Part shown: in pieces, positions 1-37,631 of the stretch
How the letters are laid out: each line of letters opens with the position of its first letter
Numbering within the stretch: position 1 is the stretch's first letter
Assembly (NCBI GenBank): GCA_015231175.1
Contig: JADGBZ010000032.1
Coordinates: 1-37,631 of the forward strand
Reading direction: 5' to 3'
From: Magnetococcales bacterium
Lineage (GTDB): Bacteria; Pseudomonadota; Magnetococcia; Magnetococcales; DC0425bin3
DNA: 37,631 bases
The notes under the pieces: generated by a model
Database searches by the model: none
The model's input: only the letters and a program-made list of their open reading frames with translations
Told to the model about the DNA's origin: nothing
Program-made: the position numbers and the translations under genes

Positions 1-31
1 GTTTGAGTTTGGTATGGCAGTTTGATCGCAA

Positions 32-440
32 TCAACCAAACGAAGGCACTACCGGTAGGCAACAATTGAAGATCCTGTTCCTCTCGTGATGCGCACCAGC
101 GGCGCAAGCCGGAATACAATGCCATTCCGCATCGTACCCGATCTCATGGATCGCCCTGAGAATCTGTCCCAGTCCTCGACTGCGAAGCACTGGACTGTTC
201 TCGATGATGACCCAGAACGGGCGGACATCCCGGATGACTCGGAACATCTCCCACCACAAGCTTGATTTTGGTCCATCCAATCCTCTCCCCAATCCTGCGT
301 TTGAGATGTCTTGGCGCGGAAACCCGCCGACAACCACATCCGCAAACCCCCACGGAAGACACAACGACCGGATATCTGTGTGCAACGGAACGTCTGGATA
401 GTGCAACTTGATGTACGGGTGGAGCGATTGGTTGTTCCCC
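32..440 (-). pseudogene. DNA (cytosine-5) methyltransferase remnant, catalytic Cys lost
   Basis: The minus frame keeps the N-terminal catalytic part of a phage-type C5-cytosine methyltransferase. A PDVPLHTDIR stretch precedes the motif IV loop GGFPRQDIS, followed by an ENS version of the ENV motif and a GYDAEWHCIPA block ending HHERNRIF. In the family the loop is GGFPCQDIS and its Cys attacks the base. Here that codon (314-316) reads CGC (Arg) instead of TGC, a single transition. The frame stops at 32 just after the HHERNRIF motif, so the target-recognition domain is missing. The 5' end runs antisense into a HicB gene, so the true start is also gone. I infer a dead, truncated gene. The upstream limit near 440 is approximate. 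Confidence 0.7.
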
Positions 441-799
441 CGGCGATCACACAGGGTGAAGACGAAGGAGAGGCCCTCATGCGCGCTCGGGACGCCCTGG
501 AGACTGCGCTGGAGATGTATATCGACACGCGCCAACCCCTGCCGATGCCATCCCCAGCCGCAGGCTGTCAGGTGGTGCGTCCCGGAGCGTTGGTCTGTGC
601 GAAGCTGGCGGTGTACCAGGCCATGCAGGAGACGGGCGTTCGCAAGGTTGAACTTGCTCGCCGTCTGCATTGGCACCTTCCGCAAGTGGATCGTTTGTTG
701 AATCTTCGTCATGCTTCTCGCCTTGATCAGATCGAAATGGCTTTGGAGGCTTTGGGTCGTCAGCTTCAGGTTGAGGTGTCACTCAGGAATGGTGCGTAA
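420..799 (+). pseudogene. HicB-family antitoxin, N-terminally truncated
   Basis: The frame encodes PPAITQGEDEGEALMRARDALETALEMY, the second half of the HicB RNase-H-like fold. A linker and a helix-turn-helix domain follow (ELARRLHWHLPQVDRLLNL, then RLDQIEMALEALGRQLQVEV), typical of long HicB antitoxins, which neutralise HicA mRNA interferases and bind their own promoter. The usual first 25 or so residues, with the start and first strand, are absent. The sequence upstream reads as methyltransferase on the other strand, and the only in-frame ATG (311) would add unrelated residues. No hicA is adjacent. Probably a remnant; the C-terminal DNA-binding part is intact. Confidence 0.65.
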
Positions 800-841
800 A
801 AGGTAGCCATGAACATGGCCCAAATTTGTTGACGCAAGTTA

Positions 842-952
842 CGGCTGGAAGCCGGGGATGGAAAAGCCAGGCACTCTCCATCCATTGCCACTTTGCGCAA
901 GTATGCGGAGGCCGTTGGCTGCCGTCTGGAGATCAAACTGATTCCAAGGTAA
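842..952 (+). pseudogene. XRE-family (HigA-like) antitoxin C-terminal remnant
   Basis: A short plus-strand frame reads RLEAGDGKARHSPSIATLRKY and continues AEAVGCRLEIKLIPR to a TAA stop at 950-952. This is the characteristic end of XRE or HigA-type antitoxins (HSPSIATLRKYAEAVGC). An in-frame stop at 830-832 and the lack of a start codon mean the helix-turn-helix half is gone. It lies between the HicB remnant and the BRO gene, so three decayed regulators sit side by side. No product is expected. Confidence 0.55.
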
Positions 953-1028
953 GTCATACCGGCAACTCCCGCTTCTCCAGCAATAAAGTCCTGGCCGAAC
1001 CTGTGCGGGCCGTTGGGTGAAAGGTGGC

Positions 1029-1550
1029 TCATGAGCGATCTCCTTTCAAACAAGCTGCCTCTGCCGCACTTATAAAATTGAAGATCGACTGCACCCCCTT
1101 GGGTAGCCCGGCGTACATGGGGAGTTCTGGGGGAACAATTGGCGGCTGTTCCGGCTGGGGAGTGGCAATCAGGTGTTCGTGCTGGCCCGTCTTGCGGATG
1201 GCGGGGAGGATTTCACCGGCCACTTTCTTCTGGAACGGCAGCGCCTTGGGCTTGTCAGAGCGGCCAAGGATAAACCACAAGCCGGGTTCGGAGAGGATGT
1301 GCATTTCCTGGTTGCCGCGAGGGGTTGAAGCGGATTCAACCCCTTTCCATTCATCCGGTACATGGCCAATAGTCCTGATAGCACCCCACCGATAACCAAG
1401 GCAGTCCGCCACATCCTTGGCTACGAACCACGGCTCGCCGTCGCGGGTGATGACCCTGACCTGATGAGACTCAAAATTGAACGGGGTGAGGTTAGAAGAA
1501 GACGTGGGGGAGGTACTGCATTGGGAAATCACTTGGTGGCCTGACACCAT
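1029..1550 (-). CDS. BRO-family (Bro-N) antirepressor-like protein
   Basis: A Bro-N domain is visible: FNFESHQVRVITRDGEPWFVAKDVADCLGY, then EMHILSEPGLWFILGRSDKPKALPFQKKVAGEILPAIRKTG. This is the fold found in phage antirepressors and BRO proteins, which bind DNA or antagonise prophage repressors. A proline-rich tail follows and ends AACLKGDRS. The right end of the reading frame enters the inverted repeat of the neighbouring IS1-like element at 1532. The ATG used here (1550) therefore lies inside the IS, and the native start was probably displaced by the insertion. A longer frame reaches 1616. The domain itself looks complete, but expression is uncertain. Confidence 0.65.
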   Translation of the reverse strand: MVSGHQVISQCSTSPTSSSNLTPFNFESHQVRVITRDGEPWFVAKDVADCLGYRWGAIRTIGHVPDEWKGVESASTPRGNQEMHILSEPGLWFILGRSDKPKALPFQKKVAGEILPAIRKTGQHEHLIATPQPEQPPIVPPELPMYAGLPKGVQSIFNFISAAEAACLKGDRS

Positions 1551-1618
1551 TTCAGTGTGATCAACTTTTTGTGATATAGTGGCTTTTCCGATCCACCGAG
1601 GGGGAGAGAAGACCATGG

Positions 1619-2898
1619 ATGGGCCAGATATCGTTTTTGGACGTCGGCTGTGTGAACCCGGATTGCGGACGCTACGGGGTCAAAGGGCTGGGAAACATTG
1701 TGATCCGTCGCCGGTATGGAACTGGCAGAATCCGGTTCCTTCATTGTCGGCACTGTCAGCATGAATTTTCCGAACGGAATGGCACGCCACTGTTCGACCT
1801 GCGGATCTCCCAGGAGAAGATCGTGGCGGTGGTCCGCCACTTGGCGGAAGGAACCGGCGTCCGCAAGACGGCCAGATTGACAGGGGTATCCAGGGATACC
1901 GTTGGCCGCATTCTCAGGAGGGTTGGCAGCCATGCCCGGGGGATTCACGACCGGCTGGTTCGCGGTCTGGACGTACCAGAAGTCCAAATGAACGAGATGT
2001 GGTCCTTCGTGAAAAAAAAGGACAAGAATTGCACTGAAAAGGAGCGATTTGAAGGCGAAGCAGGCAGTGTGTGGGATCACATCGCCATTGATCCTGTCAG
2101 CAAGCTGGTGGTCTCCATGGTCCAGGGATCCCGCAGGGATCAGGAAAGCAGTGATCGATTGGTAAAGGACTTCGCCGACCGGACCAACAACAAGCCTCTC
2201 AAGTTGGTCACCACAGACGAACATGCGGCCTATGAGGCTTCCCTGCTGGTAACTATTCAGCACCCTTTCAAAAAAAGCCTGGATATGAAAGCCTTTGTCA
2301 GGGCTTCGCCCCGAACCCCACCAGGACTCTGTCCTGGACCTGCCAGGGAGCCAGCCCCCTGGACCCCGATTCGTGGTCGGGTGCTGAATAGTTACCCCTG
2401 CTGAAGGTTTACGGCATTCTCCATCGGCCACGACGCGGAAGCAGCAGACGAGGCCGGAAGAAAAAGCTGAAGAAGCGCTGGCCGAAGGCCATGAACTACG
2501 CCACCGTCAAAAAAACCCGGAAGAAGGGCCGGGTAGCGGATGTGAGTACCGTGCTTGTGGCTGGTAGCGAGGGAACTGTGGCCAAAGCCCTGAACGCATC
2601 CACCTGTTCCGCGATGATCAACACGTCAATTGTCGAGCGGTACAACGGTTCCGCCCGCCACTTCAACGCCAGGAAGCAGAGGAAAACATATTCGTTTTCA
2701 AAGCAATCTGAGGAACATGAGGCGATGAGCTGGTTGATGGTAACCCATTTCAATTTCTGTTGGCAACCACGCACACTGCGGCTCTCCCTCGGGAATCGGC
2801 GCTATTGTCACCGAACTTCCGCCATGGCGGCTGGGCTGACAAATCACTGTTGGAGTATGACGGAATTGCTGCACTTTCAGCTAGTTGGTACTGGATGA
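1619..2898 (+). pseudogene. IS1-like transposase, split by MITE insertion
   Basis: The N-terminus has a zinc-binding region (CVNPDC...CRHCQHEFSERNGTPLF), then a helix-turn-helix (KTARLTGVSRDTVGRIL) and the catalytic region with EMWSFVKKK, WDHIAIDP, TTDEHAAYEA and IVERYNGSARHFNARKQRKTYSFS. Deleting 2249-2403 (the MITE plus one copy of its 8-bp duplication) rejoins both halves in frame into a 374-aa protein ending at 2898. Relatives in this group have a DEMWSF-type motif; here the residue before EMWSF is Asn (MNEMWSF), so the first catalytic Asp may also be lost. As it stands the gene is broken. Confidence 0.8.
2249..2395 (+). repeat. MITE copy A (147 bp) inside the transposase gene
   Basis: Ends are the perfect 17-bp inverted repeat GTAACTATTCAGCACCC (2249-2265) and its complement (2379-2395). 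The element is flanked by an exact 8-bp direct repeat, CCCTGCTG, at 2241-2248 and 2396-2403. There is no coding capacity for a transposase. The interior carries short palindromes such as CAGGACTCTGTCCTG. Ends beginning GTAA with 8-bp target duplications are the pattern of the IS66 family, so I infer it is moved in trans by such a transposase. It is the best preserved, and probably youngest, copy in the window. Confidence 0.88.
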
Positions 2899-2914
2899 TT
2901 GTCAGGCCACCAAG

Positions 2915-3155
2915 GAATTTTCAAAGCAGAGGCCACCTTGCTGATCGGAGATTTGAGATTCTCCATGGGCGTTCCATGCGTTTCAGAAAAATGCGTTCCA
3001 CATCCGCAACACCGGCGCAGGGTCCGGTCACCTTTGTGAGCCGTAAGATAAATCTTGCAAACCACCACATCCGTGGATTGGCAGGTCGGGCATTTTGGGC
3101 TGTCGGGAATGTCCATCCGTGGATCACCGTTGGGAACAGATTGGGTTGATGTCAC
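2915..3155 (-). pseudogene. IS1-like transposase N-terminal remnant
   Basis: Starting at a GTG (3155), or an ATG at 3116, the minus frame encodes CPTCQSTDVVVCKIYL, then CCGCGTHFSETHGTPMENL and SPISKVASALK. This is the zinc-ribbon and helix-turn-helix start of a second, different IS1-like transposase. Homology ends exactly where the complete IS begins at 2914; the remaining residues are read from the IS end. It looks like an older element truncated by the later insertion or by recombination between them. Confidence 0.6.
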
Positions 3156-3233
3156 GTCTTGACCAGCATTTGAACATCATTTGACAGCACAGGGAAGAGT
3201 TTACGGAACGGTGGCAGCCCAGTGCCGGTTGGG

Positions 3234-3641
3234 TCAATCTTGGGTAAAATCCCGCCGCGCCGAAGAGATGGTGACCGTAAAACCGGCGACTACATCCAAA
3301 AACGACATCAAGGTCAAGGTCAGAAAGGTTACCGTGCCTGTGGCAGAAACCATGAGGAGTTCCACCAGAAAAACCACAAAGACCATCATGGACAACATGT
3401 GATCGAAGATGGAGGCGTTGGTTGATCGGGTGGCTTTGAACAATTCGATGTACAAGGCCCCGACACCCACCATGACCAGGACATCGCCCAGGTTGGCGGT
3501 GATCGTCGCCTTTTGGAGGGGTATGACCAGAATGGCCTGCGCCAGGATCTTGAGATGCGCATCCCCCGCACCTTGCAAAAGGAACACGTTATAAAAGATC
3601 AACAAATAGGCGAACATGGGGATGGAGCGGATAAATTTCAC
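3234..3641 (-). CDS. Small integral membrane protein, unknown function
   Basis: The 135-aa product starts at a GTG (3639-3641) with GAAAGGAAG seven bases upstream. A longer frame to 3761 exists but has no better start. Four hydrophobic segments are visible: [25 protein letters not shown]...[35 protein letters not shown], and [23 protein letters not shown]. The N-terminus is short and basic. It diverges from htpG. I do not recognise the family well enough to name it; an inner-membrane location is the only safe inference. Confidence 0.6.
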
Positions 3642-3734
3642 GACGTGGCTTCCTTTCTGTTGCGACACATGAGTTTCCAAACGTTCCCGGCAACTCCGTT
3701 TTCTTCCTGCCAGGGTGTTTTTTTTCCTCCAACA

Positions 3735-3763
3735 CTTGCGAAAAACAGGCAGCGTGCCCATAT
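3735..3763 (+). promoter_or_regulatory. Putative sigma-32 heat-shock promoter of htpG
   Basis: CTTGCGA at 3735-3741 and CCCATAT at 3757-3763, separated by 15 bases, closely match the RpoH consensus (CTTGAAA, 11-16 nt, CCCATnT). It lies about 90 bases upstream of the htpG start, on the correct strand. Confidence 0.65.
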
Positions 3764-3860
3764 CATCCGGCAGGCCTATCCTGTGGCCGCCTGTATGGGG
3801 TACCCTATTTTCGTTTCGGATTCAAACCTTTTTATTGTGACAGAAGAGGCAGTTGCAGCC

Positions 3861-5819
3861 ATGAGCGAGGCAGTCAACAAAGAGACAAGACAGTTCCAAA
3901 CCGAGGTCCGCCAGTTGCTGGATCTGATGATCCACTCCTTGTACAGCAACAAGGAGGTGTTTCTGCGCGAGTTGATTTCCAACAGCTCTGACGCTGTTGA
4001 CAAATTGCGCTTCGAGGCGTTGTCCAACCAGGGCCTCTACGAGGATGCGCCCGATCTCTCCATCCGCGTGACCTTCGACAAAGAGGCCCGTACTGTCACG
4101 ATCACGGACAACGGCATCGGCATGAGCCGGGATGAGGTGATCGCCAACATTGGCACCATCGCCAAATCCGGCACGCGCGAATTTTTCAAATCCTTGACGG
4201 GCGATCAGGCCAAGGATGCCTCGTTGATCGGCCAATTTGGTGTTGGTTTCTACTCCTCTTTCATCGTTGCCGATCGGGTCACGCTGAAAACCCGCCGGGC
4301 CGGGCTGCCTGCCCAGGATGGTGTTCTGTGGAGCTCTGTCGGGGATGGTGAATACTCCCTGGAGGGCGTGGAGAAGCCAAGCCGGGGCACGGAAGTCACC
4401 TTGCATCTGCGCGAGGGGGAGGACGAATTTCTGGACGACTGGCGCTTGCGTTCCATCATCCGCAAATTTTCCGACCATGTCTCCCTGCCCATCCTGATGA
4501 TCAAAAAGCCTCTCGATACCGGTGCCACGGACGACGAGAAGGCGGACGACAAGGGCGATGCCGACAAGAAAGAGCCCCAGGAACCACCGCCGCCGGAGTG
4601 GGAAACGGTCAACAAGGCCTCGGCGATCTGGACCCGGGCCAAAAGCGATATCAAGGATGAGGAGTACACGGAGTTTTACAAACACGTCTCCCACGATTTT
4701 GAAGAGCCCCTCTCCCATCTGCACGTCCGCCTGGAAGGGAAGTATGAATACACCCTTCTGCTTTATGTTCCCAAAAAGGCCCCCTTCGATCTTTGGGACC
4801 GGGAGCGAAAGCACGGGGTCAAGCTCTATGTGCGGCGCGTCTTCATCATGGATGGGGCAGAGGAGTTGATGCCCCGTTACCTGCGCTTTGTCCGGGGGAT
4901 CATGGACTCGGCGGATCTGCCCCTCAACGTCTCCCGGGAGATTCTGCAAAAAAGCCCGCTGGTGGATGCCATGCGCAAAGGATCCATCGGCAAGGTCTTT
5001 GGCATGCTGGAAGAGATGGTCGAAAAAGAGCCGGAAAAGTATGCCGAATTCTGGAAAACCTTCGGCACCGTCTTCAAGGAGGGCATCGTTGAGGATTATG
5101 CCAACCGGGAGCGTATTGCCAAACTGCTGCGCTTCTCCACCACCTTCTCCGACAGCGACAAACAGGATGTCTCCCTGGCCGACTACGTCGCCCGTATGAA
5201 ACCGGAGCAGGAAAAGATTTTTTACGTGAATGGCGAAAGCCACAACGCCTGCAAAAACAGCCCCCATATCGAAATTTTCCGGAAAAAGGGAATCGAGGTT
5301 CTGCTCCTCGCCGACCGGGTGGACGAGTGGATGGTCAACCATCTGCACGAGTTTGAAGGAAAACAGCTCCAAGCTGTGACCAAAGGGGAGTTGGATCTGG
5401 GTAAACTGGAAGATGAGAAAGAGAAACAATCCCATCAGGAGGTCGATGCCAACTTCAAGGATGTGGTCGAAAAGGTCAAAAAGGTTTTGGGAGAGACCGT
5501 CAAGGATGTCCGCGTCAGCCATCGCCTGACCGACTCCCCGGCCTGTCTGGTGGGTGAAACCTACGACATGACCGCCACCATGGAACGCATCCTCAAGGAA
5601 GCGGGCCAAAAAATACCCGATTCCAAGCGTATTCTCGAACTCAACCCGACCCATCCCCTGACGGCCCGCCTGCAAAAGGAACAGGATGAGACCCGGTTTG
5701 GCAACCTGAGCCAGATTTTGCACGACCAGGCTCTGCTCAGCGAGGGAGGGCAACTGGAAAACCCCGCTGATTTCGTGCGGCGTCTGAATGGGTTGTTGCT
5801 GGAGATGGCGGGGGGGTAA
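3861..5819 (+). CDS. htpG: Molecular chaperone HtpG (Hsp90 family)
   Basis: This 652-aa ATP-dependent chaperone of the cytosol helps refold stress-damaged proteins. The N-terminal GHKL ATPase domain shows [21 protein letters not shown] and [11 protein letters not shown]. An acidic, lysine-rich linker (about residues 215-245, with [16 protein letters not shown]) separates it from the middle domain, and is longer and more charged than in many bacterial HtpGs. The middle domain has [19 protein letters not shown] and the C-terminus has the dimerisation region. I start at the ATG at 3861 ([12 protein letters not shown]), the usual family N-terminus; an in-frame GTG at 3837 is possible. A sigma-32-type promoter upstream and a terminator downstream suggest a single-gene heat-shock unit. 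Confidence 0.97.
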
Positions 5820-5849
5820 GTCGATCATCGTTGAGAAAGCTGGATGGAT

Positions 5850-5889
5850 CCTCGGGAGGGAGGGTTGACCTTCCTCCCGGGGAGGTTTT
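5850..5889 (+). terminator. Rho-independent terminator after htpG
   Basis: The stem CGGGAGGGAGG (5853-5863) pairs with CCTTCCTCCCG (5869-5879) with one G-U pair and a 5-base loop. It can extend by CCT/AGG across a small bulge and is followed by TTTT at 5886-5889. Confidence 0.6.
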
Positions 5890-5964
5890 GCAGGGCAATC
5901 GCTTGAAAATTTATGAAATAGGTAAGCTGATTCAAAATCCTGGGACACCACGAAACAGGAGTCC

Positions 5965-6177
5965 ATGGCAGTGAACTACGCCATAGAGTACGATCAGGAA
6001 GCGGACGGTCGCTGGCTGGCCGAGGTGGTGGAGCTGCCCGGGGTGGTGGCTTATGGTCGGACCGAGGAGGAGGCCATCTCCCGGGTCGAAGCCCTGGCTC
6101 TGCGGGTTCTTACGGAACGCCTCGAAAATGGAGAGACCCAAGGGCGGGCATTCTCGGTTTCGTTCGCCGCCGCATGA
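5965..6177 (+). CDS. HicB-like antitoxin, short form
   Basis: The 70-aa protein has the HicB N-terminal fold: YAIEYDQEADGRWLAEVVELPGVVAYGRTEEEAISRVEALALRVL. In short HicB or DUF1902 proteins this partial RNase-H-like domain masks the HicA toxin. The start has AGGAG four bases upstream of the ATG at 5965. Its stop codon overlaps the next ATG (ATGA at 6173-6176), the usual coupling of antitoxin and toxin in this type, but the following toxin frame is broken. Confidence 0.8.
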   Translation: MAVNYAIEYDQEADGRWLAEVVELPGVVAYGRTEEEAISRVEALALRVLTERLENGETQGRAFSVSFAAA

Positions 6178-6290
6178 CCAGGTGGCCCGCCAGCAAGGCG
6201 CGTCTTGTGGCTCGCCAGCAAGGGCGCGTCTCGTGTTGTCCGCGCTGCTTCGTATCGGCCTGGCGGATTTGGAGAGAGGCAGGTGGTAGA
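6174..6290 (+). pseudogene. HicA-like toxin remnant with internal duplication
   Basis: Starting at an ATG overlapping the antitoxin stop, the frame reads MTRWPASKARLV. It is interrupted by an imperfect 25-bp tandem duplication (6188-6212 and 6213-6238). The second copy, in another frame, gives PARARLVLSALLRIG, and a further frame shift gives WRIWREAGG. Together these spell the start of a HicA-like toxin (RLVLSALLRIGWRI-). The core of the toxin with its catalytic GSH segment is absent, so the toxin is dead while the antitoxin survives. Confidence 0.5.
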
Positions 6291-6323
6291 CCCTCGTTTG
6301 GGCAAGGGATATCCTTAAGGGGT

Positions 6324-7310
6324 CTATTGTCCGGGCGGAGGAAGATTGAGCACAAAATCGCGCAGATAGTTGAAGCGCTGACGATCAAAGGGCATCATGG
6401 AGCGGAATTTATCCGCTATGGATGATTCAGCCAACATCCGGGCCAGCTCTTGGCTTGAGGTTTTGCGTTCAGACTTGTTCTCTGTTGTCCAGCAACGAGC
6501 CGCCAGCAGGATGGCGTGAACCAGGAATGTTTCCCTGACGAAAAAGGTTTCCATGATTTTACGATCAATATTTTCCTGTAATCTCCTGACCCAGGGTTGA
6601 TACTCAACTGGGTTAATCGGAGCCGGCGCCTCTTTTTGGCGAAGCAGTACTGCCATCAACAGGTTGGTGATCAATTTACGTTCGACATGTTGTAGAATCA
6701 GCTTGTTTTCTGTGGGATAGCCACTGGTAAGGGAGTTGGTTAACCTTTTTAAGAGGTTTTCGGTCTCTTCCAGGGGGGGGACGTTCAATTCTGGGGGGAT
6801 CGCCTCTCCCCAAAAAATATGAAACATGTGGGCAGACACATTCAAAGCCAAATCTTCCGCATCAAAACGGAGTGCTGTTGTGGTGGTTGGCGGAGCCGAG
6901 GTACGGTTGAGATCCAACAGCAGACATGCCCTGGCCGTATTTAAATGATGCCGGACACGTAATAAATCCGTAACATGGTCGGCACTGCGGCGCACGGTAA
7001 TGGCCCGCATATAGGCTGCTTCTCGCCCGGTAATCAGCTCGCTGTCCAGGCGCTCTGCTATGTAGTAGGCCCGTTTTGCCTGGATGTTGGCAACGGGCCA
7101 AGCTCCTTCCATGGCAAAGAGCGTCGCAAATCCCAGGGAGTAGGTGTAGTCGGAGGGATCTTCTACGTGCAAGGCATCCAGGGTTTCACGAAACTTCACC
7201 GCGTCCAGTTTTTGATCATTATGGACCCTGGTGTCGGGGAACCGAATACTATCCAAGCCTGACCAGAAAGTTCCGCACCCAATCCAAAACAAAACGCGCC
7301 AAGGCGTCAT
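6324..7310 (-). CDS. Hypothetical protein, mostly helical
   Basis: The product of about 328 aa, ending DFVLNLPPPGQ, has no signal peptide and no membrane segments. The predicted content is mostly helical (RAYYIAERLDSELITGREAAYMRAITVRR; NLLKRLTNSLTSGYPTENKLILQHVERKL). I recognise no family. The ATG at 7310 overlaps the 3' end of the upstream glycosyltransferase gene by about 60 bases. A GTG at 7343 or a TTG near 7253 (overlapping the upstream stop) are alternatives. It is the last gene of the gspC-D-E-F-glycosyltransferase run, so co-transcription is likely. Confidence 0.65.
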   Translation of the reverse strand: MTPWRVLFWIGCGTFWSGLDSIRFPDTRVHNDQKLDAVKFRETLDALHVEDPSDYTYSLGFATLFAMEGAWPVANIQAKRAYYIAERLDSELITGREAAYMRAITVRRSADHVTDLLRVRHHLNTARACLLLDLNRTSAPPTTTTALRFDAEDLALNVSAHMFHIFWGEAIPPELNVPPLEETENLLKRLTNSLTSGYPTENKLILQHVERKLITNLLMAVLLRQKEAPAPINPVEYQPWVRRLQENIDRKIMETFFVRETFLVHAILLAARCWTTENKSERKTSSQELARMLAESSIADKFRSMMPFDRQRFNYLRDFVLNLPPPGQ

Positions 7311-9087
7311 AAGAAGATTCCCGGGCAATGACCTGTGGACCACCCGATGGGCGTTGCTTCAGGCAGGCTCGCATCTCCTCTTGGGTTCGGAAGTAGAGCA
7401 GTTCGTTTTCCCAGTGGGGTGGATCCACCACCTGGCGTTCGTCGAACACGACCGGAATACAGCCGCAGGCGGCCAGTTCGGCCAACCTTTGCGTGTGGAT
7501 GGTGTTGGTGGTCACGGAGAGGGCATAACGCGCCTGATTGTAGACCCGGGCCACGGCCTCCCCGTGGGGCAGCTCGCCGTGGAAAAAGGGGGCGATGCGG
7601 GGGTTGCGTTCCCAGTGGCGACCGTAGATTTCGACCTGCCACTCCAGAGCAGGCGCCAGGGCGCAGAGCCACTCCAGACAGATTTCGCGAATGACGCCGA
7701 CGCCCAGATTGTCGTAAATTTTCATGAAGTCCATATTGTTTTTCCGGGCCAACGCCAGACAAAACTCCCGGTCCAGGGAACCCGTCTGCAAAAACTGCTC
7801 GCGCATGGTGTCAAGGACGGATTGAAGAGAAGGGGAGGGGGGGTGGCCGTTGTCGATGGTGGCCAGAATGTGGCTGCCGATAAAAACGACCTTGCGACGA
7901 TCTTCCAGAGGTGTGGTGGGATAAAAAATATCCTGATCGACACAAAACAATTGCCGAAAAATATTTTTTGCGCCGCTGTTGCGCAAATAGCCTTCATAAG
8001 CCGGGAGGATGGCGAGGGCCAGATCCCTGGGGCGCCAGGGGAGGGGTTGGTCGCTGCGGATCTCCTCCATGGGATCCTGCCACCAGGAGACATGGAAGGT
8101 GTCGTCATGGATGTATTTGTTGTTCAGATGGTTGATGGCAAAAACGATGTGGGGCTTGAAACGATATATCTCCCGGGCCACATCCATGAAACCCAGATTT
8201 TGCATGTCATTTTCTTCAATCTGGAGGAGTACCTGGCATCCCTGTCGGGTAAAGGCCTTGGCAAGAAATTGAGAGGCGTATTGCATCACTGTCGTAAAAC
8301 GGGATGCGTGCAGATAGACCCGCAAAGGGGATCCAGGGACAAAACCGGGGGGTGAGGTGCGGATGAGGTTGTACAGGCGCAGAAACTCATCCATCTTTTT
8401 TTGCATCACCCCGTCGAGGAGAGAGGATATTTTGAACGCCTGGATGATCTCGCGCGGAAGATGCGGGTCAAACGCCACGATCGAGGGAAGCCGCACCGGA
8501 TGGTCCATGAACCAGACCGGGATCTGGGCCACGGGAAGCGCAATCAAGGTTTCCGGATCATCCGGCTGGCGTGTCCCGGGGTGGAAGCAGATTTGCCGCA
8601 GTTTCCAGGTGTGGTCAAAAATGATGTGGGTGGCCCGTTCCGAGACGAGTCGGGCTTTGGCGGGATCGATAAAGTAGGTGTCTTCAACCTGGGCGGGGGG
8701 TGGCGCTCCTGATGGCTCCGGGTTGGTACGGAGATGCTCCAGACATGTCAGGTGGAAACGCCGTTTGTATTCGTTGGGATTGTGCGGGGTGCTGCGGTAA
8801 AGCTCCACCAGAGCGAGATGGGCGCCCGGGTCAAGGGGATTGCTCTCCAGGGATGTTGCCAACAGTTTGAAAGTGGTTTGTTTTTCTCCGCATGCAAAAA
8901 AGAGCTGAGCGGCCTGCCGCAGAATTTCCGTATGCCGGGGTTGCCAACGCACCGCCTCCCACAGCGCCCCCATGGCGGATGATTTGTCACCCTGTTGCAG
9001 CAGGCGTTGGCCTTTGGCCAGGTAGGATCTTGCGGTGGTCTCCGGGTTTGTTGCGGACGATTTTTCGGAGCCATGCCCGGTCGTCAT
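7249..9087 (-). CDS. TPR-containing glycosyltransferase-like protein
   Basis: The 612-aa protein has an N-terminal TPR-like helical region (about residues 20-115: AKGQRLLQQGDKSSAMGALWEAVRWQP, then a second repeat). A GT-B-like region follows. The C-terminal YALSVTTNTIHTQRLAELAACGCIPVVF matches the nucleotide-sugar-binding end of CgeB or GT4-like glycosyltransferases. FKPHIVFAINHLNNKYIHDDTFHVSWWQDP in the middle is also typical of CgeB-like proteins. There is no signal peptide, so cytosolic. The start ATG has GAGG nine bases upstream. It lies 56 bases after gspF on the same strand; a role in glycosylating a secreted or surface protein is possible but unproven. Confidence 0.7.
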   Translation of the reverse strand: MTTGHGSEKSSATNPETTARSYLAKGQRLLQQGDKSSAMGALWEAVRWQPRHTEILRQAAQLFFACGEKQTTFKLLATSLESNPLDPGAHLALVELYRSTPHNPNEYKRRFHLTCLEHLRTNPEPSGAPPPAQVEDTYFIDPAKARLVSERATHIIFDHTWKLRQICFHPGTRQPDDPETLIALPVAQIPVWFMDHPVRLPSIVAFDPHLPREIIQAFKISSLLDGVMQKKMDEFLRLYNLIRTSPPGFVPGSPLRVYLHASRFTTVMQYASQFLAKAFTRQGCQVLLQIEENDMQNLGFMDVAREIYRFKPHIVFAINHLNNKYIHDDTFHVSWWQDPMEEIRSDQPLPWRPRDLALAILPAYEGYLRNSGAKNIFRQLFCVDQDIFYPTTPLEDRRKVVFIGSHILATIDNGHPPSPSLQSVLDTMREQFLQTGSLDREFCLALARKNNMDFMKIYDNLGVGVIREICLEWLCALAPALEWQVEIYGRHWERNPRIAPFFHGELPHGEAVARVYNQARYALSVTTNTIHTQRLAELAACGCIPVVFDERQVVDPPHWENELLYFRTQEEMRACLKQRPSGGPQVIARESSYDALARFVLDWVRNFLVRLG

Positions 9088-9143
9088 GAGTGTGGCCTCG
9101 CGTGACAGGCTGACTCATCAGGGGTCGGGGGAGCGGTCCCCGA

Positions 9144-10346
9144 TCAATGAACCAGCTGATTCAGGTCAAAAATGGGCAGCAGGATGGCGATGACGATGGT
9201 CAGGACAATGCCACCCATGAACAGAATCAGAAGTGGCTCCAGAACGCCGGCCAGAACAGCCACCAGGGTTTCCACCTCTTGTTCCTGGGCATCGGCAGCT
9301 CGATTGAGCATGTTGGCCAGGTTGCCGCTGGTCTCGCCGCTGGCGATCAGGTGTATCACCAGGGGGGAAAAAACCCGGCTCTCCCCGAGGGCCTTATGCA
9401 GAGAGCCGCCTTCCCTGACTTGCCGGGCTGTATCCTGTAGTGCCTCACGCATGGGCCGGTTGTCGATCACTCGGCTGGAGATGCGCAAACCCTCCAGGAC
9501 GGGGACGCCACTGCCGGTCAGAATGCCAAAGGTGCGCGTAAATTGAGCGGTGTTGATGCCGCGCACCAGGCGTGAGGTCAAGGGGAGCCGCAATAAAATC
9601 CGGTGCCAAAGCCGCTTGACGGGTTCCCGCGCCAACAGAATGCGTGACAAAAAGATCATCGCGATGAGCAAACCCACGGCCACGACACCATGGTTTCGTA
9701 AAAAATCACTCAAACGGATCATGAACCGGGTCAGAAAAGGGAGGTCTTGATTGAAATCCGCAAACACCTGGATCACCTGGGGCACCACATAGGTGAGGAG
9801 AGCCGAGGTGACAAGCAGGGCAAAAACCAGGACGATGGCTGGATAAATCATGGCCAACATCACCTTTTGCCGGAGCTTGTGGCTGTTCTCCTGAAAGACG
9901 GCCAGACGTTCCAAAACCTGCTCCAGGTGCCCGGTTTGTTCGCCGGCGCCCACAGTCTCCCGGAACATTTCGGAAAAGAGCTGCGGAAATTCCCCAAGCC
10001 CGGCAGCCAGGGAGTGCCCCTCCAAAACCTTGCCACGGATGGCCAGCATGACATTGCTGAGTCGGCGGTTGTCGGTTTGCCGGGAGACGGTGGCCAACGC
10101 CTCCTCCACTGGCAGGCCCGAGCCGGTCAGTGTCGCCAGTTGCCGGGTCGCCAACACCAGGTCGGCACGGCGCACACCTCCGCGCCCTTTTCCCTTGCGC
10201 ACGGATTGCCGAACCTCTGCAACGGTCATCGGCACCAGGGATTGTTCCCGCAGGCGCTGCCGAACCTGACTGGCCGAGTCCCCTTCCAGGATTCCGCGTC
10301 GGTTGCGGCCTTTGGCGTCCAGAGCGGTGTACTCGAAAGCTCCCAA
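9144..10346 (-). CDS. gspF: Type II secretion inner-membrane platform protein GspF
   Basis: The 400-aa protein begins MGAFEYTALDAKGRNRRG, the standard GspF N-terminus, from a TTG start (10344-10346) with GGGAGG eight bases upstream. Two repeated T2SSF domains are seen. The first includes GSGLPVEEALATVSRQTDN and FRETVGAGEQTGHLEQVLERLA; the second includes GSGVPVLEGLRISSRVIDN and LIASGETSGNLANMLNRAAD. Three membrane segments are present (MLAMIYPAIVLVFALLVTSALLTYVV, GVVAVGLLIAMIFLS, and C-terminal PLLILFMGGIVLTIVIAILLPIF). GspF anchors the GspE ATPase and works in pseudopilus assembly. Only three bases separate it from gspE. Confidence 0.95.
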   Translation of the reverse strand: MGAFEYTALDAKGRNRRGILEGDSASQVRQRLREQSLVPMTVAEVRQSVRKGKGRGGVRRADLVLATRQLATLTGSGLPVEEALATVSRQTDNRRLSNVMLAIRGKVLEGHSLAAGLGEFPQLFSEMFRETVGAGEQTGHLEQVLERLAVFQENSHKLRQKVMLAMIYPAIVLVFALLVTSALLTYVVPQVIQVFADFNQDLPFLTRFMIRLSDFLRNHGVVAVGLLIAMIFLSRILLAREPVKRLWHRILLRLPLTSRLVRGINTAQFTRTFGILTGSGVPVLEGLRISSRVIDNRPMREALQDTARQVREGGSLHKALGESRVFSPLVIHLIASGETSGNLANMLNRAADAQEQEVETLVAVLAGVLEPLLILFMGGIVLTIVIAILLPIFDLNQLVH

Positions 10347-10349
10347 AGG

Positions 10350-11858
10350 TCAATCCTCCCGGGTCACCCGCACCACTTCATCGAGGGATGTCACACCCTC
10401 CCGCACCAGGCGCAGACCATCGGAACGCAAACTGCCCGAGACGTTGCGGGACAGTTCAGCCAGTTCAAGTTCTCCGGCCAATTCGTGGACCCGGCCACGC
10501 ATGGCATCGTCCATCACGAGCAGTTCGTAGATTCCGGACCGGCCCTGATAACCGGTACCCGAGCAGTTTGGACACCCGACAGGTCGGTACAGGGTGACCT
10601 TGTCCTGGGGTGTGACGCCCATGATGGCACACTCCGCAGCGTTGGGCGGATGGGATTGTTTGCAACCGGGACAGAGCAGGCGCACAAGACGCTGCGCCAT
10701 GACCGCCAACAAACTGGAGGAGAGCAGGAAGGACTCCACCCCCATGTCCCGCAGGCGGGTTACGGCGCCGATGGCACTGTTGGTGTGCAGGGTCGAAAGG
10801 ACCAGATGCCCCGTCAAGCTGGCCTGGACGGCGATGCGGGCCGTTTCCAGGTCGCGGATCTCACCCACCATCACCACGTCCGGATCTTGCCGCAGGATGG
10901 CGCGCAAACCCCGGGCAAAGGTCAGATCCACCTTGGTGTTGACGTGGGTCTGACTGATCCCTTCCAGATTGTACTCGATGGGATCCTCGACGGTCATGAT
11001 GTTGCGGGTATGATCGTTCAGCCGCTGCAACATGGCATAGAGCGAGGTGGTCTTGCCGGATCCGGTGGGTCCGGTGACCAGGATGATGCCGTTGGGCTTG
11101 CTCAGGGTATGGTCGATGGTGGCCACAGCCGATGGAATCATGCCCAACTCTTCCAGACTTAAAATGCCGGCCTTTTTATCCAGCAGGCGCAGTACCACCC
11201 GTTCGCCATGACCGGTGGGAATGGTCGAGACGCGAACATCCACGGCCCGGCCCGCAATGCGCAGAGAGATCCGCCCATCTTGGGGAAGCCGCTTTTCGGC
11301 GATATCAAGGCGAGCCATCACCTTGACGCGCGAGGCCAGCAGGGGGGCGACGGAGCGTTTGGGCTCCAGCACCTTGCGCAAGACGCCATCGACCCGAAAC
11401 CGCACCACCAGGATGTCCTCGTAGGGTTCAAGGTGGATATCCGAGGCATTTCGTTTGACCGCCTCGGTCAGCAGGGCGTTGATCAGTCGAATGATGGGCG
11501 CATCATCGGCGCTCTCGGCCAAATCTTTGGGTTCCGCCAATTGTTGTGCGACCTCACCAAGATCCAGGGCACTGTCCATCTCTTCCATGTCCTGGATGGT
11601 GCGGGTCGATCCTTCTTCATACTCCAGACGCAGACGTTGATCAAAATTGTCCCGCGTTGTTGTTTCCAGGTGCAGCGGAAGGCGGAAAAAGCGGCGCAAC
11701 TCGGCCAGTGTCCCGGAATGGACATCAGGGCGGCAGAGAAGATGGACCGATTGCGCAGTTTTTTCGACCAAAAGCACCCCGGATCGTTTGCAGAATGCAA
11801 ACGGCAAGACCGTTTCGGTCTCCCGGGGCAAAGGGTCGGAGGCAGCCAATTCAGCCAT
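10350..11858 (-). CDS. gspE: Type II secretion ATPase GspE
   Basis: This cytosolic hexameric ATPase powers pseudopilus assembly. Walker A is [12 protein letters not shown], the Asp box is MTVEDPIEY, Walker B is [12 protein letters not shown] and the His box is STLHTNSA. A four-Cys zinc module (CPGC ... CPNC, here LLCPGCKQ and [13 protein letters not shown]) matches GspE rather than PilT. The N1E-like domain precedes [21 protein letters not shown] place the start at ATG 11858; a TTG at 11873 would add five residues and lies six bases from the gspD stop. There is no strong ribosome site, so translation is probably coupled to gspD. Confidence 0.95.
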
Positions 11859-11878
11859 GGGTGCGGCATCCAAACAAG

Positions 11879-14131
11879 TCAGTCCGCATAATCCCGGATA
11901 TCCTGGCGAGATTCGGAAGGCTGTTCGACCTGAGCTGGGGGTCGGTCAGGATCCGGGGGTGTTGTGGCGATGGTGGTGTGTCTGGGGGTGGGTGGGGTGG
12001 TATAGGACGATCCGCCCGTCCTTTGGGCAGGGGCCGGTATGGCTTCGTTGCCCAGGCTCGGCGGGGGTTGCAAGGCAAGAGACGGCTGTTGGTTCCGCTG
12101 ACTTGCTGCACCGCCATACCAATCGCCAGGCGACATACCGGACTGTCCCATGTATTGCTGCATATCTGGCAGGATGGGTGGGCCCTCTTCCAGGCTCATG
12201 AATCCGGTACCGGATGGCATGGCCGCCTGTCGCTCACGAATGGCCCGATACTTGTCCCGGGTCACCATGTTGCCATCGTGGGCATTGCGCAGGATGGAGG
12301 GCTTCAGAAAAACCATCAGATTGGTTTTGCCGTTGGCATTGGTCTCATAGCGGAAGAGTTGGCCCAGGATGGGAATATCTCCCAGGATGGGCACCCGGTC
12401 GTTGCTTTTTTGCTGCTTGTTGCGGATCAAACCTCCCAGAATCAACACCTGCCCATCTTCGACCATGACGGCTGTCTTGATGGAACGGGTGTTGGTAACC
12501 ACGCCTTCCGCCCCTAGTGTCGGCGTGTCCTTGACATCGGAGAGCTCCTGCTGGATATCCAGGCGAATGGAGTTTCCCTCGTTGATTTGGGGGGTCACCT
12601 TCAGGATCAGGCCCACATTTTCCCGCTTGATGGTCTGGAATGGACTGGAGACAGTATTATTGGAGGTCGTATAACTGCCGGTGACGAACGGCACATTCTC
12701 GGCCACGATGATCTCGGCGGCCTCGTTGTCCATGGTCACGATGGTGGGGGTTTGCAGAATGTTGGTGGAAGTGTCACTGCGCAGGACGCGCAGCAGGGCG
12801 TTCAGATTGACAAATTGCGAACCAAAAATGGTCGAGGTGCCGCTGAGATATCCCAAACTCAGGCCACCACCGATTTTCGCCAGATTCGGCACTCCACCGG
12901 TCGAGCCGCTCAGATTGACGATGCCCTGATTGTTTTTATCGAAGTTGGTGGTCCACGTCGCCCCCTTCTGGTTGGTCGGAATCTGGTCCCACTGGACACC
13001 CAACTCGGCGGATTTGTCTGTCGTGATTTCGGCGATGATGGCCTCGACCTGGACCTGAGCGCGGCGCATGTCCAATTTTTCGATGACAGTACGCATGGTA
13101 CGCAGAAGGTCGGGAGGTGCTGTGATGACGAGGGCATTGGCGCCTTCAAAGGGTTGTACATTCACGGTGCTATGGGCGGAACCGGTGGCATCACCCTTGG
13201 CTTTCTTGGCAAAATCCTCGCCGATGCTGGCCAATACCTTGACCATTGTTTCAGCCTTGGCATAGCGCAGATAGACCACCTGGGTATTGCCGATGATATC
13301 GACGGGGGTGTCCAGGTGGGCGATCAATGTGCGCAAGCGGACCCGGGTCTCTTTGTCACCGCCCAAAAGGATGCTGTTGGTTCTTTCATCGACCGCAAAA
13401 CTCGGCTGGATTGCGGATGCGCCGGCGGCGCCGCCTTTGGCTGGGCCTTCCATGCTTTGCAGCACACGGAGCATGTCAACAGCCGAGGCATGTTCCAGAG
13501 GAATGACCTCCACATCCCCCGTTGAAGGGTGATCGATCCGGCGCAAAATGTGGTCCAGGCGGCCAATGGTGTTGGCATAGTCGGAAACGATGAGCAGATT
13601 GCTGCCGTCCACGGAAGAGACGAAGCCCTTGGGAGAGACCAGAGGCCGCAGTACAGGGAGCAGTTTGGCGGCGTCGACATACTTCAGGCGAAAAACGCGC
13701 ACCATGGTCTCACCGCCTGGGGCGGCGGGATTTGGCTTCTGGTCATCGTTGGGCATGCTGCTGAAATTGATCTTGTTGTCGGGGATGATCTTGACAGCGC
13801 CAGCGGAAGGAACAGCGATAAAGCCATGTACTTCGAGGATCGACAGAAAGACCTGGTAGAGATCATCAGGTTCCATGGGCTGGGAGGAGACGACCGTCAC
13901 CTTCCCCTTGACACTGGGATCCAGGATAAAGTTGCGTCCAGTTGCTTCCGAGACGGTCTCGATGAGTGTGCGCAGCTCGGCTCCCTGGAGGTTCAAGGTG
14001 AATTTTGCCGCCAGGGTTGGTTCGGGATACAGGGCCAGTACACCCGACAAGAACAGGATCAACCCCCATCGCCGCCATGAATCCGAAAAAATATCAAGCA
14101 TATCCAGTCCGCATCGAGATGTGAAACTCAT
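11879..14131 (-). CDS. gspD: Type II secretion outer-membrane secretin GspD
   Basis: A signal peptide ([20 protein letters not shown], about residues 22-41) precedes the N0 domain ([22 protein letters not shown]), then N1 ([21 protein letters not shown]), N2 ([19 protein letters not shown]) and N3 ([21 protein letters not shown]). The secretin barrel follows ([53 protein letters not shown]). A Pro/Gln-rich tail of about 120 residues ([16 protein letters not shown]) ends the 750-aa protein. It forms the multimeric exit channel. An internal ATG (14101) is an alternative start. A 35-bp tandem duplication lies across its start. Confidence 0.96.
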
Positions 14132-14187
14132 GATCAGTCAAGGGAAAGTTCGGATGTGAAACTCATGATCAATCAAGGGAAAATTCG
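14118..14187. repeat. 35-bp tandem duplication at the gspC/gspD junction
   Basis: Positions 14118-14152 and 14153-14187 are adjacent direct copies differing at two positions. Each copy holds the last codons of gspC, a TGATCATG stop/start overlap and the first codons of gspD. As a result a 10-codon mini-ORF (MSFTSELSLD) lies between the gspC stop and the gspD start. Confidence 0.9.
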
Positions 14188-15095
14188 TAAGGGATGACAT
14201 GCGCTCCCCGTTTGATCCGCAGGGATATGGTACGTGCCGATGCCAGGAGCGCCATGGCCTCCATGCCCTTCAAGGGGTCCGTCATGCGCACATCGTTCAC
14301 CTCGACGATGATATCACCGGGTTCCAAGCCGAATTGTTTCAAGAATCCGGGATCTCTTCCGGGCATCAGCTTGAATCCTTCAAAAGTGCCACCGTTGTAA
14401 AACGGATCGATGCGCACCATCTCCAGCACGGCTTCAGGACTGAGACGCAGCTGATCACGCAGCTTGCGCAAGAGGTCTCCAGATGGACCCTTGTTCGCAA
14501 CTTCCGGTGGCTGTTTGAGGGTGCGGCTGACTTGATCCGGCGTCAAGGTGGATTTGGGCAGACGCAGCATCTCCTCACGGTTTCCATCCCGACCAAGGAT
14601 GACATGATCTGTCAAAATTTCCTTGACCACCGGCCCACCGGTTATTTTTTCGCCGACCCGGTACGAACGCTCCTCCTCGGGTCCAGTTTTGATCAATGCC
14701 CGGCCTTTATTGTCCGTACCGCCCGAAAAATAGATGCCGATCAGTTGAATGCCGAGATTGGTATCGGGCAGACCCTGACTGCCGTCTCTTGTAGCCGGTG
14801 AGGAGGCTTGGCCGGAAACTCCCCCACCTTTGCCAAAAAGAGCAAGATTGGCCAGAAGATCCTGGCGTCCGACATCGCCGGAGGCTGCACCTTTGTTTCC
14901 CGCTTTATCATGCACCTTTCCGGTCGCCAGTTGCACATCGTCCCCCTGGCCACGCATCCAGCTCAACACGACACCTGACAGCGCATAGGAAATAGCCACG
15001 ATGAAAAACAGGTTTAAAAGCCTGGCTGCACTGCCAAGGGACCGGGCGCGAAGCTGTTTGAAATCCCACTGCATGATGCTGGTTCCAAAAGGCAT
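14169..15095 (-). CDS. gspC: Type II secretion protein GspC
   Basis: The 308-aa bitopic inner-membrane protein has one N-terminal transmembrane helix (LLNLFFIVAISYALSGVVL). The homology region follows (IQLIGIYFSGGTDNKGRALI ... YRVGEKITGGPVVKEILTDHVIL), which contacts the secretin N0 domain. A C-terminal PDZ domain follows (FEGFKLMPGRDPGFLKQFGLEPGDIIVEVNDV). The start ATG at 15095 has AAGGA about ten bases upstream; MQWDF at 15074 is an alternative. It is the first gene of the gspC-D-E-F run, with no pseudopilin genes in the window. Confidence 0.93.
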   Translation of the reverse strand: MPFGTSIMQWDFKQLRARSLGSAARLLNLFFIVAISYALSGVVLSWMRGQGDDVQLATGKVHDKAGNKGAASGDVGRQDLLANLALFGKGGGVSGQASSPATRDGSQGLPDTNLGIQLIGIYFSGGTDNKGRALIKTGPEEERSYRVGEKITGGPVVKEILTDHVILGRDGNREEMLRLPKSTLTPDQVSRTLKQPPEVANKGPSGDLLRKLRDQLRLSPEAVLEMVRIDPFYNGGTFEGFKLMPGRDPGFLKQFGLEPGDIIVEVNDVRMTDPLKGMEAMALLASARTISLRIKRGAHVIPYEFSLD

Positions 15096-15143
15096 TTTTG
15101 CATTCCTTGCGCGATCCTCTATTCCAGCCGAGAGGGTACCCGC

Positions 15144-15172
15144 ATTATCACGGGTTTGTAATCATCGCATAA
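15144..15172 (-). promoter_or_regulatory. Possible promoter upstream of gspC
   Basis: On the minus strand TTATGC (15167-15172) and GATAAT (15144-15149) are spaced by 17 bases. The -10 is good and the -35 weak. It lies about 50 bases upstream of the gspC start. Confidence 0.35.
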
Positions 15173-15198
15173 ATTGCGCCAGTTTCCCACCCCTGCCA

Positions 15199-15232
15199 GA
15201 AAAACAAAACCCTCTCCCGGCAGGGGAGAGGG
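15199..15232 (-). terminator. Rho-independent terminator after dsrP
   Basis: On the minus strand CCCTCTCCC and GGGAGAGGG pair across a short loop (plus coordinates 15210-15232). TTTTGTTTTT (15199-15209) follows directly. It ends the dsr run and separates it from gspC. Confidence 0.8.
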
Positions 15233-15280
15233 GGCGATGCAAGAGTTCAGGTCAAGATGCTCTGCTGAGACAGATATGGA

Positions 15281-16474
15281 TCAGGGGGACCAGGGGTGCC
15301 ACTCATCGGGCGCTTCGGCCTTTTTGGGCAGAAGGCGGAAAAAGCGGATTCCCAGAAGATAGAGAATTCCAGCCAGAGCGACGCCACCGAGCCCAAGAAG
15401 AATTTCCACCAGACTGGGGGAGTATACAGCCGACTGACCGTCCAGAAAAATGCTGGAAATGTCATGGCCCGGGAAGAGCTGCAACGGATAGGCCTGACCA
15501 GCGATGAGGGTGTGGGCGACGAAGGCGAACTCACCCAGGATCGAAAGAGCTGCCGCAGCCATGATGCCACCGAGCGTATTGCCCGAGCGCGGATTGAACA
15601 GGATGACGAGAGGGGCCAACAGGCCGAGGGCGATCACGCCGCCCCAGTAGAGCGTACTGTAGGGACCAGCCAGGATCCAGCTTTCCACATCGTAGTAGGC
15701 TGGTGCGTAGTACTTGGTAAATTTTTCTATCACGAACAGGTAAAACACCAGCAGGGTGAAAAAGGTCAGCATGTTACGCATGCCATGGACGAGGCGCATG
15801 TCCATGGGACGGCTCGTGTAGTGGAAGGTGGCCACAAGCAGCATGAGGCAAATGGAAGTACCGGAGGTGAGCGAGACGGCGATGAAGGAGGGGGCGGTGA
15901 TGGCTGAATAAAACACCTCCCGGGCATGAATGACGCCGAAGATGGAGCCGGTGCCGGTGGTCAGGATCAGACGGCCAGCGAAAGCGGCGCTGCCTGCGAT
16001 CTTGACATATTTCTCATGCTCGAACATGGACCAGAGGTAGAGAAAACAGAGAACCGTGAAACCCGAGTAGAGGAAAACGTTCCAGGTGAACATGGAACGG
16101 AAATTCATGTGGATCATGGTCAGGAGAAGCCGGTCGGGCCGACCCAGATCGAGCAGCAGGACCGAGAGTCCTCCTACCAGCAACACGATGGCAAGGAAAG
16201 CGGAAAAGCGGCGGAACTGCTTGTACTGCTTGGCTGCGAAGACCGTGGCCATGGAGGCAAGATTCAGCGCACCCGAGGCCATGACCAGGAGGGAGATGGC
16301 AAACACATGGGGTGTTCCCCACACCACCTGATTGGTCATGTTGCTGACGCCGTGACCATAAACCTCCATGTAGATGAAGGCGCCGAGGCCCAGGAGAAAA
16401 AACCCACCCAGGACGCCCAGGAGGATCCAGTAGCGGAAGGATTGCCCTTCAATGGCGGTATAGTTGCTGATCAT
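15281..16474 (-). CDS. dsrP: DsrP, NrfD-like membrane subunit of the Dsr complex
   Basis: The 397-aa polytopic protein of the NrfD/PsrC family has about ten hydrophobic helices (WILLGVLGGFFLLGLGAFIYM, PHVFAISLLVMASGALNLASM, AIVLLVGGLSVLLLDLGRP and others). The LDLGRPDR motif after helix 3 and the TGTGSIFGVIHAREVF stretch are typical of quinone-interacting NrfD proteins. DsrP is the second membrane anchor of DsrMKJOP, exchanging electrons with the quinone pool. The ATG at 16474 is nine bases after the dsrO stop, and a terminator follows the gene. Assignment as DsrP rather than another NrfD rests on the adjacent dsrO and dsrJ. Confidence 0.93.
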   Translation of the reverse strand: MISNYTAIEGQSFRYWILLGVLGGFFLLGLGAFIYMEVYGHGVSNMTNQVVWGTPHVFAISLLVMASGALNLASMATVFAAKQYKQFRRFSAFLAIVLLVGGLSVLLLDLGRPDRLLLTMIHMNFRSMFTWNVFLYSGFTVLCFLYLWSMFEHEKYVKIAGSAAFAGRLILTTGTGSIFGVIHAREVFYSAITAPSFIAVSLTSGTSICLMLLVATFHYTSRPMDMRLVHGMRNMLTFFTLLVFYLFVIEKFTKYYAPAYYDVESWILAGPYSTLYWGGVIALGLLAPLVILFNPRSGNTLGGIMAAAALSILGEFAFVAHTLIAGQAYPLQLFPGHDISSIFLDGQSAVYSPSLVEILLGLGGVALAGILYLLGIRFFRLLPKKAEAPDEWHPWSP

Positions 16475-16483
16475 GGCGCGTCC

Positions 16484-17251
16484 CTACAATCCCTGATAGT
16501 GAACATGGGGTTTCAAACCCAGGTCGGCCCGGATGGTTTCGGTCCTCAGGGTTTTTACCCGTTGGGCAATCTCGGACTGCGGGTCGTTGATATCGCCAAA
16601 GATCATGGCGCCCTGACCCGAACCTTGGCAGGTTTCAACGCAGGCAGGAAGCTGACCGTCGTCTACGCGATGCACGCAGAAGGTACATTTCTCCACGACC
16701 CCTTTGGCCCGGATGGGTACACGCGGATTGCCGTCCTTGGGAAACCTGGTCGAAAAATAGACCAGAGATCGCGCCTTGTAGGGGCAGGCGATCATGCAGT
16801 AGCGACAGCCGATGCAACGGTGTTCGTCGATCAGGACAATGCCATCTTTGCGAATGAACGAGGCCAGTGTCGGGCAGACATGCACGCAGGGCGGGTTCTC
16901 GCAATGGTTGCACAACACGGGGAGCGTAAAAGGGGCGCGCCGGTGCTCCTTATCCTGCACTTCGACTTTGCGGATCCAATGTACATCCCGGGCGGGGTCA
17001 CCAAAGAGGGGAACGTTGTTCTCCTTGCGGCAGGCATCGAGACAGGCCGTGCAGCCAGGGGTGCATTTGTTGACATCCACCAGCATGGCCCAGCGTTGGG
17101 AACCGGCGGCAGATGTTTCATTCGAAGGAGGGGCGGCAATCAATTGGACACCTGGCGCCAACAGGACGCCAGCGGCGACTGCGCCGCCCATTCCGAGAAC
17201 CGTTCTTCTGTCCATCGTCATGGCTTCAAGTCCCTGAGGGTTGGCGGTCAT
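16484..17251 (-). CDS. dsrO: DsrO, periplasmic iron-sulfur subunit
   Basis: The N-terminus carries a Tat-like signal (DRRTVLGMGGAVAAGVLLAPG). Four 4Fe-4S cluster motifs follow: CTPGCTACLDACRKE, CNHCENPPCVHVCP, CIGCRYCMIACPYKAR, and CTFCVHRVDDGQLPACVETC. DsrO is the periplasmic ferredoxin-like partner of DsrP in the DsrMKJOP transmembrane complex. I take the ATG at 17251 because it overlaps the dsrJ stop as ATGA, implying coupling. The ATG at 17221 (MTMDRR) would give a shorter signal. It sits between dsrJ and dsrP. Confidence 0.95.
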   Translation of the reverse strand: MTANPQGLEAMTMDRRTVLGMGGAVAAGVLLAPGVQLIAAPPSNETSAAGSQRWAMLVDVNKCTPGCTACLDACRKENNVPLFGDPARDVHWIRKVEVQDKEHRRAPFTLPVLCNHCENPPCVHVCPTLASFIRKDGIVLIDEHRCIGCRYCMIACPYKARSLVYFSTRFPKDGNPRVPIRAKGVVEKCTFCVHRVDDGQLPACVETCQGSGQGAMIFGDINDPQSEIAQRVKTLRTETIRADLGLKPHVHYQGL

Positions 17252-17595
17252 TCGGGGTAGTTGTGGCACTCAAAACAATTGGGCTCCACACCTGCATAAT
17301 CATGGCACCGGTCGCAAAACGCCTCCCGGTTGGGATGGCAGCTCTGGCATTGCAACAGACTCTCACTCCGCATGCGCGCCCCCTCCCGGACTGTCATGGC
17401 CTGCTTGTGTATCAGCAGATCCATATGGTTGCGCCGCATCCATTCCGTCGGACGGATGCAGGCCTTCCCCTTGGGCTTTTGCAGACGGACGCCGCCATTG
17501 GCCAAAACCAAGTCATCGGCGGCCTGCTCCCCGGCCAAGGCAGTCCCGGTCACAAGAACCGCCAACACGATCATCACCGTTCGTAGTAAAACCAC
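17248..17595 (-). CDS. dsrJ: DsrJ, triheme cytochrome c
   Basis: The 115-aa protein has an uncleaved signal anchor (MIVLAVLVTGTALA). Three CXXCH heme sites are present: CQSCH (83-87), CDRCH (94-98) and CFECH (107-111). Cys46 in the conserved segment GKACIRPTEWMRRNHMDLL corresponds to the unusual Cys axial heme ligand described for DsrJ. The start is a GTG (17595) with GAGGAGGGG just upstream. DsrJ acts on the periplasmic side of the DsrMKJOP complex. About 100 bases of non-coding sequence separate it from dsrH, where other genomes carry dsrC, dsrM, dsrK and dsrL. Confidence 0.96.
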   Translation of the reverse strand: MVLLRTVMIVLAVLVTGTALAGEQAADDLVLANGGVRLQKPKGKACIRPTEWMRRNHMDLLIHKQAMTVREGARMRSESLLQCQSCHPNREAFCDRCHDYAGVEPNCFECHNYPE

Positions 17596-17695
17596 ATCAA
17601 CCCCTCCTCATGCGCGATCACAGTTGGATCACCCGCCATGGTCCGACGACTTGGCTGCCGTGATGGGCACGGAAATGGCGGCCTTCCGGCGGTCC

Positions 17696-17992
17696 TTACA
17701 ACCAGGCGTGAGTTCTATGCTTTTCAACCAGCTCAACGAACCCGGCATAATCAATGACCTGAACGCCTTTTATGGTGTTGGTGAGACCCCTGGCCTTGAG
17801 ATCGGCGCCGATGGCATAGACGCTGTTCTTTTTGCTCAATGCCCCTTCGACCAGTTTGGATTGGGCGGTCCCCGCCGCAGCGGCGATGACGCCATCCTCC
17901 AGCAACAGGATCACATCACCAGGGAGGACAAAACGCAGGCAGCTCTCCAACGTGCTGTTCTGAAAAGGGGATTTGTTGACGGTGTGCAGCAT
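17696..17992 (-). CDS. dsrH: DsrH sulfurtransferase subunit
   Basis: The 98-aa protein begins MLHTVNKSPFQNSTLESCLRF, the conserved DsrH/TusB N-terminus, with the conserved Cys at position 18. LPGDVILLLEDGVIAAAAG follows. DsrH pairs with DsrE and DsrF in a cytosolic hexamer that relays persulfide sulfur to DsrC. I choose the ATG at 17992 with AAGGG upstream; a longer frame from 18025 would overlap dsrF. The gene is 29 bases after dsrF. Confidence 0.95.
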   Translation of the reverse strand: MLHTVNKSPFQNSTLESCLRFVLPGDVILLLEDGVIAAAAGTAQSKLVEGALSKKNSVYAIGADLKARGLTNTIKGVQVIDYAGFVELVEKHRTHAWL

Positions 17993-18021
17993 GTTCGGTT
18001 TCCCTTCTCGTTCGGGTTCGG

Positions 18022-18423
18022 TCAAAAGCAGAGGATGTTGTGTTGCTCGGCCATCATGGCCGCAATCTCGGCTGTATCGATCATTTTGGGCCGAACGGGC
18101 TCTTCTGTTTCTTCATCCTCGCCGATCACGAGCAGATCCTCTTCGGTGAGTCCGCGCTCCTCCATCGACTGCTGATGGACGTAGACCTTGCTAATCTCAT
18201 AGTCCACAAGCACGCCGTAGGTTTTTGCAAAACCCTTGATACCCAGATCGTCGGTGTTTTGATCAGCCTTCATGGCGTAGACGCCGTCATCCATGAAGAC
18301 GACGGAGATGTCGGCATCGTAGGCCGCCATGATCAACTTGACTTCCAGACCTTCATAGACATAGATGCTGCCGTGCGGAGGTTTGCGCACGGTGAACATG
18401 ATTTTTTTGACGTCGCTGGCCAT
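18022..18423 (-). CDS. dsrF: DsrF sulfurtransferase subunit
   Basis: The 133-aa protein reads KKIMFTVRKPPHGSIYVYEGLEVKLIMAAYDADISVVFMDDGVYAM, the DsrF/TusC signature. It continues DLGIKGFAKTYGVLVDYEISKVYV and a C-terminal extension (ETEEPVRPKMIDTAEIAAMMAEQHNILCF). DsrF is the structural subunit of the DsrEFH heterohexamer. The ATG at 18423 follows AAGGAACGCAAG. The order dsrE-dsrF-dsrH is as in purple sulfur bacteria. Confidence 0.95.
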   Translation of the reverse strand: MASDVKKIMFTVRKPPHGSIYVYEGLEVKLIMAAYDADISVVFMDDGVYAMKADQNTDDLGIKGFAKTYGVLVDYEISKVYVHQQSMEERGLTEEDLLVIGEDEETEEPVRPKMIDTAEIAAMMAEQHNILCF

Positions 18424-18441
18424 CTTGCGTTCCTTTCCCGA

Positions 18442-18798
18442 TCAGTCCCCAAACACCACCAGGCGTTCTGCCTCGATGGCCATCATGGTGAGTTGCCCCA
18501 GACCCGAAATACGCACGTTGGGAACCAGGACATCGTCCACGATGCCCCGGCGCTTGGCGGCGGCGATGCAGACGACGATATCGATCCCCTTGGCGCCCAG
18601 CTCCGACCAACGATTGGCAATGTGCCGGTCATCTTGCGGGGGTTCCATCAACTTGGTCACGTTATAGACCCCGTCGTGGTAAAAAAAGATTCCCTGGATT
18701 TCATGCCCCTTGGCCAAGACCGCCTGGATAAAGTTGTAGGCGCTGTCGGAGGCTTCATGATTATACGGACCTTCGTAGATGAGAACCGCGAGTTTCAT
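18442..18798 (-). CDS. dsrE: DsrE sulfurtransferase subunit
   Basis: The 118-aa protein begins MKLAVLIYEGPYNHEASDSA and has FFYHDGVYNVTKLMEPPQDDRHIANRW. The catalytic Cys77 lies in DIVVCIAAAKRRGI, and the protein ends AIEAERLVVFGD. DsrE carries the active persulfide of the DsrEFH complex, accepting sulfur and handing it on toward DsrC. Presence of this Cys, with DsrF and DsrH, marks an oxidative (reverse) Dsr pathway. The loop after KRRGIVDD is shorter than in Allochromatium DsrE, as I recall it. GGAAGGAG lies 11 bases upstream of the ATG at 18798; a longer frame to 18894 is unlikely. Confidence 0.96.
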   Translation of the reverse strand: MKLAVLIYEGPYNHEASDSAYNFIQAVLAKGHEIQGIFFYHDGVYNVTKLMEPPQDDRHIANRWSELGAKGIDIVVCIAAAKRRGIVDDVLVPNVRISGLGQLTMMAIEAERLVVFGD

Positions 18799-18919
18799 TG
18801 CTGTCCAAACTCCTTCCGGTTGCGAGACCCGAGGGGCCGACCTTTCCTGAGTCCGTGGCGCCCCGAAACAGACGCAGCCACGACGTGAGTTCAACCCCTG
18901 CCCGAATGCTGAACATGAG

Positions 18920-18948
18920 GATATAACGATTTATTAATATTGGAACAA
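18920..18948 (-). promoter_or_regulatory. Possible promoter in the dsrN-dsrE gap
   Basis: On the minus strand TTGTTC (18943-18948) and TATATC (18920-18925) are spaced by 17 bases in an AT-rich gap. This could give dsrEFH-JOP a promoter independent of dsrN. Confidence 0.4.
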
Positions 18949-18974
18949 GGCTAAAAATTGCCGGAAAGAGCTTT

Positions 18975-20372
18975 TCAGACCTCCACACCACCACTCCGCC
19001 AGAATTGGGCCAGAAACCGGGCCCATGAAGGGGCGCCAACAGCGTGGATATGGGCATAGGAGGCCAGAATGGAGCGGTGAAGGATACCATCGTGCTGACC
19101 ATCGATGCCGGTACCGCGCCGCACCCGATAGGCGAAGCGAATCCCTTTGCCGATTCGGGTGATGTGTGAGTAGTGGAACTCATGGCAGCGGACTGTTTCG
19201 CCTGGAGGTGGCCAAGTGGTCTCTCCGGTGCCTTCGATCTCCATGTAGCCGTACCCCTGAGGCCGTTTTTCCATTGTCACCTCGATGGGCAGGAGTCCGG
19301 CCATGTGGACCCCCTGATTGTCCCAGCGCAACGTTTCGGCCAGCACCATGAGTCCCCCGCATTCGGCATAGATGGGCATGCCCCGGGCAGCCGCCAGGCG
19401 CAAGGATGACATCATGCCTTGATTGGCTTCCAGGGTTTCCATGAACATTTCCGGAAAACCACCGCCGATGAAGAGGCCATCGACATGCGGCAACCCGGTG
19501 TCTTCAAGCAGATTGAAGGGAATGAGTTCCACACCTTGCTGGCGCAGGGCCGATAGATTTTCGGGATAGTAGAAATGGAAGGCTCGATCCGCGGCAAATC
19601 CGACCCGAATCCGGGAGCGGTTGGCATCTGAAGAGGGGGGGGGGAACGGAGAAGGAGCGCGCCAACTGGGGGGGGAAGTCTGTTGTGCCACCTTCAGGAC
19701 GGCTTCCAGATCGACATGCCGAGCCATGTGCCCGGTGATGCGGTTGATCGTCCGCTCCAGGCCGGATCCCTCCTCGGTTGGCGTCAATCCCAGGTGGCGT
19801 TCGTGGATCACCATGGCATCGGAACGCGGCAAAACGCCCAGTATTGGCGAGGGGCAGTAACGTTCCAGGACGGTGCGCAGCCGTCCTTCCTGCCGGGAAG
19901 TGGCCACATTGTTCAGGATCAACCCCGCGATGACATCGCCACCTGGAAAATGCAGATGACCACAAACCAGGGGCGCGACGCTGCGTGCCAGATTGCGGCA
20001 ATCCACCACGAGGATGACGGGGGTCTCCAGCCAGCGGGCCAAGGCGGCGCTGCAATCTCCTCCCTCTGGATCCTGCCCGTCGAAAAGGCCATGATTGCCC
20101 TCCACCAGGTTGAGGTCAGCCCCTGTGGCAGCCTGCTGAAAGAGCCCATGAATCCGGTCGCCGCCCATGATATAAAAGTCCAGATTCACGCAGGGACGAC
20201 CTGTTGCTGCCGTCAACCACTTCGGATCGATAAAATCCGGGCCTTTTTTGAAGGTTTGGACGGCCAGCCCGCTCCGGGTCAACAGGGCGGAGAGACCCAG
20301 AGACAACAAGGTTTTCCCCGAACTTTTGCGGGTGGCGGAAATCATTACCCGGGGTGTGGACGATTGTTTCAT
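18975..20372 (-). CDS. dsrN: DsrN, siroheme amidase (CobB/CbiA-like)
   Basis: The 465-aa protein has an N-terminal ATP-binding domain (VMISATRKSSGKTLLSLGL, then FKKGPDFIDPKWLTAATGRPCVNLD). The C-terminal class I glutamine amidotransferase-like domain has the nucleophile in YAECGGLMVL and a RCHEFHYSHI motif. The fold is that of cobyrinic acid a,c-diamide synthase. In dsr clusters it is DsrN, which amidates siroheme for the DsrAB sulfite reductase. The ATG at 20372 follows AAAGGAAGAGC; a longer frame to 20501 overlaps divergent hemH. Being upstream of dsrE and next to hemH supports DsrN, but a corrin-pathway role cannot be excluded by sequence alone. Confidence 0.88.
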   Translation of the reverse strand: MKQSSTPRVMISATRKSSGKTLLSLGLSALLTRSGLAVQTFKKGPDFIDPKWLTAATGRPCVNLDFYIMGGDRIHGLFQQAATGADLNLVEGNHGLFDGQDPEGGDCSAALARWLETPVILVVDCRNLARSVAPLVCGHLHFPGGDVIAGLILNNVATSRQEGRLRTVLERYCPSPILGVLPRSDAMVIHERHLGLTPTEEGSGLERTINRITGHMARHVDLEAVLKVAQQTSPPSWRAPSPFPPPSSDANRSRIRVGFAADRAFHFYYPENLSALRQQGVELIPFNLLEDTGLPHVDGLFIGGGFPEMFMETLEANQGMMSSLRLAAARGMPIYAECGGLMVLAETLRWDNQGVHMAGLLPIEVTMEKRPQGYGYMEIEGTGETTWPPPGETVRCHEFHYSHITRIGKGIRFAYRVRRGTGIDGQHDGILHRSILASYAHIHAVGAPSWARFLAQFWRSGGVEV

Positions 20373-20471
20373 GCTCTTCCTTTCGCCCCTCGCACGGCCT
20401 GCCGATGGGTCAACAGGCGATCTCGCCTGCGGGCCAACCTTTTCCCACGATTGTATCCAGGATATTCGGCT

Positions 20472-21479
20472 ATGACCACCACGGCTGTTCTGCTCACCCA
20501 ACTGGGAACCCCTGATGCCCCTACGACAACCGCCGTGCGGCGGTATTTGCGGGAATTTTTATCAGATCCTTTTGTCGTTGACGCACCTCGTCTGTTGTGG
20601 TGGCCTCTTCTGCATGGGGTGATCCTGCGGACCCGTCCGTCGCGGTCGGCAGCTCTTTATCGGCACATCTGGCGTGCGGACGGGGTTTCGCCGTTGTTGC
20701 ACTACTCCCGGTTGCAACATGCGGCTGTCGCGGCATCTCTGCCGGAGAGTGTTGTGGTCACACTGGCCATGCGTTATGGCAACCCGTCCTTGGCCGAGGC
20801 ACTTCGGGTGATGTTGCAGGCTCGCGTCAACCGCCTGCTGGTGTTTCCCCTCTACCCTCAATATGCCTCATCAACCACCGGCTCGACCCAGTCCGCTGTC
20901 ATGAACGCCCTGGCCCCGCACCGTTTTCAACCCACGTTGCGCTTTGCCGCGCCTTTCCATGACCAGAAGCCCTACATCACAGCCTTGGCCACGCTCGTCC
21001 GGGAGCATCTGGCACAGGCAGCCCAGGCTGCGGGAGAGAATCCGCTTTTGTTGATTTCCTTCCATGGCATTCCTCAGCGTCATGTGGATGCCGGGGATCC
21101 TTACGCTGGACAGTGCCATGAAACGGCCCAGCTTCTCGCCCGGGAACTGGGTCTTCCCGCCTCCCACTGGCGTTTGGTCTTTCAGTCCCGATTTGGCCGA
21201 GAACCTTGGCTTGAGCCGGCCTTGGCAACAGAACTGGCCCAACTGCCGGGCGAGGGTATTCGTTCGGTGGTGGTGGTTTGTCCCGGTTTTGTGGCGGACT
21301 GTCTGGAAACCCTCGAAGAGATCGACGGACAGGGCCGGGATATCTTCATGCGGGCCGGGGGGCGGGCGTTCCACTATATCCCCTGCCTGAACGACCACCC
21401 TCCTTGGCTCGATGCCCTGGCGGGATTGGTCAGCAACGAACTTGCCGGGTGGCCATGCAGGCATGGGCCGAATGTTTGA
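20472..21479 (+). CDS. hemH: Ferrochelatase
   Basis: The 335-aa enzyme inserts ferrous iron into protoporphyrin IX, the last step of heme synthesis. It starts MTTTAVLLTQLGTPDAPTTTAVRRYLREFLSDPFVVD, the classic N-terminus. The conserved LLISFHGIPQRHVDAGDPYAGQC carries the metal-binding His, and LVFQSRFGREPWLEPALATEL is the active-site segment. VVVVCPGFVADCLETLEEI carries the catalytic Glu region. I start at ATG 20472; the open frame extends far upstream only because it is antisense to dsrN. Divergent from dsrN by about 100 bases. A MITE begins a few bases after the stop. Confidence 0.96.
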   Translation: MTTTAVLLTQLGTPDAPTTTAVRRYLREFLSDPFVVDAPRLLWWPLLHGVILRTRPSRSAALYRHIWRADGVSPLLHYSRLQHAAVAASLPESVVVTLAMRYGNPSLAEALRVMLQARVNRLLVFPLYPQYASSTTGSTQSAVMNALAPHRFQPTLRFAAPFHDQKPYITALATLVREHLAQAAQAAGENPLLLISFHGIPQRHVDAGDPYAGQCHETAQLLARELGLPASHWRLVFQSRFGREPWLEPALATELAQLPGEGIRSVVVVCPGFVADCLETLEEIDGQGRDIFMRAGGRAFHYIPCLNDHPPWLDALAGLVSNELAGWPCRHGPNV

Positions 21480-21485
21480 CTTTTT

Positions 21486-21635
21486 GTAACCACTCACTAC
21501 CCGGCAACGAATGGGGGGCCAGGGGGGGGTGGCTTCCTGGCAGGGCCTGAGACGGTGTCTTGATGGGGTCCGGGGCGAAGCCATGACAAAGGCTTTCATA
21601 TCCAGGCTTTTCTTGCAAGGGTGGTGAATCGTTAT
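21486..21635 (-). repeat. MITE copy B downstream of hemH
   Basis: Inverted orientation relative to copy A. The left end GTAACCACTCACTACCC and right end GGGTGGTGAATCGTTAT are an imperfect inverted repeat. The internal blocks GGGGCGAAGCC, GACAAAGGCTTTCATATCC and AGGCTTTTCTTG match copy A in reverse. It begins six bases after the hemH stop. I see no target duplication, so the copy looks older. Confidence 0.8.
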
Positions 21636-21649
21636 GTCATGTCTCCCGT

Positions 21650-22036
21650 TCAGAGCGCGACATCGGCGCCGTGTTTCAAGAGCAAAGTTACGATCTCCCG
21701 GTGATCGTTGTGCAGGGCCGCCGACAGGGCCGTGCGTCCCCATTGGTCTCGGAGGTTGATTTCTGCGCCACGCTGGATCAACTCTTCGACAAGATCGACC
21801 CGCCCGGCCTCGGCGGCATGAATAAGGGCCGTGTGTCCGAGAAAATCCTGCTGGTGTGCCTGATTCGGCTCCAACAGAATTCGCATGGCGGGCAAACTGA
21901 TCGGGGTTCCGCTGGTGACCGAGGGAGTGTTCTCGGTTCCGTTGTTCCAACCATCCACGTTGGAGTTGGACGGCATGGCCACCATGCTGGAAACCACCAG
22001 CCCGGTCGCAATCATGGAAAGCTCGGAGATTTTCAT
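21650..22036 (-). CDS. Exported ankyrin-repeat protein
   Basis: The 128-aa protein starts at ATG 22036 behind GGAAAGGGGAACGGG. An N-terminal signal-like segment (MIATGLVVSSMVAMPSNS) is followed by a Thr/Ser/Pro-rich spacer. Two ankyrin repeats follow (LGHTALIHAAEAGRVDLVEELIQRGAEINLRD and WGRTALSAALHNDHREIVTLLLKHGADVAL). Ankyrin repeats mediate protein-protein contacts; a periplasmic location is inferred from the signal. It stops 15 bases from the MITE downstream of hemH. Confidence 0.8.
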   Translation of the reverse strand: MKISELSMIATGLVVSSMVAMPSNSNVDGWNNGTENTPSVTSGTPISLPAMRILLEPNQAHQQDFLGHTALIHAAEAGRVDLVEELIQRGAEINLRDQWGRTALSAALHNDHREIVTLLLKHGADVAL

Positions 22037-22261
22037 CCCGTTCCCCTTTCCTTCGTAGGGAGTCTCTGCCTCAATGCCGGCTGGGGCGTTCAGGTGTGAC
22101 GCCAAACCGGCTCCGAAGGGGGATATAGAAAATCCGTGCCAGGATAAAGAAAAAAAACTCGTCTATTTTCAAAAACGTAAGAACTTCATCCCGGATGAGG
22201 AGACGCACGCTTTTTCGCAGGAGGAAAATTCTGCCGGAAGATTTTGCCGATACGGAGCTGA

Positions 22262-22474
22262 TCAGCTTCTTTGGGATCGCTTGTGCTCGTGAATCAGCCA
22301 AACGGCAAAGGTTTGCAAGGCGCCACGCAGCTCCCGCGCTTGCGGCGTGGCTGCAACCGTCGCCGGATCCATCTCCACATTGTAGTCTGTGGCCAGATTT
22401 TGGATCAGTTCGCGCAGGGTGTTGTCGAGAGTTGCCTGTGTTTGCTGGAGAATTTCATCAATACCGCAGGTCAT
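22262..22474 (-). CDS. Small hypothetical helical protein
   Basis: The 70-aa product (MTCGIDEILQQTQATLDNTLRELIQNLATDY, ending AVWLIHEHKRSQRS) starts at ATG 22474 with GAGGAG eight to nine bases upstream. A longer frame to 22609 lacks a better site. It is likely helical, with no signal or membrane segment. I do not recognise it. The 200-base gap to the ankyrin gene holds no supported gene. Confidence 0.5.
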   Translation of the reverse strand: MTCGIDEILQQTQATLDNTLRELIQNLATDYNVEMDPATVAATPQARELRGALQTFAVWLIHEHKRSQRS

Positions 22475-22780
22475 GGGGCACTCCTCGGTCAGGGAGCATT
22501 TGAACCGCAAGGTTGAACAGAGGAGAGCAGACACCGACCCCTTCCGCAAGTCAAGGTTCTGCGTCTGGTCCGGAAACGTTTTGTGCTGATTTCTCTTGAT
22601 CGCAACCATGGGGCACCCTTCACAAGCAGTTTGAGCAGCGCCAAATGGCTTCAGGTTGACTGGCGGGCATCCTGGAGGAAGTACTCCCCATTGACCTGAA
22701 TGGTCTCATGAGAGTACCGTCCTGCGCATGCCGGATAGGCCAGATTGGTATCGCTTCAAGGGTGCGGGAGTGGGGTTGGC
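22475..22780. other. Intergenic region upstream of kup
   Basis: About 300 bases between two divergent genes. I see no ORF with a credible start, no tRNA and no convincing terminator. It presumably holds the promoters of kup and of the small minus-strand gene, but I could not pick a reliable -35/-10 pair. Confidence 0.4.
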
Positions 22781-24667
22781 ATGAAGGGTGATGCGGCGCA
22801 AAAACCTGGATGGCGGTGGCAGGGGGCTGTTGCTTCCATCGGTGTGGTTTTTGGCGATATCGGTACGAGTCCGCTCTACGCTGTCCAGGAGGCCCTTGGT
22901 GGCCATGGCATGGCGATACCCACACCGGAGAACGTGCTGGGTGTGGTGTCGCTCATCATCTGGTCGTTGGTCGTTGTCCTGACCCTGAAATACCAGTTTT
23001 TCATCATGCGGGCTGACAGTCAGGGTGAGGGGGGAACCCTGGCCTTGACGACCCTGGCCATGAAGTGCGTCGTGAACTCCCCGAAATTCCGAAAAATTGT
23101 TTTTGGCGTCGGCATGTTCGGGGTGGCGCTCTTTTTTGGCGATGGGGTCATCACGCCAGCCATCTCTGTCTTGAGTGCCGTGGAGGGGTTGGAGGTGGCG
23201 GCGCCGGGCTTGAAGCCTTACGTGATTCCAATCACCTTGTCGGTGTTGTTTATGCTTTTTTTCTTTCAGCACAAGGGGACGTCGAAGGTAGGTGCCTTGT
23301 TTGGACCGATCATGTGCACCTGGTTTGCGACGCTGGCGCTTCTGGGTGTGGTCAATATCGTTGGTCAACCCATGATTTTGCAAGCTTTGCTGCCCTGGAA
23401 CGGGCTTCTCTTCCTGGTGACGCAGGGGGGGCATGCCCTGGCTGTGATGGGCATGGTCTTCCTGGCTGTGACGGGGGCTGAAGCCCTGTACGCCGACATG
23501 GGGCACTTTGGCAGGAAGACCATCAACCAGGCTTGGCTTTTCTACGTTTTTCCGGCCTTGGCGCTGAATTATCTGGGCCAGGGCGCCCTGATTTTAAGTG
23601 ACCCCGGAGCGGCTTCGCAGTCGTTTTACCTTTTGGCGCCATCCTGGGGTCTCTATCCCTTGGTGATCCTGGCAACCATGGCCACAGTCATCGCCTCGCA
23701 GGCGGTCATCTCTGGCGCCTTCTCTGCCGGACAGCAAGCCATGCAGCTTGGACTGTTGCCGCGCTTGACCGTGATCCACACGTCGGATCGGGAAAAGGGC
23801 CAGATTTATATTCCCGCCATCAACTGGACCCTGATGGTGACCGTGATGATGGTGGTGGTTGGTTTCCAAAGTTCCTCCAACCTCGCCTCGGCCTATGGCA
23901 TCGCGGTGACCGGAGATATGCTTGCCGAGAGTTTTCTTGCCTTCGGTATTGTCCTGCGTGTCATGTACTCCTGGAGTTGGCCACGTACCATTCTGCTCAT
24001 GGGCTTTTTTTTCACCATCGATCTTGTGTTTTTCTCGGCCAACGTGATCAAAATCATTGACGGTGGGTGGTTCCCTCTGGCCATGGGTGGGGTGATCTAT
24101 TTCCTGATGTCCACCTGGAGTCAGGGGCGGGCGATCACCGAACGGGCGGTACGGTCGGAGAGCATACCTCTTGTGCCGTTTTTGCGGGGGTTTGAGAAGG
24201 AGAGCCCCATTTGGGTTCCGGGGATCGCCATCTTCATGACCTCCAACCCGGATCTGACGCCGATGCCTCTGGTGCAGATCATGAGCAAGTTCGGCTCTTT
24301 GCGTGAAACAGTCATCATCCTTGTCGTGCGCAATGCCCCGACTCCCTACGTTGACGCCAAGGAGCGGCTGAGTGTGACTCCCCTGACCGAACGTTTTTAT
24401 CGGGTCGTTGTCCATTTTGGCTTCATGGAGAAGCCGGACCTCCCCTTGGCCATGCAGCCACTTAAACTGGGCAATGTACCCTTTGCCCTGGAGGATGCCA
24501 CGTTTTTTCTGGGCAAGGCGACGTTCGTTCCGGGCCAAAAGCCGGCCATGGCCAGTTGGCGGCTTCGCCTCTTTCTCAGTTTGACCAACACTGCCGAAAG
24601 CCCGTCATCCTTTTTCAGCTTGCCTCCACAGCAGGTTATGGACATTGGTACCCGTATCATTTTATGA
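22781..24667 (+). CDS. kup: Kup-type potassium uptake permease
   Basis: The 628-aa low-affinity K+/H+ symporter of the KUP/HAK/KT family opens with the signature GVVFGDIGTSPLYAVQEALGG. About 12 membrane helices follow, including LIIWSLVVVLTLKYQFFIM and SVLFMLFFFQHKG. The conserved GGTLALTTLA and GDGVITPAISVLSAVEGLEV segments are present, as is a C-terminal cytosolic domain ending MDIGTRIIL. Start at ATG 22781 with GGGAG upstream. The stop codon precedes the parA start by about 40 bases, so co-transcription is possible. Confidence 0.97.
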   Translation: MKGDAAQKPGWRWQGAVASIGVVFGDIGTSPLYAVQEALGGHGMAIPTPENVLGVVSLIIWSLVVVLTLKYQFFIMRADSQGEGGTLALTTLAMKCVVNSPKFRKIVFGVGMFGVALFFGDGVITPAISVLSAVEGLEVAAPGLKPYVIPITLSVLFMLFFFQHKGTSKVGALFGPIMCTWFATLALLGVVNIVGQPMILQALLPWNGLLFLVTQGGHALAVMGMVFLAVTGAEALYADMGHFGRKTINQAWLFYVFPALALNYLGQGALILSDPGAASQSFYLLAPSWGLYPLVILATMATVIASQAVISGAFSAGQQAMQLGLLPRLTVIHTSDREKGQIYIPAINWTLMVTVMMVVVGFQSSSNLASAYGIAVTGDMLAESFLAFGIVLRVMYSWSWPRTILLMGFFFTIDLVFFSANVIKIIDGGWFPLAMGGVIYFLMSTWSQGRAITERAVRSESIPLVPFLRGFEKESPIWVPGIAIFMTSNPDLTPMPLVQIMSKFGSLRETVIILVVRNAPTPYVDAKERLSVTPLTERFYRVVVHFGFMEKPDLPLAMQPLKLGNVPFALEDATFFLGKATFVPGQKPAMASWRLRLFLSLTNTAESPSSFFSLPPQQVMDIGTRIIL

Positions 24668-24707
24668 TCCCGTCAACCAGTTCAGGAGCAGGGGAGGGGT
24701 GAGCGTC

Positions 24708-25502
24708 ATGGCGAAGATTTTGGCCATCGCCAACCAGAAGGGTGGGGTCGGTAAAACGTCCACGGCGGTCAATCTTGGAGCGGCTTTCGCCGACAGCGGT
24801 CGCAAGGTTTTGCTCGTGGATCTGGATCCTCAGGGCAATGCCACCACGGCGTTCGGCATCGACAATCGCGAGGGTCGGAATTCGATCTATCATGTTCTGG
24901 TCGGTTCCTGTTCCATGAGCGAAGCCGTGACCGTGCCTTTTCCGCCTTACCCCCACATCATTCCGGCGACGCCTGACCTCAGTGGCGCCGAGGTGGAGCT
25001 GGTCAGCGAAATCGGGCGCGAATACCGCCTTCAGGAAGGTTTGGGGGAGGCCTTGGACGCCTACGACCTGGTTCTGATCGATTGTCCCCCCTCCCTGGGG
25101 CTGCTGACGGTCAATGCGCTGGTCATGGCCGATACCATCCTGATTCCCATGCCTTGTGAGTTTCTGCCCATGGTCGGGTTGAATCAGTTGCTCCAGATCA
25201 TCGAAATCGTTCGCCGTCGTCTCAATCCCAAACTGACCGTCGAGGGCATTCTTTTCACCATGTACGATGGCCGTTCCAACTTGACGCGACAGGTGGCCGA
25301 GGAGGTCCGTAAATTTTTTCCGGACAAGGTGTTCCGCACCATGATTCCCCGCAATGTACGCATTGGCGAGTCGCAGAGTCATGGCAAGCCCGCCGTATGG
25401 TTCGATCGGCTGGCCAAGGGATCCCTTGCCTACACCGAACTGGCAGCCGAACTCTCTACAGGCATGTTTTTGCACGACTCCACCCGCCAGGGGTTGCAGT
25501 GA
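24708..25502 (+). CDS. ParA/Soj-family partition ATPase
   Basis: The 264-aa deviant Walker ATPase reads MAKILAIANQKGGVGKTST, with the signature lysines. DLDPQGNATTAF is the A' box and YDLVLIDCPPSLGLLTVNAL is Walker B. The length and lack of an N-terminal DNA-binding extension fit chromosomal ParA or Soj. No parB follows; the next gene is cnoX-like. The gene may therefore belong to another MinD/ParA positioning system or the parB may lie elsewhere. GGAGGGG lies ten bases upstream of the ATG; a GTG at 24699 is possible. Confidence 0.9.
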   Translation: MAKILAIANQKGGVGKTSTAVNLGAAFADSGRKVLLVDLDPQGNATTAFGIDNREGRNSIYHVLVGSCSMSEAVTVPFPPYPHIIPATPDLSGAEVELVSEIGREYRLQEGLGEALDAYDLVLIDCPPSLGLLTVNALVMADTILIPMPCEFLPMVGLNQLLQIIEIVRRRLNPKLTVEGILFTMYDGRSNLTRQVAEEVRKFFPDKVFRTMIPRNVRIGESQSHGKPAVWFDRLAKGSLAYTELAAELSTGMFLHDSTRQGLQ

Positions 25503-25556
25503 CCATGCTGTGGATCGTCCTGGTGAACTGAACAAATCGAAGAGTGAGCGGATATC

Positions 25557-26414
25557 ATGGCACAATCCAAATGGATCATCGATGTAGACGAAAAAAGCTT
25601 TGCGGCGTTGGTCTTGGATGGTTCCCACGATACGCCGGTTCTTGTGGATTTTTGGGCGCCATGGTGCGGACCCTGCCGGACCTTGGGGCCGACCCTGGAA
25701 AAATTGGTCAACGCCATGAATGGTGGGGTGGTGCTGGCCAAGATCAACTCCGACCAGAACCCCCGCCTGGGCAAGGAGTATGGTATCCAGGGTATTCCGG
25801 CGGTGCTGCTCTTTGTCGAAGGGCAGGTGGTGGACCGGTTTACGGGCGCCTTGCCGGAGTCGGCGATTCGGAAGTTTTTGGATAAATCGCTCCCCTCGGT
25901 GGCGGAAAAGTTGGCGATCCAGGGGATTCAGCTGGCCCGCAGGGGCGATTTCAAAGGGGCAAAGGCCCAATTCAAGGCAGCCTTGGAGAAGGATCCCCGT
26001 CATACGAATGCCATTCTCGGTTTGGCGCAGGTCCACATGGCGCTCGGCAAAAACGAAGAGGCCCGGGCGATTTTGGGCAACCTCGCCCCGCAGGAGGCCG
26101 AACGCCCGGAAGCCAAAACCATTCTGGCCCGGCTGACCTTCCAGGATGATGGCGCGGATATCGGCAAGCTGCAAAAAAAAGTCCAGGCAAATCCGAGAGA
26201 TCTTTCGGCACGGTTGGAGTTGGGACGGGCTTTGATTGCTCAACAGCAATACGAGCCCGGCATGGACCAGTTTTTGGAAGTGATCAAGCGCGACCGGACC
26301 TTCCAGGAAGAAGCCGGACGCAAGGCCCTGTTGCAGGCCTTTGATATGCTTGGCGTGACCAACCCATTGGTGCGAACCTATCGCTCCAAACTCTCGACCA
26401 TCCTGTTTTCGTGA
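25557..26414 (+). CDS. Thioredoxin-TPR protein, CnoX/YbbN-like
   Basis: The 285-aa protein has an N-terminal thioredoxin domain (residues 1-110: PVLVDFWAPWCGPCRTLGPTLEKL, with the cis-Pro in GIQGIPAVLLF). A TPR-like helical C-terminus of about 170 residues follows (ARRGDFKGAKAQFKAALEKDPRHTNAILGLAQ). This is the CnoX (YbbN) architecture, a co-chaperedoxin acting with GroEL. E. coli CnoX has an SXXC active site, whereas here a full WCGPC is present, so thiol-disulfide activity is likely. It begins 54 bases after parA. Confidence 0.9.
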   Translation: MAQSKWIIDVDEKSFAALVLDGSHDTPVLVDFWAPWCGPCRTLGPTLEKLVNAMNGGVVLAKINSDQNPRLGKEYGIQGIPAVLLFVEGQVVDRFTGALPESAIRKFLDKSLPSVAEKLAIQGIQLARRGDFKGAKAQFKAALEKDPRHTNAILGLAQVHMALGKNEEARAILGNLAPQEAERPEAKTILARLTFQDDGADIGKLQKKVQANPRDLSARLELGRALIAQQQYEPGMDQFLEVIKRDRTFQEEAGRKALLQAFDMLGVTNPLVRTYRSKLSTILFS

Positions 26415-26443
26415 TGGGGGCAGGGCCATAAGCGCTTCCGGCG

Positions 26444-27459
26444 TTAACGCATCGGGATGGGGATGCCGGCCCGCTTGGCGATTTCCCGGGAGAGCTTCGC
26501 AAAATCCTTGAAGGTCTCCAGGACTGCATAGGTGTGTGAGCCCAGGGCGCCGTCGGCTGGTTTAAGGTGGAAAATCGGCTTGCGCGCCTCCTGGGCCATG
26601 GGCATCAGGCTCCGATAGTGTTTGAGCAGGGCGAAGCAATGGGGGTCGTTGGCGACGACGGCCTCGTTGGCGTCGGGTTCGTCCAGAACATATTTCCGAT
26701 AATGGCTTGGTATGCGGCTGATCCATTTGTTGTAGGATTTGACCGGGCGGTCGAAACGCAGGGAGTGTTGCATGACGACGTAGCCCAGCGGATTCATCTC
26801 ACCCTTGGGCAGGTCCATGCGGGAGTTCGGATTGCGGGCCAGCCGGTCGGTCCACCCCTGTCGCCAATCCCGCAGGGTGGGCCCCAGATTGCGAAGGCCT
26901 TGCAGGGAAAAAAGATCCGGCCCCAGGGGAACGACCAGATAATCCGAGGCGATGAAGGCGGCCCGGTTGATGGCGCCCAGGTTTGGTCCGAGATCCCCAG
27001 AATCACGTTGGCCCGGTGAACTGCCGCCCCTTTCTGCAATATGCGCCAGAAGGCCGAGGTGACGCGGAATGCCCGCTCCTGACTGCTGTCCTTGTCCATG
27101 CATTTGGGCCAGACCTGGGAGAGTTCGTTCTCAAAGGCGGACAAGGCCATGTCGCCGGGGATCAAAGCCAATCCTTCACCAATTTGTTCAAGAGCTGGTT
27201 CGGATATGTCGCCGGTACCGCGCTGTAAAGGGCGGATGCTGCCGAAAATGGTGGAGCGGTTCTGATCCTCGTTCATGGGCCAAAGCCGTTCCATCCGTTC
27301 ATCATCCAAAAAAGCTGCGGATAGATTGCCCTGAGGATCCAAATCGGCAGCCACCACATGCAGACCGAGTTCGGACATCATCCATGCGGTATGGTAGACC
27401 AGGGAGGTCTTGCCGACGCCCCCTTTGTTATTGAAAAACGTCATGACGGGGACGCTCAT
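26444..27459 (-). pseudogene. Second ParA-family ATPase, frameshifted
   Basis: The first frame (ATG 27459, GAGGAAAAGATC upstream) gives MSVPVMTFFNNKGGVGKTSL, with AADLDPQGNLSAAF, and runs to HRANVILG. The reading then continues in another frame as DLGPNLGAINRAAFIASDYLVVPLGPDLFSLQGLRNL through to IAKRAGIPIPMR. The junction near 26995-27000 is explained by loss of one base (VIL-V-DLGPNLG expected). Restoring it gives 1017 bases and a 338-aa protein. This is a phage or plasmid-type ParA without a ParB. It is either a real frameshift or a sequencing error. Start and upstream stop overlap as ATGA. Confidence 0.75.
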
Positions 27460-27860
27460 GATCTTTTCCTCAGGATGACTGCCACATGGGCATCTTCCAC
27501 CAGAAACTCGGGAGGGGGATTGCCATTTTTTTTCCATCGCCTTCCGGGTCAGGCTGATCCCGTAACCAAATTGTTGGACATAGCCCAGCTCCTTGAGCAC
27601 CGCCGCCAGGTTTGGGTTGCGATAATCATATGCCCCGGGTTTGCCAAAATTTTCCTGGGTGACCTGACCAAACGGTCCGCCGGGACTGCATATCTCGACC
27701 CGGTTTTTGAACCAATAGACGCGCATGGGGGCATGGGTATGCTCATACGAGCGGTGCAGAATGGCATTACGCACGATTTGTTGCAGGGCCACCAGAGGGT
27801 AGTCCGGTTGCCGGCTTTCCACCGGGCCAGAGGTGATGTCCACGCAATCGGAGAAAACAA
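27456..27860 (-). pseudogene. ATP-binding regulator (RecG-like/AlbA_2 type), C-terminal fragment
   Basis: The frame reads VDITSGPVESRQPDYPLVALQQIVRNAILHRSYEHTHAPMRVYWFKNRVEICSPGG, followed by NLAAVLKELGYVQQFGYGISLTRKAMEKK. These are the HATPase_c_4 and winged-helix motifs of AlbA_2-containing regulators. At an A8 run (minus strand, 27526-27533) the frame breaks; in the next frame it continues NGNPPPEFLVEDAHVAVILRKRS and stops at an ATGA overlap with the ParA gene. The N-terminal half is absent and replaced by MITE copy C at 27861. The pair was probably an operon. Confidence 0.65.
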
Positions 27861-28008
27861 GTCGCTATTCACCACTCTTTCAAGAAAAGCCCGTACATGA
27901 AAGCCTTTGTCGAGGCCTCGCCCCGAACCCCAACAGGGCGCCGCCCTGAACAAAGCCAGGGAGCCAGCCCCCTGGACCCCGATGCGTTGCCGGGTTCCGA
28001 GTGGTTAC
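27861..28008 (+). repeat. MITE copy C
   Basis: Same orientation as copy A: it reads TCTTTCAAGAAAAGCC, then ACATGAAAGCCTTTGTC, CCTCGCCCCGAACCCC and CAGGGAGCCAGCCCCCTGGA, ending GAGTGGTTAC. Ends are degenerate and I see no target duplication. It truncates the ATP-binding regulator gene. Confidence 0.8.
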
Positions 28009-28194
28009 CCTGAATCAGCTTTTCGGCACCTGGCGAAGTTTTGGCGGGGTTGGGGTGGATCCCCCATTTACGGTGGCTGAAGTGATGATCATGGCCTGAA
28101 AGGTGCGAAGCAGTGACGAATTGTCAATAATATGAAGAGGTTTTTTCAGAGGTGAATGCCAAAGTTTTTTTTCGCGGCTTTGCCCTGGACCCCA

Positions 28195-28225
28195 CCAGGC
28201 GGAAGGGCGCAGCCCTTCCGCCTGG
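28195..28225. repeat. Perfect 14-bp hairpin downstream of the 701-aa gene
   Basis: CCAGGCGGAAGGGC (28195-28208), a GCA loop, and GCCCTTCCGCCTGG (28212-28225) form a perfect inverted repeat. Flanking bases resemble the central part of the MITE family. No T-run follows on the minus strand, so it is not a classical terminator, though it could act as a 3' stabiliser for the neighbouring gene. Confidence 0.7.
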
Positions 28226-28242
28226 ACCTCCATCTCAGTGTT

Positions 28243-30348
28243 TCAACCGATTTTACGGTTGGCCGCTCCCGTTTTTTTCAACAACGGGCTTGGCTGACTT
28301 GCAGCAGGTGAGAGAATACCCCGATAAAACGAATTGCCATGGGCCAGCTTGCTTGAGACCAGAACGGCATCGGCCTCGGGAGTGTTGAGGGCCACCAGAT
28401 CACGAATGAATGCCACCATGTCTTCCGGCGCCGGATAGTTGACCTGCTGCCAGATGGGAACCTTGTGGTAGCCGGCATAACCATGATCATGCATGATCCG
28501 GTCCATCCATTTTTTGAGCTGTCCCGCGCAATACTGGACATCAGCCTGATATCCGCCACCGATATTGACATGGTGCCCTTCAAAATGGACATGGACTGAG
28601 GCGGCCAGAGGGTGCAGTGTACTTCCTGTGACCGCGTTGCCGTTGCAATCCGTGGCCGAGACAACGAGGTCAAACCCATAGACACCTTCATCCGGAACAT
28701 TGGTCAATTGAAGGGTCTGTCCGGAGATGAGATAGGTGACATGCACGGTCTGCTGTAGGGATGTTCCACCGGTTGCCAAAGGGAAAGGATAGTGTGTCAG
28801 CATCTGCGGAATGGCGATGGTTCCGTTATTGCCGACCAGTGGGAAGGTTGTCCCATTGGAGTCGATGGCGAAGTGTGGGGTCAGGGGTTGCGTGACCAGG
28901 GTGCCCGACAGGTGGTAGGTTCCTTTTTGTTCCAGGGCATACTCGGTATAGGGGTAATCCTTGGCTGTGGGCAGGCACCAGATCTGGGTGTGAAAAATGC
29001 CGGAACTGAGCGCATTGGCGTGGGTGGTTGTGACTGAACCCGACAGGGAGAGATGGGGGGAGTCGGTCGCAGAAGCCGTGAAAAGCGGCACGGTACCCTG
29101 GAGATTGATCCCTTCTGTGGTGGTGTTGATGGCATTGAAATGAATTTGGGGGAGACCTCCCACATTGATTCCTGGCAAGGTACTGCCAAAGGCATTCTGG
29201 ATCGCATCTCCGGCCAGGCTGTTGGCGATCCCCTCGGCGATGGGGCCAACTGCGGCGGCAATGGCAATGCCAATGGGTCCGAGAATCACCCCAGCCACCA
29301 GCCAACAATACCAGTCGACCGATACATCGATATTGGGTTGGTCCATGGTCAGATTGGGCTGGATCGTTGCACCGACGAGCGATAAAACGAGCGAACCGTG
29401 AAAAGTTCCGGTTGCTTCGTAACAAAAGACGGATTTGGAAACCGACCCGTTGATGGCGATATGACCGTTGGCAAAGCTGTCCGCCAGCTGGTTGATGGTG
29501 ACCCCCTGGGTGTCGAACCCGGGTGAGGAACCGCAGGTCAAAGGCATGTGGGCCGCATCGGTGCCCAATCGGGTCATGACCGCCGGGCAGAACACCAGGG
29601 AGTGGAACGCATCCGGCGAAATGCTGATGCAGGCGCCATCGCTGGCTGCGGTGATCGCCGTTTTGGTTTTGTCGAGAACATTGCCACTACCCATTTTGTT
29701 TTTGAGCAGAATACCATAGAACACCAAGGCTTGTTTATGGCGGTTGGCGTTGGCCAGGCAGTGCATGTCCAGCTTGGCGAACCGCAGGGCTGGCACCAAA
29801 GAACCATCGTGGTTGGGATCGACCTGGAAACCCAGGGGAATATTGGGCGCCGGCATGCCATGGATGAAATCGGTCAGAAAGTCATGGGTGAGGGTATTGA
29901 AGAGAGCCGGGGTGATGGGCGTTCCATTCAGGTCGTGAATGATTTCCTGGTTTGTTGCCGCACTCCAGTTGATGGCCACTACGGCGTGCGCCAGGTCGAC
30001 CATTACCTGTTTGGTGTTGTAGTTAGCCTGGGTCAGTCGAATCACCATGGTGACGGTGAGCGAACCGGCCAGAGGGCAGATGGTGAGTGCAACCGGTGCG
30101 GTGACGACAACCGATCCACGATCAAAAGCCAGGGTCAGGGTGACCATGTTCCCCTCTTTGAGGTCAAGGAGAAGATCCTTGATCACCAGATGGGCTGAGC
30201 CGTTCACTCCGTTGCCAGCCAGGGGGATGCTTATCTCGAATGGTGGCACCATGGGCTCTCCGCCCAACAGCAGGTTGTTCATCAACAGCTTTCTGACCGT
30301 GTCGTTGGAGAGTTCGGCAACCAGATCATAACCTGCGAGCAAGCTCAT
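28243..30348 (-). CDS. Large protein of unknown function, possibly P47/TULIP-like
   Basis: The 701-aa product starts MSLLAGYDLVAELSNDTVRKLLMNNLL and is rich in beta segments (GNMVTLTLAFDRGSVVVTAPV, GSLTVTMVIRLTQANYN). One long glycine/alanine hydrophobic helix (WYCWLVAGVILGPIGIAIAAAVGPIAEGIANSLAG) lies near the middle. The opening motif, beta-rich body and central hydrophobic helix recall clostridial P47/OrfX TULIP lipid-binding proteins, but this is only a resemblance from memory. There is no signal peptide. The start ATG overlaps the stop of the 109-aa gene (TAATG at 30346-30350), so the two are translationally coupled. Confidence 0.55.
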   Translation of the reverse strand: MSLLAGYDLVAELSNDTVRKLLMNNLLLGGEPMVPPFEISIPLAGNGVNGSAHLVIKDLLLDLKEGNMVTLTLAFDRGSVVVTAPVALTICPLAGSLTVTMVIRLTQANYNTKQVMVDLAHAVVAINWSAATNQEIIHDLNGTPITPALFNTLTHDFLTDFIHGMPAPNIPLGFQVDPNHDGSLVPALRFAKLDMHCLANANRHKQALVFYGILLKNKMGSGNVLDKTKTAITAASDGACISISPDAFHSLVFCPAVMTRLGTDAAHMPLTCGSSPGFDTQGVTINQLADSFANGHIAINGSVSKSVFCYEATGTFHGSLVLSLVGATIQPNLTMDQPNIDVSVDWYCWLVAGVILGPIGIAIAAAVGPIAEGIANSLAGDAIQNAFGSTLPGINVGGLPQIHFNAINTTTEGINLQGTVPLFTASATDSPHLSLSGSVTTTHANALSSGIFHTQIWCLPTAKDYPYTEYALEQKGTYHLSGTLVTQPLTPHFAIDSNGTTFPLVGNNGTIAIPQMLTHYPFPLATGGTSLQQTVHVTYLISGQTLQLTNVPDEGVYGFDLVVSATDCNGNAVTGSTLHPLAASVHVHFEGHHVNIGGGYQADVQYCAGQLKKWMDRIMHDHGYAGYHKVPIWQQVNYPAPEDMVAFIRDLVALNTPEADAVLVSSKLAHGNSFYRGILSPAASQPSPLLKKTGAANRKIG

Positions 30349-30677
30349 TATTTTTCCCCCCGATTGAAGAGCCCACGGACGTGAAATGTCACATTTTGTT
30401 TACTGTTGGAGTTTTTCAAGGCCCGGTAGGGCACATCGGAGAGGCCACAGAGTTGTGGCTCGCGCTGTTTGATCTCGGCGATGGCCTTTTCCGACAGATC
30501 CACCCCGATATCCTTGAGGAGCTGAAAGGGATGGATCAGAAACAATTGTCCCCCGTTGGGCTTCTGTCCGATCCGGGCGACGATCTCTTTCTCGTGTTCC
30601 ATGAGTTCGGCAAACGAATTGGCCTGAATGCGGGTTGTCACCGTGGCGCTGCCCCGGCTGCTTCCTGTTGTTGGCAT
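30348..30677 (-). CDS. Small hypothetical protein coupled to the 701-aa gene
   Basis: The 109-aa product starts at ATG 30677 with GAGGAGATAACC upstream, a strong site. Features are a Ser/Thr-rich start (MPTTGSSRGSATVTTRIQAN), a helical middle (FAELMEHEKEIVARIGQKPNGG) and LFLIHPFQLLKDIGVDLSEKAIAEIKQREP. The last block faintly recalls leader or recognition helices of some peptide-modification systems, but I cannot assign it. It is the first gene of the two-gene unit, following an AT-rich promoter region. Confidence 0.6.
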   Translation of the reverse strand: MPTTGSSRGSATVTTRIQANSFAELMEHEKEIVARIGQKPNGGQLFLIHPFQLLKDIGVDLSEKAIAEIKQREPQLCGLSDVPYRALKNSNSKQNVTFHVRGLFNRGEK

Positions 30678-31148
30678 GGTTATCTCCTCAACTGCCTGGT
30701 AACAATCTTGATAATTGAAGATCATGATGATTATTGTATCTATCATGAAACGAAATTTGGCTTGTACAATAAGGGTGTCATGCGACCCGTGCAAGCGATA
30801 ATCATGTTATTAATTAAAAATTGTAAACAAAATTAATTATAAAGGAATATCCTGAAGGAACGATTTCAGTTTTAATAAATTTAAAGTTAGACATTGTATA
30901 TTTGTGTAATTATGAAAGATTGAATTACAATTTTAATAATATTTTTTTGCATTCACCCTCCAAAGACAGAATGAAAGGGTGGATTGGAGGTCCGGAATTT
31001 TTTTGGAGCTTTCTGCCCTTTCCAGAATCCGGCATTTGCAGGCTGCTGAAAATGGCCTCCGACGCGCCCTTTCCGAGACCTCTGGATTGGGACGTTCGAC
31101 TGAGACAGTCAACGAAGCAGACGCTTGATCTGGAATCGGAATAAGGTT

Positions 31149-31203
31149 CTGCCAGGGAGTCAGCCCCTTGACCCGGATGCGTGGCCGGGTGGTGAATAGT
31201 GAC
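31149..31203 (+). repeat. MITE right-end fragment
   Basis: Reads CTGCCAGGGAGTCAGCCCC then GGATGCGTGGCCGGGTGGTG and AATAGTGAC, the last third of the MITE family. No left part is present. It lies just upstream of the leader of the first tandem gene. Confidence 0.65.
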
Positions 31204-31263
31204 GAAAATATTTCTTAACCTCGTGGGCCGTTCTGTCGATGAGTCAAACAAGCCACGAGTGCG

Positions 31264-31343
31264 GGCTGACTCGGTAAAAATGATCAGCCTACCTCCGCCA
31301 GGGAAGGTATTCGGGTTGTTGACCGAAATAGAGTGCAGGAGGT
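31264..31343 (+). promoter_or_regulatory. Conserved 5' leader with anti-SD segment, first tandem gene
   Basis: A hairpin is formed by GGCTGA (31264-31269) and TCAGCC (31284-31289) around TAAAAATGA. The segment ACCTCC (31291-31296) is an exact complement of the SD bases GGAGGT (31338-31343). A second small stem TTCGG/CCGAA lies between. The same order recurs before the second paralog (32179-32259). I infer possible translational control. Confidence 0.5.
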
Positions 31344-31349
31344 TACGAA

Positions 31350-31928
31350 ATGGAGATTACCCATCTGCAAGGCAATCTGGCTTTGCAAAACAGTCGATTC
31401 GATGTGGGCAACCAAGATGGAGAGCAGGCGACGGTCCGTGCGGACGATGCCGGGCGCTCTGCGTGGAAGGAACCGGCAGCAACCCTTTCCATGCGTGATG
31501 CCGGAAAAGCTGTCTCGGATGCCGCTTCCAAACTGCCGCCTTCATTGAAGGGGGCCGGTGACAGCGCTGGGGGTGTGTCGGTGGATAAAACACTGCCACC
31601 GATTTTGCGGGGTGCTCAAAAAGGTGCCGGGGGCAACGTCGCTCCGGCCAAACCGGTGCAGGATGGGGTGCTGCGCCCCTTGAACGAGAAGGCGACGCCG
31701 GATGCCGGTCAAGCGCCTGCCGCCAACGATCAGTTGGACCTTCAGGCCAAATCCGAGCCGGTGATGCGGGCCATCAAGGAGAAAGTCAACAATCTTTTCA
31801 AGGTCTATCCGAACGGTGGTTCCGAGCGGCACGCCGAAAAGGTTCCTTCGCACGCCAAGTCGGCTCCAAAGGTCGTGCCGGGCCTTATGTCGCAGAAGAA
31901 GACTGTTTCGGTGGATATGTATGCCTGA
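31350..31928 (+). CDS. Hypothetical protein, tandem paralog 1
   Basis: The 192-aa product begins MEITHLQGNLALQNSRFDVG and has no signal or membrane segment. Most of it is low-complexity and Ala/Gly/Pro/Lys-rich, likely disordered. Conserved with paralog 2 are the KPVQDGVLRP block, the helix EPVMRAIKEKVNNLFKVYPNGG (about residues 136-157) and the terminus KKTVSVDMYA. The ribosome site AGGAGG lies eight bases upstream. A terminator follows. Function unknown; the disordered body with an MEIT start and a VSVxxYA end is unlike any enzyme. Confidence 0.65.
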   Translation: MEITHLQGNLALQNSRFDVGNQDGEQATVRADDAGRSAWKEPAATLSMRDAGKAVSDAASKLPPSLKGAGDSAGGVSVDKTLPPILRGAQKGAGGNVAPAKPVQDGVLRPLNEKATPDAGQAPAANDQLDLQAKSEPVMRAIKEKVNNLFKVYPNGGSERHAEKVPSHAKSAPKVVPGLMSQKKTVSVDMYA

Positions 31929-31981
31929 CCAGTCTTGAAATGCCCTGGTCTCTGCGGAGATGGGGAGTGTGCAAGGTTGAG

Positions 31982-32014
31982 GGCCGGGACTCTTGGGGTT
32001 TCGGCCTTTTTTTT
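31982..32014 (+). terminator. Rho-independent terminator, tandem gene 1
   Basis: GGCCG (31982-31986) pairs with CGGCC (32002-32006), with further G-U supported pairing inside, followed by eight T at 32007-32014. Confidence 0.65.
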
Positions 32015-32037
32015 GGTCCATGGACCATGGTGGATCT

Positions 32038-32074
32038 CTGGCTACCGATGCGTCGCCGGGTGGTGATTGGTTGC
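32038..32074 (+). repeat. MITE right-end fragment
   Basis: Reads CGATGCGTCGCCGGGTGGTG then ATTGGTTG, the last 30 or so bases of the MITE family. Its position upstream of tandem gene 2 mirrors the fragment upstream of tandem gene 1, supporting duplication of a unit that already contained it. Confidence 0.55.
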
Positions 32075-32178
32075 AAAATGTGTGGATGAGCGCAGTTGCA
32101 AAAAATCGGCGGGATTTTGAGGATTGTTGTCAACTTGTGACGCAACCAGGCCGATAAGAGTCTCAAGACACGGGTATG

Positions 32179-32259
32179 GGCTGGCTCTGTAAAAATGAAC
32201 AGCCTACCTCCAGCCAGGGATGGGAATTCGGGATGATACCCGATTCAGAAGCAGGGGGT
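32179..32259 (+). promoter_or_regulatory. Conserved 5' leader with anti-SD segment, second tandem gene
   Basis: A hairpin GGCTG (32179-32183) / CAGCC (32200-32204) again surrounds a TAAAAATGA loop. ACCTCC (32206-32211) can pair with GGGGGT (32254-32259), the SD, with one G-U pair. The stem TCGGG/CCCGA lies between. The architecture matches the leader at 31264-31343 although SD and stem bases differ. Confidence 0.5.
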
Positions 32260-32266
32260 TATTGTT

Positions 32267-32851
32267 ATGGAAATCACCAGCATGCAAGTCGGTGCCACTT
32301 TTCGGATGGAGCAAAGTGCGCAGCCTCAGGAGACGGTTGGTAAGGAAGCGGACCAGAATGGGGTTGCGGTGCGTCCGGATCGTCAGGGTTCTTCCTATCC
32401 GGTGCAAAAGGATACGGTTGACTTCTCCAAGGTAGATGCCTTGCCGCTGGATAAGGGGCAGGGCGTTCGGGATAGCCAAGCGCTGCCTCCGCCTCCGCTG
32501 CGGAAGGGGACCGAGGAGCAGGCAGATGTTGCCCAGAAGGGTGTTGCCTCCGCGTCCAAGCCGGTTCGGGATGGCATTCTGCGGCCCTGGGATGACGCCT
32601 CGGCTGGCCAGATCCAGATTCCAGGGGTTGCTACCGACAAGGGAAACAAGGGACAGGTTGACGTTCAAACCAAGGCGGAGCCTGTGGTCAAGGCGATCAA
32701 GGAGAAGGTCGAGAATCTCTTCAAAATCTACCCCAACGGCGGGCAAAATCGCGAGGAGAAGGTCGATGTTCCGGCTGCCAGGTCGTTACGTGGAGGCGCA
32801 ACGCCGGCACTGGCCCAGAAGCAGGCCGTTTCTGTAAATCTGTATGCCTGA
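32267..32851 (+). CDS. Hypothetical protein, tandem paralog 2
   Basis: The 194-aa product begins MEITSMQVGATFRMEQSAQP, shares KPVRDGILRPWDDA and EPVVKAIKEKVENLFKIYPNGG (about residues 138-159), and ends KQAVSVNLYA. The middle is charged and Pro-rich with little conservation, so it is probably disordered. No signal or membrane segment. The start ATG 32267 follows AGGGGGTTATTGTT. A strong terminator follows. Divergence from paralog 1 outside the conserved blocks indicates an old duplication kept under selection at the C-terminus. Confidence 0.65.
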   Translation: MEITSMQVGATFRMEQSAQPQETVGKEADQNGVAVRPDRQGSSYPVQKDTVDFSKVDALPLDKGQGVRDSQALPPPPLRKGTEEQADVAQKGVASASKPVRDGILRPWDDASAGQIQIPGVATDKGNKGQVDVQTKAEPVVKAIKEKVENLFKIYPNGGQNREEKVDVPAARSLRGGATPALAQKQAVSVNLYA

Positions 32852-32912
32852 CAGCGTACTGCGCGGGGATAGGTGAACAGGTTGCTTGTCGGCAGGGTGT
32901 AACCAGGCAGCG

Positions 32913-32945
32913 AGGCCGGAGCCGTTTTGGTTCCGGCCTTTTTGT
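32913..32945 (+). terminator. Rho-independent terminator, tandem gene 2
   Basis: AGGCCGGAGCC (32913-32923), loop GTTTT, GGTTCCGGCCT (32929-32939), one G-U pair, then TTTTTG. Confidence 0.85.
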
Positions 32946-33043
32946 TTGTCGTTGCAGGCCTGGGTCATATATCGCGAGATTGATCGGCTGTCGCCAACCG
33001 GGCGCATGCCGGGAGGGGGAGGGGACATGCCGAATGATTCACC

Positions 33044-33319
33044 TCAGACGACCCAATGCCGTTTGGAAGCAGCCGGGGCGGGAGAGTTGGACTCCTCCTT
33101 TCCGGATTTTTTTGCCGGTAGGGAGTCTGTTTTGGGCTCGAATTTAAGACAGGTCAAGCCAGAGGCGGACCGAACCTCATGGGATGGCAGAAACCGGCTC
33201 TTGAAGCCCATCACAGTACACCCCCTGGGAAATCCAGCATCCCAGGTGATCCGAAAATGCTTGCAGGTCAGGCAGTCGGCGGGTTGCTCCTCATGGGAGG
33301 AGTGCGATTTTTTGGACAT
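33044..33319 (-). CDS. Small Cys-containing conserved protein
   Basis: The 91-aa product starts at ATG 33319 with GGGGGAG six bases upstream. Its core CLTCKHFRITWDAGFPRGCTVMGFKSRFLPSHEVRSASGLTCLKFEPK has a CxxC pair plus two further Cys (GCTVMG, LTCLKF), consistent with a metal-binding site. Small proteins with this core occur in various proteobacteria and are sometimes labelled uracil-DNA glycosylase by error, as I recall. The C-terminus is Ser/Pro/Ala-rich. MITE copy D begins about ten bases upstream of the start and may have altered its promoter. Confidence 0.7.
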   Translation of the reverse strand: MSKKSHSSHEEQPADCLTCKHFRITWDAGFPRGCTVMGFKSRFLPSHEVRSASGLTCLKFEPKTDSLPAKKSGKEESNSPAPAASKRHWVV

Positions 33320-33328
33320 GACCATCTC

Positions 33329-33473
33329 CCCCTTTCAGCACCATTTCAAAAAAAGCCTGGATATGAAAGTCTTTGTCAGGGCTTCGCCCCGAACCTCACC
33401 AGGACGCTGTTCTGGACCTGCCAGGGAGCCAGCCCCCTGGACTCCGATTCGTTGCCAAGTGGTGAATAGTGAC
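33329..33473 (+). repeat. MITE copy D
   Basis: Same orientation as copy A: TTTCAAAAAAAGCCTGGATA, TGAAAGTCTTTGTCAGGGC, then CAGGGAGCCAGCCCCCTGGA and the right end GGTGAATAGTGAC. The left terminus is degraded (no GTAACTAT), and no target duplication is seen. It separates the small Cys protein from the HPP gene. Confidence 0.8.
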
Positions 33474-33507
33474 AAGCAATGATCTATGAAGCAATTTTCA
33501 AGCCAAG

Positions 33508-34056
33508 TCACCACCAGCATTTTGGGTAGCGTCGGTTGGCCGGAATATTGTTCACCAGAAGGGCGACCAAGAGCATCAGCAGAGCTCCCAATCCTGCCGG
33601 GATCATGGCATAGAAATAACCTTGGGCGTGGATGTGTTCGGAGCCGATGACGGCAATCAGGGCTGTGGCGCCACCGGGGGGGTGCAGGGTGCGGGTCATC
33701 TGCATGGCCACGATGGCCAAAGAGACCGCCAGGGCTCCGGCCAGCCAAGGTTCCGCACCGAAAAGCCGGAACACGGTGACGCCTATCACAGCGGAAATGA
33801 CGTGACCGCCCAGCAGATTGCGGGGTTGGGCCAGGGGCGAATCGATGGCACCATGGATCAGGACGGCGGACGCCCCAAAAGAGCCGATGATCAGGACCAG
33901 ATCCTGAGGGGCCATCACGCTTTGATGGAGATGGCCAACCAGAGCGATACCCAAAAAAGAACCAAGCCAGGACCAAAACATTTCCCGGGGTGGGACGGGG
34001 CCGACCTTGATGCCAGAGCCGAGCATTTTATAAAAATAACCGCGGACGAATCCCAC
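33508..34056 (-). CDS. HPP-family integral membrane protein
   Basis: The 182-aa protein has four to five hydrophobic helices (FWSWLGSFLGIALVGHL, DLVLIIGSFGASAVLIHG, ISAVIGVTVFRLFG, ALAVSLAIVAMQMT, AMIPAGLGALLMLLVALLVN). It carries the HPPGGATALIAV motif that names the family. Some HPP proteins transport nitrite; the role here is unknown. The start is GTG 34056 with AGGAGG seven bases upstream; the open frame continues to 34089 without a better site. Confidence 0.88.
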   Translation of the reverse strand: MGFVRGYFYKMLGSGIKVGPVPPREMFWSWLGSFLGIALVGHLHQSVMAPQDLVLIIGSFGASAVLIHGAIDSPLAQPRNLLGGHVISAVIGVTVFRLFGAEPWLAGALAVSLAIVAMQMTRTLHPPGGATALIAVIGSEHIHAQGYFYAMIPAGLGALLMLLVALLVNNIPANRRYPKCWW

Positions 34057-34156
34057 ACCTCGACCTCCTGGCTGACCGACCGGATCCAAGACCCACTCAC
34101 GAAGGGTGTCAGAATGAGACCATGGCGCCGGCGCAGCAAGGTGTGATGATCATCGA

Positions 34157-34603
34157 TCAGGCGCGAATGTTGACAAACTTCGCTCGCTCGTTTGCGGTCT
34201 CTTCGGAATCCCCTTGGCGGGTATTCTTACGGTATTGGCTCAGAGCAGCGGGGACATTTCTGATCAGCCGCCGACCGGCAAAGAGCGGGGAAGCGAGGAC
34301 AGCCACCTCATCGGCAGGCACATCGACCTCTGGATCTGGCGGGGAGGATTGACTGGCCGGATCGCGATGTTGCCGCCGGGGAGGGTCGTTCACATCACGC
34401 TGGCGGGGTTTGGGCTGCCAGACGACGGCGTCCTTTTGGGATGACTGTTGTGCCTGGGGCGGTGTGGCACCAGGCACGAAACGGGTCTCCAACTGTTCCG
34501 CATTGTTGGTACGGGCTTGATGCACGGCCACCTGCAGGTTGGTTTGCTCCTGTAGAGGTGGCGTCGATCCATGGACAAAAGTGCTGGGAATGGCGTTCAA
34601 CAT
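34157..34603 (-). CDS. Hypothetical Pro/Gln-rich protein
   Basis: The 148-aa product (MLNAIPSTFVHGSTPPLQEQTNLQVAVHQARTNN) has a central KPRQRDVNDPPRRQHRDPASQSSPPDPEVDVPADE stretch, clearly disordered, and ends ERAKFVNIRA. No signal or membrane segment and no strong ribosome site. It diverges from the leuA leader. The tail faintly resembles the VSVNLYA end of the tandem paralogs, which may be chance. Gene status is moderate. Confidence 0.4.
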   Translation of the reverse strand: MLNAIPSTFVHGSTPPLQEQTNLQVAVHQARTNNAEQLETRFVPGATPPQAQQSSQKDAVVWQPKPRQRDVNDPPRRQHRDPASQSSPPDPEVDVPADEVAVLASPLFAGRRLIRNVPAALSQYRKNTRQGDSEETANERAKFVNIRA

Positions 34604-34772
34604 GGCAAGAATCCCGGACGAGTCTCATGTCAATCGAGTCGTTTGCCCGCACTTTGCGATACACCGACAAGACCCGGAACGATGATCGCACGGAGCGAGG
34701 GTTACTTCAAGCACTATTTCCGGGGTGGCGAGGGTCGGTGCATTTGAAATGGCGTGCTTGCGATTGCCCTGC

Positions 34773-34801
34773 TTGACATCCTCACGGACCTTCCCTACCA
34801 T
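34773..34801 (+). promoter_or_regulatory. Sigma-70-type promoter of the leu leader
   Basis: TTGACA (34773-34778), 17-base spacer, TACCAT (34796-34801). The predicted transcription start coincides with the ATG of the leader peptide at 34808. Confidence 0.6.
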
Positions 34802-34807
34802 CGGCCC

Positions 34808-34900
34808 ATGATCGTCATCCGCCTGTCTCTCAGCCTGCGACTTTGTGGCACCCTTTTGGGCGCCAACGGGGGTTTGCGGTTTGTGGAGGCAGCACGGTAG
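34808..34900 (+). CDS. Leucine-rich leader peptide of the leuA attenuator
   Basis: The 30-codon ORF (MIVIRLSLSLRLCGTLLGAN, then GGLRFVEAAR) has seven Leu codons, clustered at positions 6-17, plus Ile and Val codons at 2-4. It is followed by a terminator hairpin and then leuA, the classical layout of leu attenuation: stalling at Leu codons would favour an antiterminator and allow leuA expression. There is no Shine-Dalgarno site; the promoter is so close that the mRNA is probably leaderless. I did not resolve the antiterminator helix. Confidence 0.7.
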   Translation: MIVIRLSLSLRLCGTLLGANGGLRFVEAAR

Positions 34901-34929
34901 GGTTTTTGCGACACCGAGCGATTTTCCAG

Positions 34930-34970
34930 AGGCCATGCCCCCCCCCGGGGGACATGGCCTTTTTGTTTGT
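34930..34970 (+). terminator. Attenuator terminator upstream of leuA
   Basis: AGGCCATG (34930-34937) and CATGGCCT (34953-34960) pair, extended by CCCC/GGGG inside, followed by TTTTTGTTTGT. It lies 30 bases after the leader-peptide stop and about 145 bases before leuA. Confidence 0.8.
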
Positions 34971-35113
34971 CCATGGCCGAGGAGATTGTTCATGCCTGCA
35001 TGTCATTGTTTGTTGCGACTTCCCATCGGCCGCTGCGGCAAATTGTCGTGGCGCGTCAGCGGCCTCGTTGCAACCATGTCCCATGACCTCAATCCACCAC
35101 GGAGAGTTGCTCG

Positions 35114-36796
35114 ATGTTGACCCAAGCCAGTCGCAAATACCAACCCGCTCCACCCATCCCCATGGCCATACGGCAATGGCCAGCCAACATCATCACGCAA
35201 GCCCCCCGCTGGTGCAGCATTGACCTGCGGGATGGAAACCAGGCCCTGGCTACGCCCATGCGTCCGGCCCACAAGGCCAGCATGTATCATATGCTGATCA
35301 AGATGGGATTTCGGGAGATCGAGGCTGGATTTCCAGCCGCTTCCCAGGATGATTTCGATTTTATCCGCCATCTGGTCGACGTGGCCACCGATGCCGAGGC
35401 GATCCAGGTGCTCACCTCGGCCCGGAGTGAGCACATCCAACGCACCTTTGCCGCCTTGCAGGGCATGCCGCGTGCGGTGGTCCATTTTTACATCTCGACT
35501 TCCCCACAACAGCGGCGATTGGTGTTTGGGGTGGATGAAGCGACCCTGATCCAACGCGCCATTGCTGCTGCCGATATCATCCGCTCCCTGGCTGAACGGC
35601 AACCTGACACCCAATGGAGCTTTGAATTTACCCCGGAGAGCTTCACTGCCACTGAACCGGAGTTTGCGTTGGCTATTTGTGAGGCTGTCATCAAGGTTTG
35701 GGAACCCACACCGGAACATAAGGTCATCCTCAACCTCCCGGCCACGGTCGAGGTTGCCTCACCTAACCGCTATGCCGACCAGATTGAATGGTTTGGCAAT
35801 CACATCTCCCGACGGGATGCCGTGGTGCTCTCCATCCACCCCCACAATGACCGAGGATGTGCCGTGGCAGCCGCCGAACTTGCCTTGTTGGCAGGAGCGG
35901 AACGGGTCGAGGGATCCCTGTTCGGCAACGGTGAACGCACCGGCAATCTGGATCTGGTTACCCTGGCCATGAATCTGCACAGTCAGGGAATCGCCACCGG
36001 GCTGGATTTTTCCAACATGCCGGAGATCGCAGCATGTTATCAGGCCTGCACCCGGCAGGAGGTCACCCCCCGGCACCCCTATGTCGGCGAGTTGGTTTTT
36101 ACAGCCTTCTCCGGCTCCCACCAAGACGCCATCCGCAAGGGACTGGCTGCCTATCGACCGGAAAATATTTGGGATGTGCCTTATCTCCCCGTCGATCCCC
36201 GGGATCTGGGATTCGATCTCTCCAGAATCGTTCGGGTCAACAGCCAGTCCGGCAAGGCAGGTGCGGCATTTTTACTGGAACAGGCCATGGGTATCATCCT
36301 GCCCCGCTGGTTGGAACCGGAGTTTGCCAGTGAGGTACAACGGGCCACCGACCAGAGTGGCCAAGAGTTGACGGGGCCGGAAGTTGCGGAACTCTTCGCG
36401 CAAACCCTGTTGCACCCCGTCGACGATGTGGTGTTGAACAGTTACCGCTTGTCACGGCATGGTTGGTGTCAAATCCACCTGCAACTGACCGTACACGGTG
36501 TTGCCAAAGAGATTCAGGGGGAGGGCAATGGTCCGATCGATGCAGCCTGCCATGCCTTGCCTGGTCCTTGGCAGGTGCAACGCTATGAAGAACATGCCCT
36601 GGATACAGGCAGTCACGCCCGTGCCATCTCCTTCATGGCCCTGAAAAGCGATGTCGGCCCCTGTACTGTTTGGTCTGGAGCCGGCATCCACGAGGATATC
36701 GTGGCCGCATCCCTCAACGCCCTGGTAGTGGCCATCAACCGATCTCTTACCGCCCAGGATCTAACGACCCGGGAGGCCATCCTGGCCCGATGGTGA
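35114..36796 (+). CDS. leuA: 2-isopropylmalate synthase
   Basis: The 560-aa enzyme condenses acetyl-CoA with 2-oxoisovalerate, the first committed step of leucine synthesis. The HMGL-like TIM barrel shows APRWCSIDLRDGNQALATPM (catalytic Arg and metal-binding Asp), the metal-binding VLSIHPHNDRGCAVAAAELA, and AERVEGSLFGNGERTGN. The C-terminal LeuA dimer domain (about residues 430-560: GWCQIHLQLTVHGVAKEIQGEG ... LVVAINRSL) is the leucine feedback site. The N-terminus and length are of the long type seen in actinobacteria, fungi and some proteobacteria. GGAGAG precedes the ATG. It is preceded by an attenuator. Confidence 0.96.
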   Translation: MLTQASRKYQPAPPIPMAIRQWPANIITQAPRWCSIDLRDGNQALATPMRPAHKASMYHMLIKMGFREIEAGFPAASQDDFDFIRHLVDVATDAEAIQVLTSARSEHIQRTFAALQGMPRAVVHFYISTSPQQRRLVFGVDEATLIQRAIAAADIIRSLAERQPDTQWSFEFTPESFTATEPEFALAICEAVIKVWEPTPEHKVILNLPATVEVASPNRYADQIEWFGNHISRRDAVVLSIHPHNDRGCAVAAAELALLAGAERVEGSLFGNGERTGNLDLVTLAMNLHSQGIATGLDFSNMPEIAACYQACTRQEVTPRHPYVGELVFTAFSGSHQDAIRKGLAAYRPENIWDVPYLPVDPRDLGFDLSRIVRVNSQSGKAGAAFLLEQAMGIILPRWLEPEFASEVQRATDQSGQELTGPEVAELFAQTLLHPVDDVVLNSYRLSRHGWCQIHLQLTVHGVAKEIQGEGNGPIDAACHALPGPWQVQRYEEHALDTGSHARAISFMALKSDVGPCTVWSGAGIHEDIVAASLNALVVAINRSLTAQDLTTREAILARW

Positions 36797-36834
36797 GAAA
36801 TCTCCGTTCGGGCTTATCTTGCCCGTAACCATTC

Positions 36835-36936
36835 ACCACCCGCCAACGAATCGGGGTCCAGGGGGCTGGCTCCCTGGCTTTGTCCAGGGCAGCGCCCTGG
36901 TGGGGTTCGGGGCGAAGACCTGACAAAGGCTTTCGT
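36835..36936 (-). repeat. MITE copy E, truncated
   Basis: Reverse orientation. The left end GTAACCATTCACCACCC is well kept, then GGGGTCCAGGGGGCTGGCTC, GCCCTGGTGGGGTTCGGGGC and GACAAAGGCTTTC. Homology then stops, so the other terminal repeat is lost. It lies 38 bases after the leuA stop. Confidence 0.8.
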
Positions 36937-37039
36937 GCTCTCAGGGCGAGCGGGAGGTTTTGGTGCCGGCCAAGCCGAAGTAGGGAGCAGAGGTTTTTTT
37001 CCTCTTCGACAGCCCCCTGGCATCCAGTTGTGGCGGACC

Positions 37040-37630
37040 TCACAGGAAAACATCGTCGATCGACTTGGCCTCCAAAATGTTTTCCATCCACCGCCTGATG
37101 GCTTCCAGGTCGGCATTGGCCAATTTGCTGTGGACCCACTCCGGTACGGACTGGAAGCGGCGTTCAACGAGCCGGAGCAAGGATCGCGTCTCCCCGTCGC
37201 GAAGGCCCTCTTGTCTACCCTCTTGTCTGCCTTTCTGCTCACCGATCAGGAATCCCTCTTGCCGTGCGACGGTAAGAGCCCCCCGCGCATCCTGGATGGC
37301 GATGCCAGCTTTATCGTAATACTCGTGCTCCTCCTTGGTCATGTTGGCTACCCGGGCCTTTTCGAAGGCATGTCGAATGGGCTCGGTACGGATCTGGTCA
37401 GGTACCCCTTCCATGGTTCCGGCAAACTTGATGAACCAGATCCATTGGTCCAACACGCCGGTCAGATTTTCCAAGGTTTTGGTGAATTTTGGTAACTCGA
37501 TGAAGTAGTACAGGATCTCCTGCAAAAACGCTTGCCCGGTGATGGTTTCCCGTGCTTCATGGCGGGAAACGCAGTGGGCGGTCCTGGAGAGGTGGCGGGG
37601 GGAGTTCATGGAACGGATGATCCGGCCCAT
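37040..37630 (-). CDS. Rpn-family (PD-(D/E)XK) putative nuclease, partial
   Basis: The visible 196 residues match the C-terminal half of Rpn or YhgA-type recombination-promoting nucleases: YYFIELPKFTKTLENLTGVLDQWIWFIKFAG, EPIRHAFEKARVANMTKEEHEYYD, then the charged repeat KGRQEGRQEGLRDGE and a helical end. The catalytic PD-(D/E)XK core would lie upstream, beyond the window edge. The ATG at the border may be internal. The first 30 residues (RHLSRTAHCVSRHEAR) do not look like the family, so a frameshift or degradation is possible. Confidence 0.6.
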   Translation of the reverse strand: MGRIIRSMNSPRHLSRTAHCVSRHEARETITGQAFLQEILYYFIELPKFTKTLENLTGVLDQWIWFIKFAGTMEGVPDQIRTEPIRHAFEKARVANMTKEEHEYYDKAGIAIQDARGALTVARQEGFLIGEQKGRQEGRQEGLRDGETRSLLRLVERRFQSVPEWVHSKLANADLEAIRRWMENILEAKSIDDVFL

Positions 37631-37631
37631 C

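Follow-up and report, generated by a model that had tools for sequence, protein, structure and literature searches.

The question raised by this locus is what kind of RNA element precedes two tandem genes whose leaders can hide their own Shine-Dalgarno sequences (SDs). The genes lie in the window, that is, the whole stretch of DNA analysed here, which comprises 37,631 nucleotides of the Magnetococcales bacterium assembly GCA_015231175.1 (contig JADGBZ010000032.1). They had been taken in a first-pass annotation for paralogs, and their proteins indeed match at 44% over the C-terminal part. In both leaders, that annotation had recorded GGCTG/CAGCC hairpins followed by ACCTCC, a small stem and the SD, all of which are in place; ACCTCC pairs exactly with GGAGGT in gene 1 and, using one G-U, with GGGGGT in gene 2, just as described. 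The GGCTG/CAGCC stem had been misread as a hairpin: it forms half of a predicted H-type pseudoknot, in which CGAGT pairs with ACTCG within the loop of that stem. The earlier observation is a fragment of a larger element, and the pseudoknot, a GGA hexaloop in the small stem and the occurrence of the same leader before flagellin genes across the order had been overlooked. The features of the two copies, in window coordinates, are as follows.

31215-31242, + strand: sigma-28-like promoter of gene 1, read from the sequence (TTAA at 31215-31218, 16 nt, GTCGATGA at 31235-31242)
31256-31260, + strand: pseudoknot stem 1, 5' arm CGAGT, gene 1; pairs with 31269-31273; covaries in 116 leaders
31263-31268, + strand: pseudoknot stem 2, 5' arm GGGCTG, gene 1; pairs with 31285-31290, several of the pairs being changed on both sides
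31269-31273, + strand: pseudoknot stem 1, 3' arm ACTCG, gene 1, inside the stem 2 loop; covariation
31274-31284, + strand: A-rich loop 3, gene 1, GTAAAAATGAT; bases conserved across leaders
31285-31290, + strand: pseudoknot stem 2, 3' arm CAGCCT, gene 1; covariation
31291-31296, + strand: anti-SD ACCTCC, gene 1; pairs with 31338-31343, as judged by anti-SD/SD association, and is so folded in isolation
31297-31308, + strand: putative CsrA-type hairpin GCC-AGGGAA-GGT, gene 1; ANGGAN loop, covarying stem
31310-31327, + strand: variable hairpin TTCGG...CCGAA, gene 1; predicted fold
31338-31343, + strand: SD GGAGGT, gene 1; contains the second GGA
31350-31928, + strand: gene 1, 192 aa, without a Pfam or NCBIfam match; conserved C-terminus AIKEKVNNLFKVYPNGG...SVDMYA
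32130-32157, + strand: sigma-28-like promoter of gene 2, read from the sequence (TCAA at 32130-32133, 16 nt, GCCGATAA at 32150-32157)
32172-32175, + strand: pseudoknot stem 1, 5' arm GGGT, gene 2; pairs with GCTC at 32184-32187 using two G-U
32178-32183, + strand: pseudoknot stem 2, 5' arm GGGCTG, gene 2; pairs with 32200-32205
32184-32187, + strand: pseudoknot stem 1, 3' arm GCTC, gene 2; pairs with 32172-32175
32188-32199, + strand: A-rich loop 3, gene 2, TGTAAAAATGAA
32200-32205, + strand: pseudoknot stem 2, 3' arm CAGCCT, gene 2; pairs with 32178-32183
32206-32211, + strand: anti-SD ACCTCC, gene 2; pairs with 32254-32259 using one G-U
32214-32223, + strand: putative CsrA-type hairpin CC-AGGGAT-GG, gene 2; ANGGAN loop
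32228-32243, + strand: variable hairpin TCGGG...CCCGA, gene 2; predicted fold, ACGGG...CCCGT in L016
32254-32259, + strand: SD GGGGGT, gene 2; contains no GGA
32267-32851, + strand: gene 2, 194 aa, paralog of gene 1

The ACCTCC/SD helix is present in the minimum-energy folds of both leaders when each leader is folded alone. Because the folding energies are unremarkable and lie near those of shuffled sequences (z of -2.0 for gene 1 and -1.1 for gene 2; -0.9 and -0.7, respectively, for the ACCTCC-to-SD part alone), these two sequences by themselves would not prove the case; the comparison over 116 leaders does.

A covariance model (R1) built from ten leaders gave matches at E<=1 in 44 of the 48 genomes of the class; a genome usually has several copies, spaced approximately 1-1.3 kb apart, and most of the copies are located 45-70 nt 5' of flagellin genes, mostly tandem ones. 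A second model (R2), built from 120 matches, detected the leader at E<=0.01 in 45 of the 48 Magnetococcales genomes, compared with one of the 350 genomes taken from elsewhere in the phylum; this sole match outside the order (G109, E of 0.008) is probably due to chance. In 11 genomes, a flagellin N-domain lies within 160 nt of 51 of the 69 strong matches, and the remaining strong matches precede gene 1, gene 2 or their homologs, lie at contig ends, or are copies followed by short ORFs only. Conversely, a leader was detected at 55 of the 138 flagellin-N-domain matches in the 11 genomes, a total that includes FlgL-type proteins. The flagellin gene numbers of magnetotactic cocci are among the highest known, with 15 in MC-1 and 14 in MO-1 (PMC7175107), and a common structured leader with a putative CsrA site in almost every genome would mean shared control for many flagellins.

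The statistics described below were computed over 111-116 distinct leaders, which are related to one another; the gathering model rewards stem 2 (S2) and the conserved bases, and stem 1 (S1) and the hexaloop stem lay outside the model. Swapping stem arms within single genomes lessens the bias arising from kinship and collection, without removing it. The S1 crossing pair is CGAGT/ACTCG in gene 1, CGAGC/GCTCG in L010 and GGGT/ACCC in L016, and S1 therefore covaries. In the ten leaders, as counted on a padded alignment, 99% of the cells of the crossing structure are paired and four pairs are changed on both sides; in 500 shuffles, neither the pairing score nor the covariation score was ever as high as observed, and pairing fell to 54% when the partners were slid by one column. 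Stem 2 reads GGCTG/CAGCC, GGTTG/CAACC or GATCG/CGATC depending on the genome. In the larger set, 110 of 116 leaders form an S1 of 4 bp or more, made up of GC, CG, AU, UA and GU pairs, and the S1 pairing weight of 13.95 compares with 10.94 +- 0.23 when arms were swapped between all leaders and with 11.93 +- 0.29 when they were swapped within genomes, the observed value being reached in 0 of 1000 shuffles. The same holds for S2 (0/1000), which counts for less since S2 was in the model. In loop 3, numbered relative to stem 2, A at -6 and G at -3 occur in 116 of 116 leaders and A at -2 in 115 of 116, although the model-based collection of leaders favours these invariant bases. The pseudoknot is hard to discern in the diverged leaders of G013, a complete genome. 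The covariance-model search of homologous leaders that the first-pass annotation had suggested has revealed covariation in S1, S2 and the hexaloop stem, and on this comparative evidence the GGCTG/CAGCC stem is part of a predicted H-type pseudoknot with crossing, covarying stems. The pseudoknot may serve as a scaffold, as a guard of the 5'-end or as the site of a second factor.

A GGAGG or GGGGG type of SD is found in all 77 leaders that have CCTCC after stem 2, versus 10 of the 34 leaders without it. When the SD types were permuted within genomes, the observed agreement between anti-SD and SD was matched in 0 of 5000 permutations, and a finer pairing weight was reached once in 1000. The anti-SD is missing from about 30% of the leaders. 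The proposed masking of the SD by ACCTCC is thus backed by co-variation across leaders in addition to the pairing potential, which together support the view that the SD can be masked in this manner.

The most constant part of the element is located immediately downstream. An ANGGAN hexaloop occurs at the expected place after the anti-SD in 110 of 111 leaders (6.3 in shuffles), including those of gene 1 and gene 2, and none of 1000 within-genome arm-swap shuffles equalled the covariation of its stem. The diverged leaders of G013 keep the hexaloop with altered stems (CTCC-ATGGAA-GGAG and GCACC-AGGGAC-GGTGC). This hexaloop is an established high-affinity target of CsrA/RsmE (PMC7652899), and by analogy the small hairpin is a predicted CsrA site. 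A GGA lies within 20 nt upstream of the start codon in 106 leaders, that of gene 1 included. It is absent from gene 2 and three other leaders, all four of which have GGGGG-type SDs and keep CCTCC; bridging between two GGA sites would therefore not be universal. Many leaders also have an extra hairpin, NNCC-AGGA(A/T)-GGNN, 5' of the pseudoknot, which is likely an additional CsrA site; examples are found 5' of the leaders in L106 and L117, upstream of 756-806 (-) in L109 and in L130 (G013), with sequences such as GGCAACC-AGGAA-GGTTGCC and TGATCC-AGGAT-GGATCA.

In the Magnetococcales, a CsrA gene is present in 46 of 48 genomes and a FliW gene in 45 of 48, and the genome that contains the window has both. 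Its CsrA retains the core that binds RNA in CsrA chains of solved structure and is extended at the C-terminus, and its fliW lies directly before a flagellin gene. CsrA acts as a repressor of flagellin translation in Campylobacter and Bacillus, and FliW removes it (PMC4894983, PMC7652899); the logic of a hexaloop combined with a GGA at the SD is well documented for glgC, Campylobacter flaA and Bacillus hag (PMC7652899, PMC4894983). We consider it probable that both leaders belong to a Magnetococcales flagellin-leader RNA class that acts as a translational switch under CsrA/FliW control, for which we infer CsrA binding, repression and relief by FliW. From 5' to 3', a member of the class would consist of an H-type pseudoknot with a conserved A-rich loop 3, an anti-SD (usually CACCTCC), a short hairpin with an ANGGAN hexaloop, a variable hairpin and an SD that usually contains a second GGA. 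Blocking of the SD by CsrA on the hexaloop is proposed because the hexaloop is a known CsrA target and the CsrA and FliW genes occur in nearly all genomes of the order. CsrA free of FliW would bind the hexaloop and, once bound, would either bridge to the GGA of the SD or stabilise the anti-SD/SD helix around the hexaloop; in both cases the SD would be blocked and the 30S subunit could not bind. Flagellin export would then free FliW, which would sequester CsrA and allow translation to resume. Judging from the sequences, the leader most likely controls the timing of flagellar protein translation, and gene 1 and gene 2, which have sigma-28-like promoters and do not encode flagellins, would thereby be timed with the filament.

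The first-pass annotation had favoured a cis-acting RNA switch or thermometer; a conserved cis-acting RNA is borne out, whereas nothing points to a thermometer. A purely intrinsic device, in which the ACCTCC mask over the SD melts on warming and no protein takes part, would draw on an anti-SD/SD pairing that is real, that co-varies and whose helix is predicted in isolation, and ROSE and fourU thermometers likewise have an anti-SD segment able to mask the SD. It would leave the invariant ANGGAN loop and the covarying pseudoknot unexplained, however, and it is at odds with the loss of the anti-SD in 30% of leaders and with folding energies close to those of shuffles; moreover, the leader has neither UUUU nor a ROSE anti-SD, matches no thermometer family in Rfam and has extra conserved elements. 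Such a device is very improbable, and control of masking by a protein is likelier than temperature sensing, given that the hexaloop is invariant and that almost all the genomes encode CsrA and FliW. Even less credit can be given to the idea that the leader was merely copied along with duplicated flagellin genes and is now functionless. Many copies do stand in tandem arrays, some followed by short, poorly conserved ORFs, but S1, S2 and the hexaloop stem covary between paralogs within one genome, and the leader is kept before unrelated genes, namely gene 1, gene 2 and their homologs in other genomes; this explanation is already contradicted.

An explanation centred on the pseudoknot is that it constitutes a metabolite-sensing aptamer, that is, a small riboswitch, whose state would determine if ACCTCC and the SD are paired, with only a secondary part for the GGA hexaloop. 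The pseudoknot is a compact H-type fold immediately 5' of the anti-SD, and its loop bases are invariant in 116 of 116 leaders. Compact H-type pseudoknots of this sort are the folds of the preQ1-I and SAM-II classes, in which two short crossing stems and an A-rich third loop precede the SD, as in the Magnetococcales leader. The leader differs from both classes in lacking an Rfam sequence match and in its gene context: the genes served are mostly flagellins rather than those of a metabolic pathway. In addition, no riboswitch in Rfam matches, and it is the hexaloop that varies least, persisting in leaders whose pseudoknot has diverged. A riboswitch of this kind is unlikely. Somewhat more plausible, though still speculative, is a reading in which the pseudoknot, with its invariant A...GA loop, would be bound by a second regulator dedicated to it, whether a small-molecule ligand or a so far undescribed RNA-binding protein of the flagellar system, acting jointly with CsrA. 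If this were true, the flagellins of the Magnetococcales would be under a leader RNA with two inputs, of a kind not yet described, and the array-heading copies that lack a flagellin gene may serve as decoys.

To return to the CsrA/FliW-controlled switch, its novelty was assessed against described systems. No family of riboswitches, thermometers or leaders in Rfam matched the leaders at either gathering or relaxed thresholds, in agreement with the first-pass statement that no described family matches, and a description of a structured flagellin leader in the Magnetococcales was not found in the literature searched, which covers the field in part. The closest likeness is to CsrA-FliW homeostasis at Campylobacter flaA, whose leader consists of 45 nt with two hairpins, and Bacillus hag, where the ANGGA hairpin loop, a GGA at the SD (as in most Magnetococcales leaders) and the csrA and fliW genes recur (PMC4894983, PMC6529632, PMC7652899). 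Beyond what these leaders contain, the one of the Magnetococcales has a conserved pseudoknot at its 5' end and an anti-SD segment distinct from the other parts; it recurs in front of numerous flagellin paralogs and is found before a non-flagellin family as well. The E. coli glgC leader similarly has a high-affinity GGA hairpin 5' of a GGA that overlaps the SD, whereas a conserved pseudoknot and an anti-SD are absent from its description (PMC7652899). The Pseudomonas psl leader combines an anti-SD/SD helix with an RsmA/CsrA site (PMC7652899); it belongs to another gene and is described without a pseudoknot, whereas in the Magnetococcales the anti-SD/SD helix surrounds a CsrA-type hairpin. The leader looks as though it works in the manner of a CsrA/FliW-type flagellin leader, enlarged by the repeated anti-SD and by the pseudoknot, which is new to the CsrA-FliW theme.

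Gene 1 and gene 2 (ATG at 31350 and 32267, respectively, as read from the sequence) are not flagellins according to Pfam and NCBIfam searches, yet they carry the flagellin-type leader, which ties this uncharacterised family to the flagellar programme. Both genes are situated outside a flagellar locus and away from the flagellin loci of their own genome (C72 and C85). Profile searches of both proteins against Pfam, NCBIfam and PDB returned no match, and the AlphaFold model of the gene 2 protein is of low confidence (pLDDT 52), with one C-terminal helix. A protein scan of named genome contigs confirmed no relatives; a search of related genomes with the gene 1 protein found homologs within the genus, within the family and in other families of the order, which have in common only the C-terminal stretch AIKEKVENLF.VYPNGG...VSVD.YA. 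The leaders of these homologs share CACGGGT..GG.TGGCCCTGTAAAACGAACA.CC.ACCTCC, and a DNA pattern scan of the named genome contigs gave 21 exact matches, of which the motif proved real on reading in four Magnetococcales contigs; at the others it was absent on reading, and these are chance matches. Downstream of 31350-32851, the window encodes an HPP-family membrane protein (33508-34089) and an alpha-isopropylmalate synthase (35114-36796).

The promoters of gene 1 and gene 2 share the layout TNAA-N16-NYCGATRA, and in the nearest relatives a sigma-28-like box (GCCGATAA or close to it) likewise lies directly 5' of the leader. CCGATA-like boxes occur 5' of 32 of the 116 leaders, compared with 8.6 in shuffles. 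With promoter boxes judged by consensus alone, gene 1 and gene 2 look sigma-28-driven. Shorter homologs in L022, L023 and L024 (G027, G030 and G023) have the sigma-28-like box and no pseudoknot leader.

Several of the top-scoring leader copies, some of them heading flagellin arrays, are followed only by a poorly conserved ORF of 31-60 codons (L094:1809, L098:1957, L106:1627, L107:1695-1744 (-), L090:1331, L111:2606-2658 (-), L118:6012-6064 (-), L099:1689 and L114:1875), and the next leader, if any, lies some hundred nt onward. These copies might be CsrA decoy RNAs or relics of lost flagellin genes. Other short ORFs behind a leader begin with residues like those of flagellin N-termini (MFLFISNDSSSL, MFFLIHNGASVL), at L083:620, L084:1053 and 1947, L095:2543 (-), L082:3027 (-) and L109:2164 (-), and are probably decayed flagellin genes that retain an intact leader.
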